From an uncultured Anaerolineales bacterium (lineage in GTDB: Bacteria; Chloroflexota; Anaerolineae; Aggregatilineales; Aggregatilineaceae): a DNA stretch of 64,000 bases. The notes under the pieces are model-generated. The model ran no database searches, was not told where the DNA came from, and was given only the letters and a program-made list of their open reading frames with translations. Below, one piece after another: positions 1 to 64,000 of this stretch (the first letter of the stretch is position 1; each line of letters starts with the position of its first letter). Position numbers and translations under genes: made by a program. Location of the stretch: positions 1-64,000 of the forward strand of contig CAKZOB010000061.1 in assembly GCA_937135955.1 (NCBI GenBank). The letters are read 5' to 3'.

Positions 1-67
1 GTCGAGTCGGCCCGGACGGGGCCGCCAGGCGCTAACGTGGCCGGTTGCGGCGAGCGTAGCCTGGGAA

Positions 68-137
68 GCTCCCCGCTAAAGCGGGGGGAGCCGTCACTTG
101 CCTGTTCCAGCTCCTGCTAGCGCCTCACCACAGGCGC
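68..137. other. Two hairpins upstream of hom
   Basis: The first 273 bases hold no convincing gene. Two strong inverted repeats are visible: GCTCCCCGC (68-76) pairs with GCGGGGGGAGC (81-91) across a TAAA loop, and GCGCCT (120-125) pairs with AGGCGC (132-137). Neither has a long T run. They may be terminators of a gene left of the window or part of a structured leader. I tried to match the GGGAAG-hairpin arrangement to cobalamin and SAM riboswitch consensus sequences and could not do so convincingly. Confidence 0.4.
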
Positions 138-176
138 TTCATCGCACCGTTCGTGAGACTCAAACCCCAAGACTCT

Positions 177-205
177 TTGACGAAACAGGGGGCGCGTGCT
201 AGGCT
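177..205 (+). promoter_or_regulatory. Candidate promoter of hom
   Basis: TTGACG (177-182) is followed after exactly 17 bases by TAGGCT (200-205). The -35 box is good and the -10 box is poor (three of six consensus positions). The predicted transcription start near 212 leaves a leader of about 60 bases before the GTG start at 274. Confidence 0.3.
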
Positions 206-273
206 TGACCGCATCAGCCGCGCGCAAGACAGATCGTGCATCGGGCCACTCAAACGCAGGAGGAGGAAGGGCG

Positions 274-1359
274 GTGGCAGAACTCCAGCGTATCTCCCTC
301 ATTGTGGTGGGAGTGGGCAATGTAGGACGCGCCTTTCTGGCGCAAGTGGCGCAGACGCGAACCGCGCTGGCTCATCGCTATGGCATCTGGTTTGAGCCGA
401 TAGCGTTGCTGGACAGCAGCGGTGCGCTGTACGATCCCACTGGGTTGGGAATGGAGCGCGCCCAGGAAGCCGCGCGGGCCAAGGCGAACGGTCAGGCGCT
501 GGCCGACCTGGCGGGAGCACACTTGGGCGCGACAGCCGCAGCGATCATCGCCGAAGCCACCAATGCCGGTATTAGGCGGGCCATCGTGGTTGACACAACC
601 GCCGCGGATGGCATGGAAGCCTCTCTGCAACACGCCCTGGATTCTGGTTACGGCGTGGTGCTGGCCAACAAACGCCCGCTGGCCGGTTCGTGGGCAGTGG
701 CTCGCAGCTTCTTCGAGTCACCTCAGGCTCGCTTTGAGGCAACGGTTGGGGCTGGTCTGCCGGTGATCAATACCTTGCGCTATCTGGTAGACACGGGCGA
801 CGAAGTCTACCGCATTGAGGGCGCGCTGAGCGGTACACTCGGTTACCTGTGCAGCCGCCTGGAAGATGGTGAGCCGTTCTCGTTAGCGGTGGGCATGGCC
901 CGCTCGCGCGGCTATACCGAACCCGACCCGCGCGACGACCTCAGCGGGATGGATGTGGCGCGCAAGGCGCTGATCCTGGCGCGGCTGGCCGGTTGGGTGA
1001 TGGAGTTGAGCGACATTCGCGTTGACCCGCTCTACCCAGCGGAGATGGCGGCGCTGAGCGTGGACGAGTTCATGGCGCAGTTGCCGCGCCTGGATGCGGA
1101 TTTCGCCGCTTATATGGGGGCGTTGGCAGGGGTGCCGCGTTATCTGGCGGAGATCGGCCCTAAGGGAGGGGTAGTGGCTTTGCGCATGGTGGGCGAACGC
1201 CTGGCCGCCCAACTGCGGGGCACGGCCAACCTGGTATCGTTCTCCACTCGCCGCTACGACGAACACCCGCTCACGCTCAGCGGGCCAGGGGCCGGGTTGG
1301 AGGTCACCGCGGCGGCGGTGCTGCAAGACTGCGTACAGCTCGCCCGCGCCTGTGCTTAG
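274..1359 (+). CDS. hom: Homoserine dehydrogenase
   Basis: NADP-dependent reduction of aspartate semialdehyde to homoserine, the branch point to threonine and methionine in the cytoplasm. The 361-residue product opens with a Rossmann motif (VVGVGNVGRAF). It carries ANKRPLAG, the substrate-domain stretch EGALSGTLGYLCSRLEDG, and a C-terminal segment with HPLTLSGPGAGLEVTAAAV, all typical of the ThrA/MetL-type homoserine dehydrogenase domain. There is no fused aspartokinase and no C-terminal ACT domain, so feedback control by threonine through ACT is not expected. The open frame extends upstream to 196. I chose GTG 274 because AGGAGGAAGG lies just before it and the family fold begins there. The gene is followed after about 290 bases by the arginine operon and is probably a separate unit. 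Confidence 0.9.
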   Translation: MAELQRISLIVVGVGNVGRAFLAQVAQTRTALAHRYGIWFEPIALLDSSGALYDPTGLGMERAQEAARAKANGQALADLAGAHLGATAAAIIAEATNAGIRRAIVVDTTAADGMEASLQHALDSGYGVVLANKRPLAGSWAVARSFFESPQARFEATVGAGLPVINTLRYLVDTGDEVYRIEGALSGTLGYLCSRLEDGEPFSLAVGMARSRGYTEPDPRDDLSGMDVARKALILARLAGWVMELSDIRVDPLYPAEMAALSVDEFMAQLPRLDADFAAYMGALAGVPRYLAEIGPKGGVVALRMVGERLAAQLRGTANLVSFSTRRYDEHPLTLSGPGAGLEVTAAAVLQDCVQLARACA

Positions 1360-1418
1360 GCAAACGTACTAGGGGCGTTCGGGGAAAGAATTTGGACAAA
1401 TGATACAAAGCGGCTGGC

Positions 1419-1447
1419 TTGCCGGAATGCCATCCCTGTGCTATCGT
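1419..1447 (+). promoter_or_regulatory. Candidate promoter of the arginine operon leader
   Basis: TTGCCG (1419-1424), 17 bases, TATCGT (1442-1447), each box matching four of six sigma-70 positions. The predicted start near 1454 gives a leader of about 190 bases containing the Arg-rich ORF (1487-1555) and the terminator (1597-1625). A short palindrome ATTTG-GA-CAAAT (1390-1401) lies upstream and could be a regulator site, but it is too short to be sure. Confidence 0.35.
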
Positions 1448-1486
1448 TATGCCCGTCCAAGCGATGTACCTGTGAGCGTCTGTCCC

Positions 1487-1555
1487 ATGCTTCATCTTGT
1501 TGAGATCCGTCGTCCCCGTCGCCGTCCGGCTCCCTGCCAGGGGGGTCCGGATTAG
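1487..1555 (+). CDS. Putative arginine leader peptide (attenuator peptide)
   Basis: A 22-codon ORF, ATG 1487 to TAG 1553-1555, lies in the leader of argC. Its middle reads Ile-Arg-Arg-Pro-Arg-Arg-Arg-Pro: five Arg codons (CGT CGT, CGT CGC CGT) within six consecutive codons at 1508-1525. The neighbouring operon makes arginine, so a ribosome translating this frame would sense charged Arg-tRNA. The stop codon overlaps the 5' arm of a predicted antiterminator (1554-1565), which is the expected geometry for ribosome-controlled attenuation. An in-frame GTG at 1472 would add five residues. The weak point is the lack of a strong Shine-Dalgarno sequence: only GTGAG lies upstream, at a long spacing. 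Translation is therefore inferred. Confidence 0.6.
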   Translation: MLHLVEIRRPRRRPAPCQGGPD

Positions 1556-1603
1556 CGGGGTTTGGGCCAGCGCCACGCGACGAAGCCTGCGAAACCAACC
1601 GCT
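1554..1603 (+). promoter_or_regulatory. Predicted antiterminator of the arg leader
   Basis: AGCGGGGTTTGGG (1554-1566) can pair with AAACCAACCGCT (1592-1603): AGCGG with CCGCT, then TT with AA and GG with CC, with small bulges. The 3' arm includes the first half of the terminator stem (1597-1608), so the two structures exclude each other. The 5' arm starts inside the TAG stop of the leader ORF. A ribosome that reaches the stop would mask it, while one stalled at the Arg codons about 30-45 bases upstream would leave it free. Pairing was worked out by eye, not by energy calculation. Confidence 0.5.
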
Positions 1604-1625
1604 CTCGGACCCGAGGGCGGTTTTT
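1597..1625 (+). terminator. Intrinsic terminator (attenuator) before argC
   Basis: AACCGCTCTCGG (1597-1608) pairs with CCGAGGGCGGTT (1611-1622) with one G-U pair, and five T follow from 1621. It lies after the leader ORF and only 23 bases before the argC start, so it sits inside the operon leader rather than behind a gene. It would stop transcription of argCBDAJ unless the antiterminator forms. Confidence 0.8.
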
Positions 1626-1647
1626 CGTTACCTCAGTGAGGCGAAAG

Positions 1648-2664
1648 ATGACTATTCGCGCAGGAATCTATGGAGCGACCGGTTACACCGGCCTGGAACT
1701 GGTGCGCCTGTTGGCCGGGCACCCTGCGGTGAGCATCGCCTTTGCCACATCCGAGACATCTGCCGGGCAGAGTCTGCGGCAGAGCTGGCCGCAAGCCCCC
1801 GATCTGCCCCTGGTGACGGCGGCGGACGCGCCGTTGGACGCTGTAGATGTGGTATTCCTCTGTCTGCCGCATACCCGCTCTGCCCCGCTTGCAGCGCAGG
1901 CCCTGGCGCACGGCGTGCGTGTCGTTGATCTGTCCGCTGACCTGCGCCTGAATGATCCGGCGGTCTATGCCCGCTGGTATGGCGTGACGCATCCGATGCC
2001 CGATCTGCTGCCCGTCCCTTACGGATTGCCGGAGCTAGGGCGTGAGCACCTGCGTGGCGCGCGTTGTATTGCCAACCCGGGCTGCTATGCTACTGCGGTG
2101 TTGCTGGCGCTGACTCCATTGGCGCGCGCGGGAGTGCTAGTACCGGGCGCGCCGCTTATTGTAGACGCCAAGTCGGGCGTCTCTGGCGCGGGCCGCACGC
2201 CCAAGCAGAATATCCTGTTCTGCGAGGTGCACGGCAATTTCTCACCCTACAGCATCGGGCGGGCACACCGTCACCTGGCCGAGATCGAGCAGGTGTTGGC
2301 CGCGGAGAACCCTTCTCTGGGGCCGGTGATCTTCAGTCCGCACCTGTTACCTACCGACCGGGGCATCCTGGCGACGGTGTACGCGCCGGTGACCGATATG
2401 GCGGCGGCTCAGGCTGCGCTGCGAGAGCTATATGCCGGCGAGTCGCTGGTAGAGGTGTTGCCGCCTGGCGAACTGGCAACTCTGGGGCACACCGTGCGCA
2501 CGCCGCGCGCCGTCCTCTCGCTGACGCCCGTCACCGACTCGCTGCTGATCGTGGTGTGTACGCTGGATAACCTGCTCAAGGGCGCATCGTCGCAGGCGGT
2601 GCAGAACTTTAACCTGATGTTCGACCTGCCAGAGGCGACCGGCTTGTTGTCAGCAGGGGCGTGA
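1648..2664 (+). CDS. argC: N-acetyl-gamma-glutamyl-phosphate reductase
   Basis: NADPH-dependent reduction of N-acetylglutamyl-5-phosphate to the semialdehyde, the third step of arginine synthesis. The 338-residue product has the N-terminal nucleotide motif GIYGATGYTGLELVRLL and the catalytic-cysteine segment ANPGCYATAVLLAL, with the typical KSGVSGAGR stretch after it. Length fits the family. The frame is open to a GTG at 1636. I chose ATG 1648 because GTGAGGCG lies at good spacing before it and the Rossmann fold starts at once. It is the first gene of argC-argB-argD-argA-argJ and lies directly behind the attenuator terminator. Confidence 0.95.
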   Translation: MTIRAGIYGATGYTGLELVRLLAGHPAVSIAFATSETSAGQSLRQSWPQAPDLPLVTAADAPLDAVDVVFLCLPHTRSAPLAAQALAHGVRVVDLSADLRLNDPAVYARWYGVTHPMPDLLPVPYGLPELGREHLRGARCIANPGCYATAVLLALTPLARAGVLVPGAPLIVDAKSGVSGAGRTPKQNILFCEVHGNFSPYSIGRAHRHLAEIEQVLAAENPSLGPVIFSPHLLPTDRGILATVYAPVTDMAAAQAALRELYAGESLVEVLPPGELATLGHTVRTPRAVLSLTPVTDSLLIVVCTLDNLLKGASSQAVQNFNLMFDLPEATGLLSAGA

Positions 2665-2677
2665 GGGAGGGCGAGAA

Positions 2678-3442
2678 ATGGCAAGCGCGGTTATGGCTCC
2701 TCTGCTGATCAAGGTGGGGGGCAACGATCTCGACCAGGCCGGTTTCGTCGAGGCGCTGGCCGAGGTGATTGCGCAGGTGCAGAGCCGACGGCCATGCGTG
2801 CTGGTGCACGGCGGCGGGCGCGCGATCAGCGAAATCGGGCAACTGTTTGGGTTACAGCCCAGCTATGTCAACGGACAGCGCGTGACGGACGCGGCAGCGT
2901 TGGAAGTGGCGGAGATGGTGCTCTCTGGCAAAGTCAACAAAGAACTGGTGCGCGCGCTGCTGCAACACGGCGTAGATGCGCAGGGCATGAGCGGCGTAGA
3001 TCGTGGGCTGCTGCGCGTCGAGCCATGGGCACCGGAGTTGGGGCGTGTGGGGCGAATTGTGGCCGTGCGCGCTGGCGTGTTGCTTGATCTGTGTGCCGCA
3101 GGCGTCGTGCCGGTCATTTCGCCGATTTCGCTGGGGCCGGACGGAGCCTACAACGTCAACGCCGATCACGCTGCCGGAGCCATCGCTGCCGCGATAGGGG
3201 CGGCTCAGGCCGTCTTTGTCACCAACGTTGCCGGTGTGCAGGTCAACGGAACGGTTGCGGCGCGGTTGACGGCGCAGGAAGTCAACGCGCTGATCCAGGA
3301 CGGCGTGATTACTGGCGGGATGATCCCCAAAGTGCAGGCGGCCCTGTCTGCGCTCGAAGCGGGTGTGCCCCGCGCTGTGATCACCAATCTGGCTGGACTG
3401 GCCGCAGGTGGCGGCACTGAGTTTGTAGCGCAACGCGCGTAG
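2678..3442 (+). CDS. argB: Acetylglutamate kinase
   Basis: Phosphorylates N-acetylglutamate with ATP, the second arginine step. The 254-residue product shows the amino-acid-kinase features LLIKVGGN at the N terminus, the glycine-rich VLVHGGGRAISE, the substrate loop SGKVNKELV, YNVNADHAAGAIAAAIGA, and TGGMIPKVQAAL near the C terminus. It lies 13 bases after argC and 17 before argD. It is short and lacks the N-terminal extension of arginine-inhibited hexameric kinases, which suggests (inference) a form not controlled by arginine and a larger role for transcriptional control. Confidence 0.95.
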   Translation: MASAVMAPLLIKVGGNDLDQAGFVEALAEVIAQVQSRRPCVLVHGGGRAISEIGQLFGLQPSYVNGQRVTDAAALEVAEMVLSGKVNKELVRALLQHGVDAQGMSGVDRGLLRVEPWAPELGRVGRIVAVRAGVLLDLCAAGVVPVISPISLGPDGAYNVNADHAAGAIAAAIGAAQAVFVTNVAGVQVNGTVAARLTAQEVNALIQDGVITGGMIPKVQAALSALEAGVPRAVITNLAGLAAGGGTEFVAQRA

Positions 3443-3459
3443 GAGGAAAGAGAGGAGTC

Positions 3460-4647
3460 ATGGCTGAGACAATTCCCGAAAAGACGGCTCGCTACGTGCT
3501 CAACACCTATGCGCGCGCGCCGTTCGTGCTGGTGCAGGGGCAGGGGGCATTGCTGACCGATAGCGACGGCAAGACCTACCTCGACTTCGCGGCGGGTATC
3601 AGCGTCAATGCGCTGGGGCACGCCGACCAAGACCTGGTGACGGCGGTCAGCGAACAGATCGCCACGCTGGGACATGTCTGCAACCTGTTCTATTCCGCCC
3701 CGCAAGCCGAACTGGCTGAGTTACTGTGTCAGCATTCGTTCGCCGACAAGGTCTACTTCGCTAACTCCGGCGCAGAAGCGGTCGAGGCGGCGATCAAGTT
3801 CGCCCGCAAGTACGCCCGCGAGACGTACGGCCCCGGCAAAACAGGGCTGGTGGCCTTCACCGGCGCGTTTCATGGGCGCACGGCGGGGGCGCTGGCGCTC
3901 ACCGCGCGCGAGAAGTATCAGGCTCCCTTTCGACCGCTGCTGCCCGGCGTGACCTTTGCTCCGTTCAACGATCCTGCCGCTGCAGAGAAAGTCATCGGGC
4001 CGGAGACATGCGCCGTGTTTGTCGAGCCGGTGCAGGGCGAGGGAGGTATTCACCCGGCCACGCCCGCATTTCTGCAAACCCTGCGGGCACTGTGCGATCA
4101 GTATGGGGCGCTGCTCATCTTCGACGAGATTCAGTGCGGCATGGGGCGCACTGGTAAGCTCTGGGCCTATGAGCATGTCGGCGTGCAGCCGGATATGATG
4201 ACGGTGGCCAAGGCGCTGGGCGGCGGGTTGCCTATCGGCGCAACGCTGCTCACCGAGCGCGTGGCCGAGGTGATGGCCGTGGGCGATCATGGCAGCACGT
4301 TTGCCGGTGGGCCGGTCGTTTGCCGGGCGGCGCAGGTGGTCTTGAGCCGGGTCAGTCAGCCGGAGTTCCTGGCTCAGGTGACGCACAAAGGGGCGTTGCT
4401 GAAAGAGCGGTTGTGCGAACTGAACTCGCCGCACCTGGTCGAAGTGCGGGGGCTTGGCCTGATGATCGGCGTGGAGTTTGACCGGGATGTGGCACCGCTG
4501 ATCCAGGCTGGCCATGCACACGGCGTGCTGATGATCAACGCCGGGCCGCGTGTACTGCGTCTGCTGCCGCCACTGATCATCAGCGAGGCACAGATCGAGC
4601 AGTTCGTCACCATTCTGCGGCGCATCTTGCAGGAGACCTGGGCCTGA
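3460..4647 (+). CDS. argD: Acetylornithine aminotransferase
   Basis: PLP-dependent class III aminotransferase making N-acetylornithine from the semialdehyde and glutamate. The 395-residue product has YFANSGAEAVEAAIKFARKYA, GAFHGRT, the PLP-pairing FDEIQCGMGRTG and the Schiff-base lysine in MTVAKALGGGLPIGA. GGAGGAAAGAGAGGAG precedes ATG 3460. Its TGA overlaps the ATG of the next gene (ATGA at 4645-4648 region), so translational coupling with the acetyltransferase is likely. Enzymes of this family often also act in lysine synthesis as succinyl-diaminopimelate aminotransferase, which cannot be settled from the sequence. Confidence 0.95.
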   Translation: MAETIPEKTARYVLNTYARAPFVLVQGQGALLTDSDGKTYLDFAAGISVNALGHADQDLVTAVSEQIATLGHVCNLFYSAPQAELAELLCQHSFADKVYFANSGAEAVEAAIKFARKYARETYGPGKTGLVAFTGAFHGRTAGALALTAREKYQAPFRPLLPGVTFAPFNDPAAAEKVIGPETCAVFVEPVQGEGGIHPATPAFLQTLRALCDQYGALLIFDEIQCGMGRTGKLWAYEHVGVQPDMMTVAKALGGGLPIGATLLTERVAEVMAVGDHGSTFAGGPVVCRAAQVVLSRVSQPEFLAQVTHKGALLKERLCELNSPHLVEVRGLGLMIGVEFDRDVAPLIQAGHAHGVLMINAGPRVLRLLPPLIISEAQIEQFVTILRRILQETWA

Positions 4648-5115
4648 TGATCATCCGTCACCCGTACCCGCACGAGGTAGAGACCATCCGCGGCCTGTTT
4701 GCGGCAGAGGTGGCCGCCGGGCTGATGTTGCCCCGCTCTCCGGAACAGATTCTGCGACACCTGGGCGACTGGCTGGTGGCCGAAGAAGAAGGGCAGATCG
4801 TCGGCTGTGTGTCGCTGGTCTTCTTCAACGGCACGCTGGCCGAAGTGCGCTCGCTGGCGGTGCGCTCTGATCAGCGAGGGCGTGGCATTGGTAGCCGTCT
4901 GGTCGAAGCAGCAGTGCGACAGGCCCAGGAGCGCGGCGTCCGGCGGGTGCTCGCCCTCACCCGCGCGGCGGGCCTGTTCGAACGGCTGGGATTTGTGCGC
5001 GATGCGGTGGGCAACTTCCCGGAGAAAGTCTGGCGCGATTGTGCGCCGTGCCCCTTCCGCCATCGCTGCGACGAGATCGCCTTGGTGTTGGAGCTGATGC
5101 CAGGAGAGACCGATC

Positions 5116-6303
<1,188 letters not shown>

Positions 6304-6336
6304 GGGCCGATTGCCGTTGTGCATAGTGCCTCTCAC

Positions 6337-6367
6337 TTGTACAGACTGTACAACGAGGCACGCCTCG
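6337..6367. promoter_or_regulatory. Two abutting perfect palindromes
   Basis: In the 402-base gap between argJ and the transporter, TTGTACAG-A-CTGTACAA (6337-6353) is a perfect 17-base inverted repeat, followed without a gap by CGAGGC-AC-GCCTCG (6354-6367). The first looks like a dimeric repressor operator (it resembles GntR-family TTGTAC-GTACAA sites). The second could be a weak terminator stem of the arg operon, although it has no T run. No gene is visible between here and the promoter at 6512. Confidence 0.45.
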
Positions 6368-6511
6368 CACCATACTAAAATAGGATGTGCACGCTGCCCA
6401 TAGCGCACACACGCCTTTCGCTTTCCCTCGCTGATGCCTGGTGTGTCGCCCGATAGTCTGGTAAGGCATAGCCTTTTGTGCATCATGCCCGTATTGGGCG
6501 AAGTTCATCAT

Positions 6512-6540
6512 TTGACAGCTCAGGGAAAAATTGATAATTT
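6512..6540 (+). promoter_or_regulatory. Promoter of the amino-acid ABC transporter operon
   Basis: A consensus TTGACA (6512-6517), 17 bases, then TAATTT (6535-6540), inside a markedly AT-rich stretch (6505-6600) in an otherwise GC-rich region. The predicted start near 6547 gives a leader of about 160 bases before aapJ. Confidence 0.6.
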
Positions 6541-6604
6541 AGAAAAAATGTCTAATCGTTATACAAAAGAACGAACATTCTTATTAGTAAGAGAAAGGAG
6601 GTGA

Positions 6605-6709
6605 CTGCGGCCAATCCGGCGGCTCATCCTCGGGCTTAAGAGAGCTTTTCGTACGGCTCAGTCCAAAGAACCTCATGTAGTTTTAGTCATCAAGGAGGAA
6701 GCACCATGA
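6605..6709 (+). other. Possible non-ATG leader ORF before aapJ
   Basis: AAAGGAGGTGA (6594-6604), an almost perfect complement of the 16S rRNA 3' end, is followed by an open frame from CTG 6605 through 34 codons. It ends at TGA 6707-6709, which overlaps the aapJ ATG (ATGA). It is basic, with about eight Arg/Lys. CTG starts are rare and there is no terminator in the leader, so this may only be a strong ribosome-loading site. It is listed because the strong Shine-Dalgarno sequence has no other start behind it. Confidence 0.25.
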
Positions 6710-7755
6710 AGAAAGTACGCTTGTTCGGCCTGCTGTCGGCGCTGTTGCTGATCATGTCTCTGGCCGCGCCCTTCGCCTCGGCCCAGGAAGGGGGCAGCAT
6801 CCTCGACCAGGTGCGCGCCCGCGGTTCCCTGATCTGCGGGGTCAACGGTGGGCTGCCCGGCTTTGGGTATCTCGATCCGGACACAGGCCAGATGCTCGGC
6901 TTCGATGCCGATTTCTGCCGTGCGCTGGCGGCAGCCATCTTTGGCGAAGTGACGTCCGATAATCTGGTTTTTGTCCAGTTGACAGCTGCCGAGCGCTTCA
7001 CTGCCGTTCAGAATCGCCAGGTTGACGTGCTGTTCCGCAATGCTACCTGGACGTTGCAGCGCGACGCCGAGCTGGGCATTGACTTCGGCCCGACCAACTT
7101 CTACGACGGGCAGGGTGTGATGGTGCCAGCAGACCTGGGCGTATCTTCGATTGACGATCTGGACGGCGCGTCCATCTGCGTATTGACCGGCACAACCACC
7201 GAACTGAACATCACCGAGGCGATGGAGAAGCGCGGCCTCAGCTATGAACTGGTCAAATTCGAGCAGCCCACTCAAACGCTCGGTGGCCTTGAAGAGGGGC
7301 GCTGTGACGCGCTGACCTCGGACATCAGCCAGCTTGCTGGTCTGCGTAGCAGCGCGGCTGATCCGGGGCGCTATATCATCCTGCCCGATGTGATCTCCAA
7401 GGAACCGCTCTCTCCGGCCTATATCGAGGGCGATCCGGTGTGGGCGGATGTGGTCAGGTGGACGGTGTATGCCACGATCCAGGCCGAAGAATATGGCATC
7501 ACCCAGGCCAATATTGACGAGTTCCTGGCCAGCGACGACGCGGCGATCCAGCGCTTCCTGGGGCAGGGCGATCAGGCCAGCGGTTCGTTGCTGGGGCTGG
7601 ACAATGATTTTGTGGTCAACATCATCCGCGCCGTGGGCAACTATGGCGAAATCTTCGAGCGCAATGTGGGCGTCAATAGCCCGCTGGGGCTGGAGCGTGG
7701 CCTGAACGCCCTGTGGAGCGATGGCGGCTTGATCTATGCACCAGCCTGGCGTTAG
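6706..7755 (+). CDS. aapJ: Amino-acid ABC transporter substrate-binding protein
   Basis: Extracytoplasmic binding protein of a general L-amino-acid importer (AapJ/BztA type). The 349-residue precursor has a signal peptide (KKVRLFG, then a hydrophobic LLSALLLIMSLAAPFASA) with cleavage expected before QEGG. No lipobox is seen. The mature part begins ILDQVRARGSLICGVNGGLPGFG and contains GFDADFCRALAAAIFG, both typical of family-3 binding proteins of the AapJ branch. ATG 6706 follows AAGGAGGAAGCACC. It heads an operon with aapQ, aapM and aapP. The 120-base gap behind it is the longest in the operon. Confidence 0.92.
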   Translation: MKKVRLFGLLSALLLIMSLAAPFASAQEGGSILDQVRARGSLICGVNGGLPGFGYLDPDTGQMLGFDADFCRALAAAIFGEVTSDNLVFVQLTAAERFTAVQNRQVDVLFRNATWTLQRDAELGIDFGPTNFYDGQGVMVPADLGVSSIDDLDGASICVLTGTTTELNITEAMEKRGLSYELVKFEQPTQTLGGLEEGRCDALTSDISQLAGLRSSAADPGRYIILPDVISKEPLSPAYIEGDPVWADVVRWTVYATIQAEEYGITQANIDEFLASDDAAIQRFLGQGDQASGSLLGLDNDFVVNIIRAVGNYGEIFERNVGVNSPLGLERGLNALWSDGGLIYAPAWR

Positions 7756-7874
7756 TATCAGGTAGTGCGCTGAGCCATGCCCATAACCCGGAGGCGTGGA
7801 GGTTTCTGCGCCTCCGGGCGTTGCCGTATCGGCGGGGCGTCTGCGACTGACCCGGGTGACGACAGGATCGAGCC

Positions 7875-9077
7875 ATGCCCGATCAGCGAGCTTCCACCTT
7901 CGATGTAGCCCGTCATGCGCCAGTCCCCTTCTGGCGCGATATTCGCTTCATTCAGGCTTTTCTGCAGGTGCTGTTCCTCGTCGCCGTGATCGCCTTCGGC
8001 TATACGTTGATTCACAACCTGGTGAACAACCTGGCCGACAACCGCATGGCCATCAATTTCGGCGCATTCGATCGCCCCTTCGGCACCAATATCTCTGAAG
8101 GCACCACAGATTTCGATCCGTCTACGACCTCGAACTGGGAAGCGCTGTTCATCGGCTTCCGCAATACGTTGCGCGTCGTCGCGGTGGGGCTGGTGGGCGC
8201 TACGTTGCTGGGTGTGCTGATCGGCATTGGGCGGCTTTCCAGCAACTTCCTGGTGCGGTCGGTCACCATTGCCTATATCGAGCTGTTCCGCAATACACCC
8301 TTGCTGGTGCAACTGTATTTCCTCTACCGGGGTCTGCGCGTGACCATGCCGGAGCGCATCCAGGACTCCTACAAGCTGCCTGGGCCAATCTACGTCAACC
8401 GGCGCGCGGTCAATTTCCCTTCCATTCAGGGCACCGAAAAGGTTGAGATTTTCTATGTCCTGGTGCTGATAGGGCTGGTGCTGGGGATCGCGCTGTGGAT
8501 ATGGCGCTTGCGCGTGCAGGATCGCACCGGTCAGCCGGCGAACGTGCTACGCTGGTTCGTGCCGACCGTGCTGCTCTTTGCGGCGGCGGGATGGGGGCTG
8601 GCTGGCGGGCCGTTCCGGGTCGAGCATCCGCAGCTCAGGCGCTTTAATTTCGAGGGTGGCGACAAGCTCTCGATGGAATACATCACCCTGACGCTGGGCC
8701 TGATCCTGTATACCGCGGCCTTCATTGCCGACATTGTGCGGGCGGGCATCCAGGCCGTGCCTTATGGGCAGATCGAGGCGGCGCGCGCGCAGGGTTTCAC
8801 CAACAACCAGATGCTGCGCCTGATTGTCTTGCCGCAGGCGCTGCGGCTGATCATCCCGCCGCTGGGCAACCAGTACCTGAACCTGGCCAAGAACTCCAGC
8901 CTGGGTATTGCCATCGGCTTCTTCGATGTGTACAACATCGCCAGCATCATCTCCAACCAGACAGGGCAGTCGGTGGCGGTGTTCGCGATCATGATGGCCA
9001 TCTACCTGAGCACCAGCCTGGCAATTTCGCTGGTGATGAACGCGGTCAACTACAGTTTGCGCCTGAGGAGCCGGTAA
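7875..9077 (+). CDS. aapQ: Amino-acid ABC transporter permease, AapQ/BztB type
   Basis: First membrane subunit of the general L-amino-acid importer, 400 residues, close to the usual AapQ length. A first membrane segment (about residues 20-45) is followed by an extracytoplasmic stretch. The permease domain then begins with FRNTLRVVAVGLVGATLLGVLIGIGRLS and has FRNTPLLVQLYFLYRG. The EAA loop that docks on the ATPase reads GQIEAARAQGFTNNQMLRLIVLPQALR. AGGATCGAG precedes ATG 7875. It is separated from aapM by one base, so translation is coupled. Confidence 0.92.
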   Translation: MPDQRASTFDVARHAPVPFWRDIRFIQAFLQVLFLVAVIAFGYTLIHNLVNNLADNRMAINFGAFDRPFGTNISEGTTDFDPSTTSNWEALFIGFRNTLRVVAVGLVGATLLGVLIGIGRLSSNFLVRSVTIAYIELFRNTPLLVQLYFLYRGLRVTMPERIQDSYKLPGPIYVNRRAVNFPSIQGTEKVEIFYVLVLIGLVLGIALWIWRLRVQDRTGQPANVLRWFVPTVLLFAAAGWGLAGGPFRVEHPQLRRFNFEGGDKLSMEYITLTLGLILYTAAFIADIVRAGIQAVPYGQIEAARAQGFTNNQMLRLIVLPQALRLIIPPLGNQYLNLAKNSSLGIAIGFFDVYNIASIISNQTGQSVAVFAIMMAIYLSTSLAISLVMNAVNYSLRLRSR

Positions 9078-9078
9078 T

Positions 9079-10944
9079 ATGAGCGGCCTGGCAAGGGATC
9101 GCGATTTTTACGTGGCGCCGCTCGAACCGCCGCCCAGCCGCCGCCCTCCGATCACCGAGGTGGGGCCGCTGGGTTGGATGCGCGCTAACCTGTTCAGCAG
9201 CAAGGTCAATTCGGTGGCGACGGTGATCACGGCGGCCTTCATCGTCTGGTTCCTGTGGATGTTCCTCTCCTGGTCGGTGCGCAGCGCCCAATGGGGGGTC
9301 ATCTACAATAACCTGCGGCTGGTCACCAGCGGCCTTTACGACCGGCGCGAAATCTGGCGCATGGAACTGACGGCGGGCCTCCTGGTTTTCCTGAGCGGCC
9401 TGGGGTTTGGCGTGTGGGGACGTTTGCCGCGCAGTACTTTCCTAGTAGTCCTGTTCGTGCTGGCAATCCTGGTCGTTGTGCCCGTCATCGGCGCACAGGT
9501 GCCTCAGCCAACCATCTATGTGCTGGTCGAACCCCAACGCCAGCCTGCCGGCTTTGTGTTTGTGGGCCTGAAAGGTCAGGAGGTCTCGTTCACCTTCGAC
9601 CCGCTCACCGATCCCCAGGATGCTACAGAAAGGCTGGTGGGCTTTGTCGAGAATCAATCGCGCACCGAATGGTCTACGCAGGCCTTCAAAGTGCGGGCGG
9701 GTGAGGTTGACCTGAGTCAGTACAACCTCGCTGTCTCTGTGCGCCTGCTGGACGAGAACGGCAAGGCGGTACCCCCGGCTCCAGGGTCGGCCAGCGGACA
9801 GTTCGTCGCCAACCCGGCGGGCGGCACCCTAAAATACATCTTGCCTGCCGATGACTGGTATGTGCTGGAAGTGCGGCGGGATGACTTCGTCAACGGCGGG
9901 GCGGGCGGCAACCAGGGGTACGCCTGGCTGCGGATCCGCGGCGTCGAGATTTTCCCCAGCCAGGAGGCTGCAGCGCAGCAACGTATCGAGCAGTATGGCG
10001 CGCCGCCCTCTGTCGAGCGAGCGCTGTTTGCGGAGGAAGCCGCCTATCGGTTTGAGGGGGCGCGCACCTTCGGCGAATTCATCAGCCTGCAGGTACGGCC
10101 GTTCTTCAACCATATTGCGCTGCCGTGCCTGGTGGGAGCAGCGCTCTTCTTCGATGCCTGGGTGATCGGCACGCTCGGCAAGCGCGAGAAGTGGGTGCGG
10201 CGCGCGGCGCTGGCTGGCTGGATTCTGGCTGCCCCGGTGATCCTCATTTTGCTGCGCGGGTTCGAGGGGGCGCGGGTCCTGCCATTGGTGCCAACTTCTG
10301 TATGGGGCGGTCTGTTGCTCACCATCCTGCTAACGGTGGTCGGCATTACGGCGTCCTTCCCTCTCGGAGTGTTGCTGGCGCTGGGCCGCCGCAGCGATCT
10401 TCCGGCCATCAAGTGGACGTGCACCCTGTTCATCGAGACGGTGCGCGGCGTGCCGCTGATCACCATTCTGTTCATGGCCAAGCAGATCGTGCCGTTCTTT
10501 GCGTCGGCGTTGTCGAACATGGACCTGACCGTGCGCATGATGGTGGGGGTGACGCTCTTCAGCGCCGCGTATCTGGCGGAGAACGTGCGCGGCGGCTTGC
10601 AGATCATCCCGCACGGGCAGATCGAAGCCGCGCGCGCCCTGGGGCTGAATCCCTTGCTGACGACGACTTTCATCGTGCTGCCACAGGCGCTCCGCGCGGT
10701 CATCCCCGCCATCGTGGGACAGTTCATCAGCCTGTTCAAGGATACATCGCTGGTGGCGGTGGTCGGACTGTTCGAACTGGTGGGCATTGTGGATCGTATC
10801 GTGAGCGGCCAGGCTATCTACCGCCCCTATCAGCGCGAAGCCTACATCGTCATCGCCATCATCTATTTCGTGATCAGCTATGCCATGTCCGACGTGAGCC
10901 GCCGCCTGGAACAGTCGGGCGCGGGGAGCATCCGCCGCCTGTAA
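9079..10944 (+). CDS. aapM: Amino-acid ABC transporter permease, AapM/BztC type, with large extra domain
   Basis: Second membrane subunit of the importer. The C-terminal half is a standard permease domain (about residues 405-610) with FIETVRGVPLITILFM and the EAA loop GQIEAARALGLNPLLTTTFIVLPQALR. At 621 residues it is far longer than the roughly 380-430 usual for AapM. After three N-terminal membrane segments (about 45-65, 96-114, 120-140) comes a soluble region of roughly 190 residues (about 145-335) with beta-rich, low-charge sequence. Two more membrane segments follow before the permease core. The insert, predicted outside the membrane, has some likeness to bacterial PPC-type beta domains, but I cannot assign it. 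It could be an extra ligand-binding or docking domain. Confidence 0.88.
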   Translation: MSGLARDRDFYVAPLEPPPSRRPPITEVGPLGWMRANLFSSKVNSVATVITAAFIVWFLWMFLSWSVRSAQWGVIYNNLRLVTSGLYDRREIWRMELTAGLLVFLSGLGFGVWGRLPRSTFLVVLFVLAILVVVPVIGAQVPQPTIYVLVEPQRQPAGFVFVGLKGQEVSFTFDPLTDPQDATERLVGFVENQSRTEWSTQAFKVRAGEVDLSQYNLAVSVRLLDENGKAVPPAPGSASGQFVANPAGGTLKYILPADDWYVLEVRRDDFVNGGAGGNQGYAWLRIRGVEIFPSQEAAAQQRIEQYGAPPSVERALFAEEAAYRFEGARTFGEFISLQVRPFFNHIALPCLVGAALFFDAWVIGTLGKREKWVRRAALAGWILAAPVILILLRGFEGARVLPLVPTSVWGGLLLTILLTVVGITASFPLGVLLALGRRSDLPAIKWTCTLFIETVRGVPLITILFMAKQIVPFFASALSNMDLTVRMMVGVTLFSAAYLAENVRGGLQIIPHGQIEAARALGLNPLLTTTFIVLPQALRAVIPAIVGQFISLFKDTSLVAVVGLFELVGIVDRIVSGQAIYRPYQREAYIVIAIIYFVISYAMSDVSRRLEQSGAGSIRRL

Positions 10945-11000
10945 CGGCGTCTGCCTGGCAACTGGCCATGAGGCGGTCAGCCGCGATGTGAGGAAGACCT

Positions 11001-11750
<750 letters not shown>

Positions 11751-11768
11751 ACGCGCGGAGACGCGAGA

Positions 11769-12650
11769 ATGACTCCCGCCCGCATCTACAACCGGCTCCT
11801 GGTGCTGCTGGACGGCTCCTCGGCAGCGGAATTCGCCATCCGCTTTGCATCCGATCTGGCGACGAAACACGACGCCGACCTGGTCTTGCTCTATCTGGAA
11901 CACCTGTCGGGTCAGACGGCAGACCCCGATGCCAGGGGAGACAGCGCGCGCGATCAGGCGGGGATCAACGCCTATCTAGAAGGTCTGCGCAAAGAACTGC
12001 GCGCGGCAGACGTGCGCACCTACATTCAGTATACCGCCGGCCATGACCTGGCTGAGGCCTTGTACAAAGTCATTGATTCCGAGCGGATCAGCGCCGTGGT
12101 GATGTCCACGCAAGGGCGCACCGCCATGTTGCGCTGGCTCTTCGGCTCTGGAGTGGAACGGGCCATCAACAACTTTCCGGTGCCGCTGCTGCTGGTGCGG
12201 CCTATGTATCAGCGCATCGTCGTGCCCCTGGACGGGTCGCGCTGGTCGGAGAGCGCCATCCCTCGCGCCGCCGAGCTGGCCCGCGTGCACGATGCCGAAC
12301 TGGTCTTGTTGCACGTCTATCAGCCCAGGAGCGGCGATTACGCCGGTCAGTGGGCATTGGCCGGGCAACAGCAGATCGCCGATCAGGCGTATGAGCAGAT
12401 GCAGGAGCAACTGATCGCGCTGCGCAACAGCCTGCGCCAGGAAGGGCTGCGCGCGCGCGAAGTGATCGTTCGCGGCGGCAATCCGGCGCAGGCCATCTGC
12501 GACTATGTGGAAACCGAGGAAGGGATCAGCCTGGTGGTGATGAGCACCCATGGGCGCACTGGCCTGGCTCGCTGGCTGATGGGCAGCGTGGCGCAGGAGG
12601 TGATCAAGCACGCTCGCTGTCCAGTGATGCTGGTTCAGCCGGACAAGTGA
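11769..12650 (+). CDS. Tandem universal stress protein (UspA family)
   Basis: A 293-residue protein of two UspA domains (about 5-145 and 148-290). Each domain has the N-terminal nucleotide segment (RLLVLLDGSSAAEFAI; RIVVPLDGSRWSESAI). Each also has a C-terminal phosphate loop (STQGRTAMLRWLFGSGVE; STHGRTGLARWLMGSVAQE) that fits the G-x2-G-x9-G-S/T ATP-binding pattern. It is a cytoplasmic stress-response protein whose client is unknown. It follows aapP by 18 bases and ends at a strong hairpin. Pairing of Usp domains with transporters is common, so a regulatory role on amino-acid uptake is possible but not shown. Confidence 0.88.
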   Translation: MTPARIYNRLLVLLDGSSAAEFAIRFASDLATKHDADLVLLYLEHLSGQTADPDARGDSARDQAGINAYLEGLRKELRAADVRTYIQYTAGHDLAEALYKVIDSERISAVVMSTQGRTAMLRWLFGSGVERAINNFPVPLLLVRPMYQRIVVPLDGSRWSESAIPRAAELARVHDAELVLLHVYQPRSGDYAGQWALAGQQQIADQAYEQMQEQLIALRNSLRQEGLRAREVIVRGGNPAQAICDYVETEEGISLVVMSTHGRTGLARWLMGSVAQEVIKHARCPVMLVQPDK

Positions 12651-12670
12651 GGGGAAAGCCCTCGCCAGAG

Positions 12671-12704
12671 AAAAAAACGGGGCGGCACAGCAGACCGCCC
12701 CTTT
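12671..12704. terminator. Bidirectional terminator between usp and the sugar operon
   Basis: GGGGCGG (12679-12685) pairs with CCGCCCC (12695-12701). Seven A lie on the left and TTT on the right, so the hairpin can serve the rightward usp transcript and the leftward dehydrogenase transcript. It sits between the two converging genes. Confidence 0.75.
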
Positions 12705-12724
12705 CCGTTGTGGTGTCAGAGAGC

Positions 12725-13738
12725 CTATGACAGCGGCAGCGCGACCGGCTGACGACTGAGGGCCGAGCGATAGACTGCCTCCACGATCTCGACCGCTTTG
12801 TAACCATCGTAGCCGGTGATGGCCGGAGCGCGTTTCTCCTTCACGGCGGCTACGAACTCGTTGATCATGGCCTGGTTGGGGTCGGACCCCCAATAGGCCC
12901 AGCGCGGGCGTGGCGCATCCTTACCGTAGACAGTCATCACCTGCCGGAAGGGGTCGAGCGTGATCAGCCCGCCTTCGCCGACCAGTTCCATAGTCAGGCC
13001 ACCCCAGGTGGGGTAGTGGGGAGGTTTGCTCCAGCTACAGTCAATCGTCGCGAAGGCACCATTGGCGAAAGAGAGCATGATCAATCCGCCGGTCTCGACC
13101 TCGATCCCTGGCTCCTGGTAGAAGATGTGGTTGAGTTCTGCGTAGACTTCGGTCACTTCGCTGCCGAAATACCAGCGCAGCAGGTCGGCGACATGCACTG
13201 TGTGATCGGCAGCCGCGCCACCGCCCGCCAGTTCTTTGTCCACGAACCAGTCGCGCGGGTAGGCGGTGTGCAGGCGGGGCAATTGGCCCTGGTTGGTGGC
13301 ATTGCAGCCGTAGATCGTGCCCAGAGCGCCGCTGTCCAGCACCTTCTTGACCTCAATGACCGGCGCGCTGAAACGCATGGGGAAAGCTGTCATCAGGGGG
13401 ACGCCCGCTCGCTGACACGCTTCCACCATGGCCTGTGCATCTGCCAGTGTGGTGGCCAGCGGTTTTTCGGACAGCACGGCGATACCTGCCGCGGCGGCCA
13501 TCTCGGCCAGAGGGCGATGACGTGCGTTCTCAGTGCAGATGATCACCCCATCCGGCTTTTCGGCGATGAGCGCCTCGTACGTAGGAAACCAGCGCGTGTT
13601 GTAGAGGGCGGCGAAGTGTTGCCCCCTGGCGGGGTCGTCGTCGGCGAAGCCGATCATTTCCACGCCGGGGATGGCGCGCAGATTGTTGATGTAGGCTTCG
13701 GCGTGCAGGTGGGCAAAGCTCATGATGGCGAAGCGCAT
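12725..13738 (-). CDS. Gfo/Idh/MocA-family oxidoreductase A
   Basis: An NAD(P)-dependent sugar or polyol dehydrogenase of 337 residues; the substrate is not deducible. The N-terminal Rossmann part lacks a classical GxGxxG and reads MRFAIMSFAHLHAEAYINNL, a variant seen in some family members. It then has IGFADDDP, DGVIICTENARHRPLAEMAAAAGIAVLSEKPLATT (the conserved EKP), and a C-terminal domain with GGGAAADHTVHVADLLRWYFG. It is the last gene of the minus-strand sugar transport operon, 10 bases after the second dehydrogenase. The pair may act in series, as in inositol or amino-sugar catabolism. Confidence 0.85.
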   Translation of the reverse strand: MRFAIMSFAHLHAEAYINNLRAIPGVEMIGFADDDPARGQHFAALYNTRWFPTYEALIAEKPDGVIICTENARHRPLAEMAAAAGIAVLSEKPLATTLADAQAMVEACQRAGVPLMTAFPMRFSAPVIEVKKVLDSGALGTIYGCNATNQGQLPRLHTAYPRDWFVDKELAGGGAAADHTVHVADLLRWYFGSEVTEVYAELNHIFYQEPGIEVETGGLIMLSFANGAFATIDCSWSKPPHYPTWGGLTMELVGEGGLITLDPFRQVMTVYGKDAPRPRWAYWGSDPNQAMINEFVAAVKEKRAPAITGYDGYKAVEIVEAVYRSALSRQPVALPLS

Positions 13739-13748
13739 AGGGCACCTC

Positions 13749-14735
13749 CTACAACGTCACGCGCTGGCCCGTGCGGGCAGACTCGACAGCAGCGAACGCG
13801 ATCTTCAGAACGGCCAGCCCATCTTCAGCGGTCACGCGCGGCGGGGCGTCGTGCGCCAGCACATCGTAGAAGTGCTTGATCTCGGTGACGTAGGGGTCTT
13901 CGAGCAGGGGGCTGGCAGGCACAGCGATCTCTGCATCGCCTTGCCCGCTCTCCTTCAGGTGAATGCTCAGCGGCACCGAACTGCCCGCGGGGTGCTCGAT
14001 CAGCCCGCCGTCTCCGGCAATTTCCAGGCTGGTGCGGAACATCGGCGGCGGGTAGGCCCAACCGCCCTCGATGTGCGATAGCGCGCCGTTGGTATGGCGC
14101 AAAATGGCCAGGGCGTAATCGCCCGCTGCGTCGGGGCGGGCGCTGCGCACACTCTTGGCGAAGACGCTTTCGACTTCGCCGGCCACCCAACGGGCGTAAT
14201 CGAAGTCGTGGATCATCAGGTCGAGGATCATGCCGCCTGACTTTTCCGTGTCCAGAAACCAGTTGTCGGCTGCCAGCCTGGGCTGAAAGCTAACTCGCTT
14301 GAGGCGCACCACACCTACCCGACCGATTTCGCCGCGATCCACGATGGCCTTGGCCTGGGCGTATTCGGGGAAGAAACGCACCACGTGCGCCACCAACAGC
14401 TTGACCCCGGCGGACCGGCAGGCGGACAGCGCTTCTTCGGCCTGGGCCACGGTGCGCGTCAGCGGTTTCTCGCAGACGATATGTTTGCCTTTGGCTGCCG
14501 CCTGCAAGATCATCGGGTGGTGCAGATGAGTGGGGGTGCAGATATCCACTACATCTACCGCGTCCAGCAAGGCGTCGAGCGTTGGGAAAGAGCGTCCCCC
14601 GTAGCGCTCGATCAACTTGTTGACCTGAGCCTGGTCAAGCGAATGGTATCCAACCAGTTCTGCGGGGGTCTGGCTCCAACCGGCGGCGTGAAACGACCCC
14701 ATGAAGCCAGACCCGACGATGCCTACTCGAAACAT
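13749..14735 (-). CDS. Gfo/Idh/MocA-family oxidoreductase B
   Basis: A second NAD(P)-dependent dehydrogenase, 328 residues. It shows FRVGIVGSGFMGSFHAAGW (GxGxxG intact), VVDICTPTHLHHPMILQAAAKGKHIVCEKPLTRT (EKP motif) and SGGMILDLMIHDFDYARWVAGE, where the H-D pair matches the catalytic region of inositol-dehydrogenase-like enzymes. The open frame extends to 14771. I chose ATG 14735 because GAGAGGACAGT precedes it and homology starts there. It lies between the MalG-type permease and oxidoreductase A, so the imported compound is probably a sugar, polyol or sugar acid oxidised inside the cell. Confidence 0.88.
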   Translation of the reverse strand: MFRVGIVGSGFMGSFHAAGWSQTPAELVGYHSLDQAQVNKLIERYGGRSFPTLDALLDAVDVVDICTPTHLHHPMILQAAAKGKHIVCEKPLTRTVAQAEEALSACRSAGVKLLVAHVVRFFPEYAQAKAIVDRGEIGRVGVVRLKRVSFQPRLAADNWFLDTEKSGGMILDLMIHDFDYARWVAGEVESVFAKSVRSARPDAAGDYALAILRHTNGALSHIEGGWAYPPPMFRTSLEIAGDGGLIEHPAGSSVPLSIHLKESGQGDAEIAVPASPLLEDPYVTEIKHFYDVLAHDAPPRVTAEDGLAVLKIAFAAVESARTGQRVTL

Positions 14736-14787
14736 ACTGTCCTCTCTCGTGTATTCAGCCTGCCCCCGCAACTGCGCAGCGCACGGC

Positions 14788-15651
14788 TCATTTGACCGCG
14801 CCCGCTGTCAGGCCGCGGATGAGTTGCCGCGAGAAGATGATGTACAGGATCACCACCGGCACGGCGGACAGGGTTAGCGAGGCGAGCACGGCGTTCCAGT
14901 CGCTGACAAATTGCCCCAGGAAGGTCTGTGCCCCTAGCGTGACCGTCTTGTTGCGCTCGGACGGAGCGAGGATCAGGGGGAACCATAGATCGTTCCAGAT
15001 GGGGATCATGTTGAAGACCGCTACGGTGCCAATGGCCGGGCGCACCAACGGCAAGATCATGCGGTAGATGCGGTATTCGCTGGCCCCGTCAACTCGCGCC
15101 GCGTCTTTCAGGTCGCGGGGCACCTGTTTCATGAAGTTGGTCAGCACAAAGATCGCCAGTGGCAGGCCGGATGCTGTATACACCAGGATGAGCGCCAGCA
15201 GGGTGTCCACGATGCCCAGATCAACGCACAGGCGCAGGATGCTCACCGTGCCCAGCCGGATGGGGATCATGATGCCCAGCGCCAGGTAGAGGCCCATCAG
15301 GTTGTTGCCAGGGAAGCGGTATTCCGAGAGCGCCCAGGCTGCCATCGTGCCGAAGAACAGAATCAATGCCAGCGCCCCCAGGGTGACGATCAGGCTGTTG
15401 CGGAAGTAGTCCGGAAAATTGGCCCGTTTGAATACCGTCTCATAGCCGACGGTGCTCCAGGTGTCCGCGTCGGGCAGCGCATAGGGCGACTTGAAGATGG
15501 CTTTGCGCGTCTTGAAGGAGTTGATCAGGATCAGCACAATGGGGAACAGCGCAAATGCCGTATAAGTCAGCAGGATGACGTGCGCAGCCATCAATTGAAT
15601 CTGCTGGGCAGGGCGGAAGCGCCGCATGAGAGTTGACGAGAGCGACGACAT
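14788..15651 (-). CDS. Carbohydrate ABC transporter permease (MalG/UgpE type)
   Basis: Inner-membrane subunit of a carbohydrate importer; 287 residues with about six membrane segments. The first is LLTYTAFALFPIVLILINSF. The ATPase-docking EAA loop reads DAARVDGASEYRIYRMILPLVRPAIGT. The C terminus RQLIRGLTAGAVK is typical of the family. GGAGGGAAGCC precedes ATG 15651, and the gene follows the other permease by 10 bases. Confidence 0.92.
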   Translation of the reverse strand: MSSLSSTLMRRFRPAQQIQLMAAHVILLTYTAFALFPIVLILINSFKTRKAIFKSPYALPDADTWSTVGYETVFKRANFPDYFRNSLIVTLGALALILFFGTMAAWALSEYRFPGNNLMGLYLALGIMIPIRLGTVSILRLCVDLGIVDTLLALILVYTASGLPLAIFVLTNFMKQVPRDLKDAARVDGASEYRIYRMILPLVRPAIGTVAVFNMIPIWNDLWFPLILAPSERNKTVTLGAQTFLGQFVSDWNAVLASLTLSAVPVVILYIIFSRQLIRGLTAGAVK

Positions 15652-15661
15652 GGCTTCCCTC

Positions 15662-16603
15662 CTACAGCTCGACCTGTGTGATGCGGCGCTGCCAGCCGAA
15701 CATATAGAGCAAGACGCCGGTCAGGATGATCAGGAACATGACACCAGCGATGGTTGCCCCCATGGTTGGGTTGCCGGGCTGCAACTGTTGCCCGAAGAAC
15801 GTCCGGTAGAAGAACGTGCCCAGGATATCGGTAGAGAAATTGGGGCCGGCGTTGACCTTTTGCGTGGTGTAGATCAGGTCGAAGGCGTTGAAGTTGCCCA
15901 CGAAGGTCAGGATGCTGACGATGCCCACTGTAGGCAGAATCAGCGGGAACTTGACGCGCCAGAAGACACCCCAGCCGGTTGCCCCATCTACGCGCGCCGC
16001 CTCGATCAGTTCGTCGGGGATGCTGATCAGGGCGGCCAGGAAGAGCATCATCGGGATACCCACCCATTGCCACACCGACACCAGCGAGAGAGTTGTCAGG
16101 GCGGTGCTCTCCAGGCCCAGCCAGGGCTTCTTGGCGTATTGTTCCAGCCCGATGGCCGTGAAGAAATCCCCCGAAATGCCCCACAGCGGGCTGAGAATCA
16201 TGCTCCAGATGAAACCAATGAGCACTACCGATAGCACGGTGGGCGTGAAAATCAGCGTGCGGTAGATTGTCCTCCCGCGGATGTAGGGCGAACTGAGCAA
16301 CGACGCCAGCAGCAACCCCAGGGGGTTCTGGACCAGCATGTGAATGGCGAAGAACTTAATGTTGTTGATGATGGCGCCTTTCAGACGGGGTTCCCACAAA
16401 GGATCAGTGACCAGTTTGTGGTAGTTGTCCAGGCCCACGAACGTTTCATTACCCCGGTCGTCGGAGGTGTACAGGCTCAGCCGCAGCGAGTCTACCAGCG
16501 GGTAGATCATGAACATCGTGTAGACGATCACCGCCGGGGCCAGAAAAACAATGATGTGGAGGGGGAACCGCCGCCCGTCTCTGAATTGCGTAGCCAGCTT
16601 CAT
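15662..16603 (-). CDS. Carbohydrate ABC transporter permease (MalF/UgpA type)
   Basis: The partner permease, 313 residues. Features are an N-terminal membrane segment LHIIVFLAPAVIVYTMFMIYPLVDSLRLSLY, the stretch GLDNYHKLVTDPLW found in this family, and the EAA loop EAARVDGATGWGVFWRVKFPLILPTVG. It stands second in the operon after the binding-protein gene, separated by an 84-base spacer that holds a strong hairpin. No ATP-binding subunit is encoded next to the permeases, so a shared MsmK/UgpC-type ATPase elsewhere must energise it. Confidence 0.92.
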   Translation of the reverse strand: MKLATQFRDGRRFPLHIIVFLAPAVIVYTMFMIYPLVDSLRLSLYTSDDRGNETFVGLDNYHKLVTDPLWEPRLKGAIINNIKFFAIHMLVQNPLGLLLASLLSSPYIRGRTIYRTLIFTPTVLSVVLIGFIWSMILSPLWGISGDFFTAIGLEQYAKKPWLGLESTALTTLSLVSVWQWVGIPMMLFLAALISIPDELIEAARVDGATGWGVFWRVKFPLILPTVGIVSILTFVGNFNAFDLIYTTQKVNAGPNFSTDILGTFFYRTFFGQQLQPGNPTMGATIAGVMFLIILTGVLLYMFGWQRRITQVEL

Positions 16604-16639
16604 GGGGGAACTCTCTCCCAGGGCAAAGTGGCAACAGAA

Positions 16640-16672
16640 ATGAGGTGCCGATAGACCCTACCGGCACCTCAT
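16640..16672 (-). terminator. Intercistronic stem-loop behind the binding-protein gene
   Basis: ATGAGGTGCCG (16640-16650) pairs perfectly with CGGCACCTCAT (16662-16672), an 11-base stem with an 11-base loop, in the spacer between the binding-protein gene and the first permease. On the minus strand it is followed by ATTTCTGTT rather than a full T run. This suggests a leaky terminator or an mRNA-protecting stem that keeps binding-protein mRNA in excess over permease mRNA, as in malE-malF. Confidence 0.6.
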
Positions 16673-16687
16673 GGGGATTGGCGATAC

Positions 16688-17980
16688 TTACTTGCTACGA
16701 TTCTTCTGCGGTTCGTACCAGGCAGCCAACCCTTCCTGCACCTTGTTGGCGGCTTCCTCAGGCGAGATGGTGCCGTTGAGTACCTCGGCGCTATACAGCC
16801 ACAGGTCTTGCTCGTTGTTCGGCTCGCCGCGCGACAGAATCTGGTAGGACGAGCGGATGGTGGATTCGCACTCGTTGCGCCAGCTCAAGAATTCCTGCGC
16901 CACCGGGTTGTCTACCGTGATCTCGTGATCGGACAGCGAGTAGAAACCGGGAAGAGCGTTAGAGTAGAGCTGTGCGAATTCCTGCGTGGTCACCCACTCC
17001 AGGAACTTGAGGGCAGCTTCCTTGTTGGGGCTGGCCGCATTCAGGCCGATGGCGATGTCCACATGGTCGCTGATGTAGCACTTCTCCGCGCCAGCGGGCA
17101 CCGGCGGCTTGAACGCGCCCATCTGCAGGTCGGGGTTGAGCTGCTGGAAGTAGCCGATGTCCCACGACCCCGCCGGATAGATAGCGCCCTCTTCCAGCAC
17201 GGCGAACAGGTTCTGCGCATCCGGATAGGTCAGCGCTTGATACCCTTCCGGCAGGTAATCTTTCCAGCGGGCCAGGGCGCGGAACGCTTCCAGGAAGCCA
17301 TCTTCGTTGTAGCCGATGGTGCCGTTGATCAGGCCCAGACGGCCTTCCTCGCCCTTCCAGTAGTTAGGGCCGATGTTCTGGAAGCCCATCGTCGCGGCTT
17401 CCCATTGATCGTGCGTGCCCATCACCAGGGGGGCGTAGTCGCTCTCGTCCTTGATCTTCTGTAGTAGAGCCAGGAACTCTTCCTCGGTCGCCGGCTCGCT
17501 CAGGCCCAATTCCTCGAAGATTTTGACATTGTAGAGGAAGCCGTGAATGACCGAAGCCATCGGTACGCAGAAGACCGTCGAGCCGTCGTCGGTGATCCAC
17601 GCGCTGCGAGCCACAGGGCCGAAGTGCTCCATGCCGGGCAGGTCATTCAGCGGGGCCAGATGGCCCTTGTTGAACAGTTCGAGCGACTTGTCGAACGGAC
17701 GGCAGGTGATCAGGTCGCCAGCGGTGCCACCCTGCAGCTTGGCATCGAGCGCTGCGTTGTATTCGGCGGGGGCGGTGGGCGCGAAGATCACCTCAATATC
17801 GGGGTAGTGGGCGTTGAACGCCGGGATCAGCACATCCTGCCAGATGACCAGATCGTCGTTGCGCCAGCTCTCGATGGTCAGGGTGACCTTTTCCTGAGCC
17901 TGGGTTGCAGGCGTCTGCTGAACGGGCACAAAGGCCACTGCGAAAGCGAGGACAGCAATCAGACCAACAAGCTTCTTCAT
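16688..17980 (-). CDS. Carbohydrate ABC transporter substrate-binding protein
   Basis: Extracytoplasmic family-1 solute-binding protein, 430 residues with signal peptide (KKLVGLIAVLAFAVAFVPVQQ; cleavage probably near TQAQ-EK). No lipobox cysteine is seen. The mature part has VTLTIESWRNDDLVIWQDVLIPAFNAHYPDIEV and GTAGDLITCRP, typical of sugar-binding proteins. The open frame runs to 18097. ATG 17980 is preferred because AAGGAG lies before it and the signal peptide starts directly. It heads the minus-strand operon (binding protein, two permeases, two dehydrogenases) and has its own promoter and inverted repeat upstream. Confidence 0.92.
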   Translation of the reverse strand: MKKLVGLIAVLAFAVAFVPVQQTPATQAQEKVTLTIESWRNDDLVIWQDVLIPAFNAHYPDIEVIFAPTAPAEYNAALDAKLQGGTAGDLITCRPFDKSLELFNKGHLAPLNDLPGMEHFGPVARSAWITDDGSTVFCVPMASVIHGFLYNVKIFEELGLSEPATEEEFLALLQKIKDESDYAPLVMGTHDQWEAATMGFQNIGPNYWKGEEGRLGLINGTIGYNEDGFLEAFRALARWKDYLPEGYQALTYPDAQNLFAVLEEGAIYPAGSWDIGYFQQLNPDLQMGAFKPPVPAGAEKCYISDHVDIAIGLNAASPNKEAALKFLEWVTTQEFAQLYSNALPGFYSLSDHEITVDNPVAQEFLSWRNECESTIRSSYQILSRGEPNNEQDLWLYSAEVLNGTISPEEAANKVQEGLAAWYEPQKNRSK

Positions 17981-18132
17981 AGTCTTTTTTTCTCCTTGTG
18001 TCACTACTAACGAGGCCGCATTCGGTGGATTCAAAAGAGGTACTTCTGTCTGCTCAGGTCGTGAGTGTTTCACCTCCTTCGCTGACACTGCTTCCATTGT
18101 AGCACAACCCTGGCCTGCGGCTAATTAGGGCT

Positions 18133-18155
18133 AACCAGGCTGACTTTACCTGGTT
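18133..18155. promoter_or_regulatory. Candidate operator of the sugar operon
   Basis: AACCAGG (18133-18139) and CCTGGTT (18149-18155) form a perfect 7-base inverted repeat with a 9-base spacer. It lies directly downstream of the predicted minus-strand transcription start (near 18158), a classic repressor position. No regulator gene is adjacent, so the binding protein is unknown. The rest of the 360-base gap holds no gene. Confidence 0.45.
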
Positions 18156-18164
18156 CCATAACTG

Positions 18165-18193
18165 ATTGTAGCGCAAGATTTGTTCGTCATCAA
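18165..18193 (-). promoter_or_regulatory. Promoter of the sugar ABC operon
   Basis: On the minus strand TTGATG (18193-18188) is followed after 17 bases by TACAAT (18170-18165), a strong sigma-70-type promoter reading towards the binding-protein gene at 17980. It leaves a leader of about 180 bases. Confidence 0.6.
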
Positions 18194-18290
18194 TACAAAC
18201 AAAGAATCGCAAATCGGCTGGGGTGCGTGCAAAGGGTGTCAGCAGCCACATTTTGCGCGCACTCATCGTCTGCCCCTGGTCGCGAGGCGC

Positions 18291-18299
18291 TGGTATACT
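18291..18299 (+). promoter_or_regulatory. Extended -10 promoter of the MoCo-sulfurase-like gene
   Basis: TGGTATACT (18291-18299) is an extended -10 element (TG-N-TATACT) with no good -35 box. The start near 18306 gives a short leader to ATG 18341. Confidence 0.4.
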
Positions 18300-18340
18300 T
18301 GGGGTTGTAGCGTGGTGCGCTTTGCGGAGGTTTTGAACGG

Positions 18341-19801
18341 ATGACTGTACCCGATGGTGTGTTGGTAGATTTGCAGGCCCTGCAGCGCGATCCCCATTAT
18401 CAAGAGGCACGGGCGGCATTCGAGCGCGCCTACCCGGCCTTCGATATGCCGGCGCTGGAACATCTGCGCGCCACTGATTACGCCCGGCTCGATGCGTATG
18501 GTCACGTTTACCTAGACTATACGGGGGGCGGCCTGTATGCCGAGAGCCAGATTAGCGAGCACCAGGCGTTGTTGCGCACGCACGTCCTGGGTAACCCCCA
18601 CTCCAACAACCCTACCTCGCTGGCGGCGACCCATCTGGTCGAACGCACCCGCGCCCGTGTACTGGAGTTCTTCAACGCGGACCCGGCGGAATACGCGGTG
18701 ATTTTCACCCAGAACGCCAGCGGTGCGCTCAAACTGGTCGGTGAGTCCTACCCGTTTCAGCCCGGCGGACACTATCTGCTGACCTTCGACAACCACAACT
18801 CGGTGAACGGCATCCGCGAATTCGCCCGCGCCAAAGGGGCCGCGGTCACCTATGCGCCGGTGTTGCCACCGGAGCTACGTATTGATGCCGCCCGTATGGA
18901 GGAATATCTGGCGCAGGCCAATCCAGCGTTGCCCAACCTGTTCGCCTATCCGGCCCAGTCCAATTTCTCTGGCGTACAACACGATCTGGAATGGATCGCG
19001 CGGGCGCAGGCCCTGGGATGGGATGTATTGCTGGATGCGGCGGCTTTCGTACCTACCAATCGCCTTGACCTGAGCCAGTGGCATCCGGACTTCGTCTCCC
19101 TGTCGTTCTACAAGATTTTCGGCTATCCGACGGGGGTCGGTGCCCTGATCGCGCGGCGGGCGGCGCTGGGCAAACTGCGCCGACCCTGGTTCGCGGGCGG
19201 GACGATCACCATCGCCTCGGTGCAGGGCGACGGCTACTATCTGCGCGACGACGAGGGCGGCTTCGAGGACGGCACGATTGATTACGTGAACCTGCCCGCC
19301 GTCGAGATCGGTTTGTGTCATATCGAGCGGGTGGGCATCGAGACCATTCACACGCGGGTGTTGTGCCTGACCGACTGGCTGCTCAAGAATCTGCTGGCGC
19401 TACGGCACAGCAACGGCCTGCCGCTGATCCACCTCTACGGCCCCGCCGACACCACCAAACGCGGTGGCACGATCACCATCAACTTCTACGATCCCGCTGG
19501 CAGGCTGTTTGACTATCGCGAGGTGGAAGCGGAGGCAAACCAGGTCAATATTTCGTTACGCACGGGCTGTTTCTGCAACCCTGGAGCAGGCGAACAGGCA
19601 CACGGCCTGACTGCTGCCGATCTGGCTGAGTGTTTCCATCGCCAGGAGCGCATGACTTTTGAAGACTTCATCCAGGTCATGAGCGGCAAGGTCAGAGATG
19701 CGGTCGGCGCGGTGCGCGTTTCGGTGGGCATTGCCACCAACTTCGCCGATGTATACCGCTTCGTGCAGTTCGCCAGGGGGTTCCTCGACCGACAGGCCTG
19801 A
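18341..19801 (+). CDS. Class V aminotransferase, MoCo-sulfurase N-domain-like
   Basis: A PLP enzyme of 486 residues resembling the cysteine-desulfurase-like N-terminal domain of eukaryotic molybdenum-cofactor sulfurase (MOCOS/ABA3). Matching stretches are VYLDYTGGGLYAESQ, LGNPHSNNPTSLAAT, IFTQNASGALKLVGESYPF, the lysine segment SLSFYKIFGYPTGVGALI, and RTGCFCNPGAG, which carries the cysteine that would accept the persulfide. The C-terminal MOSC domain of full sulfurases is absent, and no MOSC or molybdenum enzyme gene is nearby. It could be a cysteine desulfurase for another acceptor or a cysteine lyase. Homology is clear and the exact role is open. GGAGG lies before the start. Confidence 0.8.
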   Translation: MTVPDGVLVDLQALQRDPHYQEARAAFERAYPAFDMPALEHLRATDYARLDAYGHVYLDYTGGGLYAESQISEHQALLRTHVLGNPHSNNPTSLAATHLVERTRARVLEFFNADPAEYAVIFTQNASGALKLVGESYPFQPGGHYLLTFDNHNSVNGIREFARAKGAAVTYAPVLPPELRIDAARMEEYLAQANPALPNLFAYPAQSNFSGVQHDLEWIARAQALGWDVLLDAAAFVPTNRLDLSQWHPDFVSLSFYKIFGYPTGVGALIARRAALGKLRRPWFAGGTITIASVQGDGYYLRDDEGGFEDGTIDYVNLPAVEIGLCHIERVGIETIHTRVLCLTDWLLKNLLALRHSNGLPLIHLYGPADTTKRGGTITINFYDPAGRLFDYREVEAEANQVNISLRTGCFCNPGAGEQAHGLTAADLAECFHRQERMTFEDFIQVMSGKVRDAVGAVRVSVGIATNFADVYRFVQFARGFLDRQA

Positions 19802-19823
19802 TGGAGTAGCAGAGGAGGGCCGC

Positions 19824-20714
19824 ATGAAGAACCGCAGGCGCGAGCGACTGGGATGGGTTGTGGGGCTGGTGGTGCTGACGGTGATCGTCGCGCTGGTGCG
19901 CGCCTGCGGACAGCGGGGGCGCGGCCCCGTCGAAGAATGGGTCGAAACGCCAGTACAAACCTTCGTGACGCCCTCCTTGGTGACTCAGGCCCCCGGCGTG
20001 CCTACGCCGACCCCGACCTTCCGCCCGACGGAACAGGCTGCTACCCCTGCTGATGAGGACTTCGACCGCAGCCTGACCGACAGCGAAGAGATGCGCGCTC
20101 GCCGCGATGCCCTGGTACGGCGGCAGGTGATGCCCATGGTCTCCGACGAGCGCGTGATCGCGGCGATGCAGGCTGTGCCGCGTCATTGCTTTGTGCCCAC
20201 CAGCTATCTGGATCAGGCGTACAACGATCATCCCCTGCCCATCGGCTACGGGCAGACGATCTCGCAACCTTCGCTGGTAGCCATGATGACCGAGATGCTC
20301 GATCTGCAAGCGGGCGAGCGCGTGCTGGAGATCGGCACCGGATCGGGCTATCAGGCGGCGATCCTGCGCGAGATCACGGATCAGGTGTACACCATCGAGA
20401 TCATCCCTCAACTGGCTGGCACGGCCCGCCGCATTCTGGATACGCTGGGCTATGGCGATATTCACACGCTGCGCGGCGACGGCTATTACGGCTGGTGGGA
20501 ATACGCGCCCTTCGACGCCATCATCGTCACGGCTGCGCCTGATCACGTGCCCGCCCCGTTGGTGGCCCAGCTCAGCCCTAACGGCGGGCGCATGGTCATT
20601 CCAGTTGGCCCGCCGGGCGGCTACCAGAGCCTGTGGCTGATTGAGCGGCACGGCGAGGACGTAACCATGCAGCGCCTGTTCAGTGTGATGTTCGTGCCCT
20701 TCACCCGCGAATAA
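19824..20714 (+). CDS. Membrane-anchored protein-L-isoaspartate O-methyltransferase
   Basis: The 296-residue product carries a PCMT domain in its C-terminal two thirds: VIAAMQAVPRHCFVP, PLPIGYGQTISQPSLVAMMTEML, the SAM loop LEIGTGSGYQAAIL, and DAIIVTAAPDHVP. It would methylate isoaspartyl residues for repair of aged proteins. The N terminus is unusual: basic residues (KNRRRER), one hydrophobic segment (WVVGLVVLTVIVALV), then a Cys and a Pro/Thr-rich linker (about 55-80). By the positive-inside rule the enzyme would lie outside the membrane, where SAM is not expected. ATG 19824 follows GAGGAGGGC. The longer frame from 19698 would overlap the upstream gene and is rejected. Its 3' end overlaps the converging gene by 14 bases. 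Confidence 0.82.
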   Translation: MKNRRRERLGWVVGLVVLTVIVALVRACGQRGRGPVEEWVETPVQTFVTPSLVTQAPGVPTPTPTFRPTEQAATPADEDFDRSLTDSEEMRARRDALVRRQVMPMVSDERVIAAMQAVPRHCFVPTSYLDQAYNDHPLPIGYGQTISQPSLVAMMTEMLDLQAGERVLEIGTGSGYQAAILREITDQVYTIEIIPQLAGTARRILDTLGYGDIHTLRGDGYYGWWEYAPFDAIIVTAAPDHVPAPLVAQLSPNGGRMVIPVGPPGGYQSLWLIERHGEDVTMQRLFSVMFVPFTRE

Positions 20715-23085
20715 GCGCAGGGCGGGCGAGCCAGGCGATCCCGTACAGGGCCGCGCCCGCCCATAGCACCCACGAGAAGCCACCGGATAGCGCCAGCAAT
20801 ACCGCCAGCACCCCGCTGATCACCGACGCTCCTCCGTTGATGGCCCAGGCCCAGGGCAACAGGTCTGCCACCGGACGGATCGCCGCCAGGCCACGAGCGA
20901 AGGGGACGCCCATCAGAAAGCCCAGCGGCAACAGTGCCGCGACGCTCAGCGCCCAACGCACGCCCAGCCCTAATCCCAGTGCCTGCCCGAACACGGTCGG
21001 GACGAGCCAGGGCCACAGCGCCGCCAGCAGGGTCAGTGCCAGCATCGCACGGCTCCAGGGCAGGCGGTCGGAAAGGGCGCTACCGACGCCGGAAGCCAGC
21101 AGCAGGGTGGCGAGCACCGTCGCCATGGCCAGCGTGGGCTGTCCCAGGATCAACACGAACTGCTGTAGCGTGGCAACTTCGATGAACAGATAAGCCAGGC
21201 CTAGGCTCGCGAAGTAGATGAGGGTGCGGTGACGTGTTCCGGCTCCTGCGACACGCAGGGCGTGACGGAAACGACCGGCCAGCGCCACAGGCAGCACCAC
21301 GAACAGCGCCGCCGCCAACGCCGCAAACCCCAGCAGGGCCACCAGCACGAAATACCCGCTGCCGCCGAACGGTTGCCATGTGCGCCCCAGGTTGTTGAGG
21401 ATGTCCGGCGTCTGCCGCCATTTGAAGAAATGGAAGAAGAAGGGGCGATCGTCGGTGGGGGGACGCACGTCGAAGTCGTAGGCGGCGTAGAAAGCGGCGC
21501 GATCGTTGGCGGCCAGCAACTGGCTGAGGGTGCGGTGATAGACGGGATCGGGCAGGCGGGCGTACTGGTTGATGCGCTCCGGCGGCAGGTCGGGGGCCAG
21601 CACCATGTCGTATTGCAGGCGATCGGTCGCCTCCAGCACGCGCGCGACTTCGTCGGGAGTGAAGGGAGCACGTTTGACCAGGAAGGTGATCGTCTGGAAA
21701 GAGCGGAAAGCGATCACGTGTTGCGCCGGTTCGTCGGTGAGCGGATCGAGCGCGGCTAGGATCAGGCCGAGCGTGCGCACTTCTTCGCTGGGCGGGTTTT
21801 GCAGCCAGCGCGTGACCACGAACACCCCCCCTGGCCTCAGCAAAGCCAGGTAATCGCGGAAGGCCTCGACGGTGAGCGCATAGTTTTCGGTGAGGGTGAA
21901 CGCGCCGGAGGTGATAGGGCGGTAGGCATCGCTGAGCGCCAGTTGCACGATGTCGAAACGATCCTGGCTCTGGCGGGCGAAGGGGCGCATCTCCTGGTGT
22001 ATCAACGTCACACGCGGATCGTCGGCCAGACCGGCCCAGGCCCGCAGAGGCCCGCGCAGCGCCTGCACGAGCAAACTGTTGCCCTCCACCGCGATAACCG
22101 ACCGTGCCCCATTATGCAGGGCGATGGTCACGTCCAGGCCGCCGCCTGCGCCCAGCACCAGCACATCCGGCTGCTCGTACAACGTCAGCGGCACGGCGGC
22201 GGGCATGGATTGGGCAAAAGCGAGCGGCGTCGCGCTGCTCTGGAGCACCGGCAACAGGTTGTCTCCGTCAATCAGCAGGCCGATCTCCGGCGGCGGCCCG
22301 CTGAGGTAGGTCATGCTCAGGCCGGGGGCAACATGAATGGACGGGCTGCGCACCATATCCAGGCGGGAATAGGCGTTGTAGCGCGCAGCGGACAGGGTTG
22401 CGTCTGGGTTGCGCCGGAAGTGACTGAGCGCCTTATAGGGCGAAGGCTCGACGGAGAAGGGGGCGGGGGGAGCGCTGAGCAAGGCCAGCATAGCCCCCAG
22501 CAGACCCAGGCCGATCAGGCGAGCAACCCACTCGCGTTGAGCGTCGCCGGTCAGCAAGACCAGGGCAGCCAGCGCAGCTACTGTGCCCGTGAGCAGCACA
22601 ATGCGCTCGTCGCCAAGCTGTGCCAGCAAGAGCGGGGTGACCGCCGCGCCCAGCGCCGAGCCGATCATGTTCGCTCCGTAGATACGCCCAGGCACGAGCG
22701 CGGGGTCGGCGAGCAAGGCCCCGATCAGCGCTCCGGCCAGGGTGAAAGGCACTGCCAGGCATAGCAGGTTGCCCAGCAGCCGCCAGACCTGCGCCCGATC
22801 CCAGGCGATGGCATAGGAATCAAAGGCCCAGCGGTTGAGCACCAGGTAAGCGGCGAGCATGGCCGGGCCGGTCGCCAGCGCGAAGACCGACCGCCAGGCG
22901 GGGGTGCGCAGGCGCGGACAGATCGCCAGCAGCGACCCGCTTGCCCCAAAGCCCAGCAACGCCAGGCTGATCACCAGGAAGGCAAAGTGATAGAACTGCG
23001 CGATGGAGAACAGCCGCGTCAGGGCGATCTGGAAGATCAATACTGTGGCCGAAAACAGAGCGATGCCGCCGTAAAGCCGTCTCAT
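20701..23085 (-). CDS. Polytopic membrane protein with spermidine-synthase-like domain
   Basis: A protein of about 794 residues: roughly seven N-terminal membrane segments (from LYGGIALFSATVLIFQIALTR), a soluble methyltransferase-fold domain, and another six or more membrane segments. The soluble domain has VLVLGAGGGLDVTIALHNGARSVIAVEGN (SAM-fold glycine loop and acidic residue), then QLALSDAYRPITSGAFTLTENYALT and LRPGGVFVVTRWL, as in spermidine-synthase-like proteins. Function is unknown. No speD or other polyamine gene is near, so true spermidine synthesis is unlikely. The open frame reaches 23652 but that end lies over the aldolase gene and its promoter region. ATG 23085 is where the first membrane segment begins. 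Confidence 0.75.
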   Translation of the reverse strand: MRRLYGGIALFSATVLIFQIALTRLFSIAQFYHFAFLVISLALLGFGASGSLLAICPRLRTPAWRSVFALATGPAMLAAYLVLNRWAFDSYAIAWDRAQVWRLLGNLLCLAVPFTLAGALIGALLADPALVPGRIYGANMIGSALGAAVTPLLLAQLGDERIVLLTGTVAALAALVLLTGDAQREWVARLIGLGLLGAMLALLSAPPAPFSVEPSPYKALSHFRRNPDATLSAARYNAYSRLDMVRSPSIHVAPGLSMTYLSGPPPEIGLLIDGDNLLPVLQSSATPLAFAQSMPAAVPLTLYEQPDVLVLGAGGGLDVTIALHNGARSVIAVEGNSLLVQALRGPLRAWAGLADDPRVTLIHQEMRPFARQSQDRFDIVQLALSDAYRPITSGAFTLTENYALTVEAFRDYLALLRPGGVFVVTRWLQNPPSEEVRTLGLILAALDPLTDEPAQHVIAFRSFQTITFLVKRAPFTPDEVARVLEATDRLQYDMVLAPDLPPERINQYARLPDPVYHRTLSQLLAANDRAAFYAAYDFDVRPPTDDRPFFFHFFKWRQTPDILNNLGRTWQPFGGSGYFVLVALLGFAALAAALFVVLPVALAGRFRHALRVAGAGTRHRTLIYFASLGLAYLFIEVATLQQFVLILGQPTLAMATVLATLLLASGVGSALSDRLPWSRAMLALTLLAALWPWLVPTVFGQALGLGLGVRWALSVAALLPLGFLMGVPFARGLAAIRPVADLLPWAWAINGGASVISGVLAVLLALSGGFSWVLWAGAALYGIAWLARPALIRG

Positions 23086-23286
23086 AGCTGTGCCCGCCAG
23101 ACTCTCATGGCCGGATGCCTTCAGTATAGCACTGCTGAACTCGCCCCGGCCCTTGAAAGCAGGGGAAAAGTTATGAAGATTTAATGGGCATTCGCAGGCA
23201 CTTGTGCCAGATTCTGGGTGGTTGGAGTCGGTGAGCGGCGCATACGCGCCAGACTTCAGCATAGGCATAGGGAGGAAAGAGCGAAC

Positions 23287-23949
23287 ATGAGCGAGGGAAC
23301 TCGCCAGGAATGGGAAGCACGGGAAGAAATCTGCCAGGTCGGACGGCGACTCTACGACCTGTTTCTGGTAGCCGGGAACAACGGCAATATCTCGGTGCGG
23401 TTGAACGAGCGCGAAATCCTGATGACGCCCACACACGTCAGCAAGGGGCTGCTGCGCCCTGAGGATATCCTCAAGATCGCGCCCGATGGGACGCTTCTGG
23501 AAAGTGCGAATGGCCTGAAGCCCTCGTCGGAATACCGGATGCATCTGGCCGTGTACCGGCACCGGCCCGACATGCACGCCGTGGTGCACGCGCACCCGCC
23601 GACGGCAACCGGTTTTGCGGTGGCCGGGCGCGGCCTGGAGCGCGTCTTTCATCCGGAGATGGCCATCAGCCCCGGCCCGGTGCCGCTGGTGCCTTATGTC
23701 CCGCCGGGAGGCGACGAATTGCCAGAGTCACTGGTGCCTTATCTGGCCGGGCATCGGGCGCTATTGCTGGGCAATCATGGCGCGGTGACCTATGCGCCAA
23801 CGTTGCGCGAGGCGCTGTTTCTGATGGAGTCATTGGAACTGAACGCGCGCATCTACCTGACCGCTGTTCAGCTAGGACATGTCAACTACCTGAGCGACGA
23901 ACAGGTGGCTTTCCTGCGCGATCGCTATGCGCCTGTCGCTGCGCGTTAG
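23287..23949 (+). CDS. Class II aldolase / fuculose-phosphate aldolase-like protein
   Basis: Zinc-dependent class II aldolase/adducin-fold protein, 220 residues, normal length. It shows the phosphate-binding NNGNISVRL, THVSKG, the catalytic glutamate region SSEYRMHLAVY, the zinc ligands HAVVHAHPPTATGFA, and the third histidine in LLGNHGAVTYA. It probably cleaves a sugar phosphate (fuculose-, rhamnulose- or ribulose-phosphate). The substrate cannot be told and no partner kinase or isomerase is adjacent. ATG 23287 follows GGGAGGAAAGAG; the frame open from 23218 has no better start. It is divergent from the membrane protein and converges with the small gene after it. Confidence 0.85.
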   Translation: MSEGTRQEWEAREEICQVGRRLYDLFLVAGNNGNISVRLNEREILMTPTHVSKGLLRPEDILKIAPDGTLLESANGLKPSSEYRMHLAVYRHRPDMHAVVHAHPPTATGFAVAGRGLERVFHPEMAISPGPVPLVPYVPPGGDELPESLVPYLAGHRALLLGNHGAVTYAPTLREALFLMESLELNARIYLTAVQLGHVNYLSDEQVAFLRDRYAPVAAR

Positions 23950-23958
23950 CGTGTGCTC

Positions 23959-24240
23959 CTAGCGTGGCGGGTAGAGGGCGTTGTAAAGCCGGCGGTGCTT
24001 CTCATAGAAGCGCTCGCCGGCTTCGGTGATGATCACCAGGTAGTGCGTGGTTTCGTGTTCGGGGTCCAGGCAGGTAATTTCGCGGGCCAGGGGCGGATCG
24101 TGATCGCGCAGTTCGCGCAGCACCTGCCATGACCCCGCGGCCTGGTATCCCTGGCCGGTGTAGGGGATGCCACGTCTGCCCGCCGCGTATAATCGCTCCA
24201 GCGCGATCCACTGCGCTTCGCTGAGCAATGCTTTGTCCAT
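23959..24240 (-). CDS. Small conserved-looking hypothetical protein
   Basis: A 93-residue basic/acidic-balanced protein. It begins with LLSEAQWIALERLYAAGRRGI, continues with a helix rich in GSWQVLRELRDH, and ends with THYLVIITEAGERFYEKHRRLYNAL. The layout (helix-turn-helix, beta strands ending in ITEAG) resembles a winged-helix DNA-binding fold, but this is inference. CCTGGAG stands before ATG 24240. The gene fits the gap between the aldolase and the response-regulator gene and has normal codon use for the window. Confidence 0.6.
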   Translation of the reverse strand: MDKALLSEAQWIALERLYAAGRRGIPYTGQGYQAAGSWQVLRELRDHDPPLAREITCLDPEHETTHYLVIITEAGERFYEKHRRLYNALYPPR

Positions 24241-24425
24241 ACTCCAGGCTGTTCCACATAGCCGTCCTGCCCTGATCTTAGCAATTCATCTGCGCGAACC
24301 AAAGTGTGTTCCCTGCCACGCGGCGCACGGGACCTACGCGGGCGTTGCGTGCACTGGCGCGAATCCGTCGCTCAAGCTACCATCAAAACGTCGCTGAGAG
24401 GTGAGAGCACGGAGGGCTACGGACG

Positions 24426-25523
24426 ATGACCAAAATCCTGGTGATCGAAGACGATAAGCCGTTGCTGGATGACGTGATGACCATCCTGCGCTTCGAGGGC
24501 TACGAAGTATTGGGCGCACCGGATGGTGGCGAGGGCGTGCGTCTGGCGCGGGAGCACCTGCCTGATCTGATCATCTCCGACATCATGATGCCTGTGCTGG
24601 ATGGATATGGGGTCTTGCTGGCTCTGCAGGCTGACCCGGCTACCAGTAAAATCCCCTTCATTTTCCTGACGGCTAAAGCCGCGATAGATCAGGTGCGCCT
24701 GGGAATGCATCTGGGCGCGGACGACTATCTGCCCAAGCCGTTCACCAATGAGGATCTGCTGCGGACGGTGCAGGCACGATTGGCCCGTGGCGCGCAGGTC
24801 AGAGCGCAGCTTGAGCAGCGCCTGGCCCATCTACGCGAGTCCGTTGCGCTGGCTCTGCCGCACGAACTGCGCACCCCCCTGACCAGCATGATCGGCTTTG
24901 CAGAATTGATGTTGGTAGATAGCCAGACGCTGCAACCGGTCGAAGTGGTGGATATGTCCGATGCCATCCTCAAGGCCGGTATGCGCTTGCGACGACAGCT
25001 TGAGAACTTCTTGCTCTATGCGCAGGTTGAGTTACACCGGCATAATCGCTCTCTGGAGACGATGCCTGTCTCCGTGCTCGAATATCCAGACGAGATTATC
25101 CAGGAGGTGGCCCAGCAACAAACCGCCGCGCACAATCGCACCGCCGATCTGATGCTCACAGTCGTGCCAGCCATCGTGAACGTGGCTGGGGCAATGCTGC
25201 GCAAGATTGTCGCCGAGCTGGTGGACAACGCCTGCAAATTTTCCAACGCTGGCACGCCGATCGAGGTGCAGGCAGAAGCAGGCGAACACTACGTGCTCCG
25301 TGTGCGCGATCAGGGGTGCGGCATGAGCGCCGAGCAGATTCACCAGGTTAGCGCGTATGTGCAGTTTGAACGTCGCCTACGCGAGCAGCAGGGAGTCGGA
25401 TTGGGGCTGGCGCTGACGCGCGAGCTGGTGCGTCTCTTTGGAGGCGCGCTGGAGATTGACAGCCAACCAGGGCAGGGCACAACGGTGACAGTGCAGCTAC
25501 CGCTGGCTGCTCCCGCCACGTGA
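24426..25523 (+). CDS. Response regulator-histidine kinase hybrid
   Basis: A 365-residue cytoplasmic signalling protein with reversed domain order. A receiver domain comes first (about 1-120: ILVIEDDKPLL, phosphorylatable Asp in LIISDIMMPVLDGYG, FLTAKA, DDYLPKPF). A HisKA domain follows (ALPHELRTPLTSMIGFAEL, phospho-accepting His in HELRTP). A HATPase domain ends it (ELVDNACKFSNAG, VRDQGCGMS, GVGLGLALTRELVRLFGG, GQGTTVTVQLPL). There is no membrane segment or other sensor domain. It would receive phosphate on the receiver and relay it to its own kinase or an external partner. No partner regulator is adjacent. Confidence 0.9.
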   Translation: MTKILVIEDDKPLLDDVMTILRFEGYEVLGAPDGGEGVRLAREHLPDLIISDIMMPVLDGYGVLLALQADPATSKIPFIFLTAKAAIDQVRLGMHLGADDYLPKPFTNEDLLRTVQARLARGAQVRAQLEQRLAHLRESVALALPHELRTPLTSMIGFAELMLVDSQTLQPVEVVDMSDAILKAGMRLRRQLENFLLYAQVELHRHNRSLETMPVSVLEYPDEIIQEVAQQQTAAHNRTADLMLTVVPAIVNVAGAMLRKIVAELVDNACKFSNAGTPIEVQAEAGEHYVLRVRDQGCGMSAEQIHQVSAYVQFERRLREQQGVGLGLALTRELVRLFGGALEIDSQPGQGTTVTVQLPLAAPAT

Positions 25524-25554
25524 AGGCCCTGCCCCGGCGGTTATGCCAGAGTGA

Positions 25555-27204
25555 TCAGGTCAGGCGTGGCCCGGCTGCGACTACTTCGGGCGGGCAGTCG
25601 GGCGCGAACTTCTTGAAATTGTCCACGTAACGCGCGGCCAGTTGCCGGTACTTCTTCCAATACTCATCACTGCTCGGCCAGGCTTCGGCGGGATAGAGCA
25701 CGCTGTCCGGCACGCCAGGACAGGTCTTGGGCACCTCGAAGCCGAAGATGGGGTCGCGGTAGTACTCCACATCCAACAGCGCGCCGCTGAGCGCTGCGTT
25801 CAGCAGGGCGCGGGTATGCCGAATGCTGATGCGCTTGCCGACCCCATACGGCCCGCCCGTCCAGCCGGTGTTGAGCAGCCAGCAGTTGACCCCGTAGCGC
25901 TCGATCTTGCGCTTTAGCAGGTCGGCGTAGAAGGTGGGGTGATGTACCATGAACGGCGCTCCGAAGCACGCGCTAAAGGTGATCTCCGGCTCTTCGCCCA
26001 GGCCCACTTCTGTGCCGGCGATCTTCGAAGTATAGCCGGAGATGAAGTGATAGAGCGCCTGATCGGGCGTCAGGCGGGCGATGGGCGGGATCACGCCCTG
26101 CGCATCGCAGGTCAGGAAGATGATGTTCTTCGGGTGCCCGCCGCGTTTGGAGGCGATGGCGTTGTCAATGTATTCGAGGGGGTATGAAGCGCGCGTGTTC
26201 TCGGTGATGCTATCGTCGTCCAGGTCAATCTTGCGCGTGATGGGGTCGTAGACGACGTTCTCCAGGATAGCCCCGAAGCGGTGCACGGCCCGGTAAATCT
26301 GTGGTTCGGCGGATTCCGAAAGCTGAATGACCTTGGCGTAGCAGCCATTCTCGAAGTTGAACACCCCATCGTCGCACCAGCCGTGTTCGTCGTCGCCGAT
26401 CAGACCGCGCGACGGGTCGGCGGAAAGGGTGGTCTTGCCCGTGCCCGAAAGCCCGAAGAAAAGCGCCACGTCATTGGCATCTGCGCCCTGGTTGGCCGAA
26501 CAGTGCATGGTCATGATGCCTTCTAGCGGCAGGAGGTAGTTCATCACCGTGAAGATGGCTTTTTTGATCTCGCCGCCGTAGCCGGAGTCGGCGATGAGGG
26601 CCAGGCGCTGATCGAAGTTGATGGCGATCACCGTGCTGGTGCGCGTGCCATCAATCGGCTCGAAGGCCTTAAACGACGGCACGGCAATGAGGGTGAACTC
26701 TGGCACATGCAGGCGATATTCCTCGCGGCTCTGCGGCAGGATGAACATATTGCGGGCGAAGAGCGAATGCCAGGCCAGTTCGGTGATGATGCGGATGGGC
26801 AGACGGTAGTCGGGGTGCGCGCCCACATAGCAATCCTGCACGAAGACATCGCGCCCTTGCAGGTAGCCCTGCAGGCGGCTGTAGATTTCGTCGAACTTTT
26901 CGGCGCTCAGCGGGCGGTTGTATCCGCCCCACCACACATGTTGTTCAGAGGACGGCTCGCGCACAATGTATTTGTCCTGCGCGGCGCGCGCGGTGTGCTT
27001 GCCCGACGACACCACCAGTGGCCCCTGTGTGGTAATGCGTCCCTCGCCGCGGAAGACAATCTCCTCATATAGAGCCTCGGTGGGCAGGTTCCAGTAGCTC
27101 TGGCGCAGATTGATCAGGCCGTGATTCACCAGGCCATACTCTGCTTTCAACGCATGAGCCTGCCCTTCGGCAGGGGTTTTGATGTTGAGCAGGTTATTGT
27201 TCAT
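25555..27204 (-). CDS. pckA: Phosphoenolpyruvate carboxykinase (ATP)
   Basis: Converts oxaloacetate and ATP to PEP, CO2 and ADP, the entry to gluconeogenesis (reversible in fermenters). The 549-residue product has the ATP-type signature: the kinase-1a loop FFGLSGTGKTTLSADPSRGLIGDDEHGW, FENGCYAKVIQLSESAEPQIY, GTRTSTVIAINFD, NPKNIIFLTCDAQGV-like GGHPKNIIFLTCDAQGVIPPIARL, and TGWTGGPYGVGKRISI. Length is normal. It follows the aminotransferase by 12 bases on the same strand. Together they could link aspartate or oxaloacetate to PEP. Confidence 0.95.
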   Translation of the reverse strand: MNNNLLNIKTPAEGQAHALKAEYGLVNHGLINLRQSYWNLPTEALYEEIVFRGEGRITTQGPLVVSSGKHTARAAQDKYIVREPSSEQHVWWGGYNRPLSAEKFDEIYSRLQGYLQGRDVFVQDCYVGAHPDYRLPIRIITELAWHSLFARNMFILPQSREEYRLHVPEFTLIAVPSFKAFEPIDGTRTSTVIAINFDQRLALIADSGYGGEIKKAIFTVMNYLLPLEGIMTMHCSANQGADANDVALFFGLSGTGKTTLSADPSRGLIGDDEHGWCDDGVFNFENGCYAKVIQLSESAEPQIYRAVHRFGAILENVVYDPITRKIDLDDDSITENTRASYPLEYIDNAIASKRGGHPKNIIFLTCDAQGVIPPIARLTPDQALYHFISGYTSKIAGTEVGLGEEPEITFSACFGAPFMVHHPTFYADLLKRKIERYGVNCWLLNTGWTGGPYGVGKRISIRHTRALLNAALSGALLDVEYYRDPIFGFEVPKTCPGVPDSVLYPAEAWPSSDEYWKKYRQLAARYVDNFKKFAPDCPPEVVAAGPRLT

Positions 27205-27216
27205 CGCCAGTCCTCG

Positions 27217-28434
27217 CTACAGCCAGTCGCGAACCATCTTACGGTCGCCAATGTAGATTTCGTTGGGGGCGTTGGGGTCGAGCGCCCACTTCATACGATC
27301 AATGGCCTCGATGATTTCTTTGACGCTGCCCGAATAGGTCAGGCGTAGATACCCCTCTGCGCCGAATTCTTTGCCCGGTACCGTGACCACCAGCGCCTTG
27401 TGCAGCAAGAAACGGGCTAGCTCGACGGAGTCGTTGGAGTAAGCGCGAAAGTCCACCAGGCAATAGAACGTACCATCGGGCCGGATGACGCGCACATCGG
27501 TGAACGAGCGCAGCTCGGCCAGAGTCACGTCGCGATTGTTCTGGATGGTCAGGCGCAGGTTTTCGACGATGCTCTGCATGCCGGTCAGCGCTCCCTCTGC
27601 GGCTGCCTGCGAGATCACCGGCGGCGACGAGGTGATCTGCCCCTGCACGTTGGCCATCACTTCTACCAGCCTGCGGTTGGCAATGGTCCAGCCGATGCGC
27701 GTGCCTGTCATGCCATAGAGTTTGGAGACGCCGTTGACGACGATGATGCAGGAATCGTCAATGTCGCGCGTGGTATAGCGGTAAGCTGGCGTGTGCTGGC
27801 GACCGTCGAAGACCAGCTTGTGATAGATGTCGTCCATGATCAGAAAGATGCCGCGCCGCTCGCACAGATCGACCAGGTCGGCGATGAAGTCTTCCGAATA
27901 CATCAAGCCCGAAGGGTTGTTGGGGCTGTTGACGATGATCGCTCTGGTGTAGGAACTGATCGCCCGCTCGACTTCCTCAAAGCGCGGGTAGAAGCTGCCA
28001 TCTTCGGGCGTGACGATCACCGGCACGCCGTAGCACATCTTCACCATTTCCGGGTAGCTCACCCAGTACGGGGCCAGGATGATCACTTCGTCCTGCGGGT
28101 TGAGGATCGAGAACAGCGCGTTGAAGATGGACTGCTTGGCCCCCGTGGAGACGATCACGTTCTCCGGCGCGGGCAGCCGACCGTAGTTTTCCTCAGTGTA
28201 ACGGATGATCGCCTGCTTGAGCGATCGCAGGCCATCAACCGGCGTGTATTTCATTTCGCCAGTCTTGAGCTTGGCGGCTGAGCCGAGGATGGCCGTGATC
28301 GGCGCTTTGTTGGCAGGTTGACCGGCGCTCATGTTGATCACCGGCGCGCCGCGCTCCTTCATGAGCATGGCTTCTTCGTTGAGCTTGAGGGTTGGGGATT
28401 CTTTGATCTGTTGGGCAAGTTGACTGATGCGCAT
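27217..28434 (-). CDS. Class I/II PLP-dependent aminotransferase (aspartate-type)
   Basis: A 405-residue fold-type I aminotransferase. Features are INMSAGQPANKAP, the PLP loop STGAKQSIFNALFSIL, the NSPNNPSG motif, MDDIYHKLVFDG, the Schiff-base Lys in VVNGVSKLYGMTGTRIGW, and the C-terminal LRLTYSGSVKEI, where the carboxylate-binding Arg lies. The family includes aspartate, prephenate and aromatic aminotransferases; aspartate is the best guess, helped by the pckA neighbour. AGGAGG stands upstream of ATG 28434. The unusual C-terminal tail after residue 385 (DPNAPNEIYIGDRKMVRDWL) is longer than in most homologues. Confidence 0.88.
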   Translation of the reverse strand: MRISQLAQQIKESPTLKLNEEAMLMKERGAPVINMSAGQPANKAPITAILGSAAKLKTGEMKYTPVDGLRSLKQAIIRYTEENYGRLPAPENVIVSTGAKQSIFNALFSILNPQDEVIILAPYWVSYPEMVKMCYGVPVIVTPEDGSFYPRFEEVERAISSYTRAIIVNSPNNPSGLMYSEDFIADLVDLCERRGIFLIMDDIYHKLVFDGRQHTPAYRYTTRDIDDSCIIVVNGVSKLYGMTGTRIGWTIANRRLVEVMANVQGQITSSPPVISQAAAEGALTGMQSIVENLRLTIQNNRDVTLAELRSFTDVRVIRPDGTFYCLVDFRAYSNDSVELARFLLHKALVVTVPGKEFGAEGYLRLTYSGSVKEIIEAIDRMKWALDPNAPNEIYIGDRKMVRDWL

Positions 28435-28620
28435 CAGCGGCTATGCCTCCTGTGCGTCTCTTGTCTGGTGACTAAACTTATACGATGGCGGCCTTCGTCT
28501 TGTGGGTGTATGGAGCGGTCGGCGATATCTGAGCCGAGAAGGGGTCAATCCTGGCATTGTAAAGACTCCTACTGTGAGGATTCCTATTGTAGCGCGCGCC
28601 GCAAGCGGTGCACTAACAAA

Positions 28621-28684
28621 GCGCCTGAAAAGCACAGCTATCCCTCACTATTGTCTGAGGGTAACCGGTCTCGGAGTCAGGCGC
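28621..28684. ncRNA. Candidate structured RNA / nested inverted repeat
   Basis: GCGCCTGA (28621-28628) pairs perfectly with TCAGGCGC (28677-28684) and encloses CCCTCA (28642-28647) paired with TGAGGG (28656-28661) and a small CCG-GTCT-CGG hairpin: a three-way junction of 64 bases. It lies in the 373-base gap between the divergent aminotransferase and PfkB genes. On the plus strand it is upstream of the PfkB promoter at 28713. On the minus strand it could be in the aminotransferase leader. It matches no riboswitch class I know. Terminal inverted repeats of a small inserted element are an alternative. Confidence 0.35.
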
Positions 28685-28712
28685 TGCTTGGGGCTGCAGG
28701 TGACTGACAAGC

Positions 28713-28742
28713 TTGTGAGCCGCGCTCATGCGGTTGTATCAT
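28713..28742 (+). promoter_or_regulatory. Candidate promoter of the PfkB kinase gene
   Basis: TTGTGA (28713-28718), 18 bases, TATCAT (28737-28742). The -35 box lies within a palindrome (ACAAGCTTGT, 28708-28717) and the spacer contains GAGC-CGC-GCTC, so a regulator could act here. The start near 28749 leaves about 60 bases to ATG 28808. Confidence 0.4.
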
Positions 28743-28807
28743 CGAGGCAAAAGAGGTTGACTTCGTAAGCTGGAGAAAGTTCTTCTTGCGAAAGGGGGCA
28801 TGTCGCA

Positions 28808-29959
28808 ATGCAGCGCGAAGGGGCGGTTGTGGCCGGACATATCTGCCTGGATATCATCCCGCACATGCGGGCGATTGATATACAGACGAGCCTGAGACCA
28901 GGGGCATTGATTGAAATTGGCGCGGCGGTGCTGAGCACTGGTGGGCCGGTTTCCAATACCGGACGTAACCTGCACACCTTGGGCATCAAGACCTGGTTGA
29001 TGGGCAAGGTAGGCGATGATGCCTTTGGACATATCATCCTCGACCTGATCCGCGCCCAAGACCCAGACCTGACGTGCGGCATGATCGTCGTCGCCGGTGA
29101 GGTCAGCTCCTACAGCCTGGTGATCAGCCCCGAGGGCATGGATCGCGCCTTTCTGCACTGCGCCGGAGCCAATCACACTTTCAGCGCCGACGATGTGGAT
29201 TACGAGATTCTGCGTCAGGCTCGCCTGTTTCACTTCGGCTATCCCCCCGTGATGGAACGCATGTACGCCAACGACGGCGAACAGCTCGAAATCATGTTCC
29301 GCCGCGCCAAAGCGACCGGCGTGATCACTTCGCTTGACATGGCCATGCCCGATCCGCACGGGCCAAGTGGGCGGGTGGACTGGCGGGTGGTGCTCACCCG
29401 CACACTGCCCTATGTGGATTTGTTTTTGCCCAGCCTCGACGAGCTGTTGGTGATGCTGGGGCGCAAACTCCCCACTGCCCAGGCTCTGGCCGATGTTGTC
29501 GTCTCGGAAGTGGCAGAAGAGATGTTGGCTCTGGGGGCAAAGATCGTGGTGCTCAAGCTGGGGCAGCGCGGCCTTTACCTGCGCATTGGCGAACAGAGCC
29601 TGCCCGATCTGCCTGACTCCGGCTGGCGCAACCGCGAGCTGTGGGCACCGTGCTTCGTCCCCGAACCGCTGGTTGGCACAACAGGGGCGGGCGATGCCAC
29701 CATCGCTGGATTCCTGGCGGGCCTGTTGCGCGGGCAGACGGTCGAAGAGGCGCTGACCAGCGCCGTCGCTGTGGGCGCGTGCAATGTCGAAGCGGCGGAC
29801 GCGCTGAGCGGGGTGCGTCCCTGGGATGAGACGCAGGCGCGCATTGCCGCGGGCTGGGCGCGACAGCCGGTGACCATTGACGCGCCTGGTTGGGTGTGGG
29901 ACGAAAGCCATGCGCTGTGGGTGGGGCCGGGCGATGCTGTGCTACGTTCCGCGCGCTGA
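28808..29959 (+). CDS. PfkB-family carbohydrate kinase
   Basis: A ribokinase-fold sugar kinase of 383 residues. Near the N terminus are VVAGHICLDIIP and STGGPVSNTGRNLHTLGIKTWLMGKVGDDAFGHII (the family's first signature region, with GG and GDD). The C-terminal signature TTGAGDATIAGFLAGLL holds the catalytic Asp and anion hole. It is longer than the usual 300-330 residues, with an extra segment around residues 270-290. The substrate is unknown. It is a single-gene unit, with a promoter at 28713 and a terminator at 30145. Confidence 0.88.
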   Translation: MQREGAVVAGHICLDIIPHMRAIDIQTSLRPGALIEIGAAVLSTGGPVSNTGRNLHTLGIKTWLMGKVGDDAFGHIILDLIRAQDPDLTCGMIVVAGEVSSYSLVISPEGMDRAFLHCAGANHTFSADDVDYEILRQARLFHFGYPPVMERMYANDGEQLEIMFRRAKATGVITSLDMAMPDPHGPSGRVDWRVVLTRTLPYVDLFLPSLDELLVMLGRKLPTAQALADVVVSEVAEEMLALGAKIVVLKLGQRGLYLRIGEQSLPDLPDSGWRNRELWAPCFVPEPLVGTTGAGDATIAGFLAGLLRGQTVEEALTSAVAVGACNVEAADALSGVRPWDETQARIAAGWARQPVTIDAPGWVWDESHALWVGPGDAVLRSAR

Positions 29960-30144
29960 TGGCCTTAGGGGCTGTTCATAAGTTTCCCCTGCGCTCCAGT
30001 CTGCTTGCTCTGGACTCTTCTAACATGTCAGGCAGGCGTAGGGCAGGGGATGGCTGCCCGTCAAGTTTGCGGTACCGGCACGGTTTAGTATGAAGGCAGT
30101 ACTGAGATGGCTGATGCCCCCCTCGGCCATCCGGTTGCTCCCCC

Positions 30145-30188
30145 AAGACCAGACGCTTCGCGAACCGGGCGTTTGGTCTTTTCTTTTC
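30145..30188 (+). terminator. Intrinsic terminator downstream of the PfkB gene
   Basis: AAGACCAGACGC (30145-30156) pairs with GCGTTTGGTCTT (30169-30180) with one G-U pair, followed by TTCTTTT. It lies about 185 bases after the kinase stop and just before the end of the converging UroD-like gene. I see no gene in the 30000-30144 stretch. Confidence 0.8.
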
Positions 30189-30205
30189 GAGCCAGGCGCA
30201 GCGGA

Positions 30206-31339
30206 TCAGCGGTACGCTTCAACCGCTTCGACCAGGGCGCGCGCTTCGGCTTCGCTGTCCGCGTTGACCATGATGAACATGCCCTGCGGCCCGACTGCTT
30301 CCAGCAGGGGGATGACTTCGTGGGGGCGAACATCAATGGCCTGCACGCTCTTGCCTGCGGCCAGGATGCGCCGGTAGAGATCGTACCAGGTGGGATCGCC
30401 GCCCTGCGGCAGGCTCACCTGGGGTGTCCATTCGATGGCGTCTAGCTCCTCGATCTCCAGCAGCGCGTCCAGATGGACGATGGCCTGTGTTCCGTCGAGG
30501 TGGAACAGCGAGTAATCGAGCCAGGCGCATTGTTCGGCCAGCGCAGGTACCACAAAGCGGCGGAACATGCGCGGTGAGATCATCGCGGCAGCGTCGCACT
30601 GCACTTTGGCCGTTTTGCCCGGCCCCCAGATGCAAAAAGCCGAAAAGACGTTGCCGCCCCAGGGATCGCGCACAATCTCGAAGAATTGCTCGAAGACCTG
30701 GAAATAGACCTGATTGATTTCTGCGATACGCTCCTGCACGTAGTCGGGCCGTTCGACCAGATCGAGGAGCATCTGCTGAGGATCGCGCAGGGCGGACAGG
30801 ATATCCAGGTTTTCCACCAGGTCGGGGATGGCTACGTGGAAACGTCCTCGACTCACGCGCATACCCTCCTCCAGGATCGCTTTCTGGCGCAGGAACCAGG
30901 GGTTGCGCGGATCGAAGCGCAACGGAGGGTGAGTGTCCGGGTCGGTGATGCAGGGATGATACCAGACGGTATCCAGGGCGAACTCCGGTTCAGCCCCCAG
31001 GAAGGTCGCCAGGTTGCCCGGCCCCAGGTGAGTATCGTAATAGGGGAAGGCTTCGCCGCCGAAGTAGATGCCTTGCAGATACTGTTCGGCGCGGCGCGCG
31101 CGCCCTTCTGGGTCGAGCCAGGCCTGTTGTAAGGCGGCCTGATCGGGGTAATCGGCCAGGGTGTCCAGGCCGGAGAGCAGATAGAAGAAGGGCGCCTGCT
31201 CGTGTTCGATGCTGCCGGGGGCGTTGTCGCGCGGGGCCAGGACGTGCAGCACCAGCCCCTCATGTCGCCACCAGGCGATGAAGCGCTGCCGCGTTGTTTC
31301 CCAATCCTCTTTCCAGTATTGTTCCCAGGAATCGCTCAT
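30206..31339 (-). CDS. Uroporphyrinogen-decarboxylase-family protein
   Basis: A 377-residue protein of the UroD/MtaA superfamily (TIM barrel). Typical parts are RFIAWWRHEGLVLHVLAP, WYHPCITDPDTHPPLRFDP, SPRMFRRFVVPALAEQCAWLDYSLFHLDGTQAIVHLDALLEI and AIDVRPHEVIPLLEAVGPQGMFI. It lacks the His-x-Cys...Cys zinc site of methylcobamide:CoM methyltransferases, so it is not a normal MtaA, and no haem genes are near. Function is unknown; members of this branch often sit in carbohydrate regions of Chloroflexota and Firmicutes (from memory). The frame is open to 31681. ATG 31339 is where family homology starts, with AAGGAG about 15 bases upstream. Confidence 0.75.
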   Translation of the reverse strand: MSDSWEQYWKEDWETTRQRFIAWWRHEGLVLHVLAPRDNAPGSIEHEQAPFFYLLSGLDTLADYPDQAALQQAWLDPEGRARRAEQYLQGIYFGGEAFPYYDTHLGPGNLATFLGAEPEFALDTVWYHPCITDPDTHPPLRFDPRNPWFLRQKAILEEGMRVSRGRFHVAIPDLVENLDILSALRDPQQMLLDLVERPDYVQERIAEINQVYFQVFEQFFEIVRDPWGGNVFSAFCIWGPGKTAKVQCDAAAMISPRMFRRFVVPALAEQCAWLDYSLFHLDGTQAIVHLDALLEIEELDAIEWTPQVSLPQGGDPTWYDLYRRILAAGKSVQAIDVRPHEVIPLLEAVGPQGMFIMVNADSEAEARALVEAVEAYR

Positions 31340-31430
31340 AGCGAAATGCAGTTTCTCCTTCGCTGTTGACCTACGAATGGGCACGATCGTACCGTTGGGC
31401 GGGCGGCCTGTCCAGGCATGGGTGAGGATG

Positions 31431-31593
31431 GGTGTGCGCAAACTGTGATGGGCAATTTGCAGCAGTCTGCTGCTCCTCACCCCTCTATCCCCTCTCCCTC
31501 GCGACTGCGTTGCAGGGCGCGGGGACTTGTTGTCTCTCGCGCGAGCGCTCCCGCAGCGCGCGAGAAGGGACTGGGGGATGAGGGTCATTGGGC
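31431..31593. repeat. Dispersed intergenic repeat, copy A
   Basis: About 163 bases in the gap between the divergent UroD-like and nadK genes, closely similar to 55389-55558. It starts with a unique part (GTGCGCAAACTGTGATGGGCA and on), then CTCACCCCTCTATCCCCTC, and GGACTTGTTGTCTCTCGCG. A hairpin follows (TCTCGCGCG with CGCGCGAGA), and it ends GGGGGATGAGGG, which can pair back with the CCTCACCCC part. The two copies look around 80 percent identical by eye. No coding capacity is supported. The rest of the 31340-31718 gap holds only the nadK promoter. Confidence 0.75.
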
Positions 31594-31653
31594 ACAGCAA
31601 AGCCGCTGTCAACCTTTGCACGGACCCAGAGGATGCGGCGCGGCGCTCTCTGG

Positions 31654-31682
31654 TTGACGCCCGCCTCTCGCGGCTATACAAT
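31654..31682 (+). promoter_or_regulatory. Promoter of the nadK-recN cluster
   Basis: TTGACG (31654-31659), exactly 17 bases, TACAAT (31677-31682). This strong sigma-70-type promoter predicts a start near 31689, about 30 bases before GTG 31719. It lies directly after repeat copy A. Confidence 0.65.
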
Positions 31683-31718
31683 CGCGGTGTCTGGCCCGGC
31701 GAAAGGTGAAGGTGGCTC

Positions 31719-32624
31719 GTGCAGCGTTTTCAGCGGATCGGCATTCTGGCGCACCCCTTGCGGCCCGCTACGGCTCCCCTGGCCCAGACGGTAGCTCGCT
31801 CGTTGCAGGAGCACGGCATCACTACCTGGACGCGCTCGGTGTGGGATGCGGTGCGGGTGCGCTCGCAGGTGCGCGGCTCCGACCTGGTGATCGCCATCGG
31901 CGGAGATGGGGCCATGCTGCGGGCAGCGCGGGCCTGTGCACCGGAAAACGTGCCAGTGTTGGGCATCAACACGGGCTATCTGGGCTTCCTGACGGAGATC
32001 AGCCCGGAGGAGTGGGAAACGAGCCTGCCCGCTCTGCTGGAAGGGCGCTACTGGATCGAAGAGCGCATGATGATCCGCTGCGAGGTGCGGCGCAACGGAG
32101 TACCGGTTATCGCCAGCGAAGCGCTCAACGACGTGGTGATCAGCCGTGGGGCCATCGCCAAGCTGGTGCAGCTCGAAACCTACATTGACGGAGGCTGGAC
32201 AACCACCTATTATTGCGATGGTCTGATCGTGGCGACTCCCACCGGCTCGACCGCCTATGCTCTGGCGGCAGGAGGGCCGATCCTTCCGCCGGAACTGAAG
32301 AATATTCTGGTGGTGCCGGTTGCCCCGCACCTGAGCATGGATCGCCCGATGGTGCTTTCGCAAGGGGCGACGGTGGAAGTGGTGGTGGAGCCGCACACGG
32401 TGGCCGAAGTGGTCTTGACGGTGGACGGCGAACTGCTGGCCAGCATGAAGACGCTCGACCAGGTGGTGATCTGGGCCAGCGATAGCGTCAGCCGTTTCGT
32501 CCGCTTGCGCGACCGCAACTACTTCTACCGGTCGCTACTCGACCGGTTGGAACCACGCGTGCCGTCGCGACCTGGCCAGAACCGGTTGGGCATTTCCCGC
32601 GGTTCGGGTCAGAATCTGCCATAA
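31719..32624 (+). CDS. nadK: NAD kinase
   Basis: Makes NADP from NAD and ATP (or polyphosphate). The 301-residue product has the kinase loop LVIAIGGDGAMLRAAR (GGDG), INTGYLGFLTE, the NAD-binding ALNDVVISRG, and YYCDGLIVATPTGSTAYALAAGGPIL, all diagnostic. The start is GTG 31719 with GAAAGGTGAAGG before it. The C-terminal tail after residue 280 is Arg/Ser-rich and variable. It is followed by a zinc-ribbon membrane protein and recN on the same strand; nadK-recN linkage is common in bacteria. Confidence 0.93.
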   Translation: MQRFQRIGILAHPLRPATAPLAQTVARSLQEHGITTWTRSVWDAVRVRSQVRGSDLVIAIGGDGAMLRAARACAPENVPVLGINTGYLGFLTEISPEEWETSLPALLEGRYWIEERMMIRCEVRRNGVPVIASEALNDVVISRGAIAKLVQLETYIDGGWTTTYYCDGLIVATPTGSTAYALAAGGPILPPELKNILVVPVAPHLSMDRPMVLSQGATVEVVVEPHTVAEVVLTVDGELLASMKTLDQVVIWASDSVSRFVRLRDRNYFYRSLLDRLEPRVPSRPGQNRLGISRGSGQNLP

Positions 32625-32688
32625 TCGTCGGCCCTGACGACAGACCGGTAGCGTAGTCTGTCTCAGGGGCACAGGGAAGCGACCACAG

Positions 32689-33198
32689 ATGACAGTATCC
32701 GATCCTTCCGGAGTGACTCCGGTGGCAGAAGCCGAAGTGACCCTGTACTGCACGGTACACCCTTCGGTGGCGACAACCCTGCGCTGCAACCGCTGCGGTC
32801 GGCCTATGTGCACGAAATGCGCAGTCAAGACACCGGTGGGCTATCGTTGCCGGGAATGCGTGCGCGCGCAGCAGGATAAGTTCTTCAACGCGCAGTTGCT
32901 CGACTACCTGATCGCGGCGGTGGTGAGTCTGGTGGTCAGCTTCGTGGCGGCAGCGATCGTGGCGCGGCTGGGCTGGTTCTTGTTCGCCTTTTTCCTTTCG
33001 CCAGCGGCGGGCGGTCTCATCGGCAATGCGGTCTGGCGGCTGACCGGCAAACGCCGCGGGCGCTATACGGCGGCCATTGTCGGCACAGGCGTAGTGCTGG
33101 GCGCTGTGCCGTTCCTGTTATGGAACCCTCTGGCGATTGGTATCTACCTGTTCATGGCGACCGGAGCCGCGGTGGCTCAGTTCCGGTTGCACCTGTGA
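32689..33198 (+). CDS. B-box-type zinc-binding membrane protein
   Basis: A 169-residue protein. The N-terminal 60 residues hold a cysteine/histidine cluster (YCTVHPSVATTLRCNRCGRPMCTKCAVKTPVGYRCREC) like a B-box/zinc-ribbon. The C-terminal 100 residues hold about four hydrophobic segments (LLDYLIAAVVSLVVSFVAAAIVA, LFAFFLSPAAGGLIG, and two more). The zinc domain would face the cytoplasm. Function is unknown; rhomboid-like and other membrane proteins of Chloroflexota and Actinobacteria often carry such a domain. It is short-spaced between nadK and recN (64 and 30 bases), so probably co-transcribed. Confidence 0.75.
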   Translation: MTVSDPSGVTPVAEAEVTLYCTVHPSVATTLRCNRCGRPMCTKCAVKTPVGYRCRECVRAQQDKFFNAQLLDYLIAAVVSLVVSFVAAAIVARLGWFLFAFFLSPAAGGLIGNAVWRLTGKRRGRYTAAIVGTGVVLGAVPFLLWNPLAIGIYLFMATGAAVAQFRLHL

Positions 33199-33228
33199 CG
33201 CGCTCTTGCAGAAAGACGCGGGCAACCT

Positions 33229-34974
33229 ATGCTGACAGAACTGCGTATCAAGGATTTCGCCATCATTGACGAACTAATCCTGCGCTTCGACCCCGGTTTC
33301 ATCGTCATCACCGGTGAGACGGGCGCGGGCAAATCTATCATTGTGGATGCAGTCAACCTGCTGCTTGGCGAGCGGTCGGATGCCACGCTGGTGCGCGCCG
33401 GTGCCGACCGCGCTATCGTCGAAGGTACGTTTCGGATACCGCCGCATCTGCAGGCGCAGGTCGCTGAATTGCTGGCCCGCGAAGGGTTGGAAGGGCAGAG
33501 CGCCGACGAAGTGGTGCTCTCGCGCGAGGTGCGCGCCAACGGACGCAGTCAGGCCCGCGTCAACGGCAGCCTGTGCACCCTGTCGGTCTACCGCGACGTA
33601 GGGGCATTGCTGGTGGACATTCACGGGCAGAGCGAGCATCTGTCGTTGTTGCGTCCAGCACAACATCTGTATCTGCTGGATCGTTTCGCCGGCCTGGACG
33701 AGCAACGCCAGGCTCTGGGCGCTCTGGTGCGCCAACTGACCTCTGTGCGCGGGCAAATCGCCGAGCTGCTCACCGACGAGGCGGCGTTAGCTCGCCGTGT
33801 GGACATGCTGCAATATCAGGTGGGCGAAATTCGCGCTGCTGCCCCGCGCCCAGAGGAAGAAGAAGAGCTGCGTCAGGAGCGCAACCGACTGGTCAATGCT
33901 GAGAAGATCGCCGAACTCTCTGCCGAGGCGCTGCTGGCACTCGCGGGCGACCTGGCCGACCGGTCAGGTGCGGAAGATATGTTGGCGCAGGTTGCCGTAG
34001 TGCTCGCCAAACTGGCTCGCCTGGACCCGACGACGGCGGAGTATGCCGAACTGGCCGAGCTAATCAGCGCACAAAGCCAGGAATTGACGCGCTCTCTGCG
34101 TGCCTACCGCGACAGCCTGGAGTTCGATCCACGCCGCCTGGACGAGATCGAGGAACGCCTGGATTTGCTGACACGCCTCAAGCGCAAATACGGCGGCTCG
34201 ATCGAGGCGGTGCTGGAGTATGCGCAGCGCGCCGAGGCCGAACTGGAGACAATCACACACAGCGAAGAGCGGCTGGCCGAATTACGTGCCGAGGAAGAGC
34301 GCCTGTTGCGCGAGATTGGTCAGCGGGCGGCCCGCCTCAGTGAGCAGCGGCAACAGGCCGCGATCCGCCTGACCGAAGGGATCGTGGCAGAACTGGCCGA
34401 TCTGCGCATGGAGCGCGCCCGCTTCGAAGTCGTTTTCGAGCATCAGGACGATCCGGAAGGGTGCTACGTGGGGGATCGCCGCCTGGCCTTCGACGCGACG
34501 GGCATTGACCGCCTGGAATTCTACCTGGCGGCCAACGTGGGCGAACCCCCGCGCCCGCTGGCCAAAGTCGCCTCCGGCGGTGAGACGGCGCGCATCATGC
34601 TGGCGCTCAAGAGCGTGCTCTCGCACGCCGATCAGGTGCCCACGCTGATCTTCGATGAGATCGATCAGGGCATCGGCGGTCGGCTGGGCACGGTGGTCGG
34701 GCACAAATTGTGGGGTCTTTCGGAGACGCATCAGGTCTTGGTGGTCACGCATCTGGCGCAACTGGCCGGTTTTGGCGACGCCCATTACCGCGTCAGCAAG
34801 CAGGTGCAGGGCAACCGCACCGTGACGCGCGTGCAGCGCCTGGACGATCAGGGGCGCGTCGAAGAACTGGCCGAGATGCTCGGCGCGGAAACGAGCAGCG
34901 CCCGCCAGAGCGCCTATGATATCCTGATGCTGGCTCGCCGCGCCAAGGAAGGGCGTCGGCTGGAGACGGTGTAG
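33229..34974 (+). CDS. recN: DNA repair protein RecN
   Basis: SMC-like ATPase of double-strand-break repair, 581 residues. It has Walker A TGETGAGKSIIVDAVNLLLG (residues 28 on), a long coiled-coil middle (about 160-380, rich in Glu/Arg heptads such as EEEEELRQERNRLVNAEKIAEL), the C-terminal signature KVASGGETARIMLALKSVL, Walker B TLIFDEIDQGIGG and VVTHLAQLAGFGD. Length is normal. It is the last of nadK, zinc protein, recN. No LexA-type box was found before it; transcription probably comes from the nadK promoter. Confidence 0.95.
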   Translation: MLTELRIKDFAIIDELILRFDPGFIVITGETGAGKSIIVDAVNLLLGERSDATLVRAGADRAIVEGTFRIPPHLQAQVAELLAREGLEGQSADEVVLSREVRANGRSQARVNGSLCTLSVYRDVGALLVDIHGQSEHLSLLRPAQHLYLLDRFAGLDEQRQALGALVRQLTSVRGQIAELLTDEAALARRVDMLQYQVGEIRAAAPRPEEEEELRQERNRLVNAEKIAELSAEALLALAGDLADRSGAEDMLAQVAVVLAKLARLDPTTAEYAELAELISAQSQELTRSLRAYRDSLEFDPRRLDEIEERLDLLTRLKRKYGGSIEAVLEYAQRAEAELETITHSEERLAELRAEEERLLREIGQRAARLSEQRQQAAIRLTEGIVAELADLRMERARFEVVFEHQDDPEGCYVGDRRLAFDATGIDRLEFYLAANVGEPPRPLAKVASGGETARIMLALKSVLSHADQVPTLIFDEIDQGIGGRLGTVVGHKLWGLSETHQVLVVTHLAQLAGFGDAHYRVSKQVQGNRTVTRVQRLDDQGRVEELAEMLGAETSSARQSAYDILMLARRAKEGRRLETV

Positions 34975-35109
34975 GCGGCAGGACGCGGTTTGCGGTTACG
35001 GCAGCGCGGGGCGAACGGTCCGGCGCTGTTTTTTTGCCTGCCACTAACCACTGCTCGCGAGTTTGTGCTAGAGTCTGAAGTAGACACTCATGAAGGGGAA
35101 ATAAAGTTC

Positions 35110-36180
35110 ATGGCTGGGGCTGTGCGTTTGCAAGACCTCCTCGACGAACGGACTGTTCCCGGCGCACTCTACGAAGTGGTAGAGGCCGAGGAGAAGAAAA
35201 TCCGCTGCGTAGCCTGTGGCCACCGCTGCTTGTTGAAAGACGGGCGGCGCGGCATCTGCAAGGTACGTTTCAACGATGGGGGCGTGTTGCGCGTGCCCGC
35301 CAATTATGTGGGCGCGTTGCAGATCGATCCCATCGAAAAAAAGCCTTTCTTTCACGTCACACCGGGGCAATCGGTGCTCAGCTTTGGCATGTTGGGCTGC
35401 GATTTTCGTTGCAGCTACTGCCAGAACTGGGAGATTTCGCAGACGTTGCGCGACGAGGCTGCCGGGCGCGACTTCATTCCCATCACCGCCGACGACCTGA
35501 TCGCCCTGGGCCGCAGCCGCCGCACTCGTGCGGTCGCCAGCACCTACAACGAGCCACTGATCACCACCGAATGGGCGGTGGAAATCTTCAAGCAGGCCAA
35601 GGCGGCGGGCATGTTGACCATGTACGTCTCCAATGGCAACGGCACGCCCGAGGTGATTGACTACCTCAAGCCCTGGCTCGACGCCATGAAGATTGACCTC
35701 AAGACCATGCAGGATCGCCACTATCGCCAAGAGCTGGGGGGAGTGCTCCAACACGTGCTGGACACCATCCGCCGCGTCTACGAAGCGGGTATCTGGCTGG
35801 AAGTGCTCACCCTGGTCGTGCCCGGTTTCAATGATAGCAATGATGAACTTTGGGAGGCGGCTACGTTCATCCGCAGCGTATCGCCCGATATCCCCTGGCA
35901 CGTCACCGCCTTTCATCCGGACTACAAGATGACCGACCGCGGGAGCACCCCCGCCGAGACGCTGGTGCGCGCGGCTGAGATCGGTTATGAGGCCGGTCTG
36001 AAGTATGTCTATTCTGGCAATCTGCCGGGGCGTACTGGTTCGTGGGAGGACACGCGTTGCCCTGGCTGCGGCACCACTCTGATCCGGCGGCGGGGCTTCA
36101 TGGTCATCGAGAATCGCCTTTCGGCGACGGATGGCGTGTGTCCTCAGTGCGGCACAGCGGTCCCCGGCATCTGGCGCTGA
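35110..36180 (+). CDS. amrS: AmmeMemoRadiSam-type radical SAM enzyme (AmrS)
   Basis: A 356-residue radical SAM protein. The iron-sulfur site is CDFRCSYCQNWEIS (CxxxCxxC, as in the pyruvate-formate-lyase-activating group). An N-terminal cysteine cluster CVACGHRCLLKDGRRGICKVR and a C-terminal zinc-ribbon-like pair (CPGCG, CPQCG) match the AmrS family that sits with AmmeMemo proteins. These partners are not in this window. The target and reaction of the family are unknown to me. The frame is open from 34990; ATG 35110 begins the conserved part, with AAGGGG upstream. Confidence 0.85.
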   Translation: MAGAVRLQDLLDERTVPGALYEVVEAEEKKIRCVACGHRCLLKDGRRGICKVRFNDGGVLRVPANYVGALQIDPIEKKPFFHVTPGQSVLSFGMLGCDFRCSYCQNWEISQTLRDEAAGRDFIPITADDLIALGRSRRTRAVASTYNEPLITTEWAVEIFKQAKAAGMLTMYVSNGNGTPEVIDYLKPWLDAMKIDLKTMQDRHYRQELGGVLQHVLDTIRRVYEAGIWLEVLTLVVPGFNDSNDELWEAATFIRSVSPDIPWHVTAFHPDYKMTDRGSTPAETLVRAAEIGYEAGLKYVYSGNLPGRTGSWEDTRCPGCGTTLIRRRGFMVIENRLSATDGVCPQCGTAVPGIWR

Positions 36181-36246
36181 AGATGCATGAATACGCGCTA
36201 ACCATCGCCCATCATCACTGATTCCCAGCCAGAGACGACGCGCACT

Positions 36247-36579
36247 ATGACCAGGCACATTGTCCCCCGCTACAAACTGATGCTTTTTTACGATCTGGCC
36301 ACACCCGATGCCGAGGCTTATTTCCAGTTCGTCATGTCCGAAATGGTGCCTGCCCTGCACGAAATGGGGCTGTACCTGTTCGGCGCGTTCCAGACCATCC
36401 CCGGCCACGCTGATGGTGAACACCATCTGCGCCAGGTCGAATATGTAGCTGAGGAACTGGATACCATCCAGGAGGTCCTGCGCAGCGAGCGCTGGTGCGA
36501 GCTGGAAGCCAAGTTGCAGGAATATGTGACCAACTACCGCCGCAAGATTGTGCGCTTTCGCCAGGGGTTTCAGTTATAG
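36247..36579 (+). CDS. Small conserved protein, possible dimeric alpha/beta-barrel
   Basis: A 110-residue soluble protein (YKLMLFYDLATPDAEAYFQFVMSEMVPALHEMGLYLFGAFQTI and a C-terminal helix pair). The pattern beta-alpha-beta-beta-alpha with an aromatic N-terminal strand resembles ferredoxin-like dimeric barrels such as NIPSNAP or antibiotic-monooxygenase domains. That is inference; no catalytic residue can be named. It lies 66 bases after amrS and is followed by a clear terminator. Codon use matches its neighbours. Confidence 0.65.
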   Translation: MTRHIVPRYKLMLFYDLATPDAEAYFQFVMSEMVPALHEMGLYLFGAFQTIPGHADGEHHLRQVEYVAEELDTIQEVLRSERWCELEAKLQEYVTNYRRKIVRFRQGFQL

Positions 36580-36605
36580 CTGATACAGTTCCCAGATGGA
36601 ATATC

Positions 36606-36642
36606 AACGCCCGGCTATCAGTGTGATCGCCGGGCGTTTTTT
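36606..36642 (+). terminator. Intrinsic terminator
   Basis: AACGCCCGGC (36606-36615) pairs with GCCGGGCGTT (36629-36638) over a 13-base loop, followed by a run of six T (36637-36642). It ends the amrS transcript, just before the converging AONS-like gene. Confidence 0.88.
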
Positions 36643-36666
36643 GTGGGCGAGGGGGACGTTCGCGCT

Positions 36667-37851
<1,185 letters not shown>

Positions 37852-37977
37852 GCACAAGCTCCTTGGCAAAGTCTTTGAGAAAGTCGGCCGTATTGTAGCA
37901 CAGCCCACCAAGCTGGGGTGCCGATGCGCCTCAGGGCATTAGCAGTGTGGAGCGGAGAGGGGTTGGGGGAGGGGGTG

Positions 37978-38355
37978 TCAGGCGAGGACGCACACCTGTC
38001 GGGCGACCGGTGTAAGTCCTGGATGGAGCAGGTTCCACTGCGCGTCGTAGACGACTGGCAAGACACTGTCCAGCCCGACCAGTTGCAGCGCCCGCCAGAC
38101 ACTTTCGGACGGGTTCACCAGGGTCAGCGAGCCGCCAGATACCTGTGTCCCCTTAATGGTCTGCATCAGTGCCCGCAGACCAGCGCTGTTGATGAAACTA
38201 ACGCCGCTCAGGTCAAACACCAGGTGCACGCGGCCTGTACGCAGCGCTGCCTGCGCCTGTTCGGCCAGCCTTTCGGCGTGCTCGCTATCGAGTCGCCCGA
38301 CGACCTCGATGATCAGCGTATGGGCCAGGTTTTCTGGCTGAATGATGGTGAACAC
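37978..38355 (-). CDS. STAS-domain protein (anti-sigma factor antagonist-like)
   Basis: A 125-residue single STAS domain: LIIEVVGRLDSEHAERLAEQAQAAL, LVFDLSGVSFINSAGLRALMQTIKG (the Ser in INSAG is the usual phosphorylation site), LTLVNPSESVWRALQLVGLDSVLPV. Such proteins bind serine-kinase anti-sigma factors in partner-switching systems; no kinase or PP2C gene is adjacent. The start is GTG 38355. The roughly 20-residue tail after the domain (HPGLTPVARQVCVLA) is unusual. It is co-oriented with the small membrane protein upstream (37-base gap). Confidence 0.85.
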   Translation of the reverse strand: MFTIIQPENLAHTLIIEVVGRLDSEHAERLAEQAQAALRTGRVHLVFDLSGVSFINSAGLRALMQTIKGTQVSGGSLTLVNPSESVWRALQLVGLDSVLPVVYDAQWNLLHPGLTPVARQVCVLA

Positions 38356-38392
38356 GGCTTTCGCCTTTCGCCGCGCCCGCTGCCATGCTCGC

Positions 38393-38668
38393 TCAGCGGG
38401 CGAAGTTCTCGTCTATCAACAGCCGGACGCCCAGGATCAGCACCAGTGCTCCCAGGAAGGAGACGATGATCGCTCCGCACAGACCCGCTGTGCCCATGCG
38501 TCCGAAGAGCAGGCTGCCCACCAGGAAACCAGCCATGCCCAGCAACACGTTGCCGAGCGGGTTGTAACCACGCCCGCGGATAATGTAACCTGCCAGGAAA
38601 CCAGCAGTCCCACCGACAATCAGAATCCACAGGCATTGCAGACATACGAAAGGCCCTGGGTTGAACAT
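38393..38668 (-). CDS. GlsB/YeaQ/YmgE-family small membrane protein
   Basis: A 91-residue membrane protein with three hydrophobic segments: LWILIVGGTAGFLAGYIIRGRG, GNVLLGMAGFLVGSLLFG, and AIIVSFLGALVLILGVRLL. The glycine-rich pattern GGTAGFLAGYIIRGRGYNPLGNVLLGMAGFLVG is the signature of the transglycosylase-associated (GlsB/YeaQ) family, usually stress-induced. In front of it (38700-38860) is an AT-rich stretch unlike the surroundings that probably holds its promoter; I could not fix boxes. Confidence 0.82.
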   Translation of the reverse strand: MFNPGPFVCLQCLWILIVGGTAGFLAGYIIRGRGYNPLGNVLLGMAGFLVGSLLFGRMGTAGLCGAIIVSFLGALVLILGVRLLIDENFAR

Positions 38669-38863
38669 GTCCGCTCTCCGGTGTGCGCCACAGAATAACC
38701 CTTATCACTGACAATCTGTACGCACTGCAGGAGCGGAAGTTACACTATCTATTTACACGATAGCCCAGAACCCTGAAAATTGGGGGAAAAATAGATGAAA
38801 ATGCTATGAAAAAGTTGTGAAGAAGTCGAGGATGAATGGAAAAACAACGCAGGCAAGGCAGTC

Positions 38864-39853
38864 TCAGGAGGCAACCCCAGCGACCAGCAGATCGAGCGCC
38901 AGCCCAGCATCTACTTTGCCCGTCTTGATCGCCACGTCGGTGTCCAGCAGATGGCGGTAGATCGCTTCGAGTTGCTCCAGGGTGAACACCCGTGCCTGAC
39001 TGACTACTTTCTCGGCGACGTAGGGATGCACGCCCAGCGCGGCCCCTGCCTGGCGTGGCGCTCCTCCCTCGTTCAGATACTCCCGCGCCAGCAGCAACAG
39101 GCGGAACTGGCGCACGATCATGCCGAAGATGGGCAGCGGATCGTCTTCCTGCAACAGGCGGTGCAGCAGACTCAGCGCTGCACGACCATCGCGTCGCCCC
39201 AGCGCGTCCACCATGTCGAAGATGTTCGCTTCGGCGACGTAGGGCGTCAGCAGGGCGACATCGGCTTCGGTGATGGGACGTTCGCCGCCAGTGTAGGTGG
39301 CCAGCTTGGCCAGTTCATTGTCGGCGGCGTGCAGATCGTCGCCCACCACCAGGGCTAACGCCGTTGCCGCGGCCTGCTCGATGTCCACCCCGTAGACCGA
39401 ACGCGCCCGCTCGGTGATCCAGCGCGTCGGGTTGCGCGGCGGCTCGAAGAGCTTGTGATAGCCGGTCGGCGCGTTCCGGGCGAGCTGCAAGATGGGATGA
39501 CTGTCCGGCAGTGTTTCCGTCTCGAAGAAGACTACCCGTGCCCAGGCGGGGAGTTCCACCAGACCGGCAGCGAGGGTCTCCAGTTCGTCTTTGGCGGCTT
39601 TTCCTGCGCCCCGCCGCGCCAGCCAGCTCAGCATTCCCTCGACGATGACCAGGCGCTTGTCGGCCAGGAAGGGAGTGGCGCTGACCGCGGCCAGCACATC
39701 CGCCGCGCTCACCTCGCGTCCGTCGAAGACGACTGTGTTCAGTTCGGCCAGCGAGGGATCGCCCATGTGTTGGCGCAGCGCCTGTACCTGAGCGCGGCAA
39801 CTGAACTCGTCGGGGCCGTGCAGTACGTAGAAAGTGGGCGCGGTGCGCGTCAT
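38864..39853 (-). CDS. holA: DNA polymerase III delta subunit
   Basis: Clamp-loader subunit delta, 329 residues. It shows FYVLHGPDEFSCRAQVQALRQ at the N terminus (degenerate P-loop region of the AAA+ fold), AVSATPFLADKRLVIVEGML, and the middle LALVVGDDLHAADNELAKLATY. The C-terminal collar domain has FDMVDALGRRDGRAALSLLHRLLQEDDPLPIFGMIVRQFRLLL and KTGKVDAGLALDLLVA, typical of HolA. It is followed closely (upstream on this strand) by the DUF6391-like gene. Confidence 0.9.
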   Translation of the reverse strand: MTRTAPTFYVLHGPDEFSCRAQVQALRQHMGDPSLAELNTVVFDGREVSAADVLAAVSATPFLADKRLVIVEGMLSWLARRGAGKAAKDELETLAAGLVELPAWARVVFFETETLPDSHPILQLARNAPTGYHKLFEPPRNPTRWITERARSVYGVDIEQAAATALALVVGDDLHAADNELAKLATYTGGERPITEADVALLTPYVAEANIFDMVDALGRRDGRAALSLLHRLLQEDDPLPIFGMIVRQFRLLLLAREYLNEGGAPRQAGAALGVHPYVAEKVVSQARVFTLEQLEAIYRHLLDTDVAIKTGKVDAGLALDLLVAGVAS

Positions 39854-39866
39854 GGCGTCCTCGCGG

Positions 39867-40421
39867 CTAGCTGGAGCGGGTGCGCACGAAGTGTACTGTG
39901 AGCCGCTGTCCTGCCAAGGGGATGGGGAACTCGAAGCGGTTGATGTCCACGACTTCCATGTCGCCCGGATCGCCCAGCGTGGTGAAGTGTTGCTGCAGGG
40001 CCAGCCCCAGCGGTTGCGCCAGGATGAGCGAGAAGGTGGAGAGCAGGATGATCGTGGGCAGGCGCGACAGGCGTTCGCCCCAACCGCTGCGCATCCCGCT
40101 GGTACCGACCAGGGTAGCCAGGCTGGTGAGCACGCCCGCCGTCACCAACCCTGTGCCGCAGTTGGGATGAATGGCCAGACCGTGTTCGCCCGCCTGCATC
40201 CGCTGCAACGCTTCGTTGACTGCCGCCTCAATCTCTGGCGTAGGGACATTGCCGTATAGATAGAACCCGCTGGAGGTAGACCGTCCGGCCATGCTCAGGT
40301 TCTTGACCTTGCGGCTGAGCACATGGATGGTGGCATGTTCCAGCCCGTGATTGCGGCGGACGCGGCGGACGATGGGCATATTGAGGATCGGAGCGAGCAG
40401 GATCGCCAGAAACTGGATCAT
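39867..40421 (-). CDS. DUF6391-like membrane protein
   Basis: A 184-residue protein with an N-terminal hydrophobic stretch (IQFLAILLAPILNMPIVRRV), the motif RNHGLEHATIHVLS that marks the DUF6391 group, HPNCGTGLVTAGVL, and a second membrane segment (LPTIILLSTFSLILAQPLGLALQ). The His-Glu-His pattern in NHGLEHATIH could bind a metal. Function is unknown. The C-terminal beta segment (VVDINRFEFPIPLAGQRLTVHFVRT) is soluble. GGGAGGTG stands before ATG 40421. It lies 13 bases upstream of holA. Confidence 0.72.
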   Translation of the reverse strand: MIQFLAILLAPILNMPIVRRVRRNHGLEHATIHVLSRKVKNLSMAGRSTSSGFYLYGNVPTPEIEAAVNEALQRMQAGEHGLAIHPNCGTGLVTAGVLTSLATLVGTSGMRSGWGERLSRLPTIILLSTFSLILAQPLGLALQQHFTTLGDPGDMEVVDINRFEFPIPLAGQRLTVHFVRTRSS

Positions 40422-40470
40422 GCGCTTGCACCTCCCAGGCTAAGTTGGTCAGAGAAGCTGACCCGCCCGA

Positions 40471-41433
40471 CTAGGGGATATCGCCCGGCGGGACGACTTT
40501 CCACAGCGGCAGGGCGATCACCACCAGGCGGTGCGTGTTCGACGTGTAGGGCCAGCACGTTATCAGCGTAACACGTTCATCAAGGGTCGGCAATATCCAG
40601 CGGGCATTTGCAGCGCGCACTTCCGGGGGCTGTCCTTCTTCGGCCAGGGTCATCGTCTGCACGACCATATAGTGGTAGCGCCGCGCTGCTCCCTCAAGCG
40701 TGAGCAGATCGCCCGGCTTGAGCGCCGACAGGTAGCGGAAGACTTCTCCGGCCACGTTGTGATGTCCGTTGAGCACCGTGTTGCCGGGGACGCCCAGCGG
40801 CGCGGAAGTCTGATGCCAGCCGGCGGCGCGGGCGGGCGGCACGTCCCATTGACTGTAAAGCTGCCCTCCCAGCGTGACGGGGTGCTGACCAACCGGCACG
40901 ACAGGCGCGTCCAGGCCAATGCGCGGGATGCGGATGCGCACCGGCGGCGCGCCGGAGAAGGCAGCTGTTGGCGTTGGTGTAGTTGTCAGCGTGCTGACGG
41001 CGGCAGCGGGTGTGACTGTGCGCGGCGCGGTGACAGTCGCCGTGTGTGTCGGAGTAGGGGACCGCACAACAGCCAGGGGGGAGGGCGTGACGCTTGCCGG
41101 GCGGGGTGAGGGCGTCCGGGTGGGCGGTGATGTGCGTGACGGAAGCGGCGTTGCCAGCGTGGGACTGGGCAACTCACTGACGGGCAGGATCACGACGGCA
41201 GCGGGTGTGGAAGGCAGTGGCGGCAGTGGCAACGGCGTCCCCAGGATGCCCGGCGTAGGCGTTGGTGGGACGGTGCCGGAGAAGTTGGGGGGCAGGATGA
41301 TCGCTTCCTCAGGCGCGAGCAATCGCCAGCCGAGCAATATCAGTCCCCCCAGCAGGCAACCGGCACCTAATACGCCCAGGCATATCCCCATGAGCCAGGT
41401 TCGCCTGAAACCGGTCGGGCGCTCAGCCGCCAT
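40471..41433 (-). CDS. Sortase with Pro/Thr-rich linker
   Basis: A 320-residue membrane-anchored transpeptidase. An N-terminal membrane segment (WLMGICLGVLGAGCLLGGLILLGWRLL) is followed by about 120 residues rich in Thr-Pro (TPTPTP-type) and a C-terminal sortase domain. The catalytic His is in VLNGHHNVAGEVFRYL, Cys293 in VTLITCWPY and the Arg in SNTHRLVV. No LPxTG-type substrate or other pilin gene is next to it. The frame is open to 41640, but ATG 41433 places the membrane segment right after a short basic start. It overlaps the end of the HAD gene by 11 bases, so the two are probably coupled. Confidence 0.85.
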   Translation of the reverse strand: MAAERPTGFRRTWLMGICLGVLGAGCLLGGLILLGWRLLAPEEAIILPPNFSGTVPPTPTPGILGTPLPLPPLPSTPAAVVILPVSELPSPTLATPLPSRTSPPTRTPSPRPASVTPSPLAVVRSPTPTHTATVTAPRTVTPAAAVSTLTTTPTPTAAFSGAPPVRIRIPRIGLDAPVVPVGQHPVTLGGQLYSQWDVPPARAAGWHQTSAPLGVPGNTVLNGHHNVAGEVFRYLSALKPGDLLTLEGAARRYHYMVVQTMTLAEEGQPPEVRAANARWILPTLDERVTLITCWPYTSNTHRLVVIALPLWKVVPPGDIP

Positions 41434-42136
41434 AGCCGTCGTTGAGGATGGCGCGCAGCACGGCGGACGTCTCTTCCAGCGTGGGAAAGACGTAGGTGGG
41501 CTGGTGCTGGGCGAGCTGTGCCACGCTGAACGGGCCGGTGGCAACCGCGAGAGTGCGCGCGCCGATGCTACGCGCACAGGCGATATCGCCAGGCGTATCG
41601 CCGATAATGACCACGTTCTCCGGCGCGAAGTCCGCCCCATTGAAGGCGCGCGCTCGTTCGAGCGCCAGGGGCGGCAACATGGCCCGATCCCACCCTTCTG
41701 ACCCGTAGGCAGCCACTGCGAAGTCGGCGGGATCGTAGCCTGCCGCTCGCAGCTTGATTGGCACCAGGGACGCCATATTGCCCGTGACCAGGCCCAGCAA
41801 CACCGACGGATTGGCGCGTAATGCTGCGACCAGCGCCGGTGCGCCGGGGCAGGCGCGCACCGGAAAATCGGCGATGATCTCGCTCAGGCGGCGCGCCACC
41901 GCCTGATTGTAGGCGTCCAGATGTGCGGCGATCTGCTCGGGCGTGATGCCCGTCAACCGCAGCGCTTCCAGCAGAATTTGCCAGTCGGTCTTGCCCGCGA
42001 AACTCACCGTATCCAGCGTTCCTACAGTGCCAAACACATCCTGGATGGCCAGGCGGGTGGCGGCGCGACCACATCCGCCAGAGTGTAAGAGCGTGCCGTC
42101 AATATCGAACAGAACCAGGTGTGTCTTGGGCTGCAT
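41423..42136 (-). CDS. HAD-superfamily hydrolase
   Basis: A 237-residue phosphatase of the HAD superfamily. Motif I is VLFDIDGTLLHSGG (nucleophile Asp and acid Asp). Motif II falls in LLGLVTGNM (Thr). Motif IV is VVIIGDTPGDIACARSIGARTLAVATG. A helical cap domain lies between I and II, as in phosphoglycolate phosphatase-like enzymes. The substrate is unknown. It starts at ATG 42136, divergent from nifJ, and overlaps the sortase gene at its 3' end. Confidence 0.88.
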   Translation of the reverse strand: MQPKTHLVLFDIDGTLLHSGGCGRAATRLAIQDVFGTVGTLDTVSFAGKTDWQILLEALRLTGITPEQIAAHLDAYNQAVARRLSEIIADFPVRACPGAPALVAALRANPSVLLGLVTGNMASLVPIKLRAAGYDPADFAVAAYGSEGWDRAMLPPLALERARAFNGADFAPENVVIIGDTPGDIACARSIGARTLAVATGPFSVAQLAQHQPTYVFPTLEETSAVLRAILNDGYGG

Positions 42137-42458
42137 AGAACGCGTGGTATCCTATATCATAGAAGTTGGCGACTCAAACCTGCGCAAGATTATATCGCCC
42201 AAAGCAGAGAGACGGGGCACAGTTTGGGCAAAAGTGACACTCATCAACGAAACCACGATTTTTCACACTACTGAGTCTGGGACAAACGGACTAGACTTGT
42301 GGCGAAACGTCTGGGAGGACTGGGCCTGAGTGGCCCATCTTGTGTGAGTCTTGCAAGTTTCCCCAACGTTCGCCTTCAACGGATCGGTTCTCGGTCATCG
42401 CAGTCGGCTCCCACGCTGGGCGGGGAGTCGTCCGAGGGAAAGACACAGGAGGAAATAG
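42137..42458. other. Divergent intergenic region HAD / nifJ
   Basis: 322 bases with no supported gene. A weak nifJ promoter may be TTGGCG followed after 18 bases by TTATAT, in the AT-rich stretch near 42160-42195. Nothing else in the region is clear. A 66-codon frame starting at 42299 overlaps nifJ and has no ribosome site. Confidence 0.35.
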
Positions 42459-46043
<3,585 letters not shown>

Positions 46044-46101
46044 TCACAGGGAGGACTTTCGGAGTCTCCGAGGTTCTGGCAGCCTGACTGCTCTCGCTAA
46101 C

Positions 46102-46136
46102 AAAACGCCCCAGAGCGGTAGCCCTGGGGCGTTTTT
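46102..46136. terminator. Bidirectional terminator nifJ / alpha-2-macroglobulin
   Basis: AAAACGCCCCAG (46102-46113) pairs with CTGGGGCGTTTT (46124-46135) with a run of T after it and a run of A before it, so it works for both converging transcripts. Confidence 0.88.
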
Positions 46137-46154
46137 GTGTTGTCAGGCGGAGCT

Positions 46155-49100
46155 TTACTCAGCCGCTGGCGTCACGGTGAAGAGCGTCCCCGCACCGCGC
46201 CCGAAGACCTCCGGGAAGTAGAAGGCGTAGGCGTGGCTGGGCATGGTTTGAAACTCACCGGGAATGGTGGCCCGCACCTGGTAGGTATAGACGTAGGTGC
46301 CGCGCGGCAGGAAGTCGGCATAGAGGTTTAGTTGCTCGTCGCGCAGCTCCGAACGGTCGAACAGCCACCAGCCCCAGTACCAACGCGGGTCGTAGGTGGG
46401 CCGGATGGTGGGAGGCTGATTGAGCTGACTGGTGGTCAGCAGCGAGGTATCTACCGGCTCGGTGCCCGCCGGAATGGGGTCTTCCAGCACGAAGTAGTAG
46501 ATTTCCTGGGGCAGGGTGATTGTCACCCGCACGGTGATCACATCGCCCACTTTGGCCGCTGTGATCGGCGTGTCCGGGTCGTCGGCGCGGAAGTACTCGC
46601 GCGAGACGGTGATGCCCCGGCTGATCGGTTTGGCTTCCGAAGCCCACAGCCTGGTCTTGAGGTGCGCGGTATAGTACAACACCCCTTCGCCCGCCGAACG
46701 CGCGATCGTCAGGCGATTGATTTCGTCGCGCAGCAGATCGCGCACGGCCACGCGCAACACCTGCCCTGCGCGCACCGTCTCCGGCGTGACCGTGCCTTCG
46801 GCCAACCCTTGCCCATTGAGCACGGCCTGATAGTCGTAGTCCCCGCGCAACTCACCGCTGGCAACCATCCAGTCGGTCAGGGCCATGACAGCCCAGGCGG
46901 TTTCCTGGGTGGTCGCCCAGTGATCGCCCTGACGGGCCACCATCAGCCAGCGCACGACGTTGGGGAGCAGCTCGTTTTGTGGCTGCACCCGCGCCAACGC
47001 AGCCAGGGCAATGGCTGTGCTGCGCGTGTCGCTGCTCCAGTTCCACCAATCCCGTTTTGTTTCTTCCCAGTGCGCACCGGTGGCCGAAAGGATGGCCGCA
47101 GTCTGCAGGTCGCTGACCAGGGCGGGGATGGCATCGTCGGCGGGGTCGAATTGCTGATAGGCCATCAGCAGGAACGCCAGCGCCCAGGTGTCCAATTCCA
47201 GCCGCCGATCGAACAGGGCATCCAGTTCGGCGGCGCGCACTTGCCCGGCCCGCGCGAACACATAGAGGTAGAACGCCTGCCGATTGAGTTGCCAGGCCGG
47301 CGTATCTACGGCGGGGCGGATCAGGTCGGAGCGCACGAAGTTGAGCGCCCGATCGATCATCATCGCGTCTATCTCGAAACCGGCGTCGCGCGCCTCGATC
47401 AGCCCCAGGGCAGCGTAGGCGGTGATGTAGGGATTGCTCTCCATCTGCGCGAACCAGCCCCAGCCGCCGTCGTAGTTTTGCTCGCGGGCCAGGCGGGCCA
47501 ACGCTTCGTTGAGTACGGTGCGCAGGTTGGCGGCCAGTTCGGGATCGTCCAGGCCCAGGCTCTTGAGCGCGCGGTAGGTCATGACGTTGGGCAGGAAGCG
47601 ACTGATGGTCTGCTCGATGCACTGATGCGGGAAGTTCTTCAGATAGTCCAGCGCGTCCACGGTGGTCACCGCCAGCGACGGATCGAGGTGCACAGTCAGT
47701 TCGCCCTGGTCGGTGTCCAGGCTGGGCGGCAGGCTGATCGCTTCGGTGCGCGCGCCTTCTCCCCGCAGCACGCCGCCCGTGCCGACTGTGTCCGGCGCGG
47801 TGTAGCGATAGACCGGGATGGTTCCGTCTGGGCCGGTGGCGAGCATGGGCTTGGCGGCATCCTGGTAGCCGTCTGCGCCGATGGCGAAGAAGGTCAGGTC
47901 TACATAGGGCACATCTTCCACGGTAGCCCACCATTCGACGCGCGCGCGCGCCCCGGCTGGGATGGTGACCGATTGCGTCGCAGCGCCCGCCAGGGTCACC
48001 CCACTGGCCTGCAGCGTGGCCTGTACAGTCTGTTCGGCCGCGGTGTTGTTGTTGATCACGGCGGCCAGGGCCAGCCGGTCGCCCACGACGAAGAAACGCG
48101 GCGTCACCGGGCGCACCAGCAAGGGCAATGTGGCGATTACATCGGTTGTCTGGTCTCCAACCAGGGTGTCGGCGGTCAGGCCGCGCGCATCTACGCGCCA
48201 GGTGGTCAGGTTATCGGGCAGGGTGACGGTCACCACGGCCTGGCCGTTGGCGTCGGTGACGACGCGCGGCGCCCACAGGGGCGTCTGCTGGAAGTCCTGG
48301 CGGATGGTCACCGCTTGTGGCGCGCCCTCTTGGGTGGCCATATCGGCGGCCCCCAGGGCTATTTCGGGGATGGCGGTGGACATGGCAGCAGGAGCAGCGA
48401 AGGCGATTTCCGCTTCACGCTTGGTCTGCTGCTCGATCAGTTCGTCGCTGAGCACATCGAGCAGGGCACGCAGGGCCACGTCGGTGTAGACGTAGTTCTG
48501 TTGCGGGCCGTAGAACCGCTCTTCCAGCGAGACGCTGTTCGGCGGCATCAGCGACAAAATGGCCAGGTCGGTGACGACTACGCCTACCTCAGCGCTCACC
48601 GGTTCGCCGCGGGCATCTACGGCTTTGAGCGCCAGCGTCACGGTCTCGCCGGGGCGGGCGCGTGTCGCCGAAGGAGTGATGGTGATCTCCAGGCGACGGT
48701 TCACCGGCTCAACGGTAAGCGCCAGTTCACCGGTGCGGTACGAGGGATTGGGCGTTTCGTCGTCCACCCCTTTGACCAGCACTACCGACACGTGCACGGT
48801 GGGCACATGCTCCTCGGTAATAGGTAGCCGATAGACCAGCGTCGAACCTTCGATGCGCACCACCTCATAGGTCTGAATGCTCGCCCGCTCGATGGCGATC
48901 AGGGCGTAGGAGATGCCCGTGAAGGGGGTGGGGATCAGGATTTCCGCGGTGTCGCCCGGCTGATAGCTCTCTTTGTCGGCCACCAAGTCAATGGTGTTGC
49001 TGGGACGCCCCCACCACACGGGGGCCGTGCCCGTCACCCACAGGCGCAGCGTGGCGCTGTTGAGGCGCTCGTAGATGTCGCGCGTCAGGGCCTGGATGCG

Positions 49101-52028
49101 GTAGAGGCCCGCCTGCGGCGGCGTGAACGTATAGCGCGCCGTGCCGTCCGCGCCGGTGATCACCTGGGCGCTCTCGACCTCGATCTCCTGCTGTTGCCAG
49201 TCGTAGACGCCGAACTGCCCTTCGACGGGAATGCGTTCCCAGCGAATCTGGATGACCTTCACGTCAATCTTCTGTCCGGCTAGCGGTTGGCTTTGCGGGG
49301 TGACGGCGATCAGGTCTATATCTATCGGCACGCCTTCGCGCCCAAAGTAGCGATCGGCCCGCAGACCCACGTACACGTCGGCGGGATGGGCCAGCACCGA
49401 CGTTCGCCCGCTGATCACCTGGCCGCTCTCGTCCCACACCTGTCCCTCGACGGTGATGGTCATGGGGCGGCGCGAAGGGGCGCGCGTGTTCTCCAGGGTG
49501 AGGATGACCTGTCCGCTGGCGTCGGTGATTGCTTCGCCGCTCCCCAGGTTCTGCCAGTAAAAGTATTCCTGGGTGTCGTCGGCGAAGGAGTAGTGCCCAG
49601 GGCCGGTGTAATTGAACCAGGTAGCCTCGCCGATGGCGTTCCAACTCATCCTGGCGTTGCTCACTGGACCACCGAAGTAGTAAGAGGCGGTCATCAGTGC
49701 GCGCAGCGGGTCGCCCTGTACGATCTGATCATAGTCCGGCGTCAGTTCGACCTTGTATTCTGGCACGCGGAATTCAGCGATCGAGAAGGAGACCTGCGCG
49801 ACATAAGCGCCCTGGTAGATGGCATTGATATTGGCCTGGCCGAGCTGTACGTCGTCGGGGAGGCTGATTTCGCCGTTGAACGTGCCGAACTCGCTGAGCG
49901 GCAGGTCGCCTTCGAAGAGCAGTTGCCCGCCCCAGTTAACATCAATGGTGACGTGCACCTCCTGGGCTGTGGGCAGGCGGTAGGTCATGTCCTGGCGGTC
50001 GCGTATCGCCCCGCGGAAATAGACTTTTTCGCCAGGGCGGTAGATGGGGCGATCGGTATAGAGATAGCCGGCGGTAGTGGGCCGTTCGGCCCTATTCCAC
50101 GACATCCACACGCCGTAAATGCCCGGCCCTTCGGCCACTGCATAGACGAAGCGATCGCCATAGCCGGAGCGATCAACAGGCAGGCGCGCCACACCATCGC
50201 GCCCTGTCTCGCTACTGGCCACCTGTTTGCCATCTACATCATAGATGCGCACGGACACGCCCGCGATGGGGTCGGCGCTCTGGAGGTCAGTCACCCAGAT
50301 CAGCATCTCGTCGGGGCTGCTTTTGACGGTCAGGTTGGCGGTGACCACGCCGAGGGCCAGCGTCTCGGTGTAGCGATAGGGCGGGGTCTGTACGCGCAGC
50401 AGGTAGACGCCAGGCGCGAGTTGACCACCGTTTTCTGAGGCGAGCAGGACGTCGTCTACTCCGCGCAGCGCTGGCCCGGCATCGAGCGTTTGTTCCCACT
50501 GCCGCAGCGGAGGATGGTGCCGTGCTAGCCGCTCTAGCTCGTCGCCATAGGCCCGGATGGCCCTGCCGATCTGTCCCGTATCGAGGGGGTGCAGCCAGAA
50601 GCGCACCTTGGGTTTGCCCTGCACGCTCATGACGATGCGCGTGTCGTCGCGGTAGGCGCTGGTGAGCACAAAACGTTCGTAGGTGGGCAGCGCGGCCCAG
50701 GCTTCGAGCGCGCCAGTGCTGAAGCTGAAGGTGTAGTCTGTCTCGATGGCATTGCCGTAGACATCTTCTGCGCCCCGCTTGAAGCGGATGGTGTAGCGCG
50801 TCTCCGGCTGCGTGGCGAAGTCCAGGTACAGCGTCTGATCGCCGCTGACGACCGGCTTCCAGACAACGCCCTCCGGCTCGACGATCTCCACCTTGTCGGC
50901 GAAGGTCTGCGTGTTCATCGGTGATTTGAAAGTGATGGACACGCCCCCGCCAGGATATACATTGCGTTCGCCATTGGCCGGGTTCGTGTAATCAATGCCT
51001 GGCGCAGGCACGGTGCTGAAGGCGTAGGATAACCCCTGTTTGAGCGTGGCTTCGCCGGTGATGCCGCGCGCTGTGGGCGCGAGCGTCACCAGATAGGTGC
51101 TTTCCAGGCGGAGCAGTGCGTTGGGCTGGAAGCTCAATTGCCGACTGTCGTCGGTCCAGGTGAACTTACCCGCCACGCGCTCACCGCCAAAGAGCAGGGC
51201 GAACGCGGCCTCGGTGCTGGCGCGATCCATGGGCTGGCTGAACTGAATGGTCACTGGCGCTTCCAGGCGCACCCCGCTTTGACTGGGGTAGGGCGAGACG
51301 TTGAGGATTTCTGGGGCCAGCGTGCTGAAGCGCCAGACGAACGGCTCATCGAGCGTCGCACCCAGGGGGTCGGACAGGCCGGCTTCTACAGTCACCGTGT
51401 AGGTGGTGCCTCCGCTAAGCGGTTTGGATGGCGTGAACTGGTAGATTGACGTGTTGATCCATTCACCGCGCCCCTCTATGGCCGGTTTAAATGCCAGCGG
51501 GTCGGGCAGACCCTCCAGATCGCCGGTGTAGACCAGGGGCACCACCGGGCGGTTGAAGGCAACCGTGATCGTCGCGTCCGCGGCCACACCTTCGGCATTT
51601 TCCGCCGGAATCACGGCGCTCACTTGCAGGTGACCGATGGCCTGCACGAAGAATTTATGCGCCTCTTCGAGCGCTACTCCGTCGGCAGAACGCGCGTCTG
51701 TGCTCAGCGTCACGGTGTAGCGGGTGGCGCGTTGCCAGCCGCCCTGGGGGATGGCTTGCAAGGTGCGTTCGTCCGGCCAGGTGAACCGCAAGGGAACCGC
51801 CGGAGTCATCTGCCAGGCGGCTTCGATGCTGGCCGCATCCATGGGCTGATCGAAGATCACCGTGACGGCCTGGTCGGTGAGTACTTCTTCACCAGGGTAC
51901 GGCTGAATCTCGATAACGTGGGGTGGCAAGGGGGTGCTCCTTTCCTGGGCCAGTGACTGACTCACGCCCACCAGCAACAGGTTCAGCGCTGCCAGGCCAA
52001 ACCTTATAAGGAGTTTTCTGGTATTCAC
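46155..52028 (-). CDS. Bacterial alpha-2-macroglobulin
   Basis: A secreted giant of 1957 residues, probably a thioester trap against foreign proteases at the cell surface. A signal peptide (LLIRFGLAALNLLLVGVSQSLA) is followed by about four Ig-like repeats (35-430; each with a P-V-T-I-x-F-x-Q/R-P-M-D type strand). Macroglobulin domains follow, with RPIYRPGEKVYFRGAIRD and YVALR-like bait region parts. The thioester motif is PHQCIEQTISRFLPN (Cys1470, Gln1473), comparable to the CLEQ of E. coli YfhM. An alpha-toroid follows (YDGGWGWFAQMESNPYITAYAALGLIEARDAG). No lipobox is present, unlike YfhM, so it may be free or held by other means. The start is GTG 52028 with GGAGGGC before it. No penicillin-binding protein gene is adjacent, unlike the usual yfhM-pbpC pair. 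Confidence 0.9.
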   Translation of the reverse strand: MNTRKLLIRFGLAALNLLLVGVSQSLAQERSTPLPPHVIEIQPYPGEEVLTDQAVTVIFDQPMDAASIEAAWQMTPAVPLRFTWPDERTLQAIPQGGWQRATRYTVTLSTDARSADGVALEEAHKFFVQAIGHLQVSAVIPAENAEGVAADATITVAFNRPVVPLVYTGDLEGLPDPLAFKPAIEGRGEWINTSIYQFTPSKPLSGGTTYTVTVEAGLSDPLGATLDEPFVWRFSTLAPEILNVSPYPSQSGVRLEAPVTIQFSQPMDRASTEAAFALLFGGERVAGKFTWTDDSRQLSFQPNALLRLESTYLVTLAPTARGITGEATLKQGLSYAFSTVPAPGIDYTNPANGERNVYPGGGVSITFKSPMNTQTFADKVEIVEPEGVVWKPVVSGDQTLYLDFATQPETRYTIRFKRGAEDVYGNAIETDYTFSFSTGALEAWAALPTYERFVLTSAYRDDTRIVMSVQGKPKVRFWLHPLDTGQIGRAIRAYGDELERLARHHPPLRQWEQTLDAGPALRGVDDVLLASENGGQLAPGVYLLRVQTPPYRYTETLALGVVTANLTVKSSPDEMLIWVTDLQSADPIAGVSVRIYDVDGKQVASSETGRDGVARLPVDRSGYGDRFVYAVAEGPGIYGVWMSWNRAERPTTAGYLYTDRPIYRPGEKVYFRGAIRDRQDMTYRLPTAQEVHVTIDVNWGGQLLFEGDLPLSEFGTFNGEISLPDDVQLGQANINAIYQGAYVAQVSFSIAEFRVPEYKVELTPDYDQIVQGDPLRALMTASYYFGGPVSNARMSWNAIGEATWFNYTGPGHYSFADDTQEYFYWQNLGSGEAITDASGQVILTLENTRAPSRRPMTITVEGQVWDESGQVISGRTSVLAHPADVYVGLRADRYFGREGVPIDIDLIAVTPQSQPLAGQKIDVKVIQIRWERIPVEGQFGVYDWQQQEIEVESAQVITGADGTARYTFTPPQAGLYRIQALTRDIYERLNSATLRLWVTGTAPVWWGRPSNTIDLVADKESYQPGDTAEILIPTPFTGISYALIAIERASIQTYEVVRIEGSTLVYRLPITEEHVPTVHVSVVLVKGVDDETPNPSYRTGELALTVEPVNRRLEITITPSATRARPGETVTLALKAVDARGEPVSAEVGVVVTDLAILSLMPPNSVSLEERFYGPQQNYVYTDVALRALLDVLSDELIEQQTKREAEIAFAAPAAMSTAIPEIALGAADMATQEGAPQAVTIRQDFQQTPLWAPRVVTDANGQAVVTVTLPDNLTTWRVDARGLTADTLVGDQTTDVIATLPLLVRPVTPRFFVVGDRLALAAVINNNTAAEQTVQATLQASGVTLAGAATQSVTIPAGARARVEWWATVEDVPYVDLTFFAIGADGYQDAAKPMLATGPDGTIPVYRYTAPDTVGTGGVLRGEGARTEAISLPPSLDTDQGELTVHLDPSLAVTTVDALDYLKNFPHQCIEQTISRFLPNVMTYRALKSLGLDDPELAANLRTVLNEALARLAREQNYDGGWGWFAQMESNPYITAYAALGLIEARDAGFEIDAMMIDRALNFVRSDLIRPAVDTPAWQLNRQAFYLYVFARAGQVRAAELDALFDRRLELDTWALAFLLMAYQQFDPADDAIPALVSDLQTAAILSATGAHWEETKRDWWNWSSDTRSTAIALAALARVQPQNELLPNVVRWLMVARQGDHWATTQETAWAVMALTDWMVASGELRGDYDYQAVLNGQGLAEGTVTPETVRAGQVLRVAVRDLLRDEINRLTIARSAGEGVLYYTAHLKTRLWASEAKPISRGITVSREYFRADDPDTPITAAKVGDVITVRVTITLPQEIYYFVLEDPIPAGTEPVDTSLLTTSQLNQPPTIRPTYDPRWYWGWWLFDRSELRDEQLNLYADFLPRGTYVYTYQVRATIPGEFQTMPSHAYAFYFPEVFGRGAGTLFTVTPAAE

Positions 52029-52102
52029 AGGTGCCCTCCGTCATCATATAGCCTGCAAAGCAGTGTGTCTTTAGGACGTACCTGGGCTATGGAAAGTTCC
52101 GG

Positions 52103-52125
52103 TCGAACGGTTCGATCGCATTATA
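52103..52125 (-). promoter_or_regulatory. -10 box and palindromic operator of the macroglobulin gene
   Basis: On the minus strand a perfect TATAAT box reads at 52125-52120. About five bases downstream, at the expected transcription start, lies TCGAAC-G-GTTCGA (52103-52115), a perfect 13-base palindrome. There is no good -35 box, so an activator may be needed or the boxes may be fortuitous. The site resembles LexA-like half sites (GAAC/GTTC) but with too short a spacer for the usual box. Confidence 0.45.
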
Positions 52126-52223
52126 GGGCCGATTGGCAATCTGGGCTGTGTATCAGGGTAATCGCATCAAAACCAGCCAGCAGAGCCATGGGCAGAATAA
52201 GCTCAGGTGTGATCTTCTGGTTG

Positions 52224-52314
52224 ACCTCACCCCCGCTCGGCGCTGGCGCGCCTCGCGCCCCCTCTCCGACGCGGAGAGGGGGCAAGCCGAGCGAAGCGAG
52301 GCTGGGGGTGAGGT
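52224..52314. repeat. Large palindromic repeat element
   Basis: A 91-base nested palindrome: ACCTCACCCCC (52224-52234) with GGGGGTGAGGT (52304-52314), GCTCGGC with GCCGAGC (52286-52292), and GCCCCCTCTCC (52257-52267) with GGAGAGGGGGC (52273-52283) over a five-base loop. It shares the CTCACCCC / GGGGTGAG ends with repeats A and B, so all may belong to one GC-rich intergenic family. The rest of the 52029-52433 gap holds the two flanking promoters. Confidence 0.8.
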
Positions 52315-52433
52315 AAAGCGGCAAGCGGTTTGAGGCAATCCCCCTGGGCTGTGTATGCCCAACTGCGATGGGTTGAGGGATAATATGAAGAGGGGCAGAC
52401 ATTTGTGAGGTATTACCTGGCAAAGGAGACGCT

Positions 52434-53987
52434 GTGAAGGAAGCAGACCGTCGCGTGGCAGAGGGCATCCTCTTCACCGACTTCTATCAATTGACCATGG
52501 GGCAGCTCTACTATCGCATGGGGCTGCACGAGAAGACCGTTCAATTCGATCATTTCTTCCGCGACTATCCCGACTACGGCGCACACAAAGCGGGTTACTG
52601 CGTCAACGCGGGCCTGGAATGGTTGCTCGACTGGATGGCCGAAGCGCGCCTGACAGCCGACGACATCGAGTATCTGCGCGCCCAGCAGGGGCGCACCGGG
52701 CGGCGACTCTTTGCCGACGACTTCCTGCAATGGCTGGCGGCCAACGGCACCTTTGAGGGCCTCACCATTCACGCCATCCCCGAAGGGCGCGTTGTGCACC
52801 CCAACGTCCCGCTGACGGTGGTGCAGGGGCCGATGGTGCCCGCGCAGTTGCTCGAAACAGCCCTGCTCAATCACCTGAATTACCAGACGCTCATCGCCAC
52901 CAAAGCCGCGCGGATGCACGACAGCGGGCGCGGACGCCTGTTATTGGAGTTCGGGGTACGGCGGGCGCACGATCGGGGCGCAAATGCAGGGGCGCGCGCC
53001 GCGCTGATCGGCGGAGCGAATTTCACTTCGAACGTCGGCATTTCGCGCGTGCTGGGCTACCCGCCCAAAGGCACCCATGCGCACAGCATGGTGCAGGTAT
53101 TCATGGCTCTGGGCATGGGCGAACTGGGCGCTTTCCGCGCCTACGCCGAACTTTACCCGGACGACTGCCTGTTGCTGGTGGACACCATAGATACTCTGCA
53201 GAGCGGCATCCCCAACGCGATCACCGTCTTCGAAGAGCTGCGGCGCAAAGGCCACAAACCGGTGGGTATTCGCCTGGATTCGGGCGACCTGGCCTACTTG
53301 AGCATTCAGGCAGCTAAAATGCTCAACGCGGCGGGCTTTCCGGACACGGTGATCGTGCTCTCGAACAACCTGGACGAGCTAGTCATCTGGCAGATCATCA
53401 CGCAAATTCGCGATGAAGCGCCGCGCTGGGGGATTGACGCCGATCACCTGATCAATCGGCTGGTCTTTGGCGTGGGCACGCGGCTGATCACGTCGTGGGG
53501 CGAGCCGGCACTGGGCGGCGTCTACAAACTGGTGGCTGTGTGCGATGGCGGCAAGTGGGTACCGGCGATCAAGCTCTCCGATTCGCCGGACAAGACGCCG
53601 AACCCCGGCCACAAGCGCGTCTGGCGCGTCTACGATATGCGCGGCAAAGCCACCGCCGATCTGCTCAGCCTGGAGGACGAAGACCCGCGCGCTATGGATC
53701 GCGTGATCTTGCGCCATCCGTCCGACCACACCAAGTGTCGTGCCTTGGGCCGCGACGAGATTTCCGAGATCGAGCCGTTGCTGGTCGAGGTGCTGCGGCA
53801 GGGTAAGCTGGTGTACGACCTGCCCACTATTGAGCAGATGCGCGCTATTCGCCAGGCGGATATCGAACGGCTCGATCCAGGCGTGCGGCGACTGGTCAAC
53901 CCGCACATCTACCATGTGTCGCTCACGCAGGCGCTATGGGATGTCAAGCAGTCTTTGGTGGATTCGGCGGCCCGGCTGAGTCAGTGA
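52434..53987 (+). CDS. pncB: Nicotinate phosphoribosyltransferase
   Basis: First step of the NAD salvage pathway from nicotinate; 517 residues, normal for the long bacterial form. Characteristic stretches are [17 protein letters not shown] at the N terminus (substrate-binding Tyr/Gln), [68 protein letters not shown], and [23 protein letters not shown]. The start is GTG 52434, six bases after AAAGGAGA. With nadK in the same window, NAD metabolism is represented twice, but the genes are not linked. Confidence 0.95.
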
Positions 53988-54046
53988 TAGCGCCGGGTTC
54001 TACGGCCTGAATACCTGGCCCATTTGAGCGCTGCGGCGGGGCGTGC

Positions 54047-55264
54047 TCACAGCTCAGACGACCAGATGTCGCTTTCGTCCAGCACACGGGCGGTCGTCCA
54101 GCAGGCATGCGCCGCCCGCTCGACCGTTTCCGGCGCGATCGCGTGTATGGTGTCACTCACTTGCGCCCAGTGTGGAATCAGGCCAGTGACGCGGTCGTAG
54201 CCCATCAGGGCGACGGCGCGCAGGTCGCGATCGCGCAGCAGGGCGACTTCATCCAGCGAGAGCATGGGTTTGCCCATCAATCCCAGGTCAGGGCGGGCGT
54301 CGGCCACGCGCTCCATGACGCGCACCGCGTCGGGGTGGGGGTAGTAATAGGCGTAGGGGCTGATCCCGTGCCGTGTGACCCAGCACAACTCCCCGGCCCC
54401 CACATTGGCTACCACCACCCACAGAGCATCACGCCACGCCTCACCGTAGGCAGTCGCCAGCATATCGGCTCCGGTGGAGGTGGCCGTGCCGCTGCCGGTG
54501 AAGGCCAGCACGACCTCGGTGTGTTCCAAGGGATGGCGAGCCAGTGTGTGGGCCAGCCCCAGCAACACGGCGACGCCGGAGGCATTGCCAATCGCGCCGC
54601 TGACTTCTGGACCGCTTTCGTCGGCGATGGCCAGGCCTGCTGAGCCCAGGGCCGATATTCCTATCATCCCTCGTAGCCCGCGCCAGCGTCCTTTTTTGCC
54701 CGCCAGCACAGATAGCACACCGCCCACTAGCGCCATGAGCGTGATCCCGCCCAGCGTATAGGGCAGATGACGCGCAAGGCGGGGGTTAGTGGACAGACGG
54801 TGTACGCCTGAGTCCAGGTGCGCCAGAAAGACGACGCGGCGCTGAGCGCGGCGGCGCGGCGGGATACGCACGATCACGTTCTGCGATTCCCCGCGCGGCA
54901 CCCAGGTTTCCCAGACCATCGGGCGGGCCAGGAAAGCGTCACGGCTGATGACGCTCAGCCCGGTGCAGAGCAACCCTGTGACAACCTGCGTCTGACGGTG
55001 GCGACGCAGTCCGAGGAGCAGACTCAGCCCTGCCAGAGTCGCCAGGGGAACTAGCCGGTAGCGCAGTCCGTCCACGCTGCGGAAGGGCTGACTGTTCGTT
55101 TCCCAGCGGGGGTTGATCTGCCGGATGGTCTCCTGCACATAGGCGGCGGCAGCGCGTTCGGCGGCGCTGGCCGGGCGACGTGGGCCGATGGTCACGCTCA
55201 AGTGACGAATGTGTTTGAGGAGCGCGTCGGCATTCAGATCGTCAGGTGCGTTCAGGTCAGCCAT
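54047..55264 (-). CDS. M28-like protein with degenerate active site and membrane segments
   Basis: A protein of about 405 residues related to M28 zinc aminopeptidases. The fold is recognisable from VVFLAHLDSG (normal HxD), SGAIGNASGVAVLLGLAHTLA, VVLAFTGSGTATSTGADML and PHWAQVSDTIHAI. The metal-bridging Asp of the usual DNASG is Gly here (IGNASG), and the usual catalytic and metal Glu-Glu pair is replaced by Ser-Gly in FTGSG. Two hydrophobic regions (about 70-85 and 165-190, LGGITLMALVGGVLSVLAG) may be membrane segments. It is probably not a working peptidase; binding or regulation is possible. The start is uncertain: ATG 55264 is preferred; 55273 and 55321 are alternatives. Confidence 0.72.
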   Translation of the reverse strand: MADLNAPDDLNADALLKHIRHLSVTIGPRRPASAAERAAAAYVQETIRQINPRWETNSQPFRSVDGLRYRLVPLATLAGLSLLLGLRRHRQTQVVTGLLCTGLSVISRDAFLARPMVWETWVPRGESQNVIVRIPPRRRAQRRVVFLAHLDSGVHRLSTNPRLARHLPYTLGGITLMALVGGVLSVLAGKKGRWRGLRGMIGISALGSAGLAIADESGPEVSGAIGNASGVAVLLGLAHTLARHPLEHTEVVLAFTGSGTATSTGADMLATAYGEAWRDALWVVVANVGAGELCWVTRHGISPYAYYYPHPDAVRVMERVADARPDLGLMGKPMLSLDEVALLRDRDLRAVALMGYDRVTGLIPHWAQVSDTIHAIAPETVERAAHACWTTARVLDESDIWSSEL

Positions 55265-55388
55265 GGACTCCATCCCTGTCGCAAGGGAGACAACGCCCTG
55301 CCAGGCAAGCGCACGGATCACAGGGGCGCTTTCGCCGCCAAGTATGCCTCAACTCGCAGAAAATGGCACATGGCACGTCTGTTAAACA

Positions 55389-55558
55389 GGTGCGTGCAAA
55401 ATGTGACAGGCAATTTGTGGCAGCCTGCTGCCCCTCACCCCTCAATCCCCTCTCCTTCGTGACGGCGTCGCGGGGCGAGGGGACTTGCTGTCTCTCGTGC
55501 GAGCGCTCCCCTTCGCCCACAGCGCAGGAGAAGGGGCCGGGGGTTGAGGGCCATCGGC
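55389..55558. repeat. Dispersed intergenic repeat, copy B
   Basis: Second copy of the element at 31431-31593, same orientation. Shared landmarks in order are TGCAAAATGTGACAGGCA, CTGCTGCCCCTCACCCCTC, GGGGACTTGCTGTCTCTCG, GCGAGCGCTCCC and GGGGGTTGAGGGCCATCGG. It also lies between two divergent genes. The remaining bases of the 55265-55682 gap hold no gene. Confidence 0.75.
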
Positions 55559-55682
55559 TCAAGATGTGGGTAATGATAAGGTCTGAAGGAGAGGGAACCT
55601 TTGCGGATAGCCGAACGTCTTAGGTGTAGCACGGAGGGTTGTGTGCAGCGCAGCAGCTCATGAGCTACGAGGAGGCACGATC

Positions 55683-57848
55683 ATGCGACGGTTGTGTATC
55701 GCTTTAGGGATAGTCATGTTACTGGTCGCGCAGAGTGGGCTGGCCCTGGCCACCACGCCGCCCGAAGCCCGGCTGCAACAGTCTGCGCAACGCGACAAAG
55801 GCGTGATCATCGAGGAACATCGGGTGAGTGTCGAGATTGACAATCAGGTCGCTGTCACGCGCATTGAGCAGGTGTTCTTCAACGACAGTTCCTTTGTGGC
55901 CGAGGGCACCTACGTCTTTCCGCTGCCGATGGGCGCGGCAGTCTCCGACCTGGTGATGTGGGTGGACGGCAAGCCGGTCGAGGCGAAGATTCTCGACGCA
56001 GACGAAGCGCGCCGCATCTATGACGAGATCGTCCGGCGGATGCGCGATCCAGCGTTGCTGGAATATGTGGGCGCGGGCGCGATTCAGGCCAGCGTTTTTC
56101 CCATCCAGCCGTACTCCGAGGTGAAGATCGAGATCGAATACGGCCAGCTACTGCCGGTCGAAGACGGGTTGGTGCACTACAGGTACCCGCTGCGCACTGA
56201 GCATCTGAGCCGTTACCCTGTAGAACGCCTGAGTATCAGTGTCAGTGTGCGTTCCAACGATCCTATCAGCACTGTGTATTCGCCCACTCACCGCATTGCC
56301 ATCTCGCGCCAGGGCGAGTACGCCTTTCGAGTCGGCTACGAGAATACCTACGTTCGCCCCGAAAGCGATTTCAGCCTGTACTACGGCCTGGCGAGCGAGG
56401 AGATCAACGCCAATCTGCTGTCTTACCGCGAAAGCGCGCGCGAGGATGGTTTCTTCACCCTGATGATTGCTCCGCCGCTACAGGCCGATGCCGATCGCAT
56501 CGTCCCCAAGGATGTGATCGTTGTCCTTGATCAGTCTGGCTCGATGCACGGCGAGAAGTGGGAGCAGGCGCGCAAGGCGGTCGAGTTCGTGCTGGAGAAC
56601 CTGAACCGGCGCGATCGCTTCAATGTAATTGCCTTCAGTACGGGCTATCGCGTCTTTGCCGACGATCTGCAACCCGTGAGCGTGGCCGACGAAGCGATTG
56701 AATGGGTGCAGGGGCTGGAGGCCATCGGCGGTACTGACATTGATGGCGCGCTGAGCGAGGCCCTGCGCATGGCCGACCGCGAGCGTTCGACGGTGGTACT
56801 GTTCCTGACTGACGGCCTGCCAACCGAGGGCGAGACCGACGTGGCCAGGATATTGGCGCACGTGGAAAAGCTCGCACCTCCTAACGTGCGCATTTTCACC
56901 TTTGGCGTGGGCGATGATGTGGATACCTTCCTGCTCGACCAGCTCTGGCAACGTTTCCGTGGGGCAGGGACATACGTCCGGCCCGGCGAGCGCGTGGACG
57001 ACGAGGTGAGCAGCCTCTACAACAAGATCAGCGCACCCGTGCTCACCGACATCGAGTTGGAAGTCGAAGGGGTGCGCGTGGAAGAGTTGTTCCCCGCCGA
57101 GCCGCTGCCTGACCTGTTTGCTGGCACCCAGTTGATCATCGTCGGGCGCTACCGCGATGGCGGCCCGGCGACGATCCGGCTGGAAGGCAATCTTGATGGA
57201 CAGCGCAAGGTCTATACCTACGAGGTGGAGTTTCGCGAGCGCGCAGGCGGTGAGGCGTTCATCGCCCGTCTATGGGCCACGCGCAAGATCGGTGCGCTGC
57301 TCAATGCCATTCGCCTGCACGGCGAAGACCCCGAACTGGTGGATAGCGTGATCCGGCTGAGCATCCGTTACGGGATCATCACGCCGTACACGTCATTCCT
57401 AATCACCGAAGACGACATCTTCACGGAAGAGGGTCGCGAAGAGGTGCAGATGCGCTTCGAGGCCGAGGCCGGAGCCGCCTTCGCTGCTCCGTCTGGCGCG
57501 GCGGCAGTAGACGCGGCAGAAGCTGCGGCAGGGCTTTCTGGCGCAAACGCTCCGCTGAGCGCTCCTGCGCCTATGCCAACCATGGTGGCCCCTGGTGAGG
57601 AGACGAAGTTCGCGACCGGCGAGCAAGTCATCCGCTATGTGGGCGACCGCACGTTCGTCTGGCGCGATGGTGTCTGGGTGGACACGCTCTACGATGCCGA
57701 TCGCATGACGCCAGAACGGATCGTCTTTCTCAGTGACGAGTACTTCGCGCTGCTGGATCGCGATCCTCAGATCGGCGAGTTTCTGGCGTTGGGCGAGCAG
57801 GTGCTGTTCGTCTGGGAAGGGCAGGCCTACCAGATCGTCCCGCAGTAG
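55683..57848 (+). CDS. VIT and von Willebrand A domain protein (ITIH-like)
   Basis: A secreted protein of 721 residues with the domain order of inter-alpha-trypsin-inhibitor heavy chains. A signal peptide (RRLCIALGIVMLLVAQSGLALA) comes first. A VIT domain follows (about 35-165: HRVSVEIDNQVAVTRIEQVFFNDSSFVAEGTYVFPLP, ARRIYDEIVRRMRDPALLEYVG, FPIQPYSEVKIEIEY). A VWA domain (about 275-460) has an intact metal site: DQSGSMHG with Asp283, GGTDIDGAL and FLTDGLPTEGETD. A C-terminal helical and low-complexity part (Ala-rich, about 600-640) ends with a beta domain. The role is probably surface adhesion or matrix binding. ATG 55683 follows GAGGAGGCACGATC. Confidence 0.88.
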   Translation: MRRLCIALGIVMLLVAQSGLALATTPPEARLQQSAQRDKGVIIEEHRVSVEIDNQVAVTRIEQVFFNDSSFVAEGTYVFPLPMGAAVSDLVMWVDGKPVEAKILDADEARRIYDEIVRRMRDPALLEYVGAGAIQASVFPIQPYSEVKIEIEYGQLLPVEDGLVHYRYPLRTEHLSRYPVERLSISVSVRSNDPISTVYSPTHRIAISRQGEYAFRVGYENTYVRPESDFSLYYGLASEEINANLLSYRESAREDGFFTLMIAPPLQADADRIVPKDVIVVLDQSGSMHGEKWEQARKAVEFVLENLNRRDRFNVIAFSTGYRVFADDLQPVSVADEAIEWVQGLEAIGGTDIDGALSEALRMADRERSTVVLFLTDGLPTEGETDVARILAHVEKLAPPNVRIFTFGVGDDVDTFLLDQLWQRFRGAGTYVRPGERVDDEVSSLYNKISAPVLTDIELEVEGVRVEELFPAEPLPDLFAGTQLIIVGRYRDGGPATIRLEGNLDGQRKVYTYEVEFRERAGGEAFIARLWATRKIGALLNAIRLHGEDPELVDSVIRLSIRYGIITPYTSFLITEDDIFTEEGREEVQMRFEAEAGAAFAAPSGAAAVDAAEAAAGLSGANAPLSAPAPMPTMVAPGEETKFATGEQVIRYVGDRTFVWRDGVWVDTLYDADRMTPERIVFLSDEYFALLDRDPQIGEFLALGEQVLFVWEGQAYQIVPQ

Positions 57849-57918
57849 CGGACGAGTTTCTGCCTGGTCAGTATCTGGCGGCTGGCCTTTGGGCTGGCCG
57901 CCATGACTTTTGGGGCGC

Positions 57919-57947
57919 TTGTGAGCAAACCAGGGCCGGGCTACAAT
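57919..57947 (+). promoter_or_regulatory. Promoter of the lipoprotein gene
   Basis: TTGTGA (57919-57924), 17 bases, TACAAT (57942-57947), reading into the lipoprotein gene 36 bases further on. Confidence 0.55.
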
Positions 57948-57982
57948 GCAGAACAATCACGGATGGCAACAAGGAGCGTGCC

Positions 57983-58780
57983 ATGCGACACAAAGGAATC
58001 CTGGTGATGCTGGTGGCGCTGGTTCTGGCGGCGTGTGGCGGTGACGGCGCACAGGATAAGCAGAACACGGGTCGGCTGGGATTGTTCGACTGGAAGCGTG
58101 ACCCACAGACGATTATAGTCCGCCTGGATAGCCGTCCGCTGGACGATAATCCGGCCTTCCTGCTCAACAGCATTCCCCCCTGTACTCTGTGGGGAGATGG
58201 GCGGGTGGTGTGGAGCACGCTCGACCAGTTCGGCTCTGAAGAGATTCTAGAAGGGCGAGCCAGCGATGCGGCCATCCGCGCCTTTCTGGAAGACATCATT
58301 GCGCGTGGATTCTATGAGTGGGAAGACGAACTGGTTTTCGCCAGCGAGACGACACCCGTGCTCGAAAGCATCACTGTATCGCTCTACGACGAAGTGCATA
58401 CCGTTCGTCGCTATAGCTACTGGCCGCAGAACAGTTATGCGCTTATCCTGGAGAAATGTCAGCAGTTGAGCGATACACCGGTGCGGGTCTTGCCGACGGC
58501 GGGCTGGGTGAGCGCCTACCGTGTTCCGCGCAACACCTCCGCGCCTACCTGGCTATGGCCCTCCAATGCGCCTTTCACCCTGTCTGAACTGGCCGATAGC
58601 CAGGAGGAACGCTGGCTGGAAGGGTCATTGGCAACGCAGGTCTGGCTGAACGCACGCGAGCGACGCGGTGACGTGCAGGTCATTGAACGGTCGGGGGACG
58701 CCTACGAGGTGGCGATCGTCGTGCCGGGCTATTCGCGCAATGCGCTGGCACCGCCTGCCGAAGTCGCCAGTGGATCATGA
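57983..58780 (+). CDS. Lipoprotein of unknown function
   Basis: A 265-residue secreted lipoprotein. Basic start RHKG, hydrophobic ILVMLVALVLAAC with lipobox LAAC (Cys19), then a polar linker (GGDGAQDKQN). The mature part has DPQTIIVRLDSRPL, PPCTLWGDGRVVWST and FYEWEDELVF, beta-rich without recognisable catalytic residues. I do not recognise a family. It has its own promoter and a terminator downstream. Its position after the VIT/VWA gene suggests a surface role only by association. Confidence 0.7.
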   Translation: MRHKGILVMLVALVLAACGGDGAQDKQNTGRLGLFDWKRDPQTIIVRLDSRPLDDNPAFLLNSIPPCTLWGDGRVVWSTLDQFGSEEILEGRASDAAIRAFLEDIIARGFYEWEDELVFASETTPVLESITVSLYDEVHTVRRYSYWPQNSYALILEKCQQLSDTPVRVLPTAGWVSAYRVPRNTSAPTWLWPSNAPFTLSELADSQEERWLEGSLATQVWLNARERRGDVQVIERSGDAYEVAIVVPGYSRNALAPPAEVASGS

Positions 58781-58806
58781 AGGTACGCGGGGCGGTCCCT
58801 GGAAAT

Positions 58807-58835
58807 GAGCGCGCAGTGGGGCGCGCTCGTGTTTT
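58807..58835 (+). terminator. Intrinsic terminator behind the lipoprotein gene
   Basis: GAGCGCGC (58807-58814) pairs perfectly with GCGCGCTC (58821-58828) with a six-base loop, followed by GTGTTTT. Confidence 0.78.
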
Positions 58836-58918
58836 CACTGACGGAAAGCACTGGGACAGTCAGCGGCAGCGCCGTACAATAGGGCCAGGTTTATTCTTGC
58901 AACACTAAAGGATTGACC

Positions 58919-59845
58919 ATGCTTCGTTCGTTGTTGCTTTATCTGTCAGAAGCTGACTGGGCCAGATCGCTGATCACCAATGTGGGGCCAGCTCACCGCG
59001 CGGCGGAACGTTTCGTGGCGGGCGAGTCGCTGGCACAGGCGCTTGAGGTAGCACGCCGTCTGAACGATGACGGCCTGGAAGTGACACTGGATCATCTGGG
59101 CGAGAAGGTTACCGATGAACAGGGCGCGCGTCATGCTACAGAAGATTACCTGACTCTGCTCGACGCAATAGCCAATAGCGGCGTGCGGGCCACCGCCTCG
59201 CTTAAGTTGACGCAGCTTGGATTGGATATTCGCGAGGGGTTGTGCCTGGAAAACATGCGCCGCATTCTGGAGCGCTCCCAGGCGACCGGCAATCACATCA
59301 CCATTGACATGGAGAGTTCGGATTACACAGAGAGTACATTGCGCATCTATCGCACGCTGCGCCAGGACTATCCCAACGTCGGGATCGTGATCCAGGCGTA
59401 TCTGTACCGCAGCGAGGACGATATACGCGCTCTGGCCCGCGAAGGGGCTTTCGTCCGTCTGTGCAAGGGCGCGTACAAAGAACCGCCCGACCGCGCTTTT
59501 CCAGACAAGGCCGACGTAGACGCTAACTTTGTGCGCCTGACCGAGCTTTTCTTCAGCGAAGGGGCCGATGTACCAGGAGCCTACCTGGGCATTGCCACGC
59601 ACGACGAGAAGATGATCGCTGCGGCCAGGAACTTCGTCCGCGCCCATCAAATACCCTACGACCGCTTCGAGTTCCAGATGCTCTATGGCATTCGCCCGCA
59701 CCTGCAAGCCCAACTGCGCGACGATGGCTACAAGGTGCGCATTTATGCCGGATACGGCACCGAATGGTATCCTTTCTTCATGCGGCGGCTGGCCGAGCGT
59801 CCGGCCAATGTGTGGTTCATCGTCCGCAATTTCTTCCGCCGTTGA
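58919..59845 (+). CDS. Proline dehydrogenase
   Basis: FAD-dependent oxidation of proline to pyrroline-5-carboxylate, 308 residues, single-domain (PutB/PRODH type). Core stretches are VTLDHLGEKVTD, SLKLTQLGLDI, ITIDMESSDYTESTLRIYRTLRQDYPNVGIVIQAYLYRS, VRLCKGAYKEP, IATHDEKMI, FEFQMLYGIRP, and the C-terminal YAGYGTEWYPFFMRRLAERPANVWFI. ATG 58919 follows AAAGGATTGACC. A TTG six bases earlier is possible but less likely. A TACAAT box at 58875 is a likely -10. The pyrroline-5-carboxylate dehydrogenase gene is not adjacent. It is followed by rfbC after 27 bases. Confidence 0.92.
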   Translation: MLRSLLLYLSEADWARSLITNVGPAHRAAERFVAGESLAQALEVARRLNDDGLEVTLDHLGEKVTDEQGARHATEDYLTLLDAIANSGVRATASLKLTQLGLDIREGLCLENMRRILERSQATGNHITIDMESSDYTESTLRIYRTLRQDYPNVGIVIQAYLYRSEDDIRALAREGAFVRLCKGAYKEPPDRAFPDKADVDANFVRLTELFFSEGADVPGAYLGIATHDEKMIAAARNFVRAHQIPYDRFEFQMLYGIRPHLQAQLRDDGYKVRIYAGYGTEWYPFFMRRLAERPANVWFIVRNFFRR

Positions 59846-59872
59846 GCAAGGCGCTGTATCTGGGAGGAAACT

Positions 59873-60442
59873 GTGCCGTTCGCGATCGAGAGTGTGCACC
59901 TGGGCGCGGTGAAGGTGATCGTGCCCACGGTCTTCGAAGATCACCGGGGTTACTTCATGGAAGCCTATCGCCGGGACCTGTTCGCCGAGATGGGCATCCC
60001 TGACGAGTTCGTGCAGGACAATCAGTCGTACTCGGTGCAGGGTGTGATCCGCGGCCTGCACTTTCAGTGGGATCCGCCGATGGGCAAACTCATGCGGGTG
60101 ACACTGGGGCGCGCTTTTCTGGTGGCGGTAGACATTCGCAAAGGCTCGCCTACGCTGGGGCAGTGGGTGGGGATCGAGGCATCAGCGGAGGATCAGCGCC
60201 AGGTCTGGGCACCAGCGGGCTTCGCGCGCGGTTTTTGCGCGCTGTCGGAGGTGGCCGTCGTGCAATACAAGTGCACGGGACTGTACAATCCCCGCGCCGA
60301 GAGCGGCATCCGCTGGGATGACCCAGACATTGGCATCGCCTGGCCGGTGAAGCAGCCGATCCTGTCCGACAAAGACGCCCGTGCACAGACGCTGGCCGAA
60401 TGGCTGGCCCGCCCGGAGTCCGACCATTTCACGTATCCCTGA
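59873..60442 (+). CDS. rfbC: dTDP-4-dehydrorhamnose 3,5-epimerase
   Basis: Cupin-fold epimerase of dTDP-rhamnose synthesis, 189 residues. It shows VKVIVPTVFEDHRGYFMEAYRRDLFAEMG, DEFVQDNQSYSVQGVIRGLHFQWDPPMGKLMRVTLGRAFLVAVDIRKGSPTLGQWVG, the catalytic His in RGLHFQ, and FARGFCALSEVAVVQYKCTGLYNPRAESGIRWDDPDIGI. All are typical. The start is GTG 59873 after GGAGGAAACT. RmlA, RmlB and RmlD genes are not in this window. It lies between proline dehydrogenase and the aldo/keto reductase with gaps of 27 and 25 bases, so it shares their transcript. Confidence 0.92.
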   Translation: MPFAIESVHLGAVKVIVPTVFEDHRGYFMEAYRRDLFAEMGIPDEFVQDNQSYSVQGVIRGLHFQWDPPMGKLMRVTLGRAFLVAVDIRKGSPTLGQWVGIEASAEDQRQVWAPAGFARGFCALSEVAVVQYKCTGLYNPRAESGIRWDDPDIGIAWPVKQPILSDKDARAQTLAEWLARPESDHFTYP

Positions 60443-60467
60443 TTCTATTCGGAGAGAGGGGCTGACG

Positions 60468-61589
60468 ATGGCGTTGAAAGGGCGCGCGACCGCCGAGGGG
60501 ACCGCTGCCTACGCGGCCCGCCTGCAGCCGCCTTGTGCGGCGGAGCACTTCCGGCAGGGCGCGGGTGGGCTGACGCTCTCTTCGCTGGGCATGGGCACGT
60601 ATCTCGGCGCGCCCGACGACGCGACCGACGAGCGCTATTTGGCGGCTGTTCAGCGCGTCCTGGCGGCTGGTGTCAATGTCATAGACACGGCGGTCAACTA
60701 CCGCCATCAGCGCAGCGAGCGGGCCTTGGGGCAGGCATTGGCCGCAGCCGTGCGCACGGGTTCGGTTCGCCGCGACGAAGTGGTGATTGCTACCAAGGGA
60801 GGCTTTGTGCCATTCGATGGCGCACCGCCTTCCGATCCGCGTCGCTGGGTCTACGAACGCTATATCGAGCCGGGGTTGGTACACCCGCACGAGTTCGTCG
60901 CCAACTACCATCACTGCCTGGCTCCCGATTTCCTGGACATGATGATCGAACAGAGTCGACATAACCTGGGGGTAGAGTGCATTGACATCTACTACCTGCA
61001 CAATCCGGAGACGCAGCGCATCAACAATTCGCACGAGACTTTCCGACAGCGGATGCGGGATGCTTTCGAAACGCTGGAGGCTGCGGTAGAGCGTGGCACA
61101 ATTGCCCGCTATGGGGTGGCGACCTGGTCGGGCTTTCGCAGCCCGCCCGATGCGCCGGACTATCTGTCGCTCACCGAACTGATGGGCCTGGCTTTCGAGG
61201 TGGCGGGCGAGGCGCATCACTTCGCTGTAGTGCAAATGCCCTACAATCTGATCATGGCCGAAGCCTATGCGCTGAGCAACCAGCAACTGGGCGAGACTTT
61301 CGCCAGCCCCATTGAAGTGGCGGCGGAACTGGGGTTGACGGTGATGACTAGCGCCTCGCTCAAGCAGGGGACGCTGGCCAGCCCCTTCATGGCCGATCTG
61401 TCACCCTATTTCCCTGGCCTGCGCACTGACGCGCAGCGCGCCCTGCAGTTTGCTCGCTCCACGCCTGGCGTCACGACGGCGCTGGTGGGCATGAGCCAGG
61501 CGGAGCATGTCGAAGAGAACCTGCTGCTGACGACGGTCCCGCCGCTGCCGCCTGAAGCGGTCGCAGCGATGTTCTCGCCGCCGATGTAA
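60468..61589 (+). CDS. Aldo/keto reductase
   Basis: An NADPH-dependent TIM-barrel oxidoreductase of 373 residues. It has TLSSLGMGTYLGAPDDATDERYLAAVQRVLAAGVNVIDTAVNYRHQRSERALGQAL (catalytic Asp and Tyr in IDTAVNYR), the catalytic Lys in VVIATKGGFV, and IDIYYLHNPETQ. The cofactor-binding end is RSTPGVTTALVGMSQAEHVEENL. The insert of about 50 residues after the Lys strand is longer than in most family members. ATG 60468 follows GGAGAGAGGGG. The frame open from 60381 overlaps rfbC. It is the last gene before a terminator. Confidence 0.9.
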   Translation: MALKGRATAEGTAAYAARLQPPCAAEHFRQGAGGLTLSSLGMGTYLGAPDDATDERYLAAVQRVLAAGVNVIDTAVNYRHQRSERALGQALAAAVRTGSVRRDEVVIATKGGFVPFDGAPPSDPRRWVYERYIEPGLVHPHEFVANYHHCLAPDFLDMMIEQSRHNLGVECIDIYYLHNPETQRINNSHETFRQRMRDAFETLEAAVERGTIARYGVATWSGFRSPPDAPDYLSLTELMGLAFEVAGEAHHFAVVQMPYNLIMAEAYALSNQQLGETFASPIEVAAELGLTVMTSASLKQGTLASPFMADLSPYFPGLRTDAQRALQFARSTPGVTTALVGMSQAEHVEENLLLTTVPPLPPEAVAAMFSPPM

Positions 61590-61592
61590 ACG

Positions 61593-61620
61593 AACGGGGC
61601 CTGCCTGGCCCCGTTGCTTT
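61593..61620 (+). terminator. Terminator behind the aldo/keto reductase gene
   Basis: AACGGGGCC (61593-61601) pairs with GGCCCCGTT (61607-61615), followed by GCTTT; a compact hairpin in the gap to the converging gene. Confidence 0.75.
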
Positions 61621-61643
61621 ACTCTTTATCCTGGCGCGGACGG

Positions 61644-62633
61644 CTACTGTTGCGCCATCAGCAACTTCATGTATTGCGCACGTTCGAATCCGAAGGGATC
61701 GATCACGTTCTGCTGACTGACCTTGCCACGGAATTCGGCGAGCGATTCGTATCCCTTTTCCTCCATCCAGCCCTGAAGCTCCAGCAGCATGGTAGAAAGA
61801 TAGGGCAGGCCGTTTTCCAGCAGCGCCGACGCCACCTGTACCACACTCGCCCCGGCCAGGATCGCCTTGACGATATCGCGCCCGCTGTGTACGCCTGTGT
61901 TCAAGGCCAGATCGAGCTTGGTGCGTCCATAGAGCAGAGCAACCCAGCGCAGCGGCACCTTCATTTCGCGGGGTGTGCTGAGCACCATATCGTTGGTCAG
62001 GGTCTCTTCATCCACGTCAATGTCTGGCTGCAAGAAGCGGTTGAAAAGCACCACGGCTTTGGCCCCGCGCTTCTCAATTTCGCGCACCACGTGCGGTGTC
62101 GAGGTGTAGTAGGGGCTGAGCTTGACGGCGACCGGGATAGATACCGCCTGCGTCACACTCTCCACGATGTCGAACAGGCGCTGTTCCAGTTCGCTGCCAG
62201 GCACGTCAGGATCGGTGGCCACCACGTAGTAGTTGATTTCCAGCCCGGCCACGCCTGTCTCCTGCAGTTGCTGAGCGTAGCTGACCCATGCGCCGGGCGA
62301 GACAGCATTGAGGCTGGCAAAGATCGGCATGTTAACTGCACGGCGGGTCTTTTCCACCCACATCAGATGTTCGCGCGGGCCGCCAGATTCAACTGGAGGA
62401 TAGAATGAGGAGTGCACTTCCGGCGAGATGTAAGCGGCTCGCTCCAGGAAGTCAGCCATGGTCATCTCGTCGTGCTGAATCTGTTCTTCGAACAGCGAAC
62501 GGATCACCAAAGCGCCTGCGCCGACCTCTTCAGCTCGTTTCACTTTGTCCACATAATTCGAGATCGAGCTGGCCGCTACGATCAAAGGGTTTTTCAGAGG
62601 AACGCCCATATAGGTTGTTGACAGGTCGGCCAT
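61644..62633 (-). CDS. Dihydroorotate dehydrogenase-like flavoprotein
   Basis: A 329-residue TIM-barrel FMN protein. It has LSTTYMGVPLKNPLIVAASSISNYVDKVKRAEEVGAGALVIRSLFEEQI at the N terminus, VNMPIFASLNAVSPGAWVSYAQQLQETGVAGLEINYYV, SIPVAVKLSPYYTS, and the C-terminal phosphate-binding GVHSGRDIVKAILAGASVVQVASALL. It belongs to the DHOD-like group without a proven role in pyrimidine synthesis, often found in anaerobes; no pyr gene is near. Two TATAGT boxes lie upstream on the minus strand (62670-62690), possibly -10 elements. Confidence 0.82.
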   Translation of the reverse strand: MADLSTTYMGVPLKNPLIVAASSISNYVDKVKRAEEVGAGALVIRSLFEEQIQHDEMTMADFLERAAYISPEVHSSFYPPVESGGPREHLMWVEKTRRAVNMPIFASLNAVSPGAWVSYAQQLQETGVAGLEINYYVVATDPDVPGSELEQRLFDIVESVTQAVSIPVAVKLSPYYTSTPHVVREIEKRGAKAVVLFNRFLQPDIDVDEETLTNDMVLSTPREMKVPLRWVALLYGRTKLDLALNTGVHSGRDIVKAILAGASVVQVASALLENGLPYLSTMLLELQGWMEEKGYESLAEFRGKVSQQNVIDPFGFERAQYMKLLMAQQ

Positions 62634-62787
62634 TTTAGCTCCTTCGCAGTAGCACGACAGTGACTATACTGCAACTATACAGGTTTTCGGCACACCACTA
62701 GCAGTGACAAATACTAGAGGCTCGGTATGACGATAGACACAAAGCGAATGACCTGATCGATCTCCAGTCTAGATACTTTTGTCGGGT

Positions 62788-62816
62788 TTGACAAATGCTG
62801 TGTCTCCTGCTAAACT
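62788..62816 (+). promoter_or_regulatory. Promoter of the copper operon
   Basis: Consensus TTGACA (62788-62793), exactly 17 bases, TAAACT (62811-62816). The predicted start near 62823 is directly before the CsoR-type palindrome. Confidence 0.75.
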
Positions 62817-62828
62817 CCAGAATGATGA

Positions 62829-62850
62829 CCCCACCCCCCATGGGGTGGGG
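62829..62850. promoter_or_regulatory. CsoR-type operator
   Basis: CCCCACCCC (62829-62837), centre CCAT, GGGGTGGGG (62842-62850): a perfect G-tract inverted repeat of the kind bound by CsoR copper sensors. It lies between the promoter and the csoR start and runs up to the ribosome site, so bound CsoR would block its own operon until copper binds. Confidence 0.75.
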
Positions 62851-62862
62851 GTGGAGGCCCCG

Positions 62863-63141
62863 ATGGACGATAGAACGCGCCAGGAAGCTATTCACCGCCT
62901 GAAAAGTGTCGCCGGGCACGTCAATGGCATCATCCGCATGCTCGAAGAGGACCGCTACTGCATTGATGTGATCAAGCAGATTCAGGCGGCGCAGACGGCG
63001 CTCGCGCGGGTCAGCGAGAGCATTCTAGAAGCACATCTGCGCACCTGCGTCACTACTGCCATTCAGGGCGATGATGTGGCAGAGCGCGAGCGCGTGTTGT
63101 CCGAGGTGATCGAGGTCTATCGCTACTCCAACAGACCCTGA
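62863..63141 (+). CDS. csoR: CsoR-family copper-sensing repressor
   Basis: An all-helical metal-sensing repressor of 92 residues. The copper ligands of CsoR are present: Cys33 (RYCIDVIKQI), His58 and Cys62 (LEAHLRTCV), in the C-x(n)-H-x3-C pattern. The start RTRQEAIHRLKSVAGHVNGIIRMLEEDRYC is typical. ATG 62863 is chosen because GGAGG lies seven bases before it; the longer frame to 62779 would run through the promoter. When copper is low it would hold the operator just upstream. It heads csoR, copper chaperone and copA. Confidence 0.93.
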   Translation: MDDRTRQEAIHRLKSVAGHVNGIIRMLEEDRYCIDVIKQIQAAQTALARVSESILEAHLRTCVTTAIQGDDVAERERVLSEVIEVYRYSNRP

Positions 63142-63180
63142 CCATGGTGTCCTGCATCGTAGTTGTGAGGAGAAATGCTC

Positions 63181-63393
63181 ATGCCTGCCAAGACCTTCGA
63201 AGTCCCCAATATTTCGTGCGGTCACTGCGTGATGACCATCAAGAACGAGGTCAGCGAGCTGACTGGCGTGCGGCGCGTGGAAGCCGACAAGGACACGCGT
63301 ATGGTCACGGTGGAATGGGACGCGCCGGCTACCTGGGAGCAGATCAAGGCGCTGTTGGTTGAAATCAATTACCCGCCCGCCGAGACGAACTGA
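63181..63393 (+). CDS. copZ: Copper chaperone (CopZ-like HMA domain)
   Basis: A 70-residue heavy-metal-associated domain with the copper site ISCGHCVMTI (CxxC) followed by LTGVRRVEADKDTRMVTVEWD. It carries Cu(I) to the export ATPase encoded next. ATG 63181 has GTGAGGAG nine bases upstream; ATG 63175 is too close to it. Only 39 bases separate it from csoR. Confidence 0.88.
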   Translation: MPAKTFEVPNISCGHCVMTIKNEVSELTGVRRVEADKDTRMVTVEWDAPATWEQIKALLVEINYPPAETN

Positions 63394-63436
63394 AGCCTTC
63401 GTAGTGTCTGTTCGGGATTGTGCACAGGGATGATCC

Positions 63437-64000
63437 ATGGCTGACAAGACACTCACGTTGCCCGTGACGGGCATGACCTGCGCCAACTGCGTGGCGACCG
63501 TCGAGCGCAATGTGCGCAAGCTGGAGGGCGTCCGCGAGGCCAACGTGAACTTCGCCAGCGAGAAGATCAGTCTGATCTACGATGACTCGCTGCTGGGCAC
63601 GGCGGATATCGTGGCGCGCATCCGCAAGGCGGGCTACGACGTGCCGGAGCAGACGCTCGATCTGGCGATCACGGGCATGGATTGCGTCAACTGCGCGGCC
63701 CATGTCGAGCGCGCCTTGCGGAAGGTTGAAGGCGTTATTGACGTGCAGGTCAACTTCGCCAGCGAACACGCCCTGGTAAGAGCTGCGCCCGGCGTTTCGT
63801 GGTCGGCGCTGGTTGCGGCAGTCGAGAGCGCGGGGTACGGCGTGGTGCAGGCTACCGGCGAGGAACCGCTCGAAGACGCCGAAGCTGCCGCCCGTCAGGC
63901 CGAGATTCGCCACAACGTGCGGCGCGTGCTGATCGGTGCGCTGTTCACCATCCCATTGTTCCTGCTGAGCATGGGCCGCGACCTGGGCGTGTTCGGTCAC
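63437..64000 (+). CDS. copA: Copper-translocating P-type ATPase, N-terminal part (cut by window end)
   Basis: From ATG 63437 the frame stays open to the last base. The 188 visible residues hold two heavy-metal-binding domains: VTGMTCANCVATVERNVRKLEG (CxxC, residues about 10-31) and ITGMDCVNCAAHVERALRKVEG (about 77-98). A soluble linker follows, and then the start of the first membrane segment (VLIGALFTIPLFLLS). This is the layout of a CopA-type Cu(I) exporter. Core motifs (CPC, DKTGT) lie beyond the window. It is the third gene of the copper operon. Confidence 0.92.
   Translation, partial: MADKTLTLPVTGMTCANCVATVERNVRKLEGVREANVNFASEKISLIYDDSLLGTADIVARIRKAGYDVPEQTLDLAITGMDCVNCAAHVERALRKVEGVIDVQVNFASEHALVRAAPGVSWSALVAAVESAGYGVVQATGEEPLEDAEAAARQAEIRHNVRRVLIGALFTIPLFLLSMGRDLGVFGH

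Follow-up and report, generated by a model that had tools for sequence, protein, structure and literature searches.

The element described here occupies positions 1419-1647 of a 64,000-nucleotide stretch of DNA (contig CAKZOB010000061.1 from an uncultured Anaerolineales bacterium), the whole of which we refer to as the window. It fills the gap between hom, which ends at 1359, and argC, whose ATG is at 1648. From 5' to 3', the parts are a candidate promoter, a short ORF rich in Arg codons, a 1:2 hairpin, an antiterminator and an intrinsic terminator, the last two having bases in common (Table 1). The original prediction had placed the element before an arginine-making operon in a probable member of the Chloroflexota. 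Indeed, the gene order argC-argB-argD-GNAT-argJ, supported by NCBIfam and Pfam matches, is that of an arginine operon, and the phylum is right, as contigs of the relatives match named Chloroflexota/Anaerolineae MAGs. The GNAT acetyltransferase is possibly a stand-alone ArgA-like N-acetylglutamate synthase. As listed, its ORF and that of argJ overlap by 62 nt (5116-5177), and the real start of argJ may lie farther downstream. A second ArgC-like protein (40% identity) is encoded elsewhere in the same genome (L007; G000:C55:102386-103411, minus strand).

Table 1. Features of the hom-argC gap and of the operon that follows, in window coordinates.
Feature	Position	Strand	Basis
Candidate promoter: -35 TTGCCG, 17 nt spacer, extended -10 TGC-TATCGT (TGCTATCGT)	1419..1447	+	8/12 consensus positions
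Putative leader peptide ORF, 22 codons: MLHLVEIRRPRRRPAPCQGGPD, then stop	1487..1555	+	Direct reading; relatives have a short Arg-rich ORF there too
Predicted sensing codons CGT CGT CCC CGT CGC CGT (5 Arg in 6)	1508..1525	+	Arg cluster kept in relatives
Strand 1, 5' arm of the pause/protector hairpin, from the last Arg codon onward	1524..1535	+	Folding
Strand 2, 3' arm of the pause hairpin; 1543-1550 also begins the antiterminator 5' arm	1540..1552	+	Folding, relatives
Antiterminator 5' arm, overlapping the leader ORF end and stop codon	1543..1567	+	Fold with bases to 1537 masked; conserved core
Antiterminator 3' arm (strand 3); 1597-1612 common to the terminator	1585..1612	+	Folds; pairing in relatives
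Intrinsic terminator, stem 1597-1607 with 1612-1622, then U-tract	1597..1625	+	Pattern scan, folds, covariation
argC, N-acetyl-gamma-glutamyl-phosphate reductase, first structural gene	1648..2664	+	NCBIfam TIGR01850 above cut-off; Pfam semialdehyde dehydrogenase domains
argB, acetylglutamate kinase	2678..3442	+	TIGR00761 above cut-off
argD, acetylornithine transaminase	3460..4647	+	TIGR00707 above cut-off
GNAT acetyltransferase	4647..5177	+	Pfam PF00583; best NCBIfam match just under its cut-off
argJ, glutamate N-acetyltransferase, start codon uncertain	5116..6303	+	TIGR00120, PF01960

The promoter lies where the original prediction had put it, the refinement being its extended -10 and its score against the consensus (Table 1); transcription is predicted to start at about 1453-1455. 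A consensus scan did not pick up 1419-1447, and we grade TTGCCG-N17-TATCGT as a weak promoter candidate. A comparable promoter is present 5' of the leader in every family member examined, and most leaders of the order and class are preceded by one of the form TTGACA-N17-TAnnnT. Recomputing the leader ORF gave the same coordinates as before, for both the frame and its Arg cluster, with Arg codons at 1508, 1511, 1517, 1520 and 1523; translation could also begin in frame from a GTG at 1472. The stop codon (1553-1555) is 92 nt from argC. When 1360-1635 was shuffled with dinucleotides preserved, 1.7% of the shuffles gave five Arg in six codons of an open frame.

The Shine-Dalgarno sequence of this leader is weak, as is common among such leaders, and this had been the main doubt about the ORF. 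Frame and promoter are both conserved, and the leader is predicted to be translated. The start codon lies 39-68 nt past the -10 box in the window's family. Among 25 leaders examined from the class and phylum, 13 have it no more than 10 nt past the -10, so that about half are probably leaderless. Start codons at 6-10 nt were seen in L052, L055, L063, L128, L129, L130, L131, L144 and L145, among others. Such apparently leaderless starts in relatives lessen the doubt over the weak Shine-Dalgarno, without proving that the leader is translated.

Folding confirmed the pause hairpin suggested at 1526-1550, which extends to 1524-1552 when folded (1524-1535 with 1540-1552; -19.8 kcal/mol). We then masked bases to 1537, which mimics a ribosome whose A site holds the last Arg codon (1523), its leading edge being assumed to lie about 14 nt ahead. 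A transcript reaching 1612 now folded into an antiterminator of -33.5 kcal/mol, before the 3' arm of the terminator exists, with the pairings 1543-1550/1605-1612, 1554-1558/1599-1603, 1559-1563/1592-1596 and 1564-1567/1585-1588. As had been claimed, the stop codon is overlapped by its 5' arm; the 3' arm takes in the 5' arm of the terminator. The latter, which ends in a TTTCGTT tail and was also recovered by a pattern scan, formed when the mask was extended to 1566 (ribosome at the stop codon). With no mask (no ribosome), the 1:2 hairpin and the terminator formed together. Antiterminator and terminator thus appear as alternative states, depending on which 5' bases are masked. If the ribosome stalls as early as the first Arg codon (1508), strand 1 stays free and termination is the state favoured at equilibrium; release of the operon should therefore require a stall at the distal Arg codons. 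Compared with shuffles, the fold of the whole 194 nt leader has only a moderate advantage (z -1.9), and the window's own 2:3 duplex stands out from them by only z -1.4, because the sequence is GC-rich; the strength comes from the relatives. Taken alone the window is suggestive, and comparison with relatives decides.

For this comparison, we located argC at the level of family, order, class and phylum, and compiled 177 upstream regions, which were oriented before analysis. Of the 18 family genomes, 13 had one strong match to a covariance model of the leader ahead of argC; in the remaining five, the assembly contained no close argC, or just its 3' part. The element is thus present in 13/13 family genomes in which the 5' region of argC is assembled. 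Of 114 non-redundant argC upstream regions with a detected terminator, 90 contained an ORF that had at least four Arg in eight codons and ended shortly before the terminator (family 10/10, order 53/56, class 21/39, outside the class 6/9). Shuffles reached four Arg in eight codons in 11-13% of cases, and any amino acid other than Arg did so in at most 11 of the 114 leaders. Two further Chloroflexota families outside the class have the element. Eighteen of the 39 sampled class leaders fell under four Arg in eight codons, many of them with two or three, and several members of the order lacked such a leader directly before argC. In some cases (L036, L038, L081, L086, L102, L125, L126, L141) the finder missed the terminator or the limit on ORF length hid the leader, so the counts are conservative. 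Under one and the same test, leader plus terminator was found in 25 of 32 argC loci from named Chloroflexota and in none of 48 from other phyla.

The original prediction had held that the leader peptide would be a chance ORF if relatives kept the terminator without the Arg-rich frame. They keep the two together, in every family genome with an assembled 5' region and in nearly all of the order, and a chance ORF is ruled out by the relatives, the shuffles and the control with other phyla. The Arg cluster itself occurs in 57 different peptide versions among 88 leaders, which vary in length and at both their N- and C-termini, and it is encoded by CGT, CGC, CGA, CGG, AGG and AGA. Leaders L064 and L177, for example, have RSPRSPRR at the same place, encoded largely with AGG. 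Since Arg identity is kept while the codons change, selection seemingly acts on Arg codons and not on one nucleotide repeat.

The model R1, run on the family genomes, matched the argC leader only, and hisG leaders weakly, ruling out other arginine genes under this leader; the remaining weak matches that we inspected resemble ordinary terminators. No relative was found in the viral contigs searched. A MAG record titled Pleurocapsa minor, a cyanobacterium (JAHHHY010000001.1, L205), contains a Chloroflexota-type argC with an Arg leader; the record name is probably wrong.

The pairing strands change between families and do so together. Strands 2 and 3 read GGGTCCGG/CGGACCC in the window's family and GAGGTTCG/CGAACCTC, TGAGGTCA/TGACCTCA or GGTCTGG/CCAGACC in others. 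The 2:3 duplex was matched by at most one of 60 shuffles in 52 of 88 sequences, and was within the top 5% of shuffles in 67 of them. Furthermore, each genome's own strand 3 paired far better than partners swapped in from other genomes (double-centred z -13.4, n 84). In an alignment of the 15 nearest relatives (A1), 98.3% of cells in the terminator are paired and five pairs have changed on both sides, with 0 of 500 shuffles as good. The 6 bp core of the antiterminator is paired in 98.9% of cells across 15 relatives, with one double change from G-C to A-U. Its covariation in A1 is weak (41 to 46 of 500 shuffles were as high) because the core hardly varies, and the deeper own-versus-swapped test replaced the A1 shuffle test for this structure. 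For the 1:2 hairpin conservation is lower, with 78% of cells paired. Aligning the relatives, as had been proposed, therefore yielded conserved Arg codons, a covarying terminator and, by the own-versus-swapped test, antiterminator strands 2 and 3 that co-evolve; antiterminator and terminator are mutually exclusive.

We also looked for other regulators of arginine genes. ArgR (PF02863) was found in none of the 18 family genomes, the search being positive in 8 of 14 control genomes. Across a 400-genome sample of the phylum it was present in 97 genomes, none of them in the window's class (positive families f66, f69, f76, f77, f79, f81, f89, f91, f101 and f103). From f69, f79 and f81 one argC upstream region each was examined, and none contained such a leader. 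The restriction of ArgR to genomes outside the class, together with these few argC regions without a leader, suggests that one system replaced the other. A search of the window with Rfam at gathering level gave no match at the site, T-box, his, leu, thr, trp and speF families included, and relaxing the threshold to E up to 5 in 1380-1700 returned just a chance match to RNAI. Eight T-box matches lie elsewhere in the same genome (L306-L313), four of them above the Rfam cut-off, so T-boxes and leader-peptide attenuators coexist there.

The arginine-leader model brought a second leader to light in this genome, before hisG (L292; G000:C33:40390-40540, minus strand). It encodes a His-rich peptide, MLTNTLHVHAHPHHHNRPSARRSGSVVLRV, has its own terminator and occurs in relatives as well (L293, L287, L301). 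Its ATG lies about 7 nt past a TATATT -10, and it is probably leaderless. The match of one model to both suggests that the two leaders may share a scaffold, and a His leader before hisG makes it probable that leader-peptide attenuation is a working mode in this lineage.

These results suggest a model whereby the element acts, very probably, as a ribosome-mediated transcription attenuator: it would gauge charged tRNA-Arg and thereby control the argCBD(GNAT)J operon. Transcription would start near 1454 and a ribosome would begin the 22-codon leader. With Arg-tRNA scarce, the ribosome is predicted to halt at the later Arg codons (1517-1525) and cover strand 1, leaving strand 2 free. Strand 2 and the bases past the stop codon could then pair with the 5' arm of the terminator (1543-1567 with 1585-1612), such that no terminator would form and argC onward would be transcribed. 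With Arg-tRNA plentiful, the ribosome would reach the stop codon at 1553 and cover strand 2, allowing the terminator (1597-1622 and the U-tract) to form. If the leader were not translated, the 1:2 hairpin would form and termination would again be the default. Translation of the leader, ribosome stalling at its Arg codons and a dependence of readthrough on arginine are all predictions of this model.

An Arg-rich peptide might instead act at the ribosome exit tunnel, where free arginine would arrest the nascent chain in the style of the fungal arginine attenuator peptide or TnaC, with no role for codon starvation. The leader peptide is certainly short and Arg-rich, and in several members a hydrophobic stretch precedes the Arg cluster. 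However, arrest peptides normally keep specific residues, whereas the cluster here varies as described above, and no conserved peptide sequence beyond the sensing residue was found among the 88 leaders. Moreover, if excess arginine caused arrest at these codons, strand 2 would become available and the operon would be switched on, the opposite of what suits a biosynthetic operon. We therefore consider peptide arrest improbable.

Codon-based attenuation also has to be weighed against the idea that a GC-rich RNA or DNA element, such as a protein-binding site, merely happens to create the Arg-rich frame, with terminator and antiterminator alone functional and another factor in control. The CGTCGCCG repeats are of low complexity and CGN-rich frames arise easily in GC-rich DNA, as the shuffles that gave four Arg in eight codons illustrate. 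Nevertheless, the enrichment is specific to Arg and sits in an open frame ending just before the terminator, the AGG codons of L064 and L177 keep Arg and not the nucleotide repeat, the strand geometry suits a ribosome and a parallel His leader precedes hisG. An artefact of GC repeats is ruled out by the Arg-specific enrichment and the AGG codons, and we regard control by another factor as very improbable. Least probable of all is that translation of the leader chiefly boosts argC expression, through reinitiation or protection from Rho, with the hairpin acting as a constitutive partial terminator. Such roles have been proposed for many leader genes (PMC4833913), but here a strong intrinsic terminator lies in the 92 nt between the stop codon and argC, and a constitutive terminator would have no need of co-evolving alternative pairings.

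Leader-peptide attenuation is a textbook mechanism, but the control of arginine biosynthesis has been assigned to ArgR and the T-box. An arginine attenuator that is conserved over a class and reaches further families of the phylum, and that occurs where ArgR is lacking, suggests that sensing by codons can take the place of a classical repressor, and it would extend the range of attenuation to the Chloroflexota. No Rfam family covers the argC leader, which makes it a ready target for annotation, and the apparently leaderless forms offer an unusual test of ribosome-polymerase coupling at a leader peptide. More tentatively, arginine attenuation may be ancestral in a large part of the Chloroflexota, in place of ArgR, and may form with the his leader one exchangeable scaffold in which only the sensing codons have been swapped, often on leaderless mRNAs; we hold this broader idea to be possible, though somewhat doubtful.

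The element resembles the classical attenuators (trp, his, leu, thr, ilv, phe) in all its parts: a promoter, a short ORF with clustered codons for the end product, a 1:2 pause hairpin, a 2:3 antiterminator, a 3:4 intrinsic terminator and a biosynthetic operon downstream. It is unlike them in the amino acid that it is predicted to sense, in its Chloroflexota host and in the many class members that are apparently leaderless. An actinobacterial survey described trp, leu, ilv and cys attenuators (PMC1262725). A survey from 2010 stated that leader-peptide systems were known only in Proteobacteria and Actinobacteria, and then added the Firmicutes (PMC2965389), and one from 2013 named ilv and phe attenuators in addition to the motifs present in Rfam, namely his, leu, thr and trp (PMC3766115). 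In the open-access papers we came across neither an arginine attenuator ahead of argC nor one in Chloroflexota, although an earlier prediction elsewhere is possible. The nearest arginine case is the speF leader of Salmonella, where consecutive Arg codons in an upstream ORF (orf34) sense arginine by ribosome pausing (PMC6386406). It shares with the argC leader the Arg codons in an upstream ORF and the sensing of arginine (predicted for argC), but its target is a polyamine gene, regulated by way of Rho, mRNA decay and translation, and its two Arg codons lie in a conserved peptide. Nor does it use an intrinsic terminator to attenuate an operon for arginine biosynthesis, as the argC element is predicted to do. 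The fungal arginine attenuator peptide likewise exerts arginine-specific control via an upstream ORF, as predicted for argC; it is a eukaryotic case of nascent-peptide arrest on a conserved peptide, without a transcription terminator. The ArgR repressor and the T-box, which control arginine genes elsewhere, perform the same physiological task; ArgR is absent from the family and there is no T-box at the site. As judged from the open-access literature, then, the argC leader is very probably a case of ribosome-mediated attenuation of the classical kind, new in the amino acid that it would sense and in its phylum.
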